The notes under the pieces: model-generated | Told to the model about the DNA's origin: nothing | Seen by the model: only the letters and a program-made list of their open reading frames with translations | Databases searched by the model: none | From: Collinsella aerofaciens | GTDB taxonomy: Bacteria; Actinomycetota; Coriobacteriia; Coriobacteriales; Coriobacteriaceae | Direction of reading: 5' to 3' | DNA length: 64,000 bases | Assembly (NCBI RefSeq): GCF_015548375.1 | Contig: NZ_JADMWW010000003.1 | Coordinates: forward strand, 62,001 to 126,000 | Shown: piece after piece, positions 1-64,000 of the stretch | How the letters are laid out: every line of letters starts with the position of its first letter | How positions within the stretch are numbered: position 1 is the stretch's first letter | Position numbers and translations under genes: made by a program

Positions 1-913
1 TTGCCGAAGCGGCACGATCGGTGGCATCACTCGCCACGGCAGAAGCGCCGTCGAGCATCTCGGACAGGTAGTTCTTGAGTCCGTCGTCGCCCTCAAAATT
101 GGTCGTGCGCGCCTTGGCATACGTGTCCTCGACCACCTTGGTCGCCAGCGGACGCAGCTTATACGTCGCATCGCGCGTGATGTAGTACACATATTCAATG
201 CTATCGAACGTCGCCTGATCAGTGGTGTCCGAAATCACGTTGAACATCGACCCATCGTTCATATGGTGGCCGTAGATCGTGGTCTGCTGGTCGACCATTC
301 CCGGCGCGGTGTCATCGCTATCCAGGAAAATGGCACCGGACGCGTTAGCCGTTCCGTCGAACAGCGTGTTGAGGTATTTGGAGTTGTTGTTGGTCTGCAC
401 CACGGGATAGTTGATGTTGGTTCCCGGCACGTAAATCCAACCCACAATCTCGGGGTTCGTCTGAGCAAGCGCATCAAAGTCGATAATCGGCACGCCGCTG
501 GCGTCCTTATCGCTTACATATTGCTTCTCGATTTTCTGATACGAATCGCTCGCCTGCTTATAGCCAATCTGGGCATTAATAAAAATAGCGGCGGCGGCGA
601 CAATCAGGCCGATACCGATGATGATGAGCAGAATGGGAATAATGGAGCGACGCTTTTTGCGCGGCGGCTCGGTGTAATCCGACGGCGCGGCATGCGATGA
701 AGACCGGGGCGGCTTCTTAGCGTTGCTATAAGATGAAGGTCGATATGCGGCTGGCGCGTCCTGTCGACGATGCGTCGCCGGTGTCACGGGGCGCAGCGCG
801 CGCGGCTGCTGAGGAGAGGATGTCCGACCCTGCTGTGCCGCATGGGCAGCACCCGGCTTCGATGGATCGGGGATCTGAGAAGCCTTGAATCGTTTTCCCT
901 GATAGTCGGACAT
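1..913 (-). CDS. Class B sortase, 3' part beyond the window
   Basis: Membrane transpeptidase that would cleave a sorting signal and attach or polymerise surface proteins outside the cell. About 304 codons are visible and the gene runs off the left edge. The protein has a long Pro/Arg-rich cytoplasmic N-terminus (residues 1-88), one transmembrane helix (about 90-112), then the sortase fold with IYVPGTNINYPVVQ (about 160-173) and TIYGHHM (about 212-218), where H216 is the likely catalytic His. The active-site Cys (TLxTC) and Arg lie outside the window, so activity cannot be judged. ATG at 913. The GHHM/DGSMF pattern is typical of class B enzymes. An LPATG surface protein lies at the other end of the window but need not be its substrate. 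Confidence 0.88.
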   Translation of the reverse strand, partial: MSDYQGKRFKASQIPDPSKPGAAHAAQQGRTSSPQQPRALRPVTPATHRRQDAPAAYRPSSYSNAKKPPRSSSHAAPSDYTEPPRKKRRSIIPILLIIIGIGLIVAAAAIFINAQIGYKQASDSYQKIEKQYVSDKDASGVPIIDFDALAQTNPEIVGWIYVPGTNINYPVVQTNNNSKYLNTLFDGTANASGAIFLDSDDTAPGMVDQQTTIYGHHMNDGSMFNVISDTTDQATFDSIEYVYYITRDATYKLRPLATKVVEDTYAKARTTNFEGDDGLKNYLSEMLDGASAVASDATDRAASA

Positions 914-948
914 GGCTCTCCTTATACTGCGGCGAAACGGCAGAACGC

Positions 949-1413
949 CTAGGCGTCGGCCATCTCCTGCTTCATCTTCTCGATAACCTTACGGTATTCG
1001 GGGTCGCAAGCGCCCAGAATCTGCGTGGCATAGATGGCGGCGTTCTTGGCGCCGTTGATGGCAACGCAGGCCACGGGCACGCCCGAAGGCATCTGCACCA
1101 TCGACAGCAGCGAATCCATACCGCCCAAGTCACTCGTCTTCATAGGCACACCGATAACCGGCAGCGGCGTAAAGGCAGCCACGACACCGCCCAGGTGAGC
1201 AGCCTTGCCGGCGGCGGCGATAATCACTTTGATACCGCGATCGGCGGCAGTCGAGGCCCACTCGTGGACCTTCGCCGGTGTGCGGTGTGCGCTCGCAATG
1301 ACAAGCTCATAGGGCACACCCAGCGCCTCGAGCTCGGCGGTGCAGCCTTCCATAACACCCAGATCGGACTTGGAGCCCATGATGATCCCGACAACCGGCT
1401 TTTGATCTGCCAT
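949..1413 (-). CDS. purE: N5-carboxyaminoimidazole ribonucleotide mutase PurE
   Basis: Purine biosynthesis enzyme that converts N5-CAIR to CAIR in the cytosol. The protein is 154 residues, the usual class I length. It shows the N-terminal GIIMGSKSD motif (substrate phosphate and base binding), SAHRTP in the middle, and a Gly/Ala-rich AAAGKAAHLGG loop. In the usual PurE motif this loop reads AAGxAAHLPG; here Pro is replaced by Gly. I chose ATG 1413 over the upstream TTG 1419 because AGGAGG lies nine bases before it. No purK is adjacent. purD and purA occur about 20 kb away, so the purine genes are scattered here. Confidence 0.95.
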   Translation of the reverse strand: MADQKPVVGIIMGSKSDLGVMEGCTAELEALGVPYELVIASAHRTPAKVHEWASTAADRGIKVIIAAAGKAAHLGGVVAAFTPLPVIGVPMKTSDLGGMDSLLSMVQMPSGVPVACVAINGAKNAAIYATQILGACDPEYRKVIEKMKQEMADA

Positions 1414-1508
1414 AAACAAAGACCTCCTGTTGAGAGCGGTGACGCGGCGAATCCGCGACCCTTAACTACTGAGAGTAGTATAGCTGCTCCCGTCCCTGCG
1501 GTCTGCGT

Positions 1509-1596
1509 GGTGCTTTGCGGGCGGGCCAGGCTTTATCTTCACTCCGGTTGCTTTGCAAAGTCGTTCAGATAAAGCCTGTCCCGCCCGCAAAGCACC
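1509..1596. repeat. Nested palindromic repeat, 30-bp arms
   Basis: Two 30-base arms (1509-1538 and 1567-1596) are inverted copies with one mismatch. Both are GC-rich, around GCTTTGCGGGCGGG. The 28-base centre contains its own perfect 10-base palindrome, CTTTGCAAAG. No U-tract follows, so it is not a canonical terminator. The layout matches the palindrome at 12760-12842. Confidence 0.85.
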
Positions 1597-1670
1597 CCTC
1601 GACCTACCGGGGATTGCTATGACGTACGTTGGCTGATTTGGGTTGGAATGAAAGGTTTGCGGAGGGTTGT

Positions 1671-1871
1671 GGACAGTTAGTTCAGATACGTATTTTTTGG
1701 CCGTGCTTCTTGGCGCTAATAGAGTGGTTTGAAGTCACTTTGAGCCCCATGACAACCTTTCTCCCCCTTATATGAGCGTCTCCACCGGTTCAGAAAGTCA
1801 AATTCAGCCCAATCGGGCTCAGGTCGGCCTTTACACACCCTCTGAAAAATACGTATCTGAACTAACTGTCC
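1671..1871. mobile_element. MITE-like element with 27-bp perfect terminal inverted repeats
   Basis: The 201-bp segment begins with GGACAGTTAGTTCAGATACG and ends with its reverse complement. The 27-base arms 1671-1697 and 1845-1871 match without error. The interior has no convincing gene, only a small internal hairpin near AGCCCAATCGGGCT. Long perfect termini on a short non-coding core are typical of non-autonomous transposable elements. I see no clear target-site duplication in the flanks and no transposase in this window, so mobility is inferred. Confidence 0.55.
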
Positions 1872-1897
1872 AGCGACATTCTCGATCAACAGCAAAA

Positions 1898-1931
1898 GGC
1901 CTCCTGGCGAATGAAAATTCGCCAGGAGGCC
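1898..1931 (-). terminator. Hairpin terminator downstream of the PTS/glucosidase operon
   Basis: Perfect 15-bp stem (arms 1898-1912 and 1917-1931) with a 4-base loop. Read on the minus strand it is followed by TTTTGCTG. It lies about 100 bases past the stop of the ROK kinase gene and is the second of two tandem hairpins met by transcripts from that operon. Confidence 0.6.
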
Positions 1932-1943
1932 CCTTACAAAACG

Positions 1944-1990
1944 TGGGCTCCTTCGTTCGAATGAACGAAGGAGCCCATGCTCTTTTTTTA
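1944..1990 (+). terminator. Second tandem hairpin, U-tract on the plus strand
   Basis: Perfect 15-bp stem (1944-1958 with 1963-1977), 4-base loop, followed on the plus strand by a run of seven T. It therefore reads as a rho-independent terminator on the plus strand, although no plus-strand gene lies upstream. On the minus strand it is preceded by the matching A-run and may act as a weaker bidirectional stop for the glucosidase operon. Confidence 0.6.
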
Positions 1991-2026
1991 GGACAGGAGG
2001 CCGCGAGTCGGGCCACCAGCCGCCAA

Positions 2027-2935
2027 TCAATCGCACTCGCCAAGCGAGCGGCGCAGCGTGCGCACAGCGCCAAGCAAATTGGCATCGTTGCCGTTCTGTG
2101 CTGGCTTGATGCAGGGCCTCGGTATGATGGGAAGAACGTGAGCCTGATCCATCATGCGCTCAAATGCCTCAAACAGCTCGGGACGGGCGCTGATTCCGCC
2201 GCCGACCACGATGACCTCAGGGTCGATGACCGACTGCAACCCCATCAGCATGTTGTCGAAGACCAACGCGTATGCATCCAGACCGCGACGAGCGTCCTCA
2301 TCCCCCTCTTCAATCCAAGAGAAAATCCGATATCCGTCGATATCATCGGTCGGATCAATCCCCTTCGCCGCACACACCTGGTCTCGGAGCGCCCGCCAGC
2401 TGGTGACATCACCGTACACCGACCCAAAGGTCACGGGCTTGCGCACATCGTTGCTCACAAAGCACACGGTGCCGGCGAGATTGTGCGCGCCTCGCAAGAT
2501 GTGACCGTCAACAACGATGGCACCGCCGAGACCCGTACCGATCACCACCATCAACCCCAGGGAGACCCCCTTCAGCGCGCCGACGGCATATTCTCCCAGT
2601 GCCGCGCACATCGCATCGTTCTCGATGGTTACGGGAAGCCCCGTGCTCTCGCGCAAGATGCGACCGAGCGGATATCCGTCCAAACAGTGAAGGGCGCCGC
2701 CTCCCCCAACCACGCCATCGGAATCGCCTTCGGAAAAGACTCCGGGCATACTTATTCCCACACCCCTCACCCGGGCGCGATGGGGCTCGATCACCGAGCG
2801 GAACGTTTCGATAACCTGGTCGGCGGGCGAGGTGCATGTTGGGATACTTCCGTGCTCCTCAATGTGGTAGTCGGCGTTCACCACCGCCCATTTCACCTGA
2901 GTGCCGCCCGCATCTATACCGAAATAGCAGTCCAT
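2027..2935 (-). CDS. ROK-family sugar kinase, probable beta-glucoside kinase
   Basis: Cytosolic ATP-dependent sugar kinase. The 302-residue protein has the ROK N-terminal phosphate loop GIDAGGTQVKW (6-16), IENDA with the catalytic Asp (about 104-108), and VIGTGLGGAIV (about 131-141). It lacks the CxCGxxGC zinc-binding signature found in most ROK kinases; the corresponding stretch reads GTVCFVSNDV. Last gene of the PTS operon, 24 bases after the GH1 gene. Because the PTS already phosphorylates its sugar, this kinase probably acts on the unphosphorylated sugar or on the aglycone-side sugar released by GH1. Specificity cannot be read from the sequence. Confidence 0.85.
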   Translation of the reverse strand: MDCYFGIDAGGTQVKWAVVNADYHIEEHGSIPTCTSPADQVIETFRSVIEPHRARVRGVGISMPGVFSEGDSDGVVGGGGALHCLDGYPLGRILRESTGLPVTIENDAMCAALGEYAVGALKGVSLGLMVVIGTGLGGAIVVDGHILRGAHNLAGTVCFVSNDVRKPVTFGSVYGDVTSWRALRDQVCAAKGIDPTDDIDGYRIFSWIEEGDEDARRGLDAYALVFDNMLMGLQSVIDPEVIVVGGGISARPELFEAFERMMDQAHVLPIIPRPCIKPAQNGNDANLLGAVRTLRRSLGECD

Positions 2936-2959
2936 AATCTTATCCCCTGTCCCATAGGG

Positions 2960-4528
<1,569 letters not shown>

Positions 4529-4532
4529 TCAG

Positions 4533-4874
4533 TTAGGCGCTTGCACCCATGCGTTGATAGACCGTGATGAAGCGCTCGGCAAGGATACGGAAGCCCTCAG
4601 CGCTCATGAGCTGATCCTCCGCATGCAGCAAGATGATGCGAAACGGCAGCTCCTCGCCGCTGGCCTCTTGCTGAAGCAGTTTCATGTGAGCGTCGTGGCC
4701 TGCGTTGAACACCACGTTGCCCTCGTCGATAAGTTTCCGGGCGGCCTCAAAATCACCATTCTCGGCACAGGTTATCGCTTCGAGGTAGCAGCTGCGCGCG
4801 CTCCCCACCTGAGCGACGATAGAGAAGCACGTCATTTCAAACTGATCGATCGCTTCTTGTTTGATCTCTGACAT
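4533..4874 (-). CDS. PTS IIA component, lactose/cellobiose family
   Basis: Soluble phosphocarrier that passes phosphate from HPr to IIB. 113 residues, normal for the LacF/ChbA family, all-helical, forming trimers in known members. The phosphorylated His lies in the motif GHDAHMKLLQQEA (about 69-81), and the downstream LLHAEDQLM segment is conserved in the family. The stop is two bases before the end of the IIB gene, consistent with coupling. Separate A, B and C genes are typical of cellobiose and chitobiose systems. Confidence 0.93.
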   Translation of the reverse strand: MSEIKQEAIDQFEMTCFSIVAQVGSARSCYLEAITCAENGDFEAARKLIDEGNVVFNAGHDAHMKLLQQEASGEELPFRIILLHAEDQLMSAEGFRILAERFITVYQRMGASA

Positions 4875-4876
4875 GG

Positions 4877-5173
4877 CTATGCCCCCAGCAATTTTCGAGC
4901 CTGTTTGAGCACGGCCTCGCCGTTCATTGTCCCATACGCTGTCATATCAATCGGCTCCACCGGACAGTTCACTTGATTCTTAACCTTGTTGAGTTCAAAG
5001 CGAACCTGCGGTCCCAGCAGGATAACGTCGCTATCCGCATATTCCGCCGCTTGGTTGACAGGGTGCGCCTCGATGGTGCACACGAAACCGTCTTTTTCAG
5101 CCGCCTGTTGCATGCGCTGTACCAGCATGCTCGTCGAAGCGCCCGCAGCGCACATAAGTACGATATGTTTCAT
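4877..5173 (-). CDS. PTS IIB component, lactose/cellobiose family
   Basis: 98-residue cytosolic phosphotransfer protein. It begins MKHIVLMCAAGASTSML: Cys8 followed by AAGASTSML is the phosphorylated P-loop of the cellobiose/chitobiose IIB family. VILLGPQV in mid-protein matches the family's fourth strand. Phosphate goes from IIA to this Cys and then to sugar bound by IIC. It sits between the IIC and IIA genes in one transcription unit. Confidence 0.94.
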   Translation of the reverse strand: MKHIVLMCAAGASTSMLVQRMQQAAEKDGFVCTIEAHPVNQAAEYADSDVILLGPQVRFELNKVKNQVNCPVEPIDMTAYGTMNGEAVLKQARKLLGA

Positions 5174-5221
5174 CCTACGCTCCCAACCTCATGGAAAATG
5201 ATGGTGTGAATATGATAATCC

Positions 5222-6514
5222 CTATGCGGCCGATTCCTCGAGAGCGGCCTGCTCCTCTCGCAACGCCTGGCGATCAGCCATAAGGGTGAAGGGGGTATAC
5301 ATGAGCACCGACACCGCCAAAACCGCAACCGAGATCACCAGGCACCCGATGCCGCCCTGCATGAATGCGATGACCGGCTGGGGAAGCACCCAGGGAAGCT
5401 GAATCGTGGGATTGAACGCAGCCCCAAGACCGAGGGCGTAAAGCGCCTGGACCACGATGGCGCAGACCGGGATGTTCAGCGCGAACGGGATGAAGTACGT
5501 GGGATTCAGCACGACCGGCAGACCGAACATGAGCGGCTCGGAGATATTGAAAAGCGACGGAACAAGCGCGATGCCGCGAATCGCCTTGAAGCGCTCGGAC
5601 TTGGTGAAGAGCAGCGAGATGCTGATGCCCAGGGCGTTAGCCTGGCCACCGATGGCGGTGCCGAGCGCGACGACGGCCCAAGCGCCATAGGGCAGTGCCT
5701 CGCCCGCGATGATGGCCTCGGTGTTAGCAGCGCTGCAAGCCATGATTACCGGAGCGTAGAAGTTGAGCATCACGTTGGGGTGAACACCGAAGAACCAGAA
5801 GATCGACTGCAGCGAGCACACGATGATATAGGCCAAAGGAGAGGCACCGACCATCGTGACCGGCGTGCCGATCAAGGTGTTGATCATATCGAACAGGTTG
5901 CCCCACGGGGTGAAAGAAAGACCCCACTTGGCGAACCACACCGCAGTGAATAGCACGATGGCGGCAAACATCGGCGACAGCGAGTCTGCAACCATGGGCG
6001 GAACCATATCGGGGAGCTTGATTTCAAGCTTGCTCATCAAAATGGCTGTCACCTTCGGCACGATCAGGCCAAGCAGAATGGCGACGAAGATGCCGTTCGA
6101 TCCCATGTACGACGTGTTGATGAAACTCGCCATGGGAATATCCTCGAACGATTGCTGCGGCATGAATGCCAAAAACACCGCGCCGCTCACGATGCCACCG
6201 GTATAACCGCTAAGGCCGCATACCTTACCCCACCTCAAACCGATGAAGAAGGAGATGTATATACCCATCATGTTCATGGTAACGGTGAGGATGGAGTTGC
6301 CGGTCGCCATGAGACCGCTCGAAACCACCCAATCGGAGAACCCCGGAATGGGGAAGTTGATGAGAATCGCGATAACCGAGACGCCAAGGGTCATGGGCAG
6401 CGTGCACATCATGCCGCCCATGAGGGCGTCGAGCATCTTGCTGTCAGCAACCTTGCTTGCCACAGGTGCGATTGTCTTGTCCATTATGTTTTGGATCTTG
6501 TCGAATACCGCCAT
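5222..6514 (-). CDS. PTS IIC permease, lactose/cellobiose family
   Basis: Membrane channel that binds the beta-linked disaccharide and presents it for phosphorylation. 430 residues with about ten hydrophobic helices. It has features typical of cellobiose IIC: an N-terminal amphipathic segment (MAVFDKIQNIMDKTIAP), the conserved NISEPLMFGLPVVLNP region (about 320-335) and a C-terminal short cytosolic tail. By family precedent the substrate is cellobiose, chitobiose or an aryl-beta-glucoside. The neighbouring ChbG-like gene favours a chitobiose-like sugar, while GH1 enzymes favour beta-glucosides. The distinction is unresolved. Confidence 0.93.
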   Translation of the reverse strand: MAVFDKIQNIMDKTIAPVASKVADSKMLDALMGGMMCTLPMTLGVSVIAILINFPIPGFSDWVVSSGLMATGNSILTVTMNMMGIYISFFIGLRWGKVCGLSGYTGGIVSGAVFLAFMPQQSFEDIPMASFINTSYMGSNGIFVAILLGLIVPKVTAILMSKLEIKLPDMVPPMVADSLSPMFAAIVLFTAVWFAKWGLSFTPWGNLFDMINTLIGTPVTMVGASPLAYIIVCSLQSIFWFFGVHPNVMLNFYAPVIMACSAANTEAIIAGEALPYGAWAVVALGTAIGGQANALGISISLLFTKSERFKAIRGIALVPSLFNISEPLMFGLPVVLNPTYFIPFALNIPVCAIVVQALYALGLGAAFNPTIQLPWVLPQPVIAFMQGGIGCLVISVAVLAVSVLMYTPFTLMADRQALREEQAALEESAA

Positions 6515-6668
6515 GTTTCAGCTCCAATCTTTGCAGTGAACTCTATCGATGCCCGCGTGCGGCATCTTCCCCTCTAGATAGCGCATCCACCTCTCTTCAA
6601 AATCACAACGACGTGCTTCAGGCAGTACGCCATTCAGCGTGAATTGGCGAGATTGCCCCAGCGGACGC

Positions 6669-7436
6669 TTACGTCAGGTCCGCGTACGTCACGAGCCCCA
6701 CGTCCTGCTCTGCAAGCCATGCGGCGACATCAGGGTCGACAAGCATCGCGGCTTCCCGGATGCGGGCCTCGAGCATGGTCGAGTTATCTCGCAAGTACGC
6801 GTCGATATAACCTGGGTGAAACACCATGAGACGGCATATCCCTTCCGGTGTCGTTTCAAGCGCCTCTCGAAGCGCCGCAAAGGGATCCGCTTCATATGAC
6901 GAGAAATCCTTGGGAACATAGGAAAGCACCGGCGTCGAGCGAAAGGTGACTGGCTCGCCCGGAGCACCCATCGCGAAATAGGGCAGGCCGTGACGCTCGG
7001 CAACGATCTCAAGGCCGCGGAAGAACATGGGGCTTGCGACCGCATGTCCCTCGAAGTAATCGGGCTCACGCCCGACGAGCTCAAGGAATCGCCGATACTG
7101 CGCCTCGATTTCGATAATGACCTCGTCAAGCACCACGAAGTCCTCCCCAGCCCGCGCGGCGGCGCGATATGCTGAGCTCCGCTTGAAATTGCCATCATCG
7201 TCAACGATGCTCGAGATGAGCGAGGAATCGCTGAGGGGCCTACCCGTGCAGATATTGGTGTGCTGACCCAAGCAGAGATCCTTGATTTGCAGGCGCGCCA
7301 AACCGCTTTCTGCAAGCGGCATGTTGGTCATGACGCCCACCGAGCGAATGAGCCCCGCTTGGACCGCGGCCGCTATCCCGCAATTAACACCGTCGCTGTA
7401 ACCTAAATCGTCGGCGCGCAGCAATAACCGCTTCAT
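6669..7436 (-). CDS. YdjC/ChbG-family carbohydrate deacetylase
   Basis: The family member ChbG removes an acetyl group from phosphorylated or free chito-oligosaccharides so that they can be degraded or act as inducers. 255 residues from the ATG at 7436, which has GAGGAGG five bases upstream; the longer in-frame start at 7574 has no such support. The N-terminus MKRLLLRADDLGYSDG carries the metal-binding Asp pair, FEGHAVASP (about 129-137) supplies the His, and VFHPGY near the C-terminus is conserved. First gene of the minus-strand cluster, 154 bases before IIC. The sequence does not prove the exact substrate. Confidence 0.87.
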   Translation of the reverse strand: MKRLLLRADDLGYSDGVNCGIAAAVQAGLIRSVGVMTNMPLAESGLARLQIKDLCLGQHTNICTGRPLSDSSLISSIVDDDGNFKRSSAYRAAARAGEDFVVLDEVIIEIEAQYRRFLELVGREPDYFEGHAVASPMFFRGLEIVAERHGLPYFAMGAPGEPVTFRSTPVLSYVPKDFSSYEADPFAALREALETTPEGICRLMVFHPGYIDAYLRDNSTMLEARIREAAMLVDPDVAAWLAEQDVGLVTYADLT

Positions 7437-7617
7437 CCGATCCTCCTCAACCGATATCTCGTCGAGCGGCAAAGCAACGAAGCGATGCCCTGTGTAGAGC
7501 CGATGCCGTGTTCCGGCGGGGCGGCAAGCTTCGTCGTCTCTTCTTGCATTAAGTATGACGCCGGCTATATCCAAAATCGGTTACATGCTGTGCCACAAGG
7601 TTGCGAGATGGCTACGC

Positions 7618-7638
7618 GAGTTTCATAACGTGAAACTC
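7618..7638. promoter_or_regulatory. Palindromic operator, probable RpiR binding site
   Basis: GAGTTTCA and TGAAACTC face each other across a 5-base spacer. The site lies in the divergent region between the ChbG-like gene and the RpiR regulator gene. The core TTTCA-N5-TGAAA recurs upstream of the second GH1 gene (10047-10061). RpiR regulators are known to bind such dyads; assignment to this regulator is inferred. Confidence 0.7.
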
Positions 7639-7724
7639 CGCAGGAATACCGGCATGTTTGAGCTATAGTTTGGTCAAATGAGGCCCTCTTATTCGGGCCA
7701 CTGAGCATAAAGGGGACAGCCATC

Positions 7725-8546
7725 ATGGAAAAATCCATCTCGATGGGATCGGTTGCCGAACGGTTGCTTGACTACATCGACACCGCAATGCAGCACGACA
7801 CCAACTACGAGATAGCGACCACGCTGGTGAAAAACTACAGCAAGCTGCGCGAGCTCTCGATTGGAGAAATCGCCGACATGTGCTTCGTCTCGAAGGCTTC
7901 AGTGTCGCGATTCTGCCGGTTTATGGGTTTCGCTGATTTCAAGGACCTGCGCAACCAGCTTGAACATGACGTCCTCAAAACCGGGTTGTTTCCACATGCC
8001 TTTGTAGAACAGCTGTCAAACGACACGGAAGGCGCTCTGGCATCCTACCGGGAGGCGATCCTGCTCAATATCGAAACGACCATCTCGGCGGCAAACATCG
8101 CGAAACTGCCCGCCATTGTCGATGATTTGCACGACAGCGGGCATGTCGCGTTCTTCTCCCACCACTTCCTCTGGGACGTGGGCCGCTACTTCCAAAGCAG
8201 GCTCACCATCATGAACCGCCCCATCGAGCTTTACCTCGATTATTCATCGCAGCTCGCCTGCGCGCAATCGCTCACCAAATCCAGCCTCGCCATCATTTGC
8301 AGCATAGGGGGAACATACCCCATTCGTTATCCAGAAATCGTCAACGCACTCGCCGCCTCCGGCTGTCGTCTTCTCGCCATCACACAAAACACCTCAAGCG
8401 CCTACTGGAACCATGCCTCCTGCATACTGAGCTGCGGAGTGACCAACAACATCGACACGGGCAAGTTCGGTGCGCTTGCCGCCATCGACTTGATAGTCAT
8501 GGAATACCTGAGGCGTTATGGAGCCGATTCCGGTACTGGCGAGTAA
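7725..8546 (+). CDS. RpiR-family transcriptional regulator
   Basis: Sugar-phosphate-responsive regulator. 273 residues: an N-terminal RpiR helix-turn-helix (about 1-80; SIGEIADMCFVSKASVSRFCRFMGF is the DNA-reading part) followed by a SIS-like sugar-phosphate domain (about 110-265), with a small-molecule-binding strand AIICSIGGTYP. It is divergent from the PTS operon and convergent with the second GH1 gene 20 bases away. Both promoters carry the same dyad, so it most likely controls both in response to a phosphorylated beta-glucoside. Whether it activates or represses is not evident. Confidence 0.9.
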   Translation: MEKSISMGSVAERLLDYIDTAMQHDTNYEIATTLVKNYSKLRELSIGEIADMCFVSKASVSRFCRFMGFADFKDLRNQLEHDVLKTGLFPHAFVEQLSNDTEGALASYREAILLNIETTISAANIAKLPAIVDDLHDSGHVAFFSHHFLWDVGRYFQSRLTIMNRPIELYLDYSSQLACAQSLTKSSLAIICSIGGTYPIRYPEIVNALAASGCRLLAITQNTSSAYWNHASCILSCGVTNNIDTGKFGALAAIDLIVMEYLRRYGADSGTGE

Positions 8547-8566
8547 TCTCGTCGGACCACCGACGC

Positions 8567-9955
8567 TCAGCAGGGCAAGCCGTTTTCTCTAATCACGTCC
8601 TGATACCAGAAGAAGCTGTCCTTCCTGAAACGAGCGCATTGCTTCGCATCGGTTTCCGTGCGATCGACATACAGAAGGCCGTAGCGCTTAGTGAACCCCT
8701 GATGACTTGAGCATAGATCCATGAGGCTCCAAACGCAGTAGCCGAAGACGGGATAGCCTTCGCGAATGAGCTCCTCGACCTCGCCCAAATGTCGTGAAAG
8801 GTATTCGATGCGCACGGCATCATGCACCCTGTTCTCCTCGTCAAGTGACTCGGAAAGCGCCATGCCGTTCTCCGTGACGATCATCGGAAGCTGGTAGCGA
8901 TCGTAGAGCTTGCGCATGCCCACGCGAAGCCCAAGGGGGTCGATGCCGTTCGACATCCACTCGGTCGGCGCGATCGCAGGGTTATCGCAGAGTTCGAAAT
9001 CCCCGCCCGACCACGGAGGGAACCGGTCGAAGCGGATGGGCTCCGTGCGCTCATGCGCACAATTGCTGAAATAGTAGTTCACCCCAAGAAAATCGGGCCT
9101 CGTCGCGACCAGGATGTCGTGGTCCCCGCACTCAACAACAGGGTAGAAACCTTCGCGCTCCAGGTAATAGCGCGCATAAGGCGAGATGTCGCCGCGCACA
9201 CTCAGGTCGAGCAGGTAGTTCTGCATCATCTCCTCGGCGTTCATGGCCGCAAGCACATCCGCCGAAGCGCTCGTCCGCGGGTTGACCACCTGCATGGCGA
9301 CAACGGGGCCGATCTGCGCATCGGGGTCGATCTGTCGCAGGCACGCGATGGCGCGATGCTCGGCAAGAGCGACATGATAGCTCATCTGGTAGGCGTTCTT
9401 CTGCCGTTGGCGCGGATCGGTTTCGGTGTCACCCGTGTTGCTGGGCGCGGAGGTCGCAATTAGCTGTTCATTCACGGTAACCCAGCGCTTGACGCGCCCC
9501 CTGAAGTGCGTGAAGCAGATTTCGGCATAGCGCACATAGAAGTCGATCATCTTACGGCTCTTCCAGCCGCCGAAGGCCTCGACCAACGCACTCGGACATT
9601 CGAAGTGATACAGGGTGACCAAGGGCTCGATCCCTCGCTCCAGCAGGTAGTCAATCAGCTGGTCATAAAACGCCAAGCCCTCAGGATTGGGATCCCCCGA
9701 GGCATCGGGCATGATGCGGCTCCAAGCGAAACCCATCCGGTAGACCTTGATGCCGAGCTCGGCCATGAGGTCGACATCCTCACGCCAGTGATGATAGTGG
9801 TCCGAGGCGATCTTGTTATCGGCGATGCCGGGACGCCCCGGGCCGCGATCGGTGGTTGCCGGACCTTTGCCTCCTTCATCATACCCACCCTCAACCTGAA
9901 AAGCGCTGGTGGAAGCACCCCAGAGGAAACCTTCGGGAAACCGGTGCTGAGTCAT
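8567..9955 (-). CDS. 6-phospho-beta-glucosidase, GH1 (second copy)
   Basis: 462-residue GH1 enzyme, a usual length. It starts [19 protein letters not shown], with acid/base Glu in VTVNEQL, nucleophile Glu in IVTENGMAL, and the phosphate-recognition segment SHQGFTKRYGLLYVD. It diverges clearly from the GH1 at 2960-4447, so this is not a recent duplication. It is a single-gene unit with its own operator-like dyad about 90 bases upstream, and converges on the RpiR gene. It may handle a different aglycone from the operon enzyme (inference). Confidence 0.92.
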   Translation of the reverse strand: MTQHRFPEGFLWGASTSAFQVEGGYDEGGKGPATTDRGPGRPGIADNKIASDHYHHWREDVDLMAELGIKVYRMGFAWSRIMPDASGDPNPEGLAFYDQLIDYLLERGIEPLVTLYHFECPSALVEAFGGWKSRKMIDFYVRYAEICFTHFRGRVKRWVTVNEQLIATSAPSNTGDTETDPRQRQKNAYQMSYHVALAEHRAIACLRQIDPDAQIGPVVAMQVVNPRTSASADVLAAMNAEEMMQNYLLDLSVRGDISPYARYYLEREGFYPVVECGDHDILVATRPDFLGVNYYFSNCAHERTEPIRFDRFPPWSGGDFELCDNPAIAPTEWMSNGIDPLGLRVGMRKLYDRYQLPMIVTENGMALSESLDEENRVHDAVRIEYLSRHLGEVEELIREGYPVFGYCVWSLMDLCSSHQGFTKRYGLLYVDRTETDAKQCARFRKDSFFWYQDVIRENGLPC

Positions 9956-10045
9956 GAGTTCAACCTCTCGTCACGGATGTCACTTCTTGCAACTCCCGTT
10001 ATAACGGATGTACGAACCAAAGCCTGTTACTCATTCCCGGGCAAT

Positions 10046-10063
10046 GTTTCACGATTTGAAAAC
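10046..10063. promoter_or_regulatory. Second probable RpiR operator
   Basis: GTTTCA-CGATT-TGAAAAC: TTTCA and TGAAA separated by five bases, the same core and spacing as the site at 7618-7638. It lies 91 bases upstream of the second GH1 start. A further small palindrome CCGTTATAACGG lies between it and the gene. The rest of 9956-10317 holds no gene that I can support. Confidence 0.6.
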
Positions 10064-10317
10064 GGCCGTGCCATCATGCACCGCAAACTCTAAAGAACAT
10101 GCCGTCGCGAAGGCCAAGCCTCATGCCCGCCACCGTCACGTGCCGGCGCCGCACACCGCCAAGCCGCTACTCCCCGTCGCGGAAGGTCAGGAGGTCGCGG
10201 TAGTCCGTGTCGCGCGTGCTGCCCGTCTTCGAGAACGGGTTCACCGAAGCAGGACACCTCATCCTCAAGATCTACCTCCTCGACGAAACCAAGGTCGATT
10301 TAGGAGACGCAACGTTA

Positions 10318-10566
10318 CTACAGCGCAGGGAAAACGGCCCGCCGAATAAAATCGGATCGATCCCCCGTCTTTCGGTCGATTGCCACCACCATGGATGCCG
10401 GAAAGCGCACGGTAACTGCAACAAGCGGCTCATCAGCAACAACGCCAGGCCTGACATGGATGCGCTCAAGACGACCCGTCCAAGTCTCTTGCTCAAACTC
10501 TACGCTCTCGCGCTCGATATCTTCGTCTGTCAGGACCGATCCATCAGCTAGTTTGTACTCAGTCAT
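10318..10566 (-). CDS. Ribbon-helix-helix protein, probable orphan antitoxin
   Basis: 82 residues. The acidic N-terminal half (MTEYKLADGSVLTDEDIERE) resembles the toxin-binding arm of actinobacterial small antitoxins. The C-terminal half, LVAVTVRFPASMVVAIDRKT then RSDFIRRAV, fits the strand-helix-helix of an RHH/CopG DNA-binding domain. Its ATG lies inside the last codons of a 22-codon ORF that appears to be a toxin remnant, and its ribosome site AGGGAGG is within that ORF. A 16-bp-arm palindrome upstream is a natural autoregulatory operator. I find no complete toxin on either side. Confidence 0.7.
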   Translation of the reverse strand: MTEYKLADGSVLTDEDIERESVEFEQETWTGRLERIHVRPGVVADEPLVAVTVRFPASMVVAIDRKTGDRSDFIRRAVFPAL

Positions 10567-10627
10567 TATCTAGAACCTCCCTCTCAGACAAACCATGCTT
10601 GAGAGCATTGCGGTGGACAATTGCCAT
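10559..10627 (-). pseudogene. Remnant of a toxin gene, 22 codons
   Basis: Short ORF beginning MAIVHRNALKHGLSEREV and ending LDND-stop, overlapping the antitoxin start in the ATGA style. A strong ribosome site (GGAGGAGAGG, eight bases before the ATG) shows it is translatable. The segment HxxALKHGLSExEV matches, from memory, the N-terminus of small actinobacterial toxins encoded upstream of RHH antitoxins, normally 80-100 residues. The simplest reading is an in-place deletion that removed most of the toxin but kept both translation starts. It could instead be a leader peptide. Confidence 0.5.
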
Positions 10628-10645
10628 GGAAGTATCCTCTCCTCC

Positions 10646-10686
10646 AGGCAGAGTTTGTCATACTCATTGCATGACAAACTCTGCCT
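10646..10686. promoter_or_regulatory. Palindrome upstream of the toxin-antitoxin relic
   Basis: Perfect 16-base arms (10646-10661 and 10671-10686, AGGCAGAGTTTGTCAT and its complement) around a 9-base centre. It sits directly before the ribosome site of the relic ORF and about 80 bases past the DUF1016 stop. No U-tract follows on the minus strand, so an operator for the RHH protein is more likely than a terminator. Confidence 0.55.
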
Positions 10687-10769
10687 TGATACGTTCCCCA
10701 CCCCATGCTCATCGGCAAAGCTCAAGGCCATAAGCGAAATAAGCTTCTAACACCGAACAATTCCTACCG

Positions 10770-11912
10770 CTACCCATCAGACCTCTCCAGCAACATCCGT
10801 AAGTCATCGATGGGCGGCAGAGCATCGAGCAACTCTCGTGGCATATCCTTCGACGTCTTATAGGTGGCCACACCCATGGGTTTTGTGAAGTCTTGGATCA
10901 CATAGTCAACAAATCCCTTGTCCATGTCTTTGCAAAGCACAAGGCCTATGGAGGGATTCTCGTGCTCGCGACGCTCAAAGTCGTCCAGGATGCGTAGATA
11001 GCCAGAGAGCTGGCCGAGATAGGCCGGCTTGAAGGGGCCGCTCTTGAGCTCGACTGCAACTAAACAGTTGAGGTCGCGGTTGAAGAACAGGAGGTCGATG
11101 TACTGATCGATGCCAAAGGCGTCGAGATGGTACTGGTTTCCCACAAACGCGAAGGCTCGACCGAACGTCATGATGAACTGCTTGATATTCTGCACGATGC
11201 CTTGCTCTAACACGCGCTCGTCGACATCCTCCGCATCGCGCACCCCGAGTTCCTCAACATTGATAAAGTCGAGCAGATACTCGTCCTTGAACGTGGCGAT
11301 AGCGCGCAGCGCCTGCTGACCCTTTGGCAGCGTTGAGAGGAAGTTGTTGGAGACCTCTCCTTGATGATGAAAGTCGTCCGCCTTCAGCGAGCGTTTGAGC
11401 GCCTCCACACTTAAGTGCTCAAATGCGCACTTGTGAATGTAGAAGAGCCGCTCGTCAAGGGTCTTAGCACCTGCAAGGATATACCGATAATGGGTAAACC
11501 CAATCGCTAAAAAATCATCGAGAGAACATGTGTTTGAATTCGGCACTTGCAAGTGGCGAATTTGCAGAAGGCCACCGTCTGAAGATTCGTCACTCACGAG
11601 TGACGAATCGAGAAACGCCTGTTCATCGCCCGGAGCAGACCAAGCTTCAAAGAAGATTCGCATATATTTGAGACTTGTTGTGGAGAAGCCCCTGAGTCCT
11701 GGCAGCTCCTTCCGCAATTGTTCGCTGATGGTTTTGAGCGCGTTGGTTCCCCACGTGCCATTGCGCGTGTTGGCGGAGACGTAGCCTCCCACGGCGAAAT
11801 AGAGCTGCAGCTGCTGAGCGTTGGCGCTCTTCGCCGCAGCATACTGCGCACGCAATATCGCCGTCTTGATGGTCTGAACTTCCTCACGATAGCCCGTAAT
11901 CTCTGACATCAT
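10770..11912 (-). CDS. DUF1016 (YhcG-type) PD-(D/E)XK nuclease protein
   Basis: 380 residues. The N-terminal two thirds match the DUF1016 N-domain (LYFAVGGYVSANTRNGTWG, then FSTTSLKYMRIFFEAW), and the C-terminal third is a PD-(D/E)XK nuclease fold: QYIDLLFFNRDLNCLVAVELKSG supplies the Asp and the ExK pair. Family members are often found near restriction-modification systems or stand alone; their role is poorly known. No methylase or specificity gene is present here. It is next to the toxin-antitoxin relic, making this a small defence-like patch. ATG at 11912 has AGGAG six bases upstream. Confidence 0.85.
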   Translation of the reverse strand: MMSEITGYREEVQTIKTAILRAQYAAAKSANAQQLQLYFAVGGYVSANTRNGTWGTNALKTISEQLRKELPGLRGFSTTSLKYMRIFFEAWSAPGDEQAFLDSSLVSDESSDGGLLQIRHLQVPNSNTCSLDDFLAIGFTHYRYILAGAKTLDERLFYIHKCAFEHLSVEALKRSLKADDFHHQGEVSNNFLSTLPKGQQALRAIATFKDEYLLDFINVEELGVRDAEDVDERVLEQGIVQNIKQFIMTFGRAFAFVGNQYHLDAFGIDQYIDLLFFNRDLNCLVAVELKSGPFKPAYLGQLSGYLRILDDFERREHENPSIGLVLCKDMDKGFVDYVIQDFTKPMGVATYKTSKDMPRELLDALPPIDDLRMLLERSDG

Positions 11913-12032
11913 GGCGTTCTCCTCTTCTTACGAACTTGTGTTCCATGACGCGTTCTATGCTATCAACGCGTGCGGACACAAAATTGCGCGTACCATAGAG
12001 GCGTTTTCTGCTTCGCCTCGTTTGGGAGATGT

Positions 12033-12703
12033 ATGTCCAAACCCTCATCCGCACTCGACGCCAGCTCTTGCGATGTTTACGCCGACTCCGCGCGCCACCC
12101 TCTCACGCGCACATGGTGCGTAGCTGCGCTCGCCCTCATCTGCTGCGCGCTCTGGGGCAGTGCGATCCCCTGCATCAAGATCGGCTACGAGCTTCTCGGC
12201 ATCCAAAACGGCGACGTACCATCGGAGTTTCTCTTCGCTGGCGTGCGCTTTATGCTTGCCGGCGCTATCGCACTTGCCGCTGCAGTCATAACAAGACGTC
12301 GCTTGCCTCGCGTCTCACGCACGGGATGGCCACTCGTTATCAGACTCTCGCTTGCCCAAACTATCGTGCAGTACGCCTTCTTTTATATCGGCGTTTCAAA
12401 CGCTTCGGGTGTGCGCGGCTCAATCGTCAACGCTATGAACACGTTTCTCTGCGTGTTGATGGCAGCGCTCGTGTTCCGGCAAGAACGGCTCACTGCGCGC
12501 AAAGTCCTCGGCTGCGCTATAGGTTTTGTCGGAGTCGTTATCGTCAACCTCACCGGTGGCGATAGCGGCGGCGCCGTCACGCTCACAGGCGAGGGCTTCA
12601 TCCTTATTGCCGCTGTCTCCTACGCTGTCTCGTCTGCCCTCATCCACACCTACTCCCAGCGCGAGGACCCCGTGGCGCTCAGCGGCTACCAGTTTATCAG
12701 CCC
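12033..12703 (+). pseudogene. EamA/DMT transporter, 3'-truncated
   Basis: From ATG 12033 (preceded by GGGAG) the frame encodes a typical drug/metabolite transporter N-terminus: CCALWGSAIPCIKIGYELL, a second helix AGVRFMLAGAIALAA, and further helices to about residue 223 (LSGYQF). Homology then stops. The remaining frame to 12890 is Arg/Pro-rich, unlike a membrane protein, and reads through a palindrome and into antisense carB. About seven of the usual ten helices remain, so the protein is probably non-functional. The break lies at the palindromic element at 12760-12842, which may have caused it. Confidence 0.75.
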
Positions 12704-12759
12704 TAGTCATCGCGCAAAGCCCCTTCGGCAGTACACGGTGCAACCGAGTCACCGCAGGC

Positions 12760-12842
12760 CGGGGCGGGAGGCGGTCCTTTCTCTCGGAAAACTTCGCGAA
12801 GCCCAGTTTCCGAGAGAAAGTGTCCGGCTCCCACCCCGGCCG
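12760..12842. repeat. Nested palindromic repeat at the carB 3' end
   Basis: GGCCGGGG, GGGAG and CTTTCTCTCGGAAA are all repeated in inverted order on the other side of a centre holding the perfect 10-base palindrome CTTCGCGAAG. Outside it, 12728-12740 is an inverted copy of the last 13 coding bases of carB (12856-12868). The design parallels the repeat at 1509-1596. It may also stop carB transcription, although no U-tract is present. Confidence 0.75.
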
Positions 12843-12852
12843 ACCAGGTCAA

Positions 12853-16167
<3,315 letters not shown>

Positions 16168-16168
16168 G

Positions 16169-17614
16169 TTAGTTCTCCTCGGTCTCGGTCGCAGCGGAAC
16201 CATTGTCGGCAAAGTTCCAGCCCTGCAGGCGGTCCTTCGCGGTGTCGATGTCCAGGTAGTTCTCCTCGCCGTCCATGAGTCGCGTAAAGGCAGTAAAGAG
16301 ATAGTGGGCATCGGTGGGTCCGGGCGAGGCCTCGGGGTGGTACTGCACCGAGAAGCACGGCGCGTCGAGCAGCTGGATGCCCTCGGCGGTGCCGTCGTTG
16401 AGGTTCACATGCGTCAGGCGAATGCGGCCGAAGCGCTCGTTCATCACGACTGGCGCGATGCCGCGGCGCACCCAGACGCGCAGATCCCCATCGGCCGCAT
16501 GCTCGGTCTCGCCGCCGGAAAGCTCGGGGACAAGCTTGCCCAAGCTGGGGAACAGCAGACCAAAGCCATGGTTTTGCGCGGTAATCTCCACGCGACGGCT
16601 TACCAGGTTCATGACCGGCTGGTTGCCACCGCGGTGACCGAACTTAAGCTTTTCCATCTGAGCGCCGCAGGCCAGGTTGATCATCTGGTGACCAAGACAA
16701 ATACCAAAGACCGGCACCTTGCCGATCAGCTGCTGCACCTGCTCGTAGGTCTCCACCACGGCGTCGGGGTCGCCGGGACCATTGGACAAAAAGACACCGT
16801 CGGGATTCATGTCGAGCACCTGCTGGGCGGGCGTATCCCACGGCACGACGGTAAGGTCGCAGCCGGCGCGGACCAGACCCTCCAGAATGCCGCGCTTCAC
16901 ACCGCAGTCGTAGGCGACCACTTTGTGACGGGCAGGAGCGGCAGCCGTAAGCGCAAAGTCATGCGTGGCAGGCAGGTCGGCGGCCACAAACTCGTGAGGT
17001 ACGGGGCAACTTACGGTCTTGACCAGGTTCTCGCCTACCAGCGTGGGCGCTGCGGCCAGACGCTCGGCAAGCTCGTCGACGTCGAAGATCTCGGTCGAGA
17101 TAATGCCCATCTTGGAACCATTGTCGCGCAGGTGGCGTACCAGAGCGCGGGTGTCGACGCCCTCGATAGCGACGATGCCGTGGGCGCGCAGATACTCCGG
17201 CACGCTGACGGCCGAGCGCCAGTTAGAAGGCGTGGTGCACATGTCGCGAACGATCATGCCGCGCATAGCCGGAGCGCTCGCAGGGCGCACGGCGTCGCCG
17301 GGGAAGGCCGACTGGACGTCGGTCTCGTCGATACCGTAGTTGCCGATCTGCGGATAGGTCATGGTTACGATTTGGCCGGCATAACTCGGGTCGGTCATGA
17401 CCTCAAAGTAACCCTCGAGCGAGGTGTTGAAGCAGACTTCGCCGGTCGCGGTGCCCTCGGCACCGCATGCACGTCCATAAAAAATGGTCCCATCCTCAAG
17501 ATACAGGATGCAGGGACCACAGGTGCCCTTGCTGGTTTTGGCCAGCATACGCTGGCAAAGCTCGCTGGGCGCGAAGGTGCGGGCGGCAGCGCCCGCGGTA
17601 TGGTTGTTCGCCAT
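16169..17614 (-). CDS. carA: Carbamoyl-phosphate synthase small subunit
   Basis: Glutamine amidotransferase subunit that feeds ammonia to CarB. 481 residues, longer than the usual 360-390. The extra length includes an N-terminal extension before the CPSase small-chain domain ([11 protein letters not shown]...) and a variable patch in the C-terminal class I GATase domain near 385-420. The nucleophile Cys is in [10 protein letters not shown] chose ATG 17614 because of the AAGGAG site just upstream. No PyrR-type attenuator is visible before it. Confidence 0.95.
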
Positions 17615-17773
17615 AATTCTCCTTCCCGGTCTCACAGGACCGGCTTAAAGGTGTGTAGTTAGGCCTCGCGGTATTGTAACCGCAAGCATGCCTCATGGCG
17701 TTAATTTCATCGAAATGTTTACGAAATGATAATTATGACTTTCTATGCATAATGATTTTTCTGGGACGGGGAT

Positions 17774-17816
17774 TAAAAAAATCATCCCGCGAGGCTTGTG
17801 GCTCACGCGGGATGAT
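17774..17816 (-). terminator. Rho-independent terminator
   Basis: Stem 17781-17791 / 17806-17816 (ATCATCCCGCG) followed on the minus strand by seven T. It lies seven bases past the stop of the membrane-protein gene at 17823-18788. Confidence 0.88.
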
Positions 17817-17822
17817 GACGTC

Positions 17823-18788
17823 TTACTTTCTCTTGTCCTGCTCCAGCAAATCGGACGGTGAGCGATCGGGCTTGCCGCCGCGGAAAATCTCGCGGCCATG
17901 CAGACGATGCTCCAGGTCACGTTCGACCTTTTCCTCGTCAATCTTGGTCTGGCTCACCACCGGGTCCTCAATCAACGACGACACCGAGTTCACCTGCTTC
18001 TGAATGCGCTCGGCGATGGTGTCATCCATACTCACGATGCGCATCTTCCAGTCGATACTCGTGGCGTTGGATGAGCTCTTGGTCCACACGAACGTCAAAA
18101 TGGCGCTCTGGTGGCCGCGCGCGGGGAACATGCCAAAGAAGGAATCGTGCTGAATGTTGCTATCCTCGTCGATATAGGCGTGAACGTTATACACCACGCG
18201 GTCGATCTTATCGTTGAGCAGCGCGTTGGTCGCGAGCGCCGCGGCCTGAATCTGCCCGTTGGACAGCAGCTCGAGCTCGTTGGCAGACGATGTGTCCAAC
18301 ACCGTCACCTCGACCGTGCCCGTACGCTCATCGGCTTCATCGACGGTAAAGTCGAGCGGGAACTGCGTAAAGCCGTTGCCCCACTCGAGTCCACCCTTGA
18401 GTGCTGTAGAAACGGTATCGACCGAAACGCTCTCGGACAGGTTGGCGGTGTTCAGACGACGCATCACGCCGTAGCCAATCTGCATGCCCACGATCAGCAC
18501 CAAAATACCGATGACCACGGCCATCGCGGTCTTCGTAATGGTATGGCTCACCTGCGAGCCCGAAGGATCGTCCTCGGACAGCGGGTCGATATGTTTTGCC
18601 TGGCTCGCGCGGTCCTCGCTGCGCAGCTGCGCTAGCGCCGCTTTGTCACCGCGCTTGGCCGCAGCCTCCTTCTCACGCATGCGCTCGGTTCGCTTTTTGG
18701 CAAGCGTGGGATCCAAGACACCGGATGCATCGATTTCGGAGAATAACTCCGTCACTTCTTCCGGAGTCAAAGGGTTCTTGTCAGCCAT
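17823..18788 (-). CDS. Single-pass membrane protein of unknown function
   Basis: 321 residues, family not recognised. A charged, helical cytoplasmic N-terminus (1-82, rich in Lys/Glu/Ala) is followed by one transmembrane helix (about 86-108, AMAVVIGILVLIVGMQIGYG) and an outer domain (110-290) with alternating beta-like segments, ending in a charged tail. This topology suggests a membrane-anchored extracytoplasmic domain. It is 19 bases downstream of the ABC exporter gene on the same strand and followed by a terminator, so it is probably cotranscribed with the exporter. Confidence 0.75.
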   Translation of the reverse strand: MADKNPLTPEEVTELFSEIDASGVLDPTLAKKRTERMREKEAAAKRGDKAALAQLRSEDRASQAKHIDPLSEDDPSGSQVSHTITKTAMAVVIGILVLIVGMQIGYGVMRRLNTANLSESVSVDTVSTALKGGLEWGNGFTQFPLDFTVDEADERTGTVEVTVLDTSSANELELLSNGQIQAAALATNALLNDKIDRVVYNVHAYIDEDSNIQHDSFFGMFPARGHQSAILTFVWTKSSSNATSIDWKMRIVSMDDTIAERIQKQVNSVSSLIEDPVVSQTKIDEEKVERDLEHRLHGREIFRGGKPDRSPSDLLEQDKRK

Positions 18789-18807
18789 AAACTTCCTGTC
18801 ATATCAA

Positions 18808-20580
18808 TCAGTCGAGCTCGTGCGCACGCGCACCTTCGAACTGCATTCGATAGTAACGGGCATAGGTGCCGCCACGGGCGAGAAGCTCCTCGTGCGTGCC
18901 ACGCTCCACAACGCGACCATGCTCAACGGTCGCAATCTCATCGGCATGCTTAATGGTCGAAAGACGATGGGCGATGATAATCGTGGTACGGCCGCGTGCC
19001 AGCTCTTCGAGCGACTCCTGCACCGCCTCCTCGCTCTCGTTATCCAAAGCACTCGTCGCCTCATCCAAAATAAGGATCTTGGGATTCTTGAGAAACACGC
19101 GCGCGATGGCAACGCGCTGCTTCTGTCCGCCCGAAAGACGGCTGCCGCGCTCGCCTACCACGGTGTCGTAGCCCTGCGGAAGCGATTCGATAAAGGTATC
19201 GATATTGGCGCGGCGGGCCGCCTCGGCGATCTCTTCTGCCGTAGCACCCGGCTTGCCGTAGGCGATGTTCTCGCCGATTGTTCCGTCAAACAGGTAGACA
19301 TCCTGCTGCACCAGGCCGATGGCACGACGCAGGCTCTGCTGCGTCACATCGCGCACATCCTGGCCGTCGATGCTAATGGAGCCGGCAGCCACGTCATAAA
19401 AGCGCGGCAGCAGCGAACAGGTCGTGGACTTGCCGCCGCCCGAAGGGCCAACCAAAGCGATGGTCTGCCCGGGCTTGATGGACAGATCCATATGGTCGAT
19501 AACGGGACGCTCGTCGGCATCGCCCTCGCCCAGCTCGACATCCTCGTAGTTAAAGCACACGTCGTGATACTCCACGGCGCCGGCGGTCACCTGCAGATCC
19601 GTGGCGCCCGGCTTGTCCTGGATATCCGGCACGGTCGAGAGCACCTCGTCCATACGCTTAAAGCCGGCGATAGCCTTCTGATACGTTTCGGCCGAATTGA
19701 CGAGTGTCTCGAGCGGCGTGCAGAACAGCGAAATATAGAGTGCAAAGGTCGCCATATCGACCGCCTGCAGCTGTCCCTGGGCGACCAGCCAGCCGCCCAG
19801 CAGCACCACGATCACATAGAGCACACCCGAGAGCAGGCCATACGTCGCGGTATAGACGCCCATGGCGTGATACATGTTCTCCTTGGACGAAAGATAGCGA
19901 TTGTTGGAGGCGCGGAACTTGGCGCGCTCGGTCTCCTCGTTGGCAAAGCTCTTGACCACGCGCATGCCCGCCAGCGAATCCTGCAGCTGCGCATTGATGC
20001 CGCTGATCTTTTTGCGGTTGTCGCTAAAGACCTCGCGCATGCGCATGTTCTGCCAAAACATGATGACCGCAAACGCCGCCGTCACCACGGCCATGGCAAG
20101 CGCCAGCACCGGGGCGATGGTAAAGAGGATCACAAACGAGCCGATGATCTCGATGCCGCAGATGATGATCCACTCGGGCACGTGGTGCGCCGCCTCGCAG
20201 ATATCGAACAGGTCGTTGACCACGCGGCTCATCATGTCGCCCGAGCTGTTGCGGTCGAAGTACGCAAAGCTAAAGCGCTCATACTGGTCGAACAGGTCCT
20301 CGCGCATTTTGGACTCCATACGCGCGCCCATCACGTGACCCCAATAGCTCACAAAATAACGGCAGGCGCAGCGGGCGGCATACATCAGCACCAAGCCCAC
20401 CGCGATCATGCCGAGCGCCTGCATAATGGCAGCCTGACCCTGAGTAAACAGCCCACCGGTCAAATTGCGCAGGATAATGGGGAACGCCAGGTCAATGGCG
20501 GCAAGCACCAGAGCACAAACAGTATCAGCAACAAAAAGCCCCATCTGGGGCTCGTAATACGAAAGAAACCTCTTCAGCAT
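18808..20580 (-). CDS. ABC transporter, fused membrane and ATPase domains
   Basis: Exporter half-transporter of 590 residues: six-helix membrane domain (1-315), then the ATPase with Walker A GPSGGGKST, Q-loop QQDVYLFDG, signature LSGGQKQR, Walker B ILILDEATSALD and the switch His in IIIAHRLSTI. It probably works as a homodimer; substrate unknown. An in-frame start at 20679 has a stronger ribosome site (GAGGAGG) and would add 33 basic residues, but it lies in the loop of a long inverted repeat. Family members usually begin at MLKRFLSYY, so I prefer ATG 20580, which has AAGGTG. Confidence 0.9.
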   Translation of the reverse strand: MLKRFLSYYEPQMGLFVADTVCALVLAAIDLAFPIILRNLTGGLFTQGQAAIMQALGMIAVGLVLMYAARCACRYFVSYWGHVMGARMESKMREDLFDQYERFSFAYFDRNSSGDMMSRVVNDLFDICEAAHHVPEWIIICGIEIIGSFVILFTIAPVLALAMAVVTAAFAVIMFWQNMRMREVFSDNRKKISGINAQLQDSLAGMRVVKSFANEETERAKFRASNNRYLSSKENMYHAMGVYTATYGLLSGVLYVIVVLLGGWLVAQGQLQAVDMATFALYISLFCTPLETLVNSAETYQKAIAGFKRMDEVLSTVPDIQDKPGATDLQVTAGAVEYHDVCFNYEDVELGEGDADERPVIDHMDLSIKPGQTIALVGPSGGGKSTTCSLLPRFYDVAAGSISIDGQDVRDVTQQSLRRAIGLVQQDVYLFDGTIGENIAYGKPGATAEEIAEAARRANIDTFIESLPQGYDTVVGERGSRLSGGQKQRVAIARVFLKNPKILILDEATSALDNESEEAVQESLEELARGRTTIIIAHRLSTIKHADEIATVEHGRVVERGTHEELLARGGTYARYYRMQFEGARAHELD

Positions 20581-20627
20581 AATCACCTTACGCGGTTTTA
20601 CCAAACCGCGTTTCGTCTCGACGCTGC

Positions 20628-20725
20628 AAGTGCTCCATTTGGACAATCTGGCCTTCAATCGTCGGTCGCGTATATCCATACGCTTCCCTCCTCTTTTAGG
20701 CCACCTTGTCTCAAATGGAGCACTT
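20628..20725. repeat. Long inverted repeat enclosing a ribosome site and start codon
   Basis: Arms 20628-20654 and 20698-20725 match as inverted copies over about 27 bases with few differences; AAGTGCTCCATTTG is exact. The 43-base centre contains GAGGAGG, the ATG at 20679 and a small dyad GCGTAT/ATACGC. A further perfect hairpin (ACGCGGTTT / AAACCGCGT, 20590-20611) lies next to the preferred start of the ABC gene. Confidence 0.7.
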
Positions 20726-20764
20726 TCGCTGACTTACACAAACCTGCGGGATCATCCCCGCTCG

Positions 20765-21460
20765 TTAAAGCTCCGCTCCGCCTAGTCGGTGCGCGATGCT
20801 GTCACAGGCCAAGGCGCCTACGACGGTCTTGGCGTCTTCGATCTTGCCGTCGAGTACGGCGTCGATCAGCTCGTGCAGCGGCACCAGGTCCACGTTGACA
20901 AACTCGTCATCATCGGGGTTGGGCGCATCAAACTCGAGCTTGGTAGCCAAGTAGATATGGATGATCTCATCGCAAAAACCGCAGGACGTGACAATCGACG
21001 TCAAAAAGCGAATACGACCAGCCCTAAAGCCCGTCTCCTCATGCAGTTCGCGCTTGGCGCAATCGAGCGGGTCCTCGCCCGGGTCGAGCTTGCCGGCAGG
21101 AATCTCGACCGTCACGCGGTCGATGGCGGTGCGGTACTGACGCACCAGTACGATCTTGCCGCTCTCGGTCAGTGCCACAACGGCCGCCGCACCCGGATGG
21201 CGAACGATATCGCGGGCGCTGCGGTGACCGTTAGGCAGCTCAACCTCAAGCCGGTGGACGTCGAGAATCTTGCCCTTCCAGGCGCACTCCTCCGAAAGAA
21301 TCTTCTCGTGCAGCTCGGCATCGTGCGGGTCGTCATCGCCCAACACCAGCGCCGGCTCGTCAGCGACCTCGCCACCAGGCTCGCCCTCGGCGTGCCCATA
21401 CATGCGGCTGTCCTCTTCGACGATCTGCGCGTCCACGAGCTCTTCGTTCTTCTCGTCCAT
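20765..21460 (-). CDS. NUDIX hydrolase, ADP-ribose pyrophosphatase type
   Basis: 231 residues. The first 60 are acidic and low in complexity, then a compact NUDIX domain follows. The box GKLDPGEDPLDCAKRELHEETGF fits the Gx5Ex7REUxEExGU consensus. Upstream, VRQYRTAIDRVTVEIPAG matches the ADP-ribose pyrophosphatase subgroup, which splits ADP-ribose to AMP and ribose 5-phosphate. ATG 21460 is better spaced from GAGAGG than ATG 21469. It is 21 bases downstream of purD and probably cotranscribed with it. Confidence 0.9.
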   Translation of the reverse strand: MDEKNEELVDAQIVEEDSRMYGHAEGEPGGEVADEPALVLGDDDPHDAELHEKILSEECAWKGKILDVHRLEVELPNGHRSARDIVRHPGAAAVVALTESGKIVLVRQYRTAIDRVTVEIPAGKLDPGEDPLDCAKRELHEETGFRAGRIRFLTSIVTSCGFCDEIIHIYLATKLEFDAPNPDDDEFVNVDLVPLHELIDAVLDGKIEDAKTVVGALACDSIAHRLGGAEL

Positions 21461-21481
21461 CCGTCTCATTCCTCTCGGATT

Positions 21482-22786
<1,305 letters not shown>

Positions 22787-22840
22787 GGGTGCCTCCTCTA
22801 TGGATGAATGGCCCGCTCCGCGCGAGCCCTTTGCAAGCAA

Positions 22841-22882
22841 ATATACCCCTCGGCCGCCCGTCTGGGCTGCAAAGGGGTATAT
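22841..22882 (-). terminator. Hairpin after purA
   Basis: ATATACCCCT (22841-22850) pairs with AGGGGTATAT (22873-22882), with a GC-rich loop. On the minus strand it follows the purA stop by 21 bases and is followed by the weak run TTTGCTTG. It is probably a terminator or attenuator ahead of purD. Confidence 0.55.
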
Positions 22883-22903
22883 CGCAATAACCGTATAAAC
22901 CGA

Positions 22904-24199
<1,296 letters not shown>

Positions 24200-24283
24200 T
24201 TACATTCATGGACTGTCTACGCGCCACGCCGGCACGCAGAAGCACAAAACATTCCCAGTATACCCGTGCAACGGGCGCCTGTC

Positions 24284-25675
24284 CTACTCCTCGGCATGTG
24301 CCCCATCAAGCTCATAGAACTTGGTGGATGCCGGCAGGAACATCAGATCGACGTCGCCGATCGGGCCCGAACGGTTCTTGGCCACGACGATACGCGTAAC
24401 GCCCTCGTCGGGTCGATCGTCGCGCGAGGCTTCGGCCTCGTCGGCGGAGCGGTCCAAGAACATAACGATATCGGCGTCCTGCTCGATGGAGCCCGATTCA
24501 CGAAGGTCGGAAAGCTGCGGGCGCTTGCCGGTACGGGATTCGACCTGACGCGAAAGCTGCGACAGCGCGATGAGCGGGATCTTGAGCTCCTTAGCCATGA
24601 TCTTCAGACCACGCGACATCTCCGAAACCTCGACGGTGCGACTCTCGGAGCGACGCCCCGGCGGAGGGCTCACCAGCTGCAGGTAGTCCAGGATGATGAT
24701 GGCCTTCTCCTTGTTATGGAGCATGCGGCGGCTCTTGGCGCGAATCTCGGTCACCGTGGTGCCAGGCGTATCGTCAATCAAAATATCGAGCTTAGACAAG
24801 GTCTGCGTGGCCTCGTTGATGTTGGCCCACTGCTCGGGGCTAATTCGACCCATGCGGAAGTCACTGATCGAGATCATGGCGTAGGCGCAAATCAGACGCT
24901 GGGCAATTTCCTTGCCCGACATCTCCAGCGAGAAGAAGCCGACGGTATAGCCCGCAGCGGCGGCGTTGAGCGCCAAATTCAGGGCGAACGACGTCTTACC
25001 CACAGCAGGACGGGCGCCGATGATGATGAGCTGGCCCTCGCGGAAGCCCATGAGCATGCGGTCGAGCGACGGGAAGCCCGTGGGAACGCCCGCCGCCTGA
25101 CCACCGGCCTGGCACACTTCCTCGGCCTCGTTATAGGCCTCGACCATAAACTCGGTCAGCGTCTTGTAGCTCGACTTGACCTCGCGTGCCGTGACCTTGA
25201 GCAGCTTGCTCTCGGCCAGCTCGACAACCTCCTTGGTGTCGGTGGGGGCGTTATATGCCAGCGCGTTGATCTCGTTGGTGGCGCCGATCAGCTCGCGCAG
25301 CATCGAGTCGCGGCGAACGATGGCGGCATGGTGCTGCCAGTTGACGAGCGACAGGGTCTGACCCATCAACTCCAAAATGTACGCCTCGCCGCCCACGGCG
25401 TCGAGCTTGTTGATGCTTCGCAGATAATCGATCAGCGAGATGGAGTCGATGGGAATGCGGCTGTTGTACATATCGACCATCGCGGTATAGATGGTCTTAT
25501 GAATGGGCCGGTAGAAGTCATCGGGCTGCAGCTCGACCTGGGCTTCTTCGACCACCTCGGGCGATAGCAGCATAGCGGCCAGTACATTGGCCTCTGCATC
25601 TTGGTTTTGGGGAAGACCCAACTTTGAGCCGCGGTCCTCAACCGTCAGCCCGGTCTCCCTATCGTCATATGCCAT
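24284..25675 (-). CDS. dnaB: Replicative DNA helicase
   Basis: Hexameric 5'-3' helicase at the replication fork. 463 residues: the N-terminal DnaB domain begins LPQNQDAEANVLAAMLLSPE, and the RecA-like C-terminal domain has Walker A GARPAVGKTSFALN, Walker B AIIILDYLQL and LSQLSRQVESR. No intein. I chose ATG 25675 because GAGG lies about eight bases upstream; two earlier in-frame ATGs (25681, 25687) are possible. Last gene of the rpsF-ssb-rpsR-rplI-dnaB group, 225 bases after rplI with a terminator between them. Confidence 0.96.
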   Translation of the reverse strand: MAYDDRETGLTVEDRGSKLGLPQNQDAEANVLAAMLLSPEVVEEAQVELQPDDFYRPIHKTIYTAMVDMYNSRIPIDSISLIDYLRSINKLDAVGGEAYILELMGQTLSLVNWQHHAAIVRRDSMLRELIGATNEINALAYNAPTDTKEVVELAESKLLKVTAREVKSSYKTLTEFMVEAYNEAEEVCQAGGQAAGVPTGFPSLDRMLMGFREGQLIIIGARPAVGKTSFALNLALNAAAAGYTVGFFSLEMSGKEIAQRLICAYAMISISDFRMGRISPEQWANINEATQTLSKLDILIDDTPGTTVTEIRAKSRRMLHNKEKAIIILDYLQLVSPPPGRRSESRTVEVSEMSRGLKIMAKELKIPLIALSQLSRQVESRTGKRPQLSDLRESGSIEQDADIVMFLDRSADEAEASRDDRPDEGVTRIVVAKNRSGPIGDVDLMFLPASTKFYELDGAHAEE

Positions 25676-25828
25676 GAGCATCCTCATTCATATCGCTTGC
25701 GAGCATCCATAGTATCAGCCACGGTCCAAAAACGGACCGCGCGCCGCCAATCATCACCGAACCAAACGGATGAACGGTCCTGTATATAGGACTTCGACGC
25801 AACGTTCACCATGACACTCACTCAGCGC

Positions 25829-25867
25829 AAAAAGCAAAAGGGCGCCCTGGTTTCCCAGAGCGCCCTT
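25829..25867 (-). terminator. Terminator after rplI
   Basis: Stem AAGGGCGCCCTGG (25838-25850) with its near complement (25855-25867), followed on the minus strand by TTTTGCTTTTT. It separates the ribosomal protein operon from dnaB. Confidence 0.8.
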
Positions 25868-25899
25868 CTTAGAACAAGATTGTTGCGTTGCAGCAAATG

Positions 25900-26439
25900 C
25901 TACTCGGCAGCAGCCTCAGTCTCGACCTCGGCGGTCTCGGCCTCGGCGACCTCAGCGGCCTCCTCGACCTCAGCCTCGGCAGCGAGCTCATCGGCGGTAA
26001 CGCCGACGAGAACGACAACCTCGGCCTTGATCTCGCGGTACAGCGAGATGGCAACGGTGTGGGCACCGGCAACCTTGATGGGCTTACCGAGCTCGACGCG
26101 CTTGCGGTCGATGTCCATACCGAGCTGAGCCTTGATGGCGTCAGCGATCATAGCGGCGGTAACGGAGCCAAAGAGGATGCCCTCGTCGCCGACCTTGACG
26201 TCAACGGTGACCGTCTTGCCCTCGAAGGCAGCCTTGGTCTCGTTGGCGGTAGCCAGACGGACGGCCTCGCGCTTGGCGATGTTGTTGCGACGCTCGTCAA
26301 GCTGCTTGAGGTTGCCCTTGGTGGCGGCAACAGCGAGCTTCTTGGGGAACAGGAAGTTCTCAGCGTAACCCTGAGCGACCTCTACGACGTCACCCTCGCC
26401 GCCCTTGCCCTTGATCTCATCGAGAAGAATAACCTTCAT
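25900..26439 (-). CDS. rplI: Ribosomal protein bL9
   Basis: 179 residues. The N-terminal domain MKVILLDEIKGKGGEGDVVEVAQGYAENFLFP is classic, followed by the long connecting helix and the C-terminal rRNA-binding domain ending near residue 150. A further 25-30 residue tail of Ala, Glu and Val (AEVEEAAEVAEAETAEV) is extra compared with the usual 148-150 residues. Such acidic tails occur in some Actinobacteria and are presumably disordered. Confidence 0.96.
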   Translation of the reverse strand: MKVILLDEIKGKGGEGDVVEVAQGYAENFLFPKKLAVAATKGNLKQLDERRNNIAKREAVRLATANETKAAFEGKTVTVDVKVGDEGILFGSVTAAMIADAIKAQLGMDIDRKRVELGKPIKVAGAHTVAISLYREIKAEVVVLVGVTADELAAEAEVEEAAEVAEAETAEVETEAAAE

Positions 26440-26454
26440 GATGCGTCTCCCTTC

Positions 26455-26721
26455 TTAGCCGCGGTCGCGGTTGCCACGAGAGGAAACCACGGGGACGGTG
26501 TACGGCAGGAGAGCCATCTCGCGGGCGCGCTTGATGGCGTTGGCGATGTCATGCTGATGCTGCGTGCAAGCGCCAGTGACGCGACGGGGCTTGATCTTGC
26601 CACGGTCGGTCATGTACTTACGGAGAAGCTGAGTGTCCTTATAGTCGATGAACTCAGTGTTCTCCTTGCAGAACTGGCAGTACTTACGACGCGGCTGACG
26701 TGCAGAAAAATCATTAGCCAT
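26455..26721 (-). CDS. rpsR: Ribosomal protein bS18
   Basis: 88 residues from [15 protein letters not shown]; the longer frame upstream lacks a ribosome site, whereas AAAGG precedes this ATG. It is the zinc-ribbon-like (C+) version: CQFC (about 14-17) plus ACTQHQH further on. Many genomes carry a C-minus paralogue used under zinc shortage; none is in this window. S18 pairs with S6 on the ribosome, and rpsF is two genes upstream. Confidence 0.96.
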
Positions 26722-26793
26722 GTCAAAATACCTTTCATTTGGCAACTTCGGCGAACCGAAGCCGCCTCTCACTCAAAAATAGGTGAACAACCC

Positions 26794-27246
26794 TTAGAAC
26801 GGGATGTCCTCATCGTAGACGTCGACCGCAGGCGGCGTAGCCACCGGTGCGGCAGGACGTGCTGCGGGCGCGGGGGCTGCGGGGGCGTAACCGCCCTGAT
26901 CGTAGCCACCCTGGCCACCACGGGAGCTCATAAACTCGATCTCATCGACGATGACCTCAAGCTTGCTCCGGCGCTGGCCGTCGCGCTCCCAAGAGCTGTA
27001 GCGCAGCTTGCCCTCGATCGCGACCTTGTTTCCCTTTGCCAGGAAACGGCTCACGGCCTCGGCGCGGGTGCCGAACATGGTGCAGTCGACAAAGTTGGGA
27101 TAGTCCTCCCACTCGCCAGTCTGCGCGTTGCGGCGACGATCGTTCACGGCGACGCCAAAGGACAGAACCTGGGTTCCGCCGGCGGTGGCGCGCAGCTCGG
27201 GATCGCGGGTGAGGTTACCGGTGATGTTCACTCGATTGATGCTCAT
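26794..27246 (-). CDS. ssb: Single-stranded DNA-binding protein
   Basis: 150 residues: OB fold (1-105, starting MSINRVNITGNLTRDPELR), then a short Gly/Pro/Ala-rich linker and the acidic tip DEDIPF that recruits replication and repair proteins. It protects single-stranded DNA at forks. It sits between rpsF and rpsR as in most bacteria. Confidence 0.97.
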   Translation of the reverse strand: MSINRVNITGNLTRDPELRATAGGTQVLSFGVAVNDRRRNAQTGEWEDYPNFVDCTMFGTRAEAVSRFLAKGNKVAIEGKLRYSSWERDGQRRSKLEVIVDEIEFMSSRGGQGGYDQGGYAPAAPAPAARPAAPVATPPAVDVYDEDIPF

Positions 27247-27294
27247 AACTCACTACTTCCTCTTGGGGCACAAGCCCAGTCCAAAACGACAGTC

Positions 27295-27588
27295 TTACTC
27301 CTGGTCGTCGCGGCGGACGATCATGTGGCGGACCACAGCGTCGGTGATGCGCAGGACGCGATCAAGCTCGGCGATCTGGGTAGGATCTGCGTGGAAGTTG
27401 ATGAGGGTGTAGTCACCATCGGTGAGGTCGTTGATCTCGTAGGCGAGCTTGCGCTTGCCCCACTCGTCAACGGAGTCGACCTTGCCAGCGCCCTCAGCGA
27501 TCGTGGTATCGATACGCTTCATAACAGCGAGACGAGTCTCGGGGTCGAGCGACGGGTCAACAAAGAACAGCAGTTCATAAGCCTTCAT
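27295..27588 (-). CDS. rpsF: Ribosomal protein bS6
   Basis: 97 residues starting MKAYELLFFVDPSLD; ATG 27588 has GAGGAGGTGA directly upstream. The alpha/beta ferredoxin-like fold ends in an Asp/Glu-rich tail (RRDDQE). First gene of the operon. A promoter (27660-27688) and a leader hairpin lie upstream. Confidence 0.96.
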   Translation of the reverse strand: MKAYELLFFVDPSLDPETRLAVMKRIDTTIAEGAGKVDSVDEWGKRKLAYEINDLTDGDYTLINFHADPTQIAELDRVLRITDAVVRHMIVRRDDQE

Positions 27589-27614
27589 ATTGTCACCTCC
27601 TCTGGGCAAATGTG

Positions 27615-27643
27615 GCTTCAGGTCGTGAAGGTGCGCCTGAAGC
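27615..27643 (-). promoter_or_regulatory. rpsF leader hairpin, possible S6:S18 binding element
   Basis: GCTTCAGG and CCTGAAGC pair (27615-27622, 27636-27643) around a 13-base loop, between the promoter and the rpsF ribosome site. Many bacteria autoregulate rpsF through an S6:S18-binding hairpin in this position. I do not clearly see the conserved CCG, so the functional call is tentative. Confidence 0.4.
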
Positions 27644-27659
27644 AGGAAAAGACTTGGTA

Positions 27660-27688
27660 ATAATATCTTTCAACCTCCCAGGCCGCAA
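27660..27688 (-). promoter_or_regulatory. Promoter of the rpsF-ssb-rpsR-rplI operon
   Basis: On the minus strand TTGCGG and TATTAT are separated by exactly 17 bases, about 70 bases upstream of the rpsF start. The remaining spacer (27690-28045) shows no gene or repeat that I can support. Confidence 0.65.
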
Positions 27689-28048
27689 GAATATGCAGCT
27701 ACAACCTCATGACCTCCACATATGCCCATGCTCGCACCACGTTTCATGCGCATTCCAACCAAATGCCGACCAAGAGCTTGACGGATTTGTGGACAAGATA
27801 CGATGCCGCGGGGACAAGCTGAGCCAAGCCGCAGGTCAACGGGCATAAGGCTGTGGTCGCAAAATGCATGCCAGTGGTCCACAGCACCACCCAAAGATTT
27901 TTAAATTCATTGCCAAGTCGCTTATGAATACCCCTTTTGAACAATTGAGTTGATCAACCACGCTGGTCGGAAGCCGTTTTTTGTCACCTCAAACCCCACT
28001 GCAACGCCAAGCGCGGCCGAACGTTTTAAAAAATGCCAACTTTTCTGT

Positions 28049-28076
28049 TTGCACTTTGCGATTCCTCGTGTATACT
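28049..28076 (+). promoter_or_regulatory. Promoter of the tRNA-Ser pair
   Basis: TTGCAC and TATACT with 16-base spacing, 17 bases before the first tRNA-Ser. Confidence 0.65.
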
Positions 28077-28092
28077 GACTTTCGCATTTAAC

Positions 28093-28183
28093 GGAGAGTT
28101 GTCCGAGTGGCCGAAGGAGCACGATTGGAAATCGTGTAGGCGTCAAAAGCGTCTCCAGGGTTCAAATCCCTGACTCTCCGCCA
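28093..28183 (+). tRNA. tRNA-Ser (GGA)
   Basis: Cloverleaf with a 7-bp acceptor stem (GGAGAGT/ACTCTCC), anticodon loop TTGGAAA giving GGA, a long variable arm typical of serine tRNAs, TTCAAAT in the T loop, and encoded CCA. Confidence 0.96.
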
Positions 28184-28231
28184 GTTAATTCCAAAGCAGG
28201 CCTTCGAGCCTGCTTTGTTTTTACCCCACGC

Positions 28232-28322
28232 GGAGGGGTGGCAGAGTGGTTGAATGCGGCGGTCTCGAAAACCGTTTGGCCTGTATAAGGTCACGAGGGT
28301 TCGAATCCCTCCTCCTCCGCCA
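28232..28322 (+). tRNA. tRNA-Ser (CGA)
   Basis: Acceptor GGAGGGG with one wobble pair, anticodon loop CTCGAAA giving CGA, long variable arm, T loop TTCGAAT and encoded CCA. It lies 48 bases after the first tRNA-Ser and is probably cotranscribed with it. Confidence 0.95.
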
Positions 28323-28333
28323 TTTTGGTTGAG

Positions 28334-28360
28334 AAAGCTCCCAAGAATGGGAGCTTTTTT
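28334..28360 (+). terminator. Terminator of the tRNA-Ser operon
   Basis: AAAGCTCCC pairs with GGGAGCTTT around AAGAAT, followed by T residues. Confidence 0.88.
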
Positions 28361-28393
28361 GTTATCGAAATACGTCTCGATCCCACGCTTCCC

Positions 28394-28472
28394 CAAACAT
28401 GTACGTCACCCTCCAAAACCGACATTTTTCGACATCTTTGGAGGCTGACGTACACGTTTGGATTGAGCTCAC
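28394..28472 (+). repeat. Palindromic end repeat A of the DUF559 cassette
   Basis: About 79 bp. 28394-28417 and 28437-28460 form a hairpin with 22 of 24 positions paired (core GTACGTCA then CCTCCAAA). The match with repeat B, in inverted orientation, continues 12 bases past the hairpin on the gene side (GATTGAGCTCAC). Confidence 0.85.
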
Positions 28473-28482
28473 GGGAGCGGCA

Positions 28483-29490
28483 CTATTCGGAAGGTGCCTC
28501 CTCGTCTCGTATGCTTTTCCAGTTGCGGATAAGTGCCTTGCGTAGTTCGTTTTGTTTTCTCTGGTACCCGGTGTCGGTACAGCGAGGCATGCCGAGTGCT
28601 TCGCGAATGTTGTTCATGGCGCGGTGAAAGGCGAGCTGACTACTGAACTGAGCCGAAGTGAGCGTAACGATTCGATATCCCATTTGGGAGAGAACGGCCT
28701 CTCGCTCCGCATCTGCTCCCTTGCGCTCGAGCTCATCGTGAAAACCGCCCTTATATTCGATACCGAGCGCCCTGCGCTTATAGGTCACGAGCGCATCGAT
28801 TTTGAGTGTTCGAGCTTTGGCGCAATGCCAGAGACGTTGAGGGATCTCGAGCGGTTTGTTGAGTTCGATACCTCGGATGCCAACGCCGCCTTCGCTTGTT
28901 GGGAGCGAGAGGGCGATTGCCGAAGCGGTCTCCATAGGCGAGGCCGAGTGATCGTAGATGTGCCTGAGCGCAAGCCGTGCACGTGTGGCACCGGGTTTGC
29001 CGGGGTGCCGATCGAGCAGTTCGGTTATTTCATCCTTGGAGGTGGTGGCTGGTTGCTCGGTATAAGGGTCGGCGGGATTGAGCCTCATGCGATAATCGCC
29101 GCAAACTTCATAGCCATATTCGAGATATTCGATCCTATCCATCCACTCGGCAGCGAGCGCGAAGGTGAAGGCTTCGTCGGTGATGAAGATTCCGGGCGTC
29201 AACTCGTTAATATGCTCGTAGGGAAGATTTTGTCCAAGAATGTGGCAAACGACGCCTTTGGTACGAATTCGCTCAAATTCGAATACAACCGCGATATCGA
29301 TAGTCTTAAGCATATCGGACGGAATGCCGCAGTCGGTAAGGGCCTGTCGTATGCGCGCAACACGTTGCTGGGTGGAGATGCCTTGTGCGCCTATCTGGTA
29401 GTCGTGCCGCGCAAGAGACTGAACCAAATTCTGGGGTGCATGATGGACAAGCCATGCGGTTTTATGCGAAATGAGAACAGGGGTATCCAT
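28483..29490 (-). CDS. DUF559-like endonuclease-fold protein of unknown function
   Basis: 335 residues. The N-terminal half (ISHKTAWLVHHAPQNLV...) is of a type I associate with coriobacterial hypothetical proteins. The C-terminal part (about 240-300) has KIDALVTYKRRALGIEYKGGFHD, then a Vsr/DUF559-like end: AEREAVLSQMGYRIVTLTSAQF. The Asp and Glu-x-Lys-like residues fit a PD-(D/E)XK nuclease fold. The gene stands alone between two inverted, self-palindromic repeats of about 80 bp, reminiscent of repeat-associated transposase units. Catalytic activity and mobility are inferences. Confidence 0.7.
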   Translation of the reverse strand: MDTPVLISHKTAWLVHHAPQNLVQSLARHDYQIGAQGISTQQRVARIRQALTDCGIPSDMLKTIDIAVVFEFERIRTKGVVCHILGQNLPYEHINELTPGIFITDEAFTFALAAEWMDRIEYLEYGYEVCGDYRMRLNPADPYTEQPATTSKDEITELLDRHPGKPGATRARLALRHIYDHSASPMETASAIALSLPTSEGGVGIRGIELNKPLEIPQRLWHCAKARTLKIDALVTYKRRALGIEYKGGFHDELERKGADAEREAVLSQMGYRIVTLTSAQFSSQLAFHRAMNNIREALGMPRCTDTGYQRKQNELRKALIRNWKSIRDEEAPSE

Positions 29491-29582
29491 TGAGGGCCTC
29501 TCGCTCTGAGCCGGTATCCAACTCTTATGTCCGTTGAAGTGGGGAAATATACCGGATGTGAGTAAATCAACTCACTCATGCT

Positions 29583-29661
29583 GTGAGCTCAATCCAAACA
29601 TGTACGTCAGCCTCCAAAGATGTCGGAAAATGTCGTTTTTGGAGGGTGACGTACATGTTCT
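29583..29661 (-). repeat. Palindromic end repeat B of the DUF559 cassette
   Basis: Inverted copy of repeat A with only a few differences over about 79 bp. Its own hairpin arms are 29595-29618 and 29638-29660. The non-palindromic GAGCTCAATCC side again faces the gene. The rest of 29491-29794 shows nothing else that I can support. Confidence 0.85.
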
Positions 29662-29794
29662 GGACCCCTGGCATTCCAGCAACGCCATGCCCCCACCCAG
29701 TCCCGACCGTTTGCCGAGCAATAGGGTCGCAATCGGCGCCGAACATGTACTATGTACGGGCATTGTCCAAATCCGTAATCCAAAGGACCCCATC

Positions 29795-30484
29795 TTGCCC
29801 GTCGTCGCCGCTATGACCATTACCTCACATGCATCGGATGCCATGGTCGCCATTCCGTTTTGGCTCGAGATGTTCGCTGTTGTCGCTGCATCGATCTCGG
29901 GTGTGCTGGTTGCGCGCGAGCACAAGCTCGACCTGGTGGGCGCGGTCGCGCTCGCGGTGGTCTGCGGTCTGGGCGGCGGTCTCTTGCGCGACATGACGCT
30001 GCAGGTGGGCAACGTCTACATCCTCAACCAGCCGATGGCGCTGCCACTTTCCATTGCCACAGCAGCCATCATCTATATTTTCCCGGCAATCGTCGACAAA
30101 CCCGAAAAACTCATTCCCCTGCTCGACATCATCTCGGTCGGCATCTACGCCGCCACTGGAGCAGACAAGGCGCTGGTCTACGGCTTTGCGCCGGCGGTGT
30201 GCATCATGATGGGCTTTTTCACCGCGGTGGGCGGCGGCATGTTGCGCGACGGCTTTATGGGCGTGGTTCCGGGCATTTTCCAACGTACTAACTTTTATGC
30301 CATCGCCGCCATCGCCGGATCGACAAGCTATGTGTGTCTCGTTACGAGCGGCATCATGAGCAATGTCGCCGCGCTGGTCGTATGCGTTGTCGTGACCATG
30401 GGTCTGCGCTGGCTCTCGCTGCGCTTTGATATCAAAAGCCCCACCGAAGAAGATATCGCGCGCTTCTTGCACCGTAAAAAGTAG
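29795..30484 (+). CDS. TRIC/YicG-type (UPF0126) membrane protein
   Basis: 229 residues and seven hydrophobic helices in two homologous halves, each with the family's glycine signature: GLGGGLLRD and VGGGMLRD. The family includes trimeric cation channels and proteins proposed to move small anions or glycine; the substrate here is unknown. I chose TTG 29795 because AAAGGA lies seven bases upstream; ATG 29813 is an alternative. The much longer open frame upstream crosses repeat B and is not coding. Confidence 0.85.
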   Translation: MPVVAAMTITSHASDAMVAIPFWLEMFAVVAASISGVLVAREHKLDLVGAVALAVVCGLGGGLLRDMTLQVGNVYILNQPMALPLSIATAAIIYIFPAIVDKPEKLIPLLDIISVGIYAATGADKALVYGFAPAVCIMMGFFTAVGGGMLRDGFMGVVPGIFQRTNFYAIAAIAGSTSYVCLVTSGIMSNVAALVVCVVVTMGLRWLSLRFDIKSPTEEDIARFLHRKK

Positions 30485-30553
30485 ACAGCACGGCACGACC
30501 CTTCGAAATGCAACCGAGAGGTTCTTTTAGAGCGCCCACGCGTTGGGTACCCT

Positions 30554-30578
30554 GTTAGATATATGCCGAGTATCTAAC
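30554..30578. promoter_or_regulatory. Dyad upstream of the bactofilin-like gene
   Basis: GTTAGATA and TATCTAAC separated by nine bases, directly before the GAAGGA ribosome site. Position and shape suit an operator or an mRNA structure controlling the next gene; the regulator is unknown. Confidence 0.45.
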
Positions 30579-30590
30579 GAAGGATTCACT

Positions 30591-31736
30591 ATGCCCTGCA
30601 ATCAATTCCCGTTGACCCAGCGCCGTAAAGCATGGGGCCGCATCACCATCCTATTCGCGCTCATCGCGCTGGCGATCACCGTGCTTCCCACGGCGTCGTT
30701 CGCCGGCACGGACACCGCAGGCAACGTACTTGCGACCGACAATGACGCCAATCCGTCCGGCGTTGAGGGTGACCTGTACTGGGCCGGTCAGGCCCTCAAC
30801 TTGGATGATGTGTCCATCGACCGCGATATCATCGCCGCGGGCGATACCCTCTCTATCCGCGACTGCACGGTGGGTGGCGCCGTCCGCTTGGCGGCACGCA
30901 CTATCGATATCGCCAAGACCACGGTTGACGGCAGCGTTACGGTTGCCGGCCAGCACATCGTCCTCAACACCGATAGCACTGCCAGTTGCTTCTACGCAGT
31001 GGGCGAGACGGTCGCCCTGCGCGGCTCCGTCAAGTCGGCAGCGCTCGCGGGCGACACGGTGACTATCGACGGCACGGTCAATGGCGATGTCGAGGTTTGG
31101 GCCGACAAGCTCATCCTGGGCAAGAACGCCCACATCACCGGCACCGTGAACGCGCACGTCTCCGAGGACCCCGAGCGTGCCGCAGGCGCCGAGGTAGGCG
31201 CGCTCAAGATCGAGCGCACCGAGAACGAGGATACTTCCACCGTTAACGATGTCATCGGCGGTATCGTCGCCGCGGCACTCTCGACCTGCTTTGTCGCTCT
31301 GCTGCTCGAGCTCGTCTTTCCGCGCGCGACCGCCAGCGCCGCCGGCATGCTCCACCAGCGCCCCATGCCCCTGTGGGTGAGCGGTCTTCTGAGCACGATT
31401 GCTATCGTCCCCGCCGTCCTACTGCTGATTATCTCTATCGCTGGTCTGTCGCTTGCCGGAGCCCTCTTGTGCGGCGTTATCGGCATCGCGTTGGTGTCGA
31501 GTGCCTTTGCGGGGTGTGCGATCGCCCGCATGGTCGGACACAGCCAGAACCGTTACGCCATGGCGGCCGTAGGTGGCATCGCCGCGGGCGCGCTTACGGC
31601 AATCCCCCTCGTAGGTGATTTCATCAGCGGCGTGACCTTCGTCTTTACACTCGGCTACATCATCCAGATCATCTGGCGCAACGCCCACCTCAAACCGCAG
31701 CAGCCGGCTAACACGCCAGGACTCCCCACCGCTTAG
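30591..31736 (+). CDS. Polymer-forming (bactofilin-like) membrane protein
   Basis: 381 residues: signal-like first helix (about 18-38, ending TASFA), then a region of short beta repeats (50-200; DDVSIDRDII, GGAVRLAARTIDIAKTTVDGSVTVAG, GDTVTIDGTVNGDVEVWADKL) typical of a right-handed beta-helix as in bactofilins and DUF8173/CcmA-type proteins, then four transmembrane helices (225-365). This order, an outside beta-helix before a helical membrane domain, is found in conserved but uncharacterised surface proteins. ATG 30591 follows GAAGGA. Confidence 0.75.
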   Translation: MPCNQFPLTQRRKAWGRITILFALIALAITVLPTASFAGTDTAGNVLATDNDANPSGVEGDLYWAGQALNLDDVSIDRDIIAAGDTLSIRDCTVGGAVRLAARTIDIAKTTVDGSVTVAGQHIVLNTDSTASCFYAVGETVALRGSVKSAALAGDTVTIDGTVNGDVEVWADKLILGKNAHITGTVNAHVSEDPERAAGAEVGALKIERTENEDTSTVNDVIGGIVAAALSTCFVALLLELVFPRATASAAGMLHQRPMPLWVSGLLSTIAIVPAVLLLIISIAGLSLAGALLCGVIGIALVSSAFAGCAIARMVGHSQNRYAMAAVGGIAAGALTAIPLVGDFISGVTFVFTLGYIIQIIWRNAHLKPQQPANTPGLPTA

Positions 31737-31743
31737 CCGCCAA

Positions 31744-31776
31744 CCACCATAAAGGGGCCAGGCACCTTTGTGGTGG
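31744..31776 (+). other. Hairpin after the bactofilin-like gene
   Basis: CCACCA and TGGTGG, with AAAGG/CCTTT inside, form a stem around GGCCAGGCA. It lies seven bases past the stop, without a U-tract. Confidence 0.4.
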
Positions 31777-31802
31777 TGCAGACCAGCTCAGTCCCTGTGC
31801 AC

Positions 31803-31834
31803 AAAAAGGGCGCCGACCATTGCGGTCGACGCCC
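31803..31834 (-). terminator. Terminator of typA
   Basis: Stem GGGCGCCGACC (31808-31818) with GGTCGACGCCC (31824-31834), one mismatch, followed on the minus strand by TTTTT. Confidence 0.85.
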
Positions 31835-31864
31835 TTTCTTATTGGCGGTTATAAGCCCCAGTGC

Positions 31865-33703
31865 TTATTTGTTGACCTGACCGGCGCGGACAGCAGCCTT
31901 CTTACGGTCGGTGGCGTTGAGCAGACGCTTGCGCAGGCGGATGTTCTTGGGAGTGATCTCCACCAGCTCGTCGTCGGCAATGTACTCCAGCGCCTCCTCC
32001 AGCGAGAAGGTGCGAGGCGGCACCAGCTGGACGGAGATATCGGAGGTAGAGGAACGCTGGTTGCCCAGGTTCTTGGTACGGGCGATGTTGACGACCATGT
32101 CGCCAGCCTTGCTGCGCTCGCCCACGATCATGCCCTCGTAGCACTCGGTGCCCGGCTCAACAAACAGCTGGCCGCGCTCCTGCAGCGTACCCAGAGCGTA
32201 GGCAACGGCCTTCTCGGTGGTCATGGAGATCATGGCGCCGTTCTGACGGTTGCCGATCTCGCCGGCGTAGGGGCCGTACTCCAGGAAGGTGTGGTAGAAC
32301 ACGCCCTCGCCGTGAGTGACGTTCATGATGCGGTTCTTAAGACCCATGATGCCGCGGGTCGGGATCTTAAACTCGAGGTGCGTCACGATGCCCGAGGTAT
32401 CCATGCTCGTCATGATGCCGCCGGAGGTACCGAAGACCTCAACGACCTTGCCCGAGTACTCGTCCGGGCACTCGACGACGGCCTGCTCGACGGGCTCCAT
32501 CTTGTTGCCGTTCTCGTCCTTCTTAAACAGAACGCGGGGACGGCCGACCTGGAACTCAAAGCCCTCGCGGCGCATGGACTCCATCAGGACGGACAGGTGC
32601 AGAATGCCGCGACCCGAGACCTCGACGCCGCTCTTGTCCTCGAGCTCCTCGATCTTCATGGTCACGTTGTTCTCGGCCTCGTTGAACAGGCGCTCCTTGA
32701 GCTGACGGGCGCCCACGATGTCGCCGTCGCGACCGACGAGCGGGGAGGTCGAAGCCTCAAAGACGATGGACAGGGTCGGCGGGTCAATCTCGATGGGCTC
32801 GAGCTCGACGGGGTTCTCGGGATCGGTGTAGACATCGCCGATATCGGTGCGGTCGATGCCCACGACGGCGGCGATGTCACCGGCGCCGACTTCCTGGCAC
32901 TCGGTGCGGCCCAGGTAGTCGAAGGTAAAGAGCTGCTTGACGGTAGAGGTGGCGCTGGAGCCGTCGTTCTTGACAACCAGGATCTGGTCGCCCTGGTGGA
33001 TGGTGCCGGAGTACACGCGACCGATGCCGATACGGCCAACGAAGTTGGAGTGGTCGATGGTCACGCACTGCATGGCCAGCGGGGCGTTCTCGTCAACCTC
33101 GGGCGCGGGCATATCGTCGATGATCATGTCGAGCAGCGGGTACATGTCCATGTTGCCGTCGTTGGGGTCAAGGCGGGCAAAGCCATTCATGGCGCTGGCG
33201 TAGACCACGTGCTCCATGGCGAACTCAAGCTGGTCGTCGGTGGCACCCAGGTCGGCCATGAGGTCCAGGCAGTCGTTGTAGGCCTTCTCGGGGTTTGCGC
33301 CCGGACGATCGATCTTGTTGATGACGATCATGATCTTAAGGCCGGTGTCGATAGCGTGACGCAGCACGAAGCGGGTCTGGGGCATGGGGCCCTCAAAAGC
33401 GTCGACCAGCAGCAGGGCGCCGTCGGCCATACGCAGCACGCGCTCGACCTCGCCGCCAAAGTCGGCGTGGCCCGGGGTGTCGATGACGTTGATCTTAACG
33501 TCCTTGTACTCGATAGAGATGTTCTTGGCGAGAATCGTAATGCCGCGCTCGCGCTCCTGGTCGTTAGAGTCCAGGACGCGGTCCTCGACCTGCTGGTTGG
33601 CACGGAAGGCGTCCGTGGCACGCAGGAGCTTGTCGACCATCGTCGTCTTGCCGTGATCGACGTGGGCGATGATGGCGATGTTCCTCAGATTGTCTACGCG
33701 CAT
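31865..33703 (-). CDS. typA: Ribosome-binding GTPase TypA/BipA
   Basis: 612-residue translational GTPase that binds the 70S ribosome under stress and aids 50S assembly. G1 loop AHVDHGKTT (13-21), switch ITILAKN, G3 [17 protein letters not shown]4 [11 protein letters not shown]-like domains III and V, and the TypA-specific C-terminal domain ending near [19 protein letters not shown], are all present. Monocistronic, with its own terminator. Confidence 0.96.
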
Positions 33704-33820
33704 GTAGTTCCCCTATCTTCTATCCATATACAAACGGCACGCGTATGCGACCCGCCCAGCAATGCAACGCTCAGCGGGAATATTGAGCCTTTTACCGAAA
33801 ACTCGTTTATTTTAGCGATT

Positions 33821-34270
33821 TTAGATAAGAGGGGTTTCCTCACCTGCAGGTTCAGGGTCGCTCCACATAAAACCATCGCCGGCACCCATGCCCTCATACA
33901 GCACATATGCCGAAAAACCGCTCTCGAGCGTGGTTTCGAAGAAGCTCACGAGCAGGGCGTCATGGTAGCCGCCATCGATCTCGACACAACCGGTGTAGCC
34001 GATGGCGTAACGGGCGATGCGGCCCAGACCCTCGTCCTTAAGGCCCATCTTGTGCTCGGAGATAAAGTTGGTGGCCGCCTCCAGGCACGCCTCTTCGCCG
34101 TCCTCGTCGAGCGCCGCCAGATATCGGTTGGAAGCAGCGTCCTCGATTGCCACGACCACGCCCGGGTTCTCGCCCGCGGCCAGGTCGTCCAAGAAGGCGC
34201 CGATCAGATCGCACACCATGGCGTCGAGCTCGGCGGAGACGTTACCGGCGTCCTGCATATCCTGTGCCAT
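33821..34270 (-). CDS. Conserved protein of unknown function
   Basis: 149 acidic residues, no signal peptide or membrane helix, no recognised family. It begins MAQDMQDAGNVSAELDAMVCDL and ends GDGFMWSDPEPAGEETPLI. It has the look of a compact alpha/beta protein (VVVAIEDAASNRYLAALDEDG; FSAYVLYEGMGAG). It shares the strand with the next two upstream genes (gap 30 bases), suggesting one operon with the membrane protein and DUF151 nuclease genes. Ribosome site not obvious. Confidence 0.7.
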   Translation of the reverse strand: MAQDMQDAGNVSAELDAMVCDLIGAFLDDLAAGENPGVVVAIEDAASNRYLAALDEDGEEACLEAATNFISEHKMGLKDEGLGRIARYAIGYTGCVEIDGGYHDALLVSFFETTLESGFSAYVLYEGMGAGDGFMWSDPEPAGEETPLI

Positions 34271-34300
34271 CTTTAGACCTTCCCATCGAGTCCGGCGTCG

Positions 34301-34690
34301 TTACAGTTCCTGTGCCTCGGCGGCGATCTTAGCGGCAGCGTCACGGGCGCGCATCATATCCATCGCGCGCTTGTCGAGCACCTTGATCTGACTAGTCAGC
34401 ATTACCGCGTCGACCACACCCCAGATCACCAGGCCCGTAGAGATCGAAAACCCAAGCGCACCAACTGTACCACGAAGGCGCGAGCAGATTGCCGCGACAA
34501 GGACGGAGATGACAACCATCTTGATAAACGAGCCGCGGCGTTCACGAAGCGTGCGGGCCTGCGTCACATAGGCAATGCGAGCCGCCTCGGATGCCTCCGA
34601 GCGCATCTGGGCTTCACGCGCGATAGCCGCTGCCTCGGCAGACATGCCGCCGGCCATCAGCGAACGCTCCGCAACCTGGCCGCCCCGCAT
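34301..34690 (-). CDS. Small membrane protein of unknown function
   Basis: 129 residues. An Ala/Glu/Arg-rich helical N-terminus is followed by two transmembrane helices (about 55-73 and 79-98) and a charged amphipathic tail. ATG 34690 directly follows the DUF151 stop (TAAATG) with no ribosome site of its own, indicating translation by coupling. An internal start at MAGG (codon 12) is possible. No family recognised. Confidence 0.65.
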   Translation of the reverse strand: MRGGQVAERSLMAGGMSAEAAAIAREAQMRSEASEAARIAYVTQARTLRERRGSFIKMVVISVLVAAICSRLRGTVGALGFSISTGLVIWGVVDAVMLTSQIKVLDKRAMDMMRARDAAAKIAAEAQEL

Positions 34691-35191
34691 TTAGAAATCA
34701 TCGGGGGAAAGCGTATGGACGAACTCGTCGAACTTCTCGAACTCTTGCTCGTCGTCGACTTCCTCGGCATGGGTAGAAACAGTGCCCAGGCGATTCATGA
34801 TGTCGTCTTCCACAAACATGGGGGCATTGCTGCGCACGGCAAGGGCAATGGCATCACTGGGACGGGCGTCGATCTTGCGCTCGTCACCATCGGCCAGTAC
34901 GACGATCGTCGCGTAGAACACCGGCGGCTCGGCGCGAACGATCTCGATGCGCTCGAGCTTGGCGCCCAGGGCGCTAACAGTATCGAGCAGCAGGTCATGG
35001 GTAATCGGGCGCTCGGCGCGGCCGCTATCGATGCCACGGCTAATGGCAGCAGCCTCAAACGAACCAGTCTGAATGGAAAGGGAACGCAACGGCGCGGGCG
35101 AGTCCGATTTGCTGCAGCGCTCGCGAAGCACGATAAGCGATGGCACGGGACCGGCGGCCATGACGATGGTCTCTATGTCGACACGAACCAT
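34691..35191 (-). CDS. Bifunctional nuclease family protein (DUF151)
   Basis: 166 residues. The DUF151 core is visible: LIVLRER, LSIQTGSFEAAAISRGIDSG, RPITHDLLLDTVSALGAKLERIEI, and RPSDAIALAVRSNAPMFVED near the end. Family members have been reported to cut DNA or RNA in plants and occur widely in Actinobacteria and thermophiles; the bacterial role is unclear. ATG 35191 has GGAGGTG upstream. First gene of a three-gene set. Confidence 0.88.
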   Translation of the reverse strand: MVRVDIETIVMAAGPVPSLIVLRERCSKSDSPAPLRSLSIQTGSFEAAAISRGIDSGRAERPITHDLLLDTVSALGAKLERIEIVRAEPPVFYATIVVLADGDERKIDARPSDAIALAVRSNAPMFVEDDIMNRLGTVSTHAEEVDDEQEFEKFDEFVHTLSPDDF

Positions 35192-35307
35192 GGAACACCT
35201 CCGGTACGTAGCGGTTAACACGCGGCAGGGTTGCCGCATTGAATAGCTATACTACCCAATCTTTCGCACAGCACACAAAACCAAAATGAGATTTATCGCA
35301 AACAAGA

Positions 35308-35337
35308 AAAAAGCCCCGAGGCAACGCCTCAGGGCTC
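35308..35337 (-). terminator. Terminator after the tRNA cluster
   Basis: GAGCCCTGAGGC / GCCTCGGGGC on the minus strand with a 3-base loop, followed by TTTTTTC. It lies just past the 3' end of the first tRNA-Ile. Confidence 0.85.
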
Positions 35338-35350
35338 TTCACAGTTTTGA

Positions 35351-35427
35351 TGGTGGACCTGACAAGATTCGAACTTGTGACCTCCCGGTTATCAGCCGGA
35401 CGCTCTAACCAACTGAGCTACAGGTCC
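35351..35427 (-). tRNA. tRNA-Ile (GAT), copy 1
   Basis: 77-base cloverleaf with encoded CCA. Anticodon loop CTGATAA gives GAT, acceptor GGACCTG/CAGGTCC. The sequence is identical to the copy at 35575-35651. Confidence 0.96.
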
Positions 35428-35431
35428 ATCA

Positions 35432-35507
35432 TGGTGGAGGTTAGGGGGATCGAACCCCTGACCTCAGGCTTGCAAAGCCCGCGCTCTCCCAGCTGAGCTA
35501 AACCCCC
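35432..35507 (-). tRNA. tRNA-Ala (TGC)
   Basis: 76-base cloverleaf with encoded CCA, anticodon loop TTTGCAA giving TGC, acceptor GGGGGTT/AACCTCC with one wobble. It sits between the two identical tRNA-Ile genes. Confidence 0.96.
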
Positions 35508-35523
35508 ACGGAGACAGTAATAA

Positions 35524-35561
35524 ACACCCCAGCGGCGACTCGGCTCTCGCTGGGGTGTTTA
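35524..35561 (-). terminator. Strong hairpin between tRNA-Ile copy 2 and tRNA-Ala
   Basis: AAACACCCCAGCG pairs with CGCTGGGGTGTTT over 13 bp. On the minus strand only ATTACTG follows, so it may be a leaky terminator or a tRNA-processing structure. Confidence 0.55.
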
Positions 35562-35574
35562 TTGCGAAAGAAAG

Positions 35575-35651
35575 TGGTGGACCTGACAAGATTCGAACTT
35601 GTGACCTCCCGGTTATCAGCCGGACGCTCTAACCAACTGAGCTACAGGTCC
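35575..35651 (-). tRNA. tRNA-Ile (GAT), copy 2
   Basis: Identical in sequence to the tRNA at 35351-35427, including the encoded CCA. First tRNA after the promoter at 35666-35695. Confidence 0.96.
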
Positions 35652-35665
35652 ATCGCGCAAGGGAT

Positions 35666-35695
35666 ATATTAGACGAGTCGTTACGCGCGCGTCAA
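35666..35695 (-). promoter_or_regulatory. Promoter of the Ile-Ala-Ile tRNA cluster
   Basis: TTGACG and TAATAT on the minus strand with an 18-base spacer, ending 14 bases before the tRNA. Confidence 0.72.
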
Positions 35696-35721
35696 CAACT
35701 TTTTTGAAAATCTTTGGAGGG

Positions 35722-35859
35722 GTTCGCCCCGGCCGCCCGGCGGCATATGAAGTCGCCTGCTCAGACAGCCCTGACTCGCACGGAGAGCACATTAAGTGCT
35801 CTCCGGCTCGTGCGGAACTCGCGATCGACTTCATATGCCGCCGGGCGGCCGGGGCGAAC
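35722..35859. repeat. Long perfect palindrome with nested centre
   Basis: Perfect 34-base arms at 35722-35755 and 35826-35859 (beginning GTTCGCCCCGGCCGCCCGG). The 70-base centre contains another stem, GGAGAGCAC/GTGCTCTCC around ATTAA, and looser CGCAC/GTGCG pairs. TTTTTTGAAAA also recurs in inverted order outside (about 35700 and 35870). It lies between the gyrA terminator and the tRNA promoter. Confidence 0.85.
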
Positions 35860-35877
35860 GCGGGTCCCTAGGTTTTC

Positions 35878-35911
35878 AAAAAAGCGGTCGGCGCGCAGGT
35901 GCGCCGACCGC
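35878..35911 (-). terminator. Terminator of gyrA
   Basis: GCGGTCGGCGC (35884-35894) with its complement (35901-35911) followed on the minus strand by TTTTTT. Confidence 0.88.
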
Positions 35912-35951
35912 CGATATATGGGGTCTGATGTTTTTGACCGGAGAGGACTAC

Positions 35952-38693
35952 TTACTCGTCGAGGAGATCCTCTGACATGTCGTTGCCGTCGCCTAGGTCG
36001 ACTGGGGCCTCTTCGGTGTCGGCTGCGGCCTCGGTACCTTCGCCCTCGGGCTTCTCTTTGGCGGCCGTCATGCGGGCTACGGCGCAGATGCGGTCGTTGT
36101 CGTCGACGGTCATCATCTTGACGCCCTGGGTGGCGCGGCCGGTCTGGCTGATCTCGTCGGTCTTGACGCGAATGACCGTCGCGCCCTCCGTCACGATGAA
36201 CAGCTCGTGCTGTGGGCCCACCGTCTTCATGGCCGCAAGGTTACCCTTACGCTCGGTCATTTGGATGGTGTAGACGCCCTGGCCGCCGCGATTCTGCTCC
36301 GGGTAGTCCGCGACCGGCGTGCGCTTGCCGTAGCCGCGCTCGGTGATGACGAACAGATCGCCGTTGCCGTTAGTGACTTCCATGCCCAGAACGCTCACGC
36401 CGTCCTTCATACCAATACCGCGAACGCCGCTGGTATCGCGGCCGGTGGCGCGCACCTGCTCCTCGGAGAACATGATCGCCTTGCCCGCGGTGGTGGCCAG
36501 GATAATCTTGTCGCCCTCGCGCACGCGGCGCACGTTCAGCAGCGCGTCGTCGTCACGCAGGTTGATAGCGATCAGGCCGTCGCGACGGCTGCGGTCATAT
36601 GCGCTCATCACGGTCTTCTTGACCATGCCGCTCTTGGTGGCAAACATCAGGTACTCGTCGGCTGGGAACTCGCGGCAGCTGATGACGCTCGCGATCTTCT
36701 CGCCCTCCTCGAAGGGCAGCAGGTTGACGATCGCGGTACCGCGCGCCTGGCGCGTACCCACCGGCAGCTCGTGCACCTTCAGGCGATAGACCTTGCCCTT
36801 GCTCGAGAAGAACAACACGTACTCGTGCGTGGACGCGATGAACATCTCGTCGATGACGTCGTCCTCTTTGAGGTTGACGCCCGACACGCCCTTGCCACCG
36901 CGCTTTTGGGCACGGTAGGCGGCCACCGGGATACGCTTAACGTAGCCGGTGTGGGTGATGGTCACGACCATATCCTCGTCGGCGATGAGGTCCTCGACAT
37001 CCAGGTCCTTCTCAACCTGGCTGATCTCGGTGCGGCGCTTGTCGCCGAACTTCTTGGAGATCTCGCGCATCTCTTCCTTGATGACGCCCAGGATCTTCTC
37101 CTCATGCGCCAGCAGGTCCTCGTAGTAGGCGATGGCGCGGCGCAGGCCGTCCAACTCTTCCTGAATCTTGTCGCGCTCCAGGCCGGTCAGGCGGCGCAAC
37201 TTCATCTCGAGGATGGCCGTGGTCTGCTCGGGCGTAAAGCCAAAGCGCTCGATCAAGCGGCTGCTGGCCTCGGAGTCGGTCTGCGAGGAGCGGATGATGC
37301 TAATGACCTCGTCGATATGGTCGAGAGCCATAAGATAACCCTCGAGGATATGCGCGCGGGCTTGGGCCTTCTTAAGGTCGAAGCGGGTGCGGCGAGTGAC
37401 GACGTCGACCTGGTGGTCGATGTAGTGCTGCAGCATCTCACGCAGGCTCAGGCATTTGGGAACGCCGTTGACGAGCGCCAGGTTGTTGGCGCCAAAGGTC
37501 GTCTGCAGCGAGGTGTACTTATACAGGTTGTTGAGCACGACCTGCGGAATGACGCCCTTCTTGAGCTCGATGACCAGACGGATACCCTTCTGGTTGGACT
37601 CATCGCGCATATCCGAGATGCCCTCGATGCGCTTGTCGTTGACGAGCTGGGCGATCTTCTCCTGCAGGGTGCCTTTGTTGACCATATAGGGAATCTCGGT
37701 AAAGACCAGGCGGCTGCGACCGGTCTTGGTGGACTCCACGTGCGCCTTGGCACGCACGGTAATGGAGCCGCGGCCGGTCTCGTAGCTCTGCTTAATGCCG
37801 GCGCTGCCCATGATGATGGCGCCGGTGGGGAAGTCCGGACCGGGCATGATCTGCATGAGCTCGTCGACGGTGGCGTCGGGGTTGTCGATCAGGTAGCAGG
37901 TGGCCTCGATCGCCTCGGCGAGGTTATGCGGGGCGATGTTGGTGGCCATGCCGACGGCGATGCCCTGGCTGCCGTTGACCAGCAGGTTGGGGAAGCGCGC
38001 AGGCAGTGCCACGGGCTCGGCGAGCGATTCGTCGTAGTTGGGCTGCCAGTCGACGGTATCCTTCTGCAGGTCGCGCAGCAGTTCCATGGCGGGCTTTGCC
38101 AGGCGGCTCTCGGTGTAACGCATGGCTGCCGCGCCGTCGCCGTCGATGTTACCGAAGTTGCCATGACCGTCGATGAGCGGCGTGCGCATGGAGAACCACT
38201 GTGCCAGGCGGACCATGGCCTCGTAGACCGCAAAGTCACCGTGCGGGTGGTACTTACCGATAACTTCGCCGACCGTCCAGGCTGACTTCTTGTGCGGGCG
38301 GTTGGGGTAGATGCCGCTCTCGTTCATCGCGTACAGGATGCGGCGGTGCACCGGCTTTAAGCCGTCGCGCACGTCCGGCAGGGCGCGCGCCGTGATGACC
38401 GACATCGAATACTCGATGAACGACTGCTTCATCTCGCGACCGAACTCCGAAATCTGGAGCTGACCGCCGTTGATATCCTCGCCGGCCGAGGCACCACGGT
38501 CGACTTCGCCAAAGCTCTCCTCGAGCTCGGCGTCGTCGTCCTCTTCCTCATCATCATCGGCATCGGGGTTATAGGCGTCCGGGTCGCCGTCCTCGCCCTG
38601 CTCAGCACGGGCAAGCAGGCGCTTCAGATCATCGGGCATACCGGCATCGCCGGCCTCATCCATACCCTCATTGTTGTTGATATCGTCTGCCAC
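35952..38693 (-). CDS. gyrA: DNA gyrase subunit A
   Basis: 913 residues. The breakage-reunion domain begins [32 protein letters not shown], with active-site Tyr in [10 protein letters not shown], and the C-terminal DNA-wrapping domain has six beta-propeller repeats including the gyrase box QRRGGKG (here QKRGGKGV). Unusually, about 80 acidic residues (Asp/Glu runs near 40-60) precede this core. The GTG start is fixed by GAGGAGG in the 11-base gap after gyrB, so the extension is real. The QRDR region [12 protein letters not shown] has Phe where many species have Ser/Thr/Ala. Confidence 0.95.
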
Positions 38694-38704
38694 GTTACCT
38701 CCTC

Positions 38705-40762
<2,058 letters not shown>

Positions 40763-40769
40763 TTATCGT

Positions 40770-40798
40770 AAAAAAATACCCTCGGGAACGAGGGTATT
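40770..40798 (-). terminator. Terminator after the DciA-like gene
   Basis: AATACCCTCG / CGAGGGTATT stem with a 4-base loop, then TTTTTTT on the minus strand. It separates the dnaA-dnaN-recF-dciA set from gyrB. Confidence 0.88.
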
Positions 40799-40825
40799 TG
40801 GCTCTACAAGGCCACCAGATGCGAT

Positions 40826-41389
40826 TTAAGGCTCTTTTTTGCTTTCTACGCCCTTGGCCCACTCGGCACTGGCTCTCATGGCATTCTCGAGGGCCTCGCG
40901 CAGTTTTTGGTCTTCGATGGGCGCCACTTGGCGCTCAATCTCGGTGCGCTCGGCCTCACTTAGGTCGGCGTGCGGGGCCGGCGGGCGCTCGGTCGTCGCC
41001 GGGCGCAGGCGCTGCTTGGCGGCGGGCGGCGTGTGACCCGGCGCGGTGGTTTTGAACACCAGGCCGTCCACATGCGCACCGGCGCGCTCCATGCGCGCGC
41101 GGATGATCTCGCGCAACAGCGTCATTTCCTGCGTCCACGAGGGCGAATCGAGATATACCAGCAGCTCATTGGACTCGGGCAGGTAGCGCAAGCCCGTCAC
41201 ATGCCGCCCCTCGCGCGTGCCCGAGCACACCGCGTTCCACGCGCGATAGACCGCGCGCGACTCCTCGGCAGCCTCCATCTGCGCGCGGCGCTCAGGTGTC
41301 GCGGCCGCCAGGATGCGCTGACGCTCTGCGTTCAAAAATCCACTGAAGGCAACCGTTTCGCTCTCGCGCTCGTAATTAGCACGTCTCAC
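40826..41389 (-). CDS. DUF721 / DciA-like protein
   Basis: 187 residues. The central region (RAWNAVCSGTREGRHVTGLRYLPESNELLVYLDSPSWTQEMTLLREIIRARM) matches the DUF721 fold of DciA, the ancestral loader of the replicative helicase. The C-terminal third is Pro/Arg-rich then charged and helical. The GTG start overlaps the end of recF by 14 bases. Position between recF and gyrB is typical for Actinobacteria. Helicase loading is inferred from family and from dnaB in the same window; no DnaC-like loader is seen. Confidence 0.82.
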   Translation of the reverse strand: MRRANYERESETVAFSGFLNAERQRILAAATPERRAQMEAAEESRAVYRAWNAVCSGTREGRHVTGLRYLPESNELLVYLDSPSWTQEMTLLREIIRARMERAGAHVDGLVFKTTAPGHTPPAAKQRLRPATTERPPAPHADLSEAERTEIERQVAPIEDQKLREALENAMRASAEWAKGVESKKEP

Positions 41390-42482
41390 CCATGCTCACC
41401 ACCTTGGCTCGATCAAGCAGGTCATCGGTAAAATACCCCAGGTTGGTCGTGGTTATGACCGTCTGGATATCATCGCCGATCAGCCGCAGAAAAGCACCGC
41501 GGCGTTCGCCGTCGAGTTCGCTCATCACGTCGTCCAAAAGCAGCAACGGGGCGGTGCCCAGGACATCGCGAGCCACGGCCACCTCCGCCACCTTCCAGGC
41601 CAGAACCAACGTTCGCTGCTGACCTTGGCTGGCAAATGAACGGGCGGAGCGACCCGCCACGGTAAACTCAATCTCATCGCGATGCGGTCCCACCAACGTC
41701 ACGCCGCGGCGAATTTCCTCGTCGGCGTGCTCATCAAGGGCAGCCAGCATGCGCTCGTACGCCCAGCCCTTCAGCTCTTCGCGATCCTCGACCTGGGGCA
41801 AATCCCCCAGTGTGGACGTATAGGTCACGTTGGCAGCCTCGCCGGACGCCACTTGCCCGTAGGCAGTGTGTACATGGCCCGCCAGCCGGTCGAGCAGGGC
41901 CAACCGGTGCACGAGCAGAGCCGCGCCCGCGCGGGCAATCGAATCGTTCCACGCGCCGAGCATCTCACGGCAGCACCAGGTCTCCTTGAGCAAGGCGTTA
42001 CGCTGGGTCACGCAGCGCCCATAGGTGCTCGCAAGATCGGCATAGCGTGCGCTCAGTTGCATGCCAAAGTCATCGAGGGCGGCGCGGCGCACACTGGCGC
42101 CTCGCTTAACCATGTCCAGATGGTCAGGGCAAAACAGCACGCTCGGCAGAACCCCGCGTACACCGGCGGCAGAGCACCTCTTGCCGTTGCGGCTAAACGA
42201 GCGCTTACCGTCCTCCGCGCTCAATCCCATATCAAGCACGCGGCCGTCGCCCTCGAGCCTCAGCTCGACCTTGCACGAGCCCACGCCGTCATGGACGAGC
42301 TCGGCTGCGGTCGGATGCCTAAACGAGGCGCCGCTCGTCAGCAGCTGCAGCGCCTCTATGAGATTGGTCTTTCCCGCCGCGTTTGGTCCCGCAAGTATCG
42401 TCACGCCCTCGTCCAGGGCAAGACGATAGCTCTCGAAGCTGCGGTAGTGCGCGACGGAAAGATCGCGGGCGAACATGGTCAT
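41376..42482 (-). CDS. recF: DNA replication and repair protein RecF
   Basis: 368 residues, SMC-like ATPase that helps load RecA at gaps. Walker A GPNAAGKTNLIEAL (32-45), signature FASQGQQRTLVLAWK (about 281-295) and Walker B LLLLDDVMSELD. The ATG at 42482 is nine bases after the dnaN stop with no clear ribosome site, so translation is probably coupled; a second ATG is two codons in. Confidence 0.95.
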   Translation of the reverse strand: MTMFARDLSVAHYRSFESYRLALDEGVTILAGPNAAGKTNLIEALQLLTSGASFRHPTAAELVHDGVGSCKVELRLEGDGRVLDMGLSAEDGKRSFSRNGKRCSAAGVRGVLPSVLFCPDHLDMVKRGASVRRAALDDFGMQLSARYADLASTYGRCVTQRNALLKETWCCREMLGAWNDSIARAGAALLVHRLALLDRLAGHVHTAYGQVASGEAANVTYTSTLGDLPQVEDREELKGWAYERMLAALDEHADEEIRRGVTLVGPHRDEIEFTVAGRSARSFASQGQQRTLVLAWKVAEVAVARDVLGTAPLLLLDDVMSELDGERRGAFLRLIGDDIQTVITTTNLGYFTDDLLDRAKVVSMGETC

Positions 42483-42491
42483 GGCGCAGCG

Positions 42492-43595
42492 CTAGATGCG
42501 GACCGGCATGACCAGGTACAGGTAGTTGATCTTGTCGTAGGACTTGAAGATGCCCGCCTGCGAGTAGCTCTTGAGCTCCAGCGTGATCTCCTTCTCCTTG
42601 GACAGGGCATTGAGGCAGCCGAAGATGTAGTGGTAGTTGAAGGCGATGGTGCCCGACTCGCCCTCGGCCTCGACATCGATCGTCTCCTGCGCAAGGTCCT
42701 GGTCATTGGAAATGGAGGACAGGCCCATCTGCCCGTTCTCGACATCGATCTCGAACTTGACGGCGGGGTTGGCGCTCGCGATAACGGCCACGCGCTTGAG
42801 GGCGGCGTTAAAGGCGGCGACGTCGATCTTGACGCTCGTCACGCACGAATCGGGGATGAGCTGCTTGTAGTTGGGGTACACGCCCTCGATGCGGCGCGAC
42901 ACGTAGGTGGTGTTGCCGGCCTCGAAGACGACCTGGGTGTCGGTAGCCCCGATCATGATGGTCGCCTGGCTGGCCATGATGTTCAGCGCGTCGTTAAAGG
43001 CGTCGGCCGGAACGTTGAGTTCAAAGGAGCCCTCGAGGGTTGAGGTCTCGACCTGCGTATCGCACACGGCCAAGCGGAAGGAATCGGTCGCCACCAGGCG
43101 CACGGTGTTGTTCTCGACCTTCATGTGCACGCCGCCCAGGATGGGGCGGGCCTTGTCGGTCGAGGTGACGCGCCACACGCGGCCGACCATCTCGGACAAG
43201 ATATCGGTCGGCAGCTCCACGGCACTCTCGATGGCATAGGCCGGAAACTCGGGGAAGTCATTGGCATCGAGCGTGTTCAGGCGGAAAGAGCTCTTCTCGC
43301 AACCAATCAGCACCTGGCGCTCGGACAGCTCAAAGGTGACCGGGGCATCGGGGAGAGTCTTGGTGATATTGGAGAGCATCTTACAGGGGATAACCATCTC
43401 GCCCTCTTCTTCGACATGCGCCGCGATGCGATGACGGATCGAGATGGTGTAGTTAGAGGTCTGGAATTCCAAGATGCCGTCTTGCGCCTTGACGAGCACG
43501 CCCGACAGGATGGGAAGGGTGGATGCCGAAGCGACACCCTTCATAACGACGCCGATGGCTTGTGTAAGCGAGCTCTGGCTGACGGTGAACTTCAT
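42492..43595 (-). CDS. dnaN: DNA polymerase III sliding clamp
   Basis: 367 residues with three structurally repeated clamp domains (starting MKFTVSQSSLTQAIGVVMKGV, closing LYLVMPVRI, the usual M-P-x-R-x C-terminus). It encircles DNA and tethers polymerase. Directly downstream of the oriC-like spacer. AAAGG precedes the ATG. Confidence 0.96.
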   Translation of the reverse strand: MKFTVSQSSLTQAIGVVMKGVASASTLPILSGVLVKAQDGILEFQTSNYTISIRHRIAAHVEEEGEMVIPCKMLSNITKTLPDAPVTFELSERQVLIGCEKSSFRLNTLDANDFPEFPAYAIESAVELPTDILSEMVGRVWRVTSTDKARPILGGVHMKVENNTVRLVATDSFRLAVCDTQVETSTLEGSFELNVPADAFNDALNIMASQATIMIGATDTQVVFEAGNTTYVSRRIEGVYPNYKQLIPDSCVTSVKIDVAAFNAALKRVAVIASANPAVKFEIDVENGQMGLSSISNDQDLAQETIDVEAEGESGTIAFNYHYIFGCLNALSKEKEITLELKSYSQAGIFKSYDKINYLYLVMPVRI

Positions 43596-43613
43596 CTTTT
43601 AATACCTTTCTAT

Positions 43614-43820
43614 AGATATAAATATCTTAATAATAGTAATAGCACTGACGAAACTGTTGATTACTCCCAAAGACGCAGGTCAGACCCAGAAAGAGAATCG
43701 ACAGCAACCTGTGTGCAAAAGGGGTGGTTTTCCACGTTCAAAACCTGCGCAAAACTTTTCATCACCGCGGATTGGGTTTTAGACACCTTATGCCCGTGGT
43801 TTCGACAAGTTTTCAACAGG
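43614..43820. other. oriC: Putative oriC in the dnaA-dnaN spacer
   Basis: An AT-only-rich tract (about 43611-43642) includes five tandem triplets TAA-TAA-TAG-TAA-TAG (43628-43642), resembling the DnaA-trio unwinding element. DnaA-box-like 9-mers follow: TTTTGCACA on the minus strand (43712-43720), TTTTCCACG (43728-43736) and TTTTCAACA (43810-43818). The latter 9-mer recurs upstream of the dnaA operon. The position, triplets and gene-strand switch agree; no experimental proof. Confidence 0.7.
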
Positions 43821-43833
43821 TGTCTCTATTTCC

Positions 43834-45558
43834 CTACGAGTGCAGTGTAATTTTATCGCGCAGCGACTTGAGGTCTTCGGTGACGGTGCGGTCTTCCTGG
43901 ATCATCTTCTGGACCTTTTTATAACTCGTGCTGACAGTCGAGTGGTTGCGGTTGCCAAATTCGGCGCCTACCGCCGTGGTCGTCATCTCGCACATTTCGA
44001 TGGCCAGGTAGATAGCGATATGGCGTGCTTTGGCGATATTGGCGTTGCGACGCGGGCCGATGAGCTCCTCGTGCGTCACGCCGTACTGCTCTTCGATGAC
44101 GGACTGAACCGTCTGGACGTTGATCTTTTTGGCCGATGTGTCGAAGTACTGGCTGGCGATGGCGTCGATATCGTCAAAGGTGAGTTCCCCACCCTCGCGC
44201 TCGCGGTCGCCCGCCTCGCCGGCGCAGCGCTCGCAGAAGCTCTCGAGTTCGCGGATGTTGGTGCCCGACACCTCTGCCATGTGCTTAAAGTGCTCATCGG
44301 TCAGGTGCCCGCCGTCGCCCCCGTAGGCCGCCAGCAGTGAGTCGTCGCCTGCCTCGGGAGCGGCGACGATGGTGTTCTCGTAATAGCGCTGCAAGATCTT
44401 GTATTTCATCTCGTAGCTGGGCTCTGCGACCAGGCAGAGCATGCCGGCGTTGAAGCGACTGGTCAGACGTTCGTCCATGCTCAGGTCCTTGGGGGCACGG
44501 TCTGCCGCGATGACGACCTTCTTGTTATTGCGGATGAACTCGTCCATGAGCTGGAAAAAGTAGTCCACGCTCGCACGCTTACCGATGATGTTTTGGATGT
44601 CATCGATGATGAGCACGTCCACGCCGTGGTACGCCTGCATGATGGGGGCGTTGCTCTTCTTTTGGCGGTCGAACTCGGTCATCAGGTCGTCCAGATATGC
44701 CTGGGAGTTGGCGTACTTGACCTTGATCTCGGGCGACTTCTCGGCGAGCTCGTTTTTGATGGCAAGCAGCAGGTGCGTCTTGCCCAGGCCCGATTTGCCG
44801 TAGATGAACAGTGATGTGCACGTGCCGCGCTCGTCCGCGAGGGCGGCAAACTTGAGTGCCGAGCGATAGGCATGGCTGTTCTCGGGGCCGTAGACAAAGT
44901 TCTCAAAGGTAAATTTTGAGTTCGCGGCGAGTGGGGCTCCATCCGTATTCTGCTCGGCCGGCACGGTCGGTGCTGGCATGGGTGAGGTGGGGGTCGCGGC
45001 TTGCGTGGATTTAGTCGGCGCCCCGCCCTTCATCTGGTTCATCATGCGACGAAAATCGTCGGCCGAGAGCGTGTTTTTGATTGCAATGCCCGAATCCGCG
45101 CCCGCCGCTGCGTCGTGAGCGATGGGCATGTGCGTGACGGGCGCGTTCGTTGGCGTCGCCGCCGCGGTCGGCAACGGTGCCATGGTTTCACGGGAAACAT
45201 CGCTGTGCTGGTGCTCGATTGTCGGCACGTCGCCTGCGGAGGCCGGTGCCGCCGGGGAAGCGGCGGGAGCCGTGGCGGGCGCCGTCGCGGCAGCGGATTC
45301 CGTTGCGGCGCCTTGCGGTGCCACGATGTCGAGCGCGATCGGTGCAAAGGCGATTTCTTCCAGATAGGCCTCAATAGTCGGCTGATGCTTTTTGAGCTGC
45401 GCGATGGCAAAGCGCGAGGGGGCCTCGATCGTGAGCGTATCTTCGGTCAGGCTTATGGCGCGCGATTGCCTCAGCATGTTGATGAGGCGTGCATCTTGGC
45501 CGTCGCGCTGGCAAAAGGCGATGGCGTCCCCCAGGATGATGCTTGCTTCCTCGTCCAC
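43834..45558 (-). CDS. dnaA: Chromosomal replication initiator DnaA
   Basis: 574 residues, longer than the usual 450-470. Domain I (1-85), a long Ala/Pro-rich linker (about 86-225), AAA+ domain III (YGKSGLGKTHLLLAI Walker A, LIIDDIQNI Walker B), and DNA-binding domain IV ending with the box-reading helix near EFGNRNHSTVSTSYKK. The linker explains the extra length. A parS-like 16-mer with two mismatches lies inside the linker coding region (45184-45199). GTG start after GGGAGAG. Confidence 0.96.
   Translation of the reverse strand: MDEEASIILGDAIAFCQRDGQDARLINMLRQSRAISLTEDTLTIEAPSRFAIAQLKKHQPTIEAYLEEIAFAPIALDIVAPQGAATESAAATAPATAPAASPAAPASAGDVPTIEHQHSDVSRETMAPLPTAAATPTNAPVTHMPIAHDAAAGADSGIAIKNTLSADDFRRMMNQMKGGAPTKSTQAATPTSPMPAPTVPAEQNTDGAPLAANSKFTFENFVYGPENSHAYRSALKFAALADERGTCTSLFIYGKSGLGKTHLLLAIKNELAEKSPEIKVKYANSQAYLDDLMTEFDRQKKSNAPIMQAYHGVDVLIIDDIQNIIGKRASVDYFFQLMDEFIRNNKKVVIAADRAPKDLSMDERLTSRFNAGMLCLVAEPSYEMKYKILQRYYENTIVAAPEAGDDSLLAAYGGDGGHLTDEHFKHMAEVSGTNIRELESFCERCAGEAGDREREGGELTFDDIDAIASQYFDTSAKKINVQTVQSVIEEQYGVTHEELIGPRRNANIAKARHIAIYLAIEMCEMTTTAVGAEFGNRNHSTVSTSYKKVQKMIQEDRTVTEDLKSLRDKITLHS
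45184..45199. other. Near-consensus parS inside dnaA
   Basis: GGTTTCACGGGAAACA differs from the parS consensus TGTTTCACGTGAAACA at two positions. It encodes the VSRET stretch in the DnaA linker, where the protein is least constrained. Confidence 0.55.
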
Positions 45559-45573
45559 TGTCTCTCCCGTTCT

Positions 45574-46962
45574 TTAGCTCTGAGCTCGCACGCGAGCGGC
45601 GCCGAGTTCGGTCAGATGGTATTTCTGGCCATGCTTGATGACCAAGCCAGCCTGCGCCAAGTCATTGAGCGTGCGTGACCAAGTGGGGGCCGAGTTTCCA
45701 AACGCCCTCGCCAGATCGGTTGCACCGCACGCTTGATTTTGCGCCAAATAGCCCAGTGCGGCGTTGCCGCGATCGCTTACGAACACGTCCGGTTGTGGCT
45801 GCGCATACTGATTTGCTGCATTAGGATACATCATTTGAGCTGCTGGTTGTTGAGAACTCTGCATCGGCGGCATTTGCTGTTGAAAACTTTGAGGCCACTG
45901 TTGGTAAGGCTGCGGAGGCATCTGCTGGGCCCAGGGGTTGTACTGCTGCTGCGGCATCTGCTGGGCCCAGGGGTTGTACTGCTGCTGCGGCATCTGCTGG
46001 TACGGCTGCTGATATCCCTGCTGGTACTGCTGCGGGAACTGCTGGCCATACCCCAGTGGCGGCATCTGCTGATATGGATATCCCTGTTGGTACGGCTGAT
46101 AGCCCATTTGCTGGCCACCCGGTGCCCCTGTCGCCTGCTGCATTGCTGCTGTATCCTGATCCGCCAGCGACATGGCCTCTGGCATGCTTGGCGGCATCGA
46201 CATCGATGCCGCTTGGGGTTCTTGTGTAGGAGGCATTCCGGGCTGCTGCATCTGTCCCACGGGGGGCTGCATCTGCTGCGTTGCCATGGGCTGCTGCGCA
46301 AAAGCTCCCGGCAGGGGATATGTGGGCTGCTCCGTCTCGGGCCGCACGGCAGCGTCGCGTCCGCCGGCACGCTCGATTTCCTGCACGCGTTTAGGGTTCA
46401 GGCTTACCGTAACCACGGTGCCTTTGCCCATGTTGTCCTCGATGGATACGGCACCGCCGGCGTTTTCCAAATACTCCTGCACCATGGGAAACCCTGCTCC
46501 GGTTCCACGGATATAGCGCTTCATCTTGCTGTTTGCGCTGGTAACGCCAAAGTCGAAAGCACGTTCCTTGTCGTCGATGCCGGGTCCTTGGTCAGCAAAG
46601 CGGATGGTGTCTCCGCCGTCCAGAATCGAGATGATGGGCTCGGCAAAGTGTGCGTGGATAAAGTTTTCGACAATCTCGCGGATGACCATGAGCGAGATAT
46701 GGCCACCTTGTTCTTTCATGCACTGGTAGACGGTGTTGGTCGTCTCTTCCAAATACGTGCGGACATCTTGCGGATCAATGACGATCACCCGCGGTGTCGA
46801 CAGCATGTCGTCATAGACGGCGATGCGCGCGGCGTACATGGCTTTTGGCGCCTGCGTGGTCGTCTGCTCGCCTTCCGCACGCTCTTCGCGCACGCCGGTG
46901 ATGTGCTCGTTGTCGGGTGCCGGGTCTCCGGAATCGACCATGGTGTAAAAGTCGTCAGACAT
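45574..46962 (-). CDS. GHKL ATPase with Gln/Pro-rich linker and winged-helix end
   Basis: 462 residues, not a known named gene. The N-terminal GHKL ATPase resembles anti-sigma kinases such as SpoIIAB: N-box REIVEN (95-100), G1 DQGPGI (124-129), G2 GTGAGF (153-158). No phospho-accepting His domain. Residues about 215-385 are Gln/Pro/Met/Tyr-rich with a 12-residue tandem repeat (QYNPWAQQMPQQ). The last 75 residues look like a winged helix (LGYLAQNQACGATDLARAFG...SRTLNDLAQAGLVIK). It is 15 bases upstream of dnaA on the same strand, hence almost certainly cotranscribed. Confidence 0.82.
   Translation of the reverse strand: MSDDFYTMVDSGDPAPDNEHITGVREERAEGEQTTTQAPKAMYAARIAVYDDMLSTPRVIVIDPQDVRTYLEETTNTVYQCMKEQGGHISLMVIREIVENFIHAHFAEPIISILDGGDTIRFADQGPGIDDKERAFDFGVTSANSKMKRYIRGTGAGFPMVQEYLENAGGAVSIEDNMGKGTVVTVSLNPKRVQEIERAGGRDAAVRPETEQPTYPLPGAFAQQPMATQQMQPPVGQMQQPGMPPTQEPQAASMSMPPSMPEAMSLADQDTAAMQQATGAPGGQQMGYQPYQQGYPYQQMPPLGYGQQFPQQYQQGYQQPYQQMPQQQYNPWAQQMPQQQYNPWAQQMPPQPYQQWPQSFQQQMPPMQSSQQPAAQMMYPNAANQYAQPQPDVFVSDRGNAALGYLAQNQACGATDLARAFGNSAPTWSRTLNDLAQAGLVIKHGQKYHLTELGAARVRAQS
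45921..45992 (-). repeat. Two tandem 36-bp coding repeats
   Basis: Units 45921-45956 and 45957-45992 are identical and in frame, encoding the duplicated NPWAQQMPQQQY-type segment of the linker. Confidence 0.9.
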
Positions 46963-46989
46963 GCCGCTCGCAATCTTTCAAAAGGTTTC

Positions 46990-47110
46990 GAACAAATAGT
47001 AGCTCACCGTGCAACGTTTCTCATCTTTCGGCAACTTTTCAAAACTTGTTGAAAACTTTGGAAAACGGACGAAAAGTTCTCAACATTGCCAACATGACCT
47101 GTTGAAAACT
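46990..47110. promoter_or_regulatory. Cluster of DnaA-box-like 9-mers upstream of the dnaA operon
   Basis: TGTTGAAAA (reverse of TTTTCAACA) occurs at 47047-47055 and 47100-47108, TTCTCAACA at 47077-47085 and TTTTCAAAA at 47037-47045. The same 9-mer stands at 43810-43818 near the putative origin. This suggests DnaA autoregulation or a second origin half. Otherwise 46963-47200 is empty. Confidence 0.55.
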
Positions 47111-47205
47111 CGATGAAATATCGTGAAAAGTTGCCATGCACCGCTAAATCGAGCTTGGCTTATGGGGGAACCGTGTGAACTGCGCAACCTTTTACCTTTG
47201 ATTTC

Positions 47206-47235
47206 TTGACATTTGAACATTGATTTCCCTACAAT
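47206..47235 (+). promoter_or_regulatory. Promoter of rpmH-rnpA
   Basis: Perfect TTGACA, 18-base spacer, TACAAT. It lies about 70 bases before rpmH. Confidence 0.82.
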
Positions 47236-47307
47236 CTTCAAGCTCACGTGTCTATATCTGCGTCCGCGTCCCCGCGGACACTCGAAATGCAGCAGGAGGA
47301 ACTTAAG

Positions 47308-47442
47308 ATGAAGCGTACGTATCAGCCTAATAAGCGTAAGCGTGCCAAGACCCATGGCTTCCGTGCCCGTATGGCCACTAAGGGTGGTCGTGCCGTGCTC
47401 GCCCGTCGTCGTGCCAAGGGCCGCAAGCGTCTCACTGTCTAG
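47308..47442 (+). CDS. rpmH: Ribosomal protein bL34
   Basis: 44 residues, entirely typical: [18 protein letters not shown] then [24 protein letters not shown]-like end. Strong ribosome site AGGAGG before the ATG. First gene of the plus-strand run leading away from the origin. Confidence 0.97.
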
Positions 47443-47462
47443 CAGCGATACACACATCTCGC

Positions 47463-47801
47463 ATGAAGACTATTAAGTCTCGGCAAGATTTCGAGCATGT
47501 GTTCAGTCAGGGGCGTCGTTTCAATCACCCTCTGATTCGAATGACCATATGTGAATCGGTTGGCGAAGGCGACTCCGGAAGGGTCGCCTTCGTTGGTGCT
47601 AAGCGACTCGGTTGTGCCGTCGTGCGCAACCGATCTAAGCGTGTGATGCGCGAGGCCGCCCGCAGCTGCGGATTTCCCGTTGCGGGTTATGACATCATCT
47701 TGTTTGCAACTCCCAAGACGAGGGTTTCCTCGCCGCAGGAGATGGACAAGGCGTTGCGTTCGCTTATGAAGCGCGCCGGCGTTGCCGGGGAGGAGCGATG
47801 A
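47463..47801 (+). CDS. rnpA: Ribonuclease P protein component
   Basis: 112 residues; protein cofactor of the RNase P ribozyme that matures tRNA 5' ends. The basic signature [13 protein letters not shown] (about 56-68) binds RNA. It overlaps yidD by four bases (ATGA). Confidence 0.95.
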
Positions 47802-48022
47802 GCAATCACGTTTTGCGACGTGTTGCCATCGCTCCTATTCGCATATATCAACAGGTTATTTCGCCCTTATTGCCTGACGCCTGCATTTATTACCCAACGT
47901 GCTCGCAATACGCCGTCCAGGCGATTGAGAAGCACGGTGTTTTGAGAGGCTGCTGGCTTGCCGTGAGGCGCATCGCTCGCTGCAATCCCCTGCACGTCGG
48001 CGGTTATGACCCTGTGCCCTAG
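47798..48022 (+). CDS. yidD: Membrane protein insertion efficiency factor YidD
   Basis: 74 residues. Contains [34 protein letters not shown] and ends [13 protein letters not shown], both family hallmarks with the conserved Cys residues. Small amphipathic protein at the inner membrane that assists YidC. It sits in the canonical place between rnpA and yidC. Confidence 0.95.
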
Positions 48023-48051
48023 CGGGCACTCGCTATCGGAGGAAAACTTAC

Positions 48052-48822
48052 ATGTGGGATTGGATCGTTAACATCCTTTTCGAGCTGCTCAAGCTCATCC
48101 AGACCTTTGCGGTCGACTGGGGCCTGTCCATCATCATTCTGGTGGTCATCATCCGTCTGCTGCTGACGCCGCTTATGCTCAAGTCGACCAAGTCGACGGC
48201 TCGCATGCAGGTGCTGCAGCCCAAGATGCTCGAGATCCAGGAGCGCTATGCCGACGACCCCCAGCGTCAGGCCGAGGAGATGCAGAAGTTCTACAGCGAG
48301 AACAAGTTCAACCCCATGGCTGGCTGTCTGCCGCTGCTGATTCAGATGCCTATCCTGTTCGCCCTGTTTACATTGCTGCGCAACCTGCCGCAGTACTTTA
48401 ACGACGGCACGTTCTCGTTCTTCAACATCCTGCCCGACCTGACCACCACGCCGAGCGCTTCCTTTGCCGATGGCTTTATGGTTGCACTGCCTGCGCTGGT
48501 TTGCCTGATCCTGTTCGCCGTCCTGACCCTGATTCCGCAGCTCTATATGTCGCGCAACCAGACCGGCCAGCAGGCTCAGAGCATGCGTATGATGGCCGTT
48601 GTCATGACGGTCATGATGCTTTGGATGGGCTGGAGCCTTCCCGTTGGTGTTCTGCTGTACTATGACGTCTCGTCTGCTTGGCAGGTTATCCAGCAGATTT
48701 TTGTGACGCAGAAGGTCATCGACAAGGCGAAGGCCGATGAGGAGGAGCGTCTTAAGAACGCTCCGCTGCAGGTTGAGGTCACTCGTCGAGAGAAGAAGCC
48801 GCGCCCGCACAAGAAGAAGTAA
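48052..48822 (+). CDS. yidC: Membrane protein insertase YidC/Oxa1
   Basis: 256 residues with about five membrane helices. The conserved hydrophilic-groove Arg is in IIILVVIIRLLLTPL, followed by the coiled cytoplasmic loop (KSTARMQVLQPKMLEIQERY) and the PMAGCLPLLIQMPILFALF core. The first helix lacks a lipobox Cys. The tail is highly basic (RREKKPRPHKKK), as in ribosome-binding Gram-positive versions. Confidence 0.95.
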   Translation: MWDWIVNILFELLKLIQTFAVDWGLSIIILVVIIRLLLTPLMLKSTKSTARMQVLQPKMLEIQERYADDPQRQAEEMQKFYSENKFNPMAGCLPLLIQMPILFALFTLLRNLPQYFNDGTFSFFNILPDLTTTPSASFADGFMVALPALVCLILFAVLTLIPQLYMSRNQTGQQAQSMRMMAVVMTVMMLWMGWSLPVGVLLYYDVSSAWQVIQQIFVTQKVIDKAKADEEERLKNAPLQVEVTRREKKPRPHKKK

Positions 48823-48866
48823 CGGGATATCAATCTTATTTAGGTACCTAACCTTTGGAGTACGTT

Positions 48867-49436
48867 ATGTCTGAAGAGATCATCGAGGATATGCTTGAGG
48901 AGGTTGCCCCGCAGGTCGCGGGCGATTATCCCGAGATTGCACAGCGCTACAAGGCTGGTGAAGAGCTGACCGATGAGGAGCTCGACACCATTGCCGATGT
49001 TGCGATTTCCATCCTGCGTTCCATCCTTTCGCACTTCGATGCCGCCAACACTCCTATCGATGAGTATGAGGGCGACGAGGGTGAGCTGATTTTGGATGTA
49101 ACGGCTCCCGACCTTGCTGTTCTCATTGGCCGTCATGGTCGCACCCTTGATGCCCTTCAGGTTATGTTCTCTTTGCTGGTGAGCCGCAAACTTGGCTTTA
49201 GGTATCCGGTTGTAGTGGACGTAGAGGGATACAAGAGTCGCCGTCAGGACAAGGTTGCTTCCATGGCTCAGTCTGCTGCCGAGCGTGCCATCCGCACTCA
49301 TAAGAGTGTTTCGCTTCCGCCCATGAATGCCTACGAGCGTCGACTGGTTCACATTGCACTTCGTGGCAATGATGCCGTCGATACTCATTCTGAGGGTTCT
49401 GACCCTGATCGCCATGTGGTGATTGTTGCTCGATAA
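48867..49436 (+). CDS. jag: KH-R3H RNA-binding protein Jag/KhpB
   Basis: 189 residues: acidic N-terminal half, KH domain with LAVLIGRHGRTLDALQVMFSLLVSR (GRHG in place of GxxG), then R3H domain with RERxxVH-like YERRLVHIALRG. KhpB with KhpA binds RNA and affects cell division in Gram-positives. ATG 48867 is preceded by GGAG; the track-like longer TTG start is not needed. It follows yidC by 44 bases. Confidence 0.92.
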   Translation: MSEEIIEDMLEEVAPQVAGDYPEIAQRYKAGEELTDEELDTIADVAISILRSILSHFDAANTPIDEYEGDEGELILDVTAPDLAVLIGRHGRTLDALQVMFSLLVSRKLGFRYPVVVDVEGYKSRRQDKVASMAQSAAERAIRTHKSVSLPPMNAYERRLVHIALRGNDAVDTHSEGSDPDRHVVIVAR

Positions 49437-49455
49437 TCTTCTCGAGCTTATGCTA

Positions 49456-49486
49456 AGGGGACGTGGTTTCCACGTCCCCTTTTTTT
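49456..49486 (+). terminator. Terminator after jag
   Basis: AGGGGACGTGG / CCACGTCCCCT with a 3-base loop and seven T. It ends the rpmH-to-jag operon. Confidence 0.93.
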
Positions 49487-49532
49487 GTCAAAAGTTCTCG
49501 ATACACTGATTTTTGTCAGAAAGGAGCTTTCG

Positions 49533-50300
49533 TTGTTAGTACTTACTGATCAGCAGGCTGACGAGATGTTGAGTCGTCTAACTTCCTATTGCAAAGAGTA
49601 TTCCTTGAGCGTAACTGATGTTGAGCTGAGGAAATGTATTCAGCATTTGGATTTGGTTCTAGAAACAAATAAGACAACCAATCTCACCCGTATTCTTAAC
49701 GTAGAAGATGCTGCAGTACTTCATATCCTCGACTCACTTGTTTTGCTCCCCTATATCAACAAGGCTCCTGAGGGAGCTTTGCTCGATATGGGAACAGGTG
49801 CGGGCTTCCCTGGTATTCCATTAACCATAACCACGCATCGTAAAGCTACTTATATTGACTCTGTTGGCAAGAAGGTTGATGCGGTTAATTCCTTTGTCCA
49901 TGCTCTTGGATTGAAACATGCTCATGCGGTTCATGATCGTCTTGAAGAATATGCTCGAAGCCATAAGAAGCAGTTCTCTGTTGTAACCGCCCGCGCACTG
50001 GCCCCTCTACCGATTCTTGTTGAGTATGCGGCTCCGTATCTGAAGGATGGAGGGCTATTTGTTATAACCAAGGGCAATCCTTCGGATGAGGAGCTTGCTT
50101 CCGGCATGTCAGCAGCTAAGATTTGCGGCTTCACTTTGCTTCTGAATGACGCAATTGATTTGCCTGAAGGCTTGGGTCACAGGGAGTTCATTGTTCTTAA
50201 GAAGAGTCATCCAGCATCTGTCTCATTGCCTCGTGCAAATGGCGTGGCAAAGAAGAATCCGCTTGCCTTGATGTTTCACGTGAAACATAATGGATACTAA
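49533..50300 (+). CDS. rsmG: 16S rRNA m7G527 methyltransferase
   Basis: 255 residues. SAM-binding motif LLDMGTGAGFPGIPL (about 85-99), then VGKKVDAVNSF and VTARALAPLPILVEYA, which are standard for RsmG (GidB). The TTG start at 49533 has AAAGGAG six bases upstream. The C-terminal codons MFHVKH are formed by a parS site. Third-position AT content is visibly higher than in genes on either flank. Confidence 0.92.
   Translation: MLVLTDQQADEMLSRLTSYCKEYSLSVTDVELRKCIQHLDLVLETNKTTNLTRILNVEDAAVLHILDSLVLLPYINKAPEGALLDMGTGAGFPGIPLTITTHRKATYIDSVGKKVDAVNSFVHALGLKHAHAVHDRLEEYARSHKKQFSVVTARALAPLPILVEYAAPYLKDGGLFVITKGNPSDEELASGMSAAKICGFTLLLNDAIDLPEGLGHREFIVLKKSHPASVSLPRANGVAKKNPLALMFHVKHNGY
50272..50287. 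other. parS site 1
   Basis: Perfect 16-base parS TGTTTCACGTGAAACA, at the end of rsmG and within its coding sequence. ParB binds it to start chromosome segregation. Confidence 0.95.
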
Positions 50301-50310
50301 CAACTTGCAG

Positions 50311-50326
50311 TGTTTCACGTGAAACA
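50311..50326. other. parS site 2
   Basis: Perfect parS, exactly 39 bases after the first. Confidence 0.95.
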
Positions 50327-50349
50327 TGGCGGTTGATATCGATTCGGAA

Positions 50350-50365
50350 TGTTTCACGTGAAACA
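50350..50365. other. parS site 3
   Basis: Perfect parS, exactly 39 bases after the second, 40 bases before parA. Confidence 0.95.
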
Positions 50366-50404
50366 TCCTCCGTTTGACAGCTTTAATACACACCAGGAGG
50401 GACC

Positions 50405-51205
50405 GTGGGATTTCGCGACGTTAAGCGTTCTAAGAGCGCAAAAGACACGCGTATCATTGCAATCATCAATCAAAAAGGCGGCGTCGGTAAGTCAACGACG
50501 GCTGTAAACCTTGCAGCAGCACTGGGTGAGCAGGGTCGTAAGACACTGATTGTCGATTTTGATCCGCAGGGAAACAGCACCAGTGGATTCGGAATTGAAA
50601 AAGAAGACCTTGATCACTGCATCTATGATGCATTGTTGAATGATGTGCCGGCAGAATCGCTTGTTCTTGATACAAATTGTAAAAAGGTATTCGTTATTCC
50701 GGCTACAATTCAACTTGCAGGCGCGGAAATTGAGCTCGTAAGCGCAATTGCTCGTGAAACCCGCCTCAAAGATTTGCTTGAGCCGATTCAGGACGAGTTT
50801 GACTTTATTTTCATTGACTGTCCTCCTTCGCTCGGCCTGCTTACTATCAACGCTTTGACCGCAGCAGACAGCGTTTTGATTCCGATCCAGTGCGAATATT
50901 ACGCACTCGAGGGCGTTACGAAGCTGCTTGAGTCAATGAAGATGGTCAAATCACGGCTGAACAAGGGCTTAGACACCTATGGTGTGCTTATGACCATGTA
51001 TGACTCGCGTACTTCACTATCGAATCAGGTTGTTGAGGAGGTTCAATCGTACTTTGGTGATAAGGCGTTTAAGACTCTAATCCCCCGTACGGTTAAAATC
51101 TCCGAAGCTCCGTCTTTTGGAGAACCGGTAATTACCTATGCACCTCAAAATAAGGGTGCAAAAGCATATATGAACCTTGCAAAAGAGGTGATCAAGCGTG
51201 CCTAG
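50405..51205 (+). CDS. parA: Chromosome-partitioning ATPase ParA (Soj)
   Basis: 266 residues. Deviant Walker A QKGGVGKSTTAVNLA (about 23-37), VDFDPQGNSTSG, and IDCPPSLGLLTINAL (Walker B). It binds DNA non-specifically when ATP-bound and moves ParB-parS complexes. GTG start after AGGAGG. Overlaps parB by eight bases. Confidence 0.96.
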   Translation: MGFRDVKRSKSAKDTRIIAIINQKGGVGKSTTAVNLAAALGEQGRKTLIVDFDPQGNSTSGFGIEKEDLDHCIYDALLNDVPAESLVLDTNCKKVFVIPATIQLAGAEIELVSAIARETRLKDLLEPIQDEFDFIFIDCPPSLGLLTINALTAADSVLIPIQCEYYALEGVTKLLESMKMVKSRLNKGLDTYGVLMTMYDSRTSLSNQVVEEVQSYFGDKAFKTLIPRTVKISEAPSFGEPVITYAPQNKGAKAYMNLAKEVIKRA

Positions 51206-52103
51206 TGTAAAGAAACGTGGCGGATTGGGACGTGGACTCAATGCTTTGGTCTCAGAGGCCGAGTATGAGACCGGCGGTTCGGCTGCATCGGCTTCAAATG
51301 CCGCATCTGAAACAAAACTACCTATTGAGGATATCGTTCCCAACCCTAATCAGCCGCGAATTCACTTTAACGAAACTGAACTTCGCGAGTTGAGCGAGTC
51401 AATCCAAGAACATGGCGTTTTGCAGCCGCTTTTGGTTCGCAAGCATGGAAACGGCTATGAGATCATCGCTGGTGAGCGTCGTTACCAGGCGTCAAAGCTT
51501 GCTGGCCTTGAAGAATTGCCAGTCATCATTAAAGAGGTAAATGATGAAGAGATGCTGGCTCTTGCTCTTATCGAAAACCTTCAGCGTTCTGATCTGAATC
51601 CCGTCGAAGAGGCTAAGGGCTATCGCCAACTCATTGATGCCAGCGGGATGACCCAGGAGGCATTGTCGAAGGCAGTAAGCAAGTCACGCTCTGCAATTAC
51701 AAACTCGCTGCGTCTTCTCGATCTCCCCGAAGTAGTTCAGCAGATGATTTTTGAGGGCAAACTTACTGCTGGTCATGCACGTGCGATTCTTGCAGTTCCC
51801 TATGAGGACGCGCGTATTCGACTTGCAGAGAAAGTTGTTACAGAGGGCCTTTCCGTAAGAGCGACAGAAAATCTTGCTCCGTTGTTTTCTGCCGGAGAGA
51901 CACCTAAGACGCCGAGGCCTGCAACGCCTCAGTCTTTTAAAAAGGCTGCCCGCGTGCTTCGTCAGGTTTTTAATACCAACGTGCGTGTGAAGAGCTCGCG
52001 TGGAAAGAATAAGATTGAGATTGAGTTTAAAGACGAGGAAGAGCTCTCTCGTATTCTTGGCGAAATGATTCAGTTTGATCAAGGAGGCCAAGATGAGGAA
52101 TAA
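51198..52103 (+). CDS. parB: Chromosome-partitioning protein ParB (Spo0J)
   Basis: 301 residues. N-terminal GLGRGLNALV, CTPase/ParB box IVPNPNQPRIHF and GERRYQASKLAGLEELPVI, helix-turn-helix TQEALSKAVSKSRSAITNSLRLLDLP, and a C-terminal dimer domain. It loads at the nearby parS sites as a CTP-dependent clamp. GTG start inside the end of parA. Confidence 0.96.
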   Translation: MPSVKKRGGLGRGLNALVSEAEYETGGSAASASNAASETKLPIEDIVPNPNQPRIHFNETELRELSESIQEHGVLQPLLVRKHGNGYEIIAGERRYQASKLAGLEELPVIIKEVNDEEMLALALIENLQRSDLNPVEEAKGYRQLIDASGMTQEALSKAVSKSRSAITNSLRLLDLPEVVQQMIFEGKLTAGHARAILAVPYEDARIRLAEKVVTEGLSVRATENLAPLFSAGETPKTPRPATPQSFKKAARVLRQVFNTNVRVKSSRGKNKIEIEFKDEEELSRILGEMIQFDQGGQDEE

Positions 52104-52347
52104 GATTTTAACAGCGATTGCATTGGTGACGACTGTCGCGGCTGGTGCCTTTGCTGGCTATAGGATCGCGACAGACGATGAACTTCGAGGTCGTTTGCTT
52201 CGTAGCGCGCAAGATATCGTCGATACTTCCAAAAAGAAAATGGATGTTATGACAGAAGATGTTGCCATGCGTACTGCTCAGGTAACGAAGAATCCCAAGA
52301 TTAATCAAGGTTGGGTCAGCAACCAATGGGAAAATGTAGGCTATTAG
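52093..52347 (+). CDS. Small single-pass membrane protein
   Basis: 84 residues. It begins MRNKILTAIALVTTVAAGAFAGYRIATDDELRG: one N-terminal membrane helix (about 5-24), then a charged helical stretch resembling YtxH-like proteins. ATG 52093 has AAGGAGG five bases upstream and overlaps parB by 11 bases, so it belongs to the par operon. Function unknown; position suggests a membrane partner of the partition system or a passenger. Confidence 0.75.
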   Translation: MRNKILTAIALVTTVAAGAFAGYRIATDDELRGRLLRSAQDIVDTSKKKMDVMTEDVAMRTAQVTKNPKINQGWVSNQWENVGY

Positions 52348-52376
52348 GTACCTAACAATTACTCAGCATATTTTGA

Positions 52377-52417
52377 GGGGTCCTTGTCTGATTCATGAGA
52401 CAAGGACCCCTTATTTT
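52377..52417 (+). terminator. Terminator of the par operon
   Basis: GGGGTCCTTGTCT pairs perfectly with AGACAAGGACCCC across an 8-base loop, followed by TTATTTT. Confidence 0.92.
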
Positions 52418-52464
52418 GGCCGTAAAAATGGGACAGGTAGCAGCTGATTCAAAATTAAGGTCAA

Positions 52465-52508
52465 TAAATGAAACGACCCCGGTTGCATATTCTGTAACCG
52501 GGGTCGTT
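52465..52508 (-). terminator. Terminator of rlmN
   Basis: AACGACCCCGGTT (52472-52484) and AACCGGGGTCGTT (52496-52508). On the minus strand TTTCATTTATT follows. Confidence 0.8.
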
Positions 52509-52511
52509 CGA

Positions 52512-52527
52512 TGTTTCACATGAAACG
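52512..52527. other. Near-consensus parS before the rlmN 3' end
   Basis: TGTTTCACATGAAACG matches parS at 14 of 16 positions. It lies on the far side of the par operon from the three perfect sites. Confidence 0.7.
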
Positions 52528-52545
52528 TTTTGGGATGCGACTCCC

Positions 52546-53598
52546 CTATGCGTTCTTCTGAACTTTGAAGCGCTGCTTCAGCTGTCCGCAAGCGGCGTCA
52601 ATATCGTTACCACGGGAGTTACGAATCGTGGTCTCGATGCCACGGGACTCAAGACGACGCTGAAGATCCTCAACCTTATGAATCGGCGACGGCTTGAGCG
52701 GGCTACCCTCGATGTCGTTAAGCTGAATGAGGTTAACGTGGCACAGCGTTCCCTCGCAGAAGTCGCAGAGCGCCTGCATTTCGGGATTCGTATCGTTGAC
52801 GCCTTCGATCATGGCATACTCATAGGTCGGGCGGCGGCCGGTTTTCTCGGTGTAGAGCTGAAGCGCTTCGTGAAGGCGAAGCAGCGTGTACTTCTTAACA
52901 CCGGGCATGAGCTTATTGCGCGTCGACTGGATGGCGGAATGCAGGGAAACGGCAAGCGTGAACTGCTCGGGGATGTCGGCAAATTTGCGAATACCGGGAA
53001 TAACGCCGCTGGTAGAGACGGTGAGGTGACGAGCGCCGATACCGATGCCATCGGGGTCGTTGAGGATTCGCAGCGCCTTGAGAACCTCGTCGTAGTTGGC
53101 AAACGGCTCGCCCTGGCCCATGAAGACGACGCTCGTGGCGCGCTCGCCAAAGTCGTTGGATACATGAAGTACCTGGTCGACGATCTCTTGAGCGGTCAGA
53201 GAGCGCTTGAGGCCGTTGAGACCGGTAGCGCAAAAGGCACAGCCCATGCCACAGCCTGCCTGGGTGGAAACGCAGACGGAAAGTTTGTTACGACGGGGCA
53301 TGCCGACGGTCTCGACGGAAACGCCGTCGTGGTACTCGAGCAGATACTTGCGAGAGCCATCTTTGGAAACCTGCTTGGTGAGTTCAGTCGGCGTGTCAAA
53401 GGCAAAAGCCTCTTTAAGCTGCTCGCGGAAAGCCTTGGGAAGGTTGGTCATATCGTCAAACGAACAAACGTTCTTCTCAAAGACCCATTCGATGAGCTGC
53501 TTCGCGCGGAAGGCGGGCTGGCCAAGCTCGGCCACGAGCTCGCGAATATCGTTTTGGCTCAAGTCGCGAATGTCCTGAGATTTAGTCCTGGGATTCAT
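52546..53598 (-). CDS. rlmN: Dual-specificity rRNA/tRNA methyltransferase RlmN
   Basis: 350-residue radical SAM enzyme that methylates C2 of adenine in 23S rRNA A2503 and some tRNAs. CGMGCAFC is the iron-sulfur CxxxCxxC motif (about 115-122); VFMGQGEPFANYD follows, and ACGQL near the C-terminus holds the second catalytic Cys. Transcribed against its neighbours parB and ddl. ATG at 53598. Confidence 0.95.
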   Translation of the reverse strand: MNPRTKSQDIRDLSQNDIRELVAELGQPAFRAKQLIEWVFEKNVCSFDDMTNLPKAFREQLKEAFAFDTPTELTKQVSKDGSRKYLLEYHDGVSVETVGMPRRNKLSVCVSTQAGCGMGCAFCATGLNGLKRSLTAQEIVDQVLHVSNDFGERATSVVFMGQGEPFANYDEVLKALRILNDPDGIGIGARHLTVSTSGVIPGIRKFADIPEQFTLAVSLHSAIQSTRNKLMPGVKKYTLLRLHEALQLYTEKTGRRPTYEYAMIEGVNDTNPEMQALCDFCEGTLCHVNLIQLNDIEGSPLKPSPIHKVEDLQRRLESRGIETTIRNSRGNDIDAACGQLKQRFKVQKNA

Positions 53599-53683
53599 GG
53601 AAGCCTTTCGATTTTGGGGAAACGTAGAGGGTATCGCTACAATATGGTATCAGCTGCAGAAATTATAGAGGAGGAGTCTGCCC

Positions 53684-54649
53684 ATGCCGGGTAAAAGCCT
53701 AGAGAACATGCACGTAGCGGTCTTGGCGGGCGGTCATTCCGCTGAGCGCGAGATCTCGCTCAATTCGGGAAAGAACGTCGTGGTTGCCTTGAAGGAGGCC
53801 GGCTACACTTCGGTGGAGCTGCTCGACACGGCTGCCGATGATTTTATGGTAACCATGGCGACCGGCGGCTTTGACGTGGCGTTTATCGCCATGCACGGTG
53901 CCGGCGGCGAGGATGGCGCCATGCAGGGCGCCATGGAGACCCTGGGTATCCCCTACACGGCCTCGGGCGTGCTTGCCAGCGCCTGCGGTGCCGACAAGGA
54001 GGTCTCTAAGCTCCTGTACGCCAAGGCGGGCATCCCCATTGCCCCCGGCCTCGCGCTCGAGGTGGGCGATGAAGTCGATATCGATCATATCGTCGAGGTT
54101 TGTGGCGAGCGCTGCTTTGTGAAGCCGGCCGTCAACGGTTCCAGCTATGGCATTTCCCTGGTCCATGAGCCCTCCGAGCTGCCCGCGGCAATCGCCAAGG
54201 CGTTTGAGTACGGCGACAAAGTGCTGGTCGAGAAGTGCATCGAGGGTACCGAGATCACCGTCGGCGTGTACGGCGAGGACGACGTGCGCGCTCTGCCGAT
54301 TGTCGAGATTCGTAAGCCCAAGGACTGCGAGTTCTACGATCTGGACGTGAAGTATGTCGACCCTACGGACATCCATCGCATTCCGGCGCAGATTTCACCC
54401 GAGAATTACACTCGCGCTCAGGAGCTTGCCTGCGCTGCTCACAAGGCCCTCGGTTGCCTGGGTATCTCGCGCAGCGACTTTATTGTGAGTGAGGACGGCC
54501 CCGTTATCCTCGAGACCAATACCATTCCCGGCATGACCGATACGTCGCTGTATCCGGATGAGATCCGCCACACCGACGACATGACGTTCCCGCAGGTCTG
54601 TGACAGCCTGATCCGTATGGGCCTTCGTCGAGCGGGCATTGCATGCTAA
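53684..54649 (+). CDS. ddl: D-alanine-D-alanine ligase
   Basis: 321 residues, ATP-grasp enzyme that makes D-Ala-D-Ala for peptidoglycan. VAVLAGGHSAEREISLNSG (N-terminus), FVKPAVNGSSYGISLV (Ser/Tyr substrate loop), and VILETNTIPGMTDTSLYP near the end. YG in the SYG loop and no Phe substitution agree with normal D-Ala-D-Ala rather than D-Ala-D-Lac specificity. GAGGAGG before the ATG. Confidence 0.95.
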   Translation: MPGKSLENMHVAVLAGGHSAEREISLNSGKNVVVALKEAGYTSVELLDTAADDFMVTMATGGFDVAFIAMHGAGGEDGAMQGAMETLGIPYTASGVLASACGADKEVSKLLYAKAGIPIAPGLALEVGDEVDIDHIVEVCGERCFVKPAVNGSSYGISLVHEPSELPAAIAKAFEYGDKVLVEKCIEGTEITVGVYGEDDVRALPIVEIRKPKDCEFYDLDVKYVDPTDIHRIPAQISPENYTRAQELACAAHKALGCLGISRSDFIVSEDGPVILETNTIPGMTDTSLYPDEIRHTDDMTFPQVCDSLIRMGLRRAGIAC

Positions 54650-57537
54650 TCGAGGACGCGGTTTCGTCAGGAACGCCGCAGTTTGTCATCGACTCCTATG
54701 CCACGCTTGCCGAACGCGCCAAAACGCAGTCCTTCGGCCTTATCGAGGAAGATGTGATTGTCCTCGATACCGAGACCACAGGTCTTTCGGTGCAGGACAA
54801 CGAGCTGATCGAGATCTCGGCGGCCCGTCTTTCGGGCCGCGAGATCGTCGACCGCTTCGATACCTTCGTGCATCCCAAGCAGCTGATTCCCGCCGAGATT
54901 ACCGAGCTCACGAGCATTACAAATGCCGATGTGGCAGATGCCCCGTCGGCCGTTGAGGCCGTCGCCGCTCTCGCCGATTTTGTCGGTGGTTGCCCGGTAA
55001 TCGCACATAACGCCACGTTCGACCGCTCGTTTATCGAGTCGGTCAAAGGCGGCGTCAACGTGAGCGATATTTGGATCGATTCGCTGGCGCTGTCGCGCAT
55101 CGCGCTTCCGCGCCTGGCCTCGCACAAGCTGTCTTTTATGGCCGATCTGTTTGGCTGTGACTCGGTATCACACCGTGCCAATGCCGACGTCGACGCCCTG
55201 TGTGGCGTATGGCGCGTGTTGCTCGTGGCACTCACCGACTTGCCCCAGGGCCTCATGGCGCGCCTAGCCGACATGCATCCGGACGTGCCTTGGTCCTATC
55301 GTCCAATCTTCTCATTCTTGGCGGGGCAGAACCCTGGTTCTATCTTCTCTCTCAGCGCCGCTCGTGCTGACGTTCTCAAGGCCGATCGCGCCGACGATCG
55401 GGTGGACGCCGACGAACTGCCGGTACTCAAGATGCCGAGTCGTGAGGAGATTGAGGCAGACTATGCGCCAGGTGGCCTGGTCAATCGCATGTATCCCACC
55501 TACGAGCCGCGTGATGAGCAGATCGCGATGGCGCTCGAGGTCCGCGATGCGCTGGTCACGGGCACTCATCGTGTAATTGAGGCGGGCACGGGCGTCGGCA
55601 AATCGATGGCCTATCTGGTGCCTTTTGCCGAGGCAGCACGCCGTAACAACATCACGGTTGGTATTGCGACCAAATCGAACAATCTTGCCGACCAGCTCAT
55701 GTACCATGAGCTGCCAAAACTTGCCGAGCAACTGGACGGTGGCCTGTCATTTTGCGCTCTCAAGGGCTATGACCACTATCCGTGCCTGCGCAAGCTTGAG
55801 CGCATGAGCCGCGGCCAGGTCGAGATTACCACCAAGCGCGATCCGGCGGACACGCTCACGGCGGTCGCGGTCATTATGGCGTACGTCTGCCAATCAGCCG
55901 ATGGCGACCTCGACTCGCTCGGCATTCGGTGGCGCAGCGTCAACCGCCCCGACTTTACGACGGCCTCGCGCGAGTGTGCTCGTCGCCTCTGCCCGTTTTT
56001 CCCTGATAAATGTTTGGTCCACGGCGCTCGCCGTCGTGCAGCGCATGCCGACGTGGTGGTCACCAACCATTCCCTGCTGTTCCGCAATGTCGCGGCCGAG
56101 GGCAGGATTTTACCTCCGATTCGTCATTGGGTAATCGACGAGGCCCATTCCGTCGAGCGCGAGGCGCGCCGTCAGTGGGCGCGCGTGGTGTCGGCGGACG
56201 AATCACGCGTTCTGTTTGAGCGCCTGGGTGGCTCGAGCACCGGTGCGCTAAGCCAGGTTTCCCGTGATTTGGCAACCTCCGAGGGCTCTACGCTCTATCT
56301 GGGCCTTACTGCCAAGGCGACGTCGACGGTTGCGCGCGCGAGCATGGCAATCGCCGACGTGTTCGATGGCGTTCGCGAGCTCGGCCGCCGTGCCCGTGGG
56401 GGTTATGACAATGCCAATCTATGGATTGGCCCCGAGCTGCGCGAATCTGACGACTGGCATGATTTCTTACCGTCGGCCTACGCTGCCATCGATGCATTGG
56501 AACAAGCTGACAAGAGCGTCGACGCGCTGGTGCAGGCTGTCGCCGCCGACAAGCCCGAGGTTGTTGTCGACCTGGGCGATATCTCGCGCCGCCTGCACGA
56601 GCTGGCCGAGAACCTCAAACTCATCATCGACGGCACCGATGAACACTACGTGTATTCGCTGCAGGTCAATCGCAGGTTGCGTGCCGGCGGAGAGTCAATG
56701 ACCGCAGAGCGCATCGACATTGGCGAGGCCTTGGCAACCGAGTGGCTGCCCGAGGTTCACACGGCTATCTTTGCCTCGGCGACCATGACGGTGTCCAAAA
56801 GCTTTGAACACTTTAACCACGCGGTCGGCCTCGATCGCATCGGTGCTTCGACATCCTCATCGCTGCACTTGGACTCGAGCTACGACTTTGATTCGAACAT
56901 GGCTGTAGTCGTTGCGGGCGATATACCCGATCCGCGCGATCGTGAGAGCTATCTTACGGCGCTCGAGCGCGTGCTGGTCGACGCCCATCTTGCCATGGGC
57001 GGATCGGTGCTCACGCTGTTCACCAATCGGCGCGACATGGAAGACCTGTACACCCGCGTTGAGCCCAAGATGGCCCGTGCGGGTCTGGAACTCAACTGCC
57101 AGCAGCGCAACTCATCTCCCCGTCGCCTGCGCGACCGGTTTATCAGCGAGCCGACTTCATCGCTTTTTGCGCTTAAGGCCTTCTGGGAGGGATTCGACGC
57201 CAGCGGCGAGACGCTGCGCTGCGTCATCATTCCCAAGCTGCCGTTCTCGAGCCCCACGGACCCGCTCTCGTGCGAGCGCAACCTGCGCGAAGACCGCGCT
57301 TGGGCGCGCTATTCGCTGCCCGAGGCGGTGCTCGAGGTCAAGCAGGCGGCTGGCCGCCTTATCCGCTCGTCGACCGATTGCGGCGTGCTGATTCTGGCCG
57401 ACCCGCGCCTGGTGACGAAGGGCTACGGAAAGAAGTTCTTAACGTCGCTGCCCACGAGCTCCTACCAGCGCATCGAATCGGCGCAGATCGGGCACTATCT
57501 GCAACTGTGGCGTGCACGCCACGAGCGGCGGCGCTAA
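54643..57537 (+). CDS. DnaQ-type exonuclease fused to a DinG-type helicase
   Basis: 964 residues. N-terminal DEDDh 3'-5' exonuclease (about 35-195): VLDTETTGL, VIAHNATFDRSF, HRANADVDAL with the catalytic His and Asp. Then an XPD/DinG-like superfamily 2 helicase: EAGTGVGKSMAYL (Walker A), four Cys in CARRLCPFF plus flanks that may hold Fe-S, VIDEAHSVE box, and LKQAAGRLIRS near the end. It resembles Firmicutes DinG, where exonuclease and helicase are also fused. It overlaps ddl by seven bases and converges with the WYL gene, the stop codons overlapping by four. Confidence 0.9.
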   Translation: MLIEDAVSSGTPQFVIDSYATLAERAKTQSFGLIEEDVIVLDTETTGLSVQDNELIEISAARLSGREIVDRFDTFVHPKQLIPAEITELTSITNADVADAPSAVEAVAALADFVGGCPVIAHNATFDRSFIESVKGGVNVSDIWIDSLALSRIALPRLASHKLSFMADLFGCDSVSHRANADVDALCGVWRVLLVALTDLPQGLMARLADMHPDVPWSYRPIFSFLAGQNPGSIFSLSAARADVLKADRADDRVDADELPVLKMPSREEIEADYAPGGLVNRMYPTYEPRDEQIAMALEVRDALVTGTHRVIEAGTGVGKSMAYLVPFAEAARRNNITVGIATKSNNLADQLMYHELPKLAEQLDGGLSFCALKGYDHYPCLRKLERMSRGQVEITTKRDPADTLTAVAVIMAYVCQSADGDLDSLGIRWRSVNRPDFTTASRECARRLCPFFPDKCLVHGARRRAAHADVVVTNHSLLFRNVAAEGRILPPIRHWVIDEAHSVEREARRQWARVVSADESRVLFERLGGSSTGALSQVSRDLATSEGSTLYLGLTAKATSTVARASMAIADVFDGVRELGRRARGGYDNANLWIGPELRESDDWHDFLPSAYAAIDALEQADKSVDALVQAVAADKPEVVVDLGDISRRLHELAENLKLIIDGTDEHYVYSLQVNRRLRAGGESMTAERIDIGEALATEWLPEVHTAIFASATMTVSKSFEHFNHAVGLDRIGASTSSSLHLDSSYDFDSNMAVVVAGDIPDPRDRESYLTALERVLVDAHLAMGGSVLTLFTNRRDMEDLYTRVEPKMARAGLELNCQQRNSSPRRLRDRFISEPTSSLFALKAFWEGFDASGETLRCVIIPKLPFSSPTDPLSCERNLREDRAWARYSLPEAVLEVKQAAGRLIRSSTDCGVLILADPRLVTKGYGKKFLTSLPTSSYQRIESAQIGHYLQLWRARHERRR

Positions 57538-58451
57538 AGCGGACAAACGAGGGTTTTTGCCATATCGCACAGACGCTTTGACAGGGCGGGGTCATCCAAG
57601 ATGCGGATGGCTCCGCCCGCTGCGATTACCTGGCTCAGTAGCCAACGCTCGGAGCCGTAATGCACGGTTACCATTGCCATGTCTGCCCCGCTGCGCTCGA
57701 TTAGGGTGATGCCGGCCCAGTCCAGATGTTCCGCCATATTGAATGGCATCAAGAGCTTTGCGCTACGCTGCGTCCGGGCAAGGGAATCGTGGAGGGATGC
57801 GACGTCCGGTGCGTGAGACACGACGGAGTCTTCCGTCAAGGTGAGTCCCTCGATTTTATCCATGCGATAGGTGCGCTGCTCATCGACTGCGATGTCCCAG
57901 GCAATCAAGTATGTTTGGTCGCCGTTTGCCGTAATGCGCAAGGGGTCGACCAGACGCTCGCGTGGCCGTGCATCGTCCATCGAGCGATACGAGATGCGGC
58001 AGCGAACGCCGTCCTGAATGGCGCAGCTCAGCTGCTGCCAGTGCGACCCGTGGTTGACGGTGTCAAAGACGCGCTGGTTATAGCCGAGCTCTTCGGGTAG
58101 AAGAGCATGCCGAATCCGGGCTGCCGTCTGTGGCTCGATCCCCAACGATTCAAGTTCGTGGTTGAGCACAGCGCCCTCGGCGGCACTCAGGCGCAACGGT
58201 AGAACATGCCCGGCGTCGCCGGTGAGGACCACACGCTCGCCGCGGCATTCGCAGATGATGCGCGCGCCCGATTCTCGGTCCGCGAGCGTCGAGACGATCT
58301 CGAGAATCTCGTCGAGCGACACCCCTGTGATGTCAAAGCGGCTGCAAATCTCGGCTCGTGTCATGCCGCTCTCGCCGGCGGCGTAGAGGGCCTCCATGAT
58401 GTCGATGGCGCGCGAGAGTCTCTGCTCGCTGGTGAGTTTACGCACGGGCAT
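57534..58451 (-). CDS. WYL-domain regulator, second of a pair
   Basis: 305 residues: N-terminal winged helix (RLSRAIDIMEALYAAGESGMTRAEICSRF), WYL core (about 145-225; RCRISYRSMDDARPRERLVDPLRI, YLIAWD) and a C-terminal extension. The ATG overlaps the end of the upstream WYL gene by 14 bases. Paired, overlapping WYL genes resemble PafB-PafC, the mycobacterial regulator that turns on DNA repair in response to single-stranded DNA. The classic WYL triad is only partly retained here (YLIAWD). Confidence 0.83.
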   Translation of the reverse strand: MPVRKLTSEQRLSRAIDIMEALYAAGESGMTRAEICSRFDITGVSLDEILEIVSTLADRESGARIICECRGERVVLTGDAGHVLPLRLSAAEGAVLNHELESLGIEPQTAARIRHALLPEELGYNQRVFDTVNHGSHWQQLSCAIQDGVRCRISYRSMDDARPRERLVDPLRITANGDQTYLIAWDIAVDEQRTYRMDKIEGLTLTEDSVVSHAPDVASLHDSLARTQRSAKLLMPFNMAEHLDWAGITLIERSGADMAMVTVHYGSERWLLSQVIAAGGAIRILDDPALSKRLCDMAKTLVCPL

Positions 58452-59460
58452 GCTCGTGCACCGTCCTTTCAATGAGGCGGTTCCACGCCTGCTTGAGCGA
58501 TTTGGGGGCCACGGGCCTCATGCCGTCCACGGCGTGGGCCATGCAAAATGAGGCGGCGGCTTCAAGGTCACGCACGTCAACGGTCCAGGTCCATCCCGCA
58601 TCGGTGTGTGCGAGCTCACCTCGCCCGCGCGTGAGGCCGTTGATCATATCGATCTGCGTCTGAGGGGCGAACGAGAACGTGGCTGCAACGGGCGGTCGGT
58701 CGGCAAAATCGAATTCAAAGAACAGATAGTCGTTGAGATTGAAGTCCGCAGGGATGGCGTAGGCCTTCGAAGGACGCCAAGCGCGAACGATACGGTCGCA
58801 GCGGAATGTCCTGATGCCGTCGGTGACATTGTCGAGGCCGCAGAAGTACGCCACGCCCTCGCGTTCGAACATGCCGTAGACGCAGACGGTACGTTCTTTC
58901 TGCTCGCCGCGTCCGTTCTGATATAAAAATCGCAGCGCGCATCGCTCGGCAAAGGCGCTCCATACCGCATCGACGGTGGGAGAGCGGCGGATTGGTGCTT
59001 CGTCCACCGTCGTCCTACCGGTGAGATAGGCAATCTTGGAGCGAATATCGGCAAGCGGTGCGGCAAAAGTTGATGAGCCGGCCGCTAGTGTCTGGTCGAT
59101 GGCGTTGAGCAGGATATCGGCGTCGTCTGCGGTGATGAGGCCGCCTGCTGCAAAGGTGTGCTCGCGGTCGATTGTCCACGAGCTTTCCTCGGTCTCCTGC
59201 GCACCGGCGGGGCGAACCTCCTTGATTAAGATGCCACGCTCGAGCAGTTTGTCACGATCGCGCCGAAACTTGCGCTTATCCGAGTCGATATTGCCCGAGC
59301 CATATCCCAAGTCAGAATCCAAGACGATCTGCTCGGTCGTCAGCGGTTCGGGGGAGCTGTTGAGCACAAAGAAAAGATTGAGGATGCGCTGAGCCGTTTT
59401 ATCGAAACCGGGCTCCGAATTCCCCTTTTTAATTGTCGCGGTCGCGTCGCTTGCCGTCAT
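58438..59460 (-). CDS. WYL-domain regulator, first of a pair
   Basis: 340 residues. Winged helix with LTTEQIVLDSDLGYGSGNIDSDKRKFRRDRDKLLERGILI, then a WYL domain (about 175-255; CALRFLYQNGRGEQKERTV, VAYFCGLDNVTDGIRTFRCDRI) and a WCX-like C-terminal extension. Translation is coupled to the next gene by a 14-base overlap, so the two proteins probably work together. No proteasome (prcBA) genes are seen here, unlike the usual pafBC site. Confidence 0.83.
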   Translation of the reverse strand: MTASDATATIKKGNSEPGFDKTAQRILNLFFVLNSSPEPLTTEQIVLDSDLGYGSGNIDSDKRKFRRDRDKLLERGILIKEVRPAGAQETEESSWTIDREHTFAAGGLITADDADILLNAIDQTLAAGSSTFAAPLADIRSKIAYLTGRTTVDEAPIRRSPTVDAVWSAFAERCALRFLYQNGRGEQKERTVCVYGMFEREGVAYFCGLDNVTDGIRTFRCDRIVRAWRPSKAYAIPADFNLNDYLFFEFDFADRPPVAATFSFAPQTQIDMINGLTRGRGELAHTDAGWTWTVDVRDLEAAASFCMAHAVDGMRPVAPKSLKQAWNRLIERTVHEHARA

Positions 59461-59658
59461 AGAGTCCTCGCATGAGAAGGTGGTTTGCTGCCATGATTTT
59501 AGTCCGATATGGAGATTAGGCTATATCCTTGTCCGCTCGAGGCGTTAAGATGGCCCGAATTCGGTCGTTTGCGCTCGCTCGGGGTATACTTTCGACTATA
59601 TACGGTTCTAATGTGCATGCATTGGGCCTATTTGTCGGATTATGGATGTGGAGCGCAC

Positions 59659-62600
59659 ATGGCGAACACCCAGAACTATATTAACCACCTGCTGCAGAAC
59701 ACCGGCATTACGCCGGCATGCAGCGAAGAAGAGCGCTTGGCTGCCGAGGATATCGCTCAGATCTTCCGCAACCACGGCTTTGACCCCGAGGTTCAGGAGT
59801 TCAATGCCCCGGCGCCCAGTAGATTGGCATTTGCCGTTACCGGTATTCTTGCGTTTGCCGGCGCCCTGCTGATGGGCATCGGCGGCGGTATCGGCTTGGT
59901 CGGCACCTTGCTGGCCATTGTCGGCGCCGTTCTTTACGTGCTCGAGCGCACGGGCCACCCCGTGGTTTCGCGCCTGGGCAAGACGGGCGTGAGCCAAAAT
60001 GTCATCGCCTACCACAAGGCCTCGGGCCCGCTCGCGTCTCCGCGCAACCGCCCGGTGGTCGTTGTCGCACACTACGACTCTCCCCGTGCTGAGCTGCTCG
60101 CCCGCGAGCCCTATGCTTCGTATCGTGCGCTCATCGCCAAGTTGTTGCCCGTTGCCACGATTGCCCCTGCTGCCGTTGCCATCCTGCGTATCCTGCCGCT
60201 CCCCGGCGCGCTCAAGGTTCTGCTGTGGATTGTCGCGATCCTCGCTTCCCTCGTTGCACTTGCCAACGCGGCAAACATCATCTCTAACCGCCACGTTCTT
60301 CCCTATACGTCCGGCGCGGTGTGCAACAAGTCTTCTGTCGCCGCTATGCTCGGCGTTATGGACAACGTTGCTCCCTTCCAGGGCGAGAACGAGTTTCCCG
60401 ACGATGTTCCGTTCGATACCTATTTTGGGGAGCAGAAACGTCGTGCCGAGGAAATGGCGCGCGCGGCGGCGGAGTATGCCGCGACCCAGCAGCAAAACGA
60501 CTACGGCAACACCATCGAGTACGAAGAGCCTACCTACGCCGAGGACGAGTTCGGTCAGCCGATTGCTCCCGACGCTCAAACCGAGCCCGAACAGGGCGAG
60601 GCTTTTGACGAGCAGATTGAGGGCTTTGAGGGTGCGTCTGCCGACGAGACGCTGATTGGCGCCATCGTGCCCGAGGATCAGAATCAGGCTGTCCAGGCCG
60701 AAGAGTTCAATGACGAGGTTCCCGCTGCTGAGCCGGCGGAGGAGCCTGCCGCGGCCGAGCCCGAGCCCAAGCTCTATCGCAACGCCGCCGGCAACATTCG
60801 CTTTGGTTCGGATGCCATCCGTGCACTCGGAATGCTTCCCGAGTCCTGCACGCTCGATTACGAGGAGGGCGAGGAGCCGACGTTTGAGCCCGAGCCTGCG
60901 CCCGTTGTCACTGCGGATGATGAGTCTGCCGCGGTTACCGCTGCCGTTGCCGAGCCCGAGGCGGTGTCCGCGATCGATCCCGCGGCAGGACTGGACATTT
61001 TGGCTCCCGCCGCGCCGGCGCAAGACGTTGCGGACGAGTCTGACGACGATTACGTTGAACAGCCGAGGCGCGTGTCTTACGAGAGCGATACTGATTTCTC
61101 GGCCGAGATTCCCGCGGCAACGCCGCATGCCGACATTGCATCCGCGTTCTCTTCGATTGGCGCCAGCGCTTCCAACTTCTTTAAGGGTGCGCTTGCAAAG
61201 GGCAGGAAATTTGTCGACGATTTCGAGGAGAAGCGCGCTGCCGCACGCGAGGCTGCCGAGCAGGAGGCTATCGCTCAGCAGCAGGCAGCCGAGGCGGCAC
61301 GTGAGCGCGCGGCGCAAGAGTTCGAGCAGAACGAGGCTATGCAGTCCGGGCCCGTCGACGCTGCCGAAGCTACGACGTCCTTTGAGTCCCAGCAACCGAC
61401 GTCAGCGGATGTTGTTGAGGTAACAACGTCTTTCGAGGCTCAGCAGCACGTCGATAGCACCATGTCGTTTGATGCCGCGCAGTTCGATTCCACGATAACG
61501 TTTGAAAAGCAAGGCACCGCAATTGCCGCGCCCCTTCCTGTTTCCGATGAGCAGGGCGACGCGGCAGACGATGACGAGCCCATTGATGCTGCCGAGGACG
61601 AGTCCGTCGAGGCCAACTCTGACGAAGAGCAATACGCGGCAGCCGATCAAGGTGATTCGACCGAGGTCGAGCAGGAGGAAGTGCCTGCGGTTTCCGAGAC
61701 TCCCGAGACGGATGAGTCGAGGCCTTACTCCACGCAGATTTTCACCATGCCGACCCCGAGTGGTTCCGGTGCCACGGTTGCCAATGTTGCTCCCACCCAG
61801 GACGAAACGGTCGATTCCCTTATGGCCCAGATTTCCTCCCAGGCATCGCCGCGTCCGCAGATAAATGTTCCCGATCCGGCGTCGGCACCGTCGCCTGCAC
61901 CTTCCTCGTCTCCGCTGGCTTCGGTCCCCGATCCGTCGCTGCCGTCTATGAGGCAGGCAAACGTTGCGTCTCGCACGTCGCTGTTCGACCTTCCCGATCC
62001 CTCTGCCCAGGTCAACGACCCCTTTGCTACTGCCCAGGGTCCCGAACCCACATCGGCACCCGTTGCGCCTTCTATGCCCGTTGCGTCGGGCGCGCAGCCG
62101 ATCGAGACCATTTCGGCTCCCGCCCCAGCGGCACCCAAGTCTCGCAAACGCGGCCTGGGTGGCCTGTTCGGTTGTAAAAGGAAAAACGAGCAGGACAGCA
62201 TGAGTGATTGGCTGGGCGTCGAAGACGATTACGATGCCAAGAAGTCCGGTCGCGGTATCGGTTCGTGGGATAACTTCGAGGACGATAACGATGGCTGGAA
62301 GGGCGGCGCTACGTCTTCCGATGGCGCTTCTTCCGAAGATATGCTCTCGGCTGTCGCCTCTATGGGCGATGATGAGCTGCTCGGTCACGATATCTGGTTT
62401 GTGGCAACGGGCGCCTCGGATTGTGATGGCGCCGGCATGAAGGCCTTCTTGGCTTCGCATCGCGATAAGCTCCGCGGCGTATTCTTCATCAATCTTGAAT
62501 CCGTCGGCGCCGGTAGGCTTTCGGTGGTGACGGTCGAGGGCGAACAGCAGCTGCTCAAGGGCGATCGCCGCATCATGAACCTGGTCAGCAAGGTGTGCAA

Positions 62601-62817
62601 GTCGTTCCATGTCGATTGTGGCGCGCTCGAGATGCCCTATGCCAAGACCGATGCCTATGCCGCGCTCGAGGCGAGCCGCCGAGCCCTCACCATCGCCGGC
62701 GTGGACGGCACGCGTCTGGCTTGCGCTCGTACCGAGGACGACCTGCCCCACAATGTCAACCCGACGAACATTGCCACGGTATCCGAGGTCGTGACCGAGG
62801 TTATCCGCCGTTCGTAG
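59659..62817 (+). CDS. M28-like membrane protein split by a large acidic insert
   Basis: 1052 residues. The N-terminus matches an M28 metallopeptidase with metal-site HYD (in VVVVAHYDSPRAE, about 137-139), but two transmembrane pairs interrupt it (about 55-90 and 160-205). After YTSGAVCNKSSVAAM (about 220-235) come about 640 acidic, Ala/Pro/Glu-rich residues with no fold, then the domain resumes at GHDIWFVATGASDCDGAG (about 915) and closes with HNVNPTNIATV. The bridging Asp is replaced (CN for DN), and the general-base Glu pair reads SD. It may be inactive. ATG 59659 follows GGAG. Confidence 0.72.
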   Translation: MANTQNYINHLLQNTGITPACSEEERLAAEDIAQIFRNHGFDPEVQEFNAPAPSRLAFAVTGILAFAGALLMGIGGGIGLVGTLLAIVGAVLYVLERTGHPVVSRLGKTGVSQNVIAYHKASGPLASPRNRPVVVVAHYDSPRAELLAREPYASYRALIAKLLPVATIAPAAVAILRILPLPGALKVLLWIVAILASLVALANAANIISNRHVLPYTSGAVCNKSSVAAMLGVMDNVAPFQGENEFPDDVPFDTYFGEQKRRAEEMARAAAEYAATQQQNDYGNTIEYEEPTYAEDEFGQPIAPDAQTEPEQGEAFDEQIEGFEGASADETLIGAIVPEDQNQAVQAEEFNDEVPAAEPAEEPAAAEPEPKLYRNAAGNIRFGSDAIRALGMLPESCTLDYEEGEEPTFEPEPAPVVTADDESAAVTAAVAEPEAVSAIDPAAGLDILAPAAPAQDVADESDDDYVEQPRRVSYESDTDFSAEIPAATPHADIASAFSSIGASASNFFKGALAKGRKFVDDFEEKRAAAREAAEQEAIAQQQAAEAARERAAQEFEQNEAMQSGPVDAAEATTSFESQQPTSADVVEVTTSFEAQQHVDSTMSFDAAQFDSTITFEKQGTAIAAPLPVSDEQGDAADDDEPIDAAEDESVEANSDEEQYAAADQGDSTEVEQEEVPAVSETPETDESRPYSTQIFTMPTPSGSGATVANVAPTQDETVDSLMAQISSQASPRPQINVPDPASAPSPAPSSSPLASVPDPSLPSMRQANVASRTSLFDLPDPSAQVNDPFATAQGPEPTSAPVAPSMPVASGAQPIETISAPAPAAPKSRKRGLGGLFGCKRKNEQDSMSDWLGVEDDYDAKKSGRGIGSWDNFEDDNDGWKGGATSSDGASSEDMLSAVASMGDDELLGHDIWFVATGASDCDGAGMKAFLASHRDKLRGVFFINLESVGAGRLSVVTVEGEQQLLKGDRRIMNLVSKVCKSFHVDCGALEMPYAKTDAYAALEASRRALTIAGVDGTRLACARTEDDLPHNVNPTNIATVSEVVTEVIRRS

Positions 62818-62838
62818 ACGGAGCTCTAAGGAGTCAAC

Positions 62839-63057
62839 GTGTTTTCGTATATTAAGCGCCATTGGCCTGTCTACGTGATTTTGACCTTGATTGCCATTGC
62901 GTTAGGATTTGGGGCTGCCTACATCGTGGGTGCAAAGGGCTCGACCCCCGCCTCCGCAATCAGCGAAGAGGTGGAGCAAGAACAGAGTACGGGTGCCGAT
63001 GGGATTCCTGAGTCCGAGCAGGCAATCGTTGATGGTGGATCTTCGTCTGCAGAGTAG
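62839..63057 (+). CDS. Small single-pass membrane protein
   Basis: 72 residues: a basic start MFSYIKRHWPVY, one membrane helix (about 12-31), then an acidic tail. GTG start with AAGGAG five bases upstream. It is 21 bases past the M28-like gene and most likely in the same operon. The acidic tail matches the composition of that protein's insert, but function is unknown. Confidence 0.72.
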   Translation: MFSYIKRHWPVYVILTLIAIALGFGAAYIVGAKGSTPASAISEEVEQEQSTGADGIPESEQAIVDGGSSSAE

Positions 63058-63078
63058 ATACGGCGATTTACATGATTG

Positions 63079-63116
63079 AAAGCGGGCGAGCCAGGGGACT
63101 GGCTCGCCCGCTTTTT
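63079..63116. terminator. Bidirectional terminator
   Basis: AAAGCGGGCGAGCCAG and CTGGCTCGCCCGCTTT form a perfect 16-bp stem with a 4-base loop. T-rich on the plus side (TTTTTC) and also T-rich (TTTCAATC) on the minus side. It serves the M28-like operon and the surface-protein gene facing it. Confidence 0.92.
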
Positions 63117-63123
63117 CATCGCG

Positions 63124-64000
63124 CTAGCGCTTCTTTGGGATCGACCTAAGGCGAGCGAACCATAGGGCTGCGGCACCCGAGGTCAGGAGCGCGGTGATGC
63201 AAGCGGCGATGGGAGCTGATCCTGTTGCCGGTAGGTCCTGCGGTAGGGTACAGCGTTGAATGACACGGTCATCGTCATGTGACTCAAGTTTATCGCCGCC
63301 GCCGTTGCGGCAAAGATCGACGTGTGCGCTGTTGGTGAGTGCGGTTTGGGGCGTATAAGCCGACGTCGCCTGCATGTGCACGATTGCGCCCCGAGCGTCT
63401 GTGCCAAGGATTGCTTTGGCATCGTCAAGATCGTCGTGCTCATCTTTGAGATCATCGCGGTTCCAAGAATCCGCATCGCTTCGAGTCGTAAAGTCGGCGG
63501 CTACCGCACCGTATTCAATGCGAATGCCCGTTACGACGGTATTGGACGCAAGGTCGAGTTCTTTCGCCTCGAGTGTGGTGGATTCCGTGGTCGAGACATC
63601 CGCCTTCCAGAGGTGCCAGCCGTCGTAATCGACGAGGCGGCAATCTTCACCCAGACTTTCCCTTACTTCGTCGGACTCAAGCCAAGGATTTTCGTGCCCA
63701 TCGTCAAGTGTCGCGTTTGCCGGCTCATCGACGTCTGTCGAGTCCAACGGCGTCGTGCGATACCACACGTTGCACAGACCATTGAGGTCGCCGATGGCGA
63801 CGGGGGTTTCGATTGAGACGAATCTCGCCGTATCGTCCTCGGCACACTCAAGATCATCGGTAATTGTAAACTCATCAACCCAGGTAGTTGAATCGTTTCG
63901 AGCGTCGATGGTATAGGAGAAAAGCCCATCCGTATTGGTTTGCATCGCGGCACGGTTTTTACCATCGCCGTTAGCCAACAGGCCCTTTTCGATAGGTTGG
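63124..64000 (-). CDS. LPXTG-anchored surface protein, 5' part beyond the window
   Basis: The last 292 codons are visible and the gene continues off the right edge. The C-terminus is a textbook cell-wall sorting signal: LPATG, then a hydrophobic stretch (SAPIAACITALLTSGAAALWF) and a basic end (RLRSIPKKR). Upstream are Asp/Thr-rich beta domains (DARNDSTTWVDEFTITDDLE and VRESLGEDCRLVDYDGWHLW), as in adhesin stalks of pilin-like proteins. It ends seven bases past a bidirectional terminator. Confidence 0.88.
   Translation of the reverse strand, partial: QPIEKGLLANGDGKNRAAMQTNTDGLFSYTIDARNDSTTWVDEFTITDDLECAEDDTARFVSIETPVAIGDLNGLCNVWYRTTPLDSTDVDEPANATLDDGHENPWLESDEVRESLGEDCRLVDYDGWHLWKADVSTTESTTLEAKELDLASNTVVTGIRIEYGAVAADFTTRSDADSWNRDDLKDEHDDLDDAKAILGTDARGAIVHMQATSAYTPQTALTNSAHVDLCRNGGGDKLESHDDDRVIQRCTLPQDLPATGSAPIAACITALLTSGAAALWFARLRSIPKKR

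Follow-up and report, generated by a model that had tools for sequence, protein, structure and literature searches.

A GHKL ATPase with a predicted winged helix encoded beside dnaA: a candidate regulator of replication initiation in several bacterial phyla

In Collinsella aerofaciens, the gene directly upstream of dnaA encodes a 462-residue protein that joins a GHKL-type ATPase domain to a predicted C-terminal winged helix, and genes of the same design precede dnaA in many deep-branching bacteria of several phyla. An ATPase of apparent DNA-binding type in this position is a strong candidate for missing replication control. Among bacteria other than E. coli, B. subtilis, and Caulobacter, many lack any known regulator of DnaA; mycobacteria are one example (PMC5720831). 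The gene described here supplies a concrete candidate for such a regulator, with a constant place beside dnaA in several phyla, common human gut genera included, and brings a neglected gene family to light.

The gene and its operon setting

The window is the whole stretch of DNA analysed, 64,000 nucleotides of a C. aerofaciens contig (NZ_JADMWW010000003.1). Its relevant features are as follows.

45574 to 46962, minus strand: whole gene for the GHKL ATPase/winged-helix protein, 462 residues (ORF with an ATG start)
46363 to 46851, minus strand: GHKL domain, residues ~38-200 (Pfam HATPase_c; AlphaFold pLDDT mostly 80-97; structural match to 3lmm)
46645 to 46683, minus strand: N box IREIVENFIHAHF, containing E96, E99, N100, and H103 (conservation in alignment A3)
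45793 to 46362, minus strand: low-complexity linker, residues 201-390, predicted to be disordered (composition, pLDDT)
45577 to 45792, minus strand: C-terminal winged helix, residues 391-462, with a recognition helix at ~425-437 (predicted structure, MarR-type fold matches)
45559 to 45573, minus strand: 15-bp gap between the gene and dnaA, with a GGGAG ribosome-binding-like sequence (direct reading)
43834 to 45558, minus strand: dnaA, downstream of the gene
43596 to 43833, no strand: dnaA-dnaN gap, a second candidate origin block, with TGTGCAAAA at 43712 and TTTTCAACA at 43810
46963 to 47307, no strand: intergenic region between rpmH and the gene, with variant DnaA-box-like sites TGTTGAAAA at 47047 and 47100
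47036 to 47055, minus strand: dyad TTTTCAACAAGTTTTGAAAA, the only match in the genome to the dyad pattern with 0-1 mismatch
47308 to 47442, plus strand: rpmH, the divergent neighbour across the strand switch

The minus-strand order is the 462-residue gene, dnaA, dnaN, recF, a DciA-like gene, and gyrB. The preliminary description placed the gene 15 bases upstream of dnaA and exactly at the strand switch; counting the gap and comparing the strands of the gene, dnaA, and rpmH bear out both points. The whole genome carries a single copy, the remaining matches being weak ATPase-type hits in other reading frames (E 3e-5 to 5e-4), and the region of the start codon is kept in the alignment of family f1. 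Because no terminator-like site was seen between the gene and dnaA and the 15-bp gap contains GGGAG, the two genes are likely co-transcribed.

Linkage to dnaA and distribution

The position beside dnaA is nearly obligate. Among 234 distinct genes collected, 222 loci show dnaA in the same stretch; in the other 12 the sequence ends at or soon past the gene, in some cases since complete chromosomes are numbered from dnaA. The gene was counted directly upstream of dnaA on the same strand in 219 of the 222 loci, a figure that rises to 221 once the over-extended dnaA starts of L254 and L256 are corrected. In the sole exception, L062, the GHKL gene alone is reversed, and it still adjoins dnaA. Recurrence of both domains in this position in 221 of 222 loci is not a product of chance. 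The median gap between the gene and dnaA is 16 bp, and 30 loci have a gap at or below 0 bp; in these the stop of the gene overlaps or touches the start of dnaA, which suggests translational coupling.

The preliminary description had held up conservation beside dnaA across Coriobacteriia as a point to check. Strong matches (E below 1e-20) occur in 171 of 199 Coriobacteriia genomes. Of the remaining 28, 18 have no dnaA match in the assembly and are uninformative, in 2 a contig end truncates dnaA, and 8 carry dnaA but not the gene (G162, G061, G029, G131, G139, G008, G011, and G020). The gene is therefore present in ~95% of informative genomes and does not move freely among relatives; the linkage is both stronger and wider than had been stated. 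In G162, a weak match (E 4e-4) lies where the gene would be expected, upstream of dnaA (locus L141, ~5115-5564), and is possibly a decayed remnant.

Outside Coriobacteriia, a profile search detects family members in many further families of Actinomycetota, and wherever a locus shows both genes the member lies upstream of dnaA. Many other Actinomycetota lack the gene. A collection-wide scan, made by protein and not by locus, returned 339 relatives. In the best 80 of these 339, essentially all lie before dnaA where the contig extends to it. The lineages represented include Armatimonadetes, ANGP1, Candidatus Aquicultor, Candidatus Hakubella, Anaerosomatales, UBP13, and Clostridia. The gene is carried by 38 of 43 genomes of the phylum that contains Armatimonadetes CSP1-3 and ANGP1, which we take to be GTDB Sysuimicrobiota. 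In a Bacillota-type phylum it occurs in ~21 of 199 genomes (~10%), before dnaA in every strong-match locus examined.

The ATPase domain

Pfam HATPase_c covers residues 93-189 of the window protein (E 3.5e-11, above the cut-off) and matches all 35 family members scanned. In alignment A3, the N-box Asn (N100), the G1 motif DxGxG (D124, G126, G128), and the G2 motif GxGxG (G153, G155, G157) are invariant, as is H103, and E96 and E99 are at least 90% conserved; across 30-38 diverse members the N, G1, and G2 box residues are invariant or nearly so. These features place the protein, as the preliminary description proposed, in the GHKL ATPase superfamily.

Within that superfamily, the N box points to the GHL type. 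Its sequence, REIVENFIHA, places a Glu four positions ahead of the Asn, and the GyrB of the window does likewise when the two are compared by eye. The genome's own histidine kinases carry Asn at this i-4 position, where the 462-residue protein has Glu96. Since the N, G1, and G2 boxes are conserved and a Glu occupies N-box i-4, the site is likely of the active ATPase type and not that of a histidine kinase. A two-component histidine kinase was rejected on the same Glu96 and on the absence of HisKA/DHp among the Pfam hits listed for the window protein and 35 members. The N-box pattern E-x-x-[DE]-N is shared with GyrB, MutL, and Hsp90 (WEIVDN in the window GyrB, REIVEN here), but the 462-residue protein is much shorter than these and lacks the Toprim, transducer, and other GHL domains.

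The winged helix and the linker

An AlphaFold model of the window protein, built with 37 relatives as input, shows two well-predicted domains, residues ~38-200 and 391-462, with pLDDT of 40-52 in between. A second model, built on a relative with a short linker, concurs with this two-domain picture. The preliminary description read the C-terminus as a winged helix, and the prediction sustains that reading. Residues 391-462 are modelled with pLDDT of ~87-98, and comparison of the predicted structure with many MarR-type chains gives Z scores of 11-13 and an rmsd of ~1-2 over ~70 residues in most rows. The winged helix is present in both models, and the matched MarR structures include DNA-bound ones. 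When the C-terminus is searched alone, its winged-helix Pfam matches fall below threshold, and some relatives exceed the cut-offs. Together these comparisons argue for a predicted fold of MarR/IclR type.

The linker is a length-variable spacer, and conservation is confined to the two end domains. In the window protein it consists of ~30% Q, 18% P, 10% M, and 10% A, and its coding DNA contains a 36-bp tandem repeat (2.6 copies at 45909-46000). Many very close relatives are 450 residues long, shorter by 12 residues, or 36 bp, which is one repeat unit, and it is this correspondence that identifies the linker as a spacer. Across relatives it ranges from almost nothing to ~230 residues and is biased towards A/G/P, Q/P, or other compositions. 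The Gln/Pro/Met richness noted at first is thus real in this protein and local to it, not a conserved trait.

Relationship to known systems

The preliminary description knew no named homologue, and the searches agree: the family goes unnamed in Pfam and NCBIfam models, and open-licence papers, a scope in which absence is not proof, yielded no description of a dnaA-linked GHKL-winged-helix gene. The closest fold to the GHKL domain is DIP2311 of Corynebacterium diphtheriae (PDB 3lmm; Z 14.4, rmsd 2.6 over 149 residues), at only 13% identity; a long, low-TM Foldseek alignment to it also covers much of the second, short-linker model. We take DIP2311 to be an AlbA_2/GHKL/winged-helix regulator of COG2865. 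At ~550 residues, with a large N-terminal part, it differs from the window protein and is not known to be tied to dnaA. Pfam finds no AlbA_2 match, the mark of COG2865, in the window protein or the relatives scanned.

The label "anti-sigma-like" in the preliminary description captures only a distant kinship. The strongest outside match to the family profile is a 140-residue HATPase_c_2 protein, and SpoIIAB, RsbW, and RsbT, which belong to HATPase_c_2, share a short ATP lid with GPGI...GxGxGLP. All 35 members scanned match HATPase_c; HATPase_c_2 (PF13581) was not matched by the window protein or three relatives scanned singly and is absent from the 25 families most matched by the 35 members. 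Unlike SpoIIAB, RsbW, and RsbT, the 462-residue protein also has an extra winged helix, and no sigma or STAS partner is nearby.

Hda, YabA, SirA, and Soj would resemble the protein in possible purpose only, their folds being different. The closest characterised logic is that of CapK and CapS, in which a GHKL protein and a helix-turn-helix control an adjacent operon (PMC13373217). CapK is a GHKL kinase with the order HTH-STAS-GHKL that acts on a separate STAS-wHTH repressor, CapS (PMC13373217), whereas the 462-residue protein joins GHKL, linker, and wHTH in one chain, in the opposite order and with no STAS match.

The probable origin region

DnaA-box-like sites flank the gene and dnaA on both sides. 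The sites between rpmH and the gene in the window are variants; in relatives, this gap holds dense TTWTNCACA boxes, and TTATCCACA and TTTTCCACA occur 128 and 110 times, respectively, in 59 kb of such gaps with both orientations pooled. As DnaA-box blocks lie in both the rpmH-gene and the dnaA-dnaN gaps, the gene probably sits inside a bipartite origin. Conserved DnaA boxes crowd the gap upstream of the gene, which makes it probable that a single promoter under DnaA control serves both the gene and dnaA. Across the window, cumulative GC skew reaches its minimum at ~22 to 44 kb and then rises, which is compatible with an origin at this locus, not decisive for one. The dnaA-dnaN gaps of many loci contain boxes together with TAGTAGTAG-type repeats that resemble DnaA-trios.

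The dyad upstream of the gene is strongly conserved, with counterparts in most loci of the family. A head-to-head pattern, TTTTC(C/A)ACA-N2-TGT(G/T)GAAAA, reaches a best score of at least 15/18 in 161 of 204 loci, whereas only 17 of the 204 reach that score in the remaining ~7 kb, and the dyad is found in 51 of 94 loci, where shuffles give at most 2. We considered it as a dedicated operator of the winged helix and rejected it, as 7 of the 10 gene-less Actinomycetota inspected have similar dyads close to dnaA. Dyads also lie near dnaA in further gene-less genomes, and some gene-bearing lineages use another spacing or lack the dyad. Because it occurs upstream of dnaA in gene-less Actinomycetota too, the dyad is more simply read as a pair of DnaA boxes, a DnaA element, and no operator specific to the GHKL-winged-helix protein was found in the upstream gap.

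Proposed function and alternatives

The protein pairs a domain of DNA-docking type with one of ATP-cycling type, and its gene stands first before dnaA, probably under a shared promoter; the simplest meaning of this arrangement would be regulation, close at hand, of dnaA or the origin. The explanation that we prefer, tentatively and with some doubt, is a DNA-binding regulator, gated by ATP, whose action is local to the dnaA operon or the origin. The gene would be the first of a gene-dnaA transcription unit, and the winged helix would dock on DNA near the dnaA promoter or the origin. The GHKL domain would bind, and probably hydrolyse, ATP through its GyrB/MutL-type catalytic Glu; the nucleotide state, likely through dimer closure, would alter the protein's hold on DNA, and this altered hold would set dnaA expression and, through it, initiation. 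That such a protein couples energy state to initiation, as the preliminary description proposed, is a guess. Several observations weigh against the local-regulator explanation. There is no sign of special co-evolution with DnaA: distance correlations are 0.68 with DnaA and 0.77 with DnaN, and mirror-tree support for a DnaA contact was discarded on this ground. Eight Coriobacteriia live without the gene, and vertical inheritance alone can keep linkage tight near an origin.

The same DNA-docking and ATP-cycling domains might act on DnaA or the origin itself, and not on transcription, with the winged helix tethered at the DnaA-box array and the ATP cycle promoting or blocking DnaA assembly. The place of the gene between two DnaA-box blocks and its near-obligate linkage to dnaA speak for this reading, which is nonetheless unlikely, if worth serious consideration, given the missing DnaA-specific co-evolution. 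It is improbable that the targets lie elsewhere, in stress, DNA damage, or chromosome organisation, and that the linkage to dnaA is a frozen ancestral gene order. The order rpmH, dnaA, dnaN, recF, gyrB is itself ancient, and trees of the gene and of dnaA resolve into the same groups, in keeping with ancient vertical inheritance of the two together. Yet in five rearranged, Eggerthellaceae-like loci (L059, L067, L069, L071, L073) the gene and dnaA have been inverted together, as one unit, with respect to dnaN and rpmH, so that the pair holds while its neighbours part from it, and the genomes searched yielded no copy of the gene independent of dnaA. A Ser/Thr protein kinase like SpoIIAB, RsbT, or CapK, localised by the winged helix and phosphorylating DnaA or a regulator, is very improbable. 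The outside HATPase_c_2 match (E 1e-16) favours it, as does the precedent of CapK, a GHKL kinase that controls a DNA-binding repressor whose gene lies upstream of its operon (PMC13373217), but HATPase_c_2 is not among the main Pfam matches of the family and the operon lacks a STAS partner. A STAS-dependent kinase in particular is weakened because several gene-bearing genomes (G004, G012, G039, G054, G058, and G001) have no STAS match.

Taken more broadly, and to be held as a possibility open to real doubt, the family, which spans at least four phylum-level groups, may be an ancient class of replication-initiation regulators. In this class a GHKL ATPase of GyrB/MutL type with a winged helix, encoded in the dnaA operon, would use ATP to govern either the expression of dnaA or the assembly of DnaA at a bipartite origin.

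DnaA-box variation among relatives

The dyad with 2-bp spacing is often followed by a third box at a fixed distance, in several phyla and with or without the GHKL gene. Whether the dyad tracks the recognition helix of the winged-helix protein and not DnaA was also considered; the pattern is suggestive in Coriobacteriaceae, where some DnaA proteins keep RDH and the dyad shifts to TTTTCAACA, and too confounded to be retained. In the f2 (Atopobiaceae-like) loci, such as L034-L052 and L248-L259, the R-D-H of DnaA domain IV is replaced by R-S/T-H. Origin boxes in the same loci shift from TTWTNCACA to TTWTNAACA (10 versus 66, compared with 346 versus 183 in loci that retain RDH; Fisher p ~2e-18 on sequences that are not phylogenetically independent, with low counts in reversed-motif controls), which suggests that DnaA-box specificity is altered in this group.
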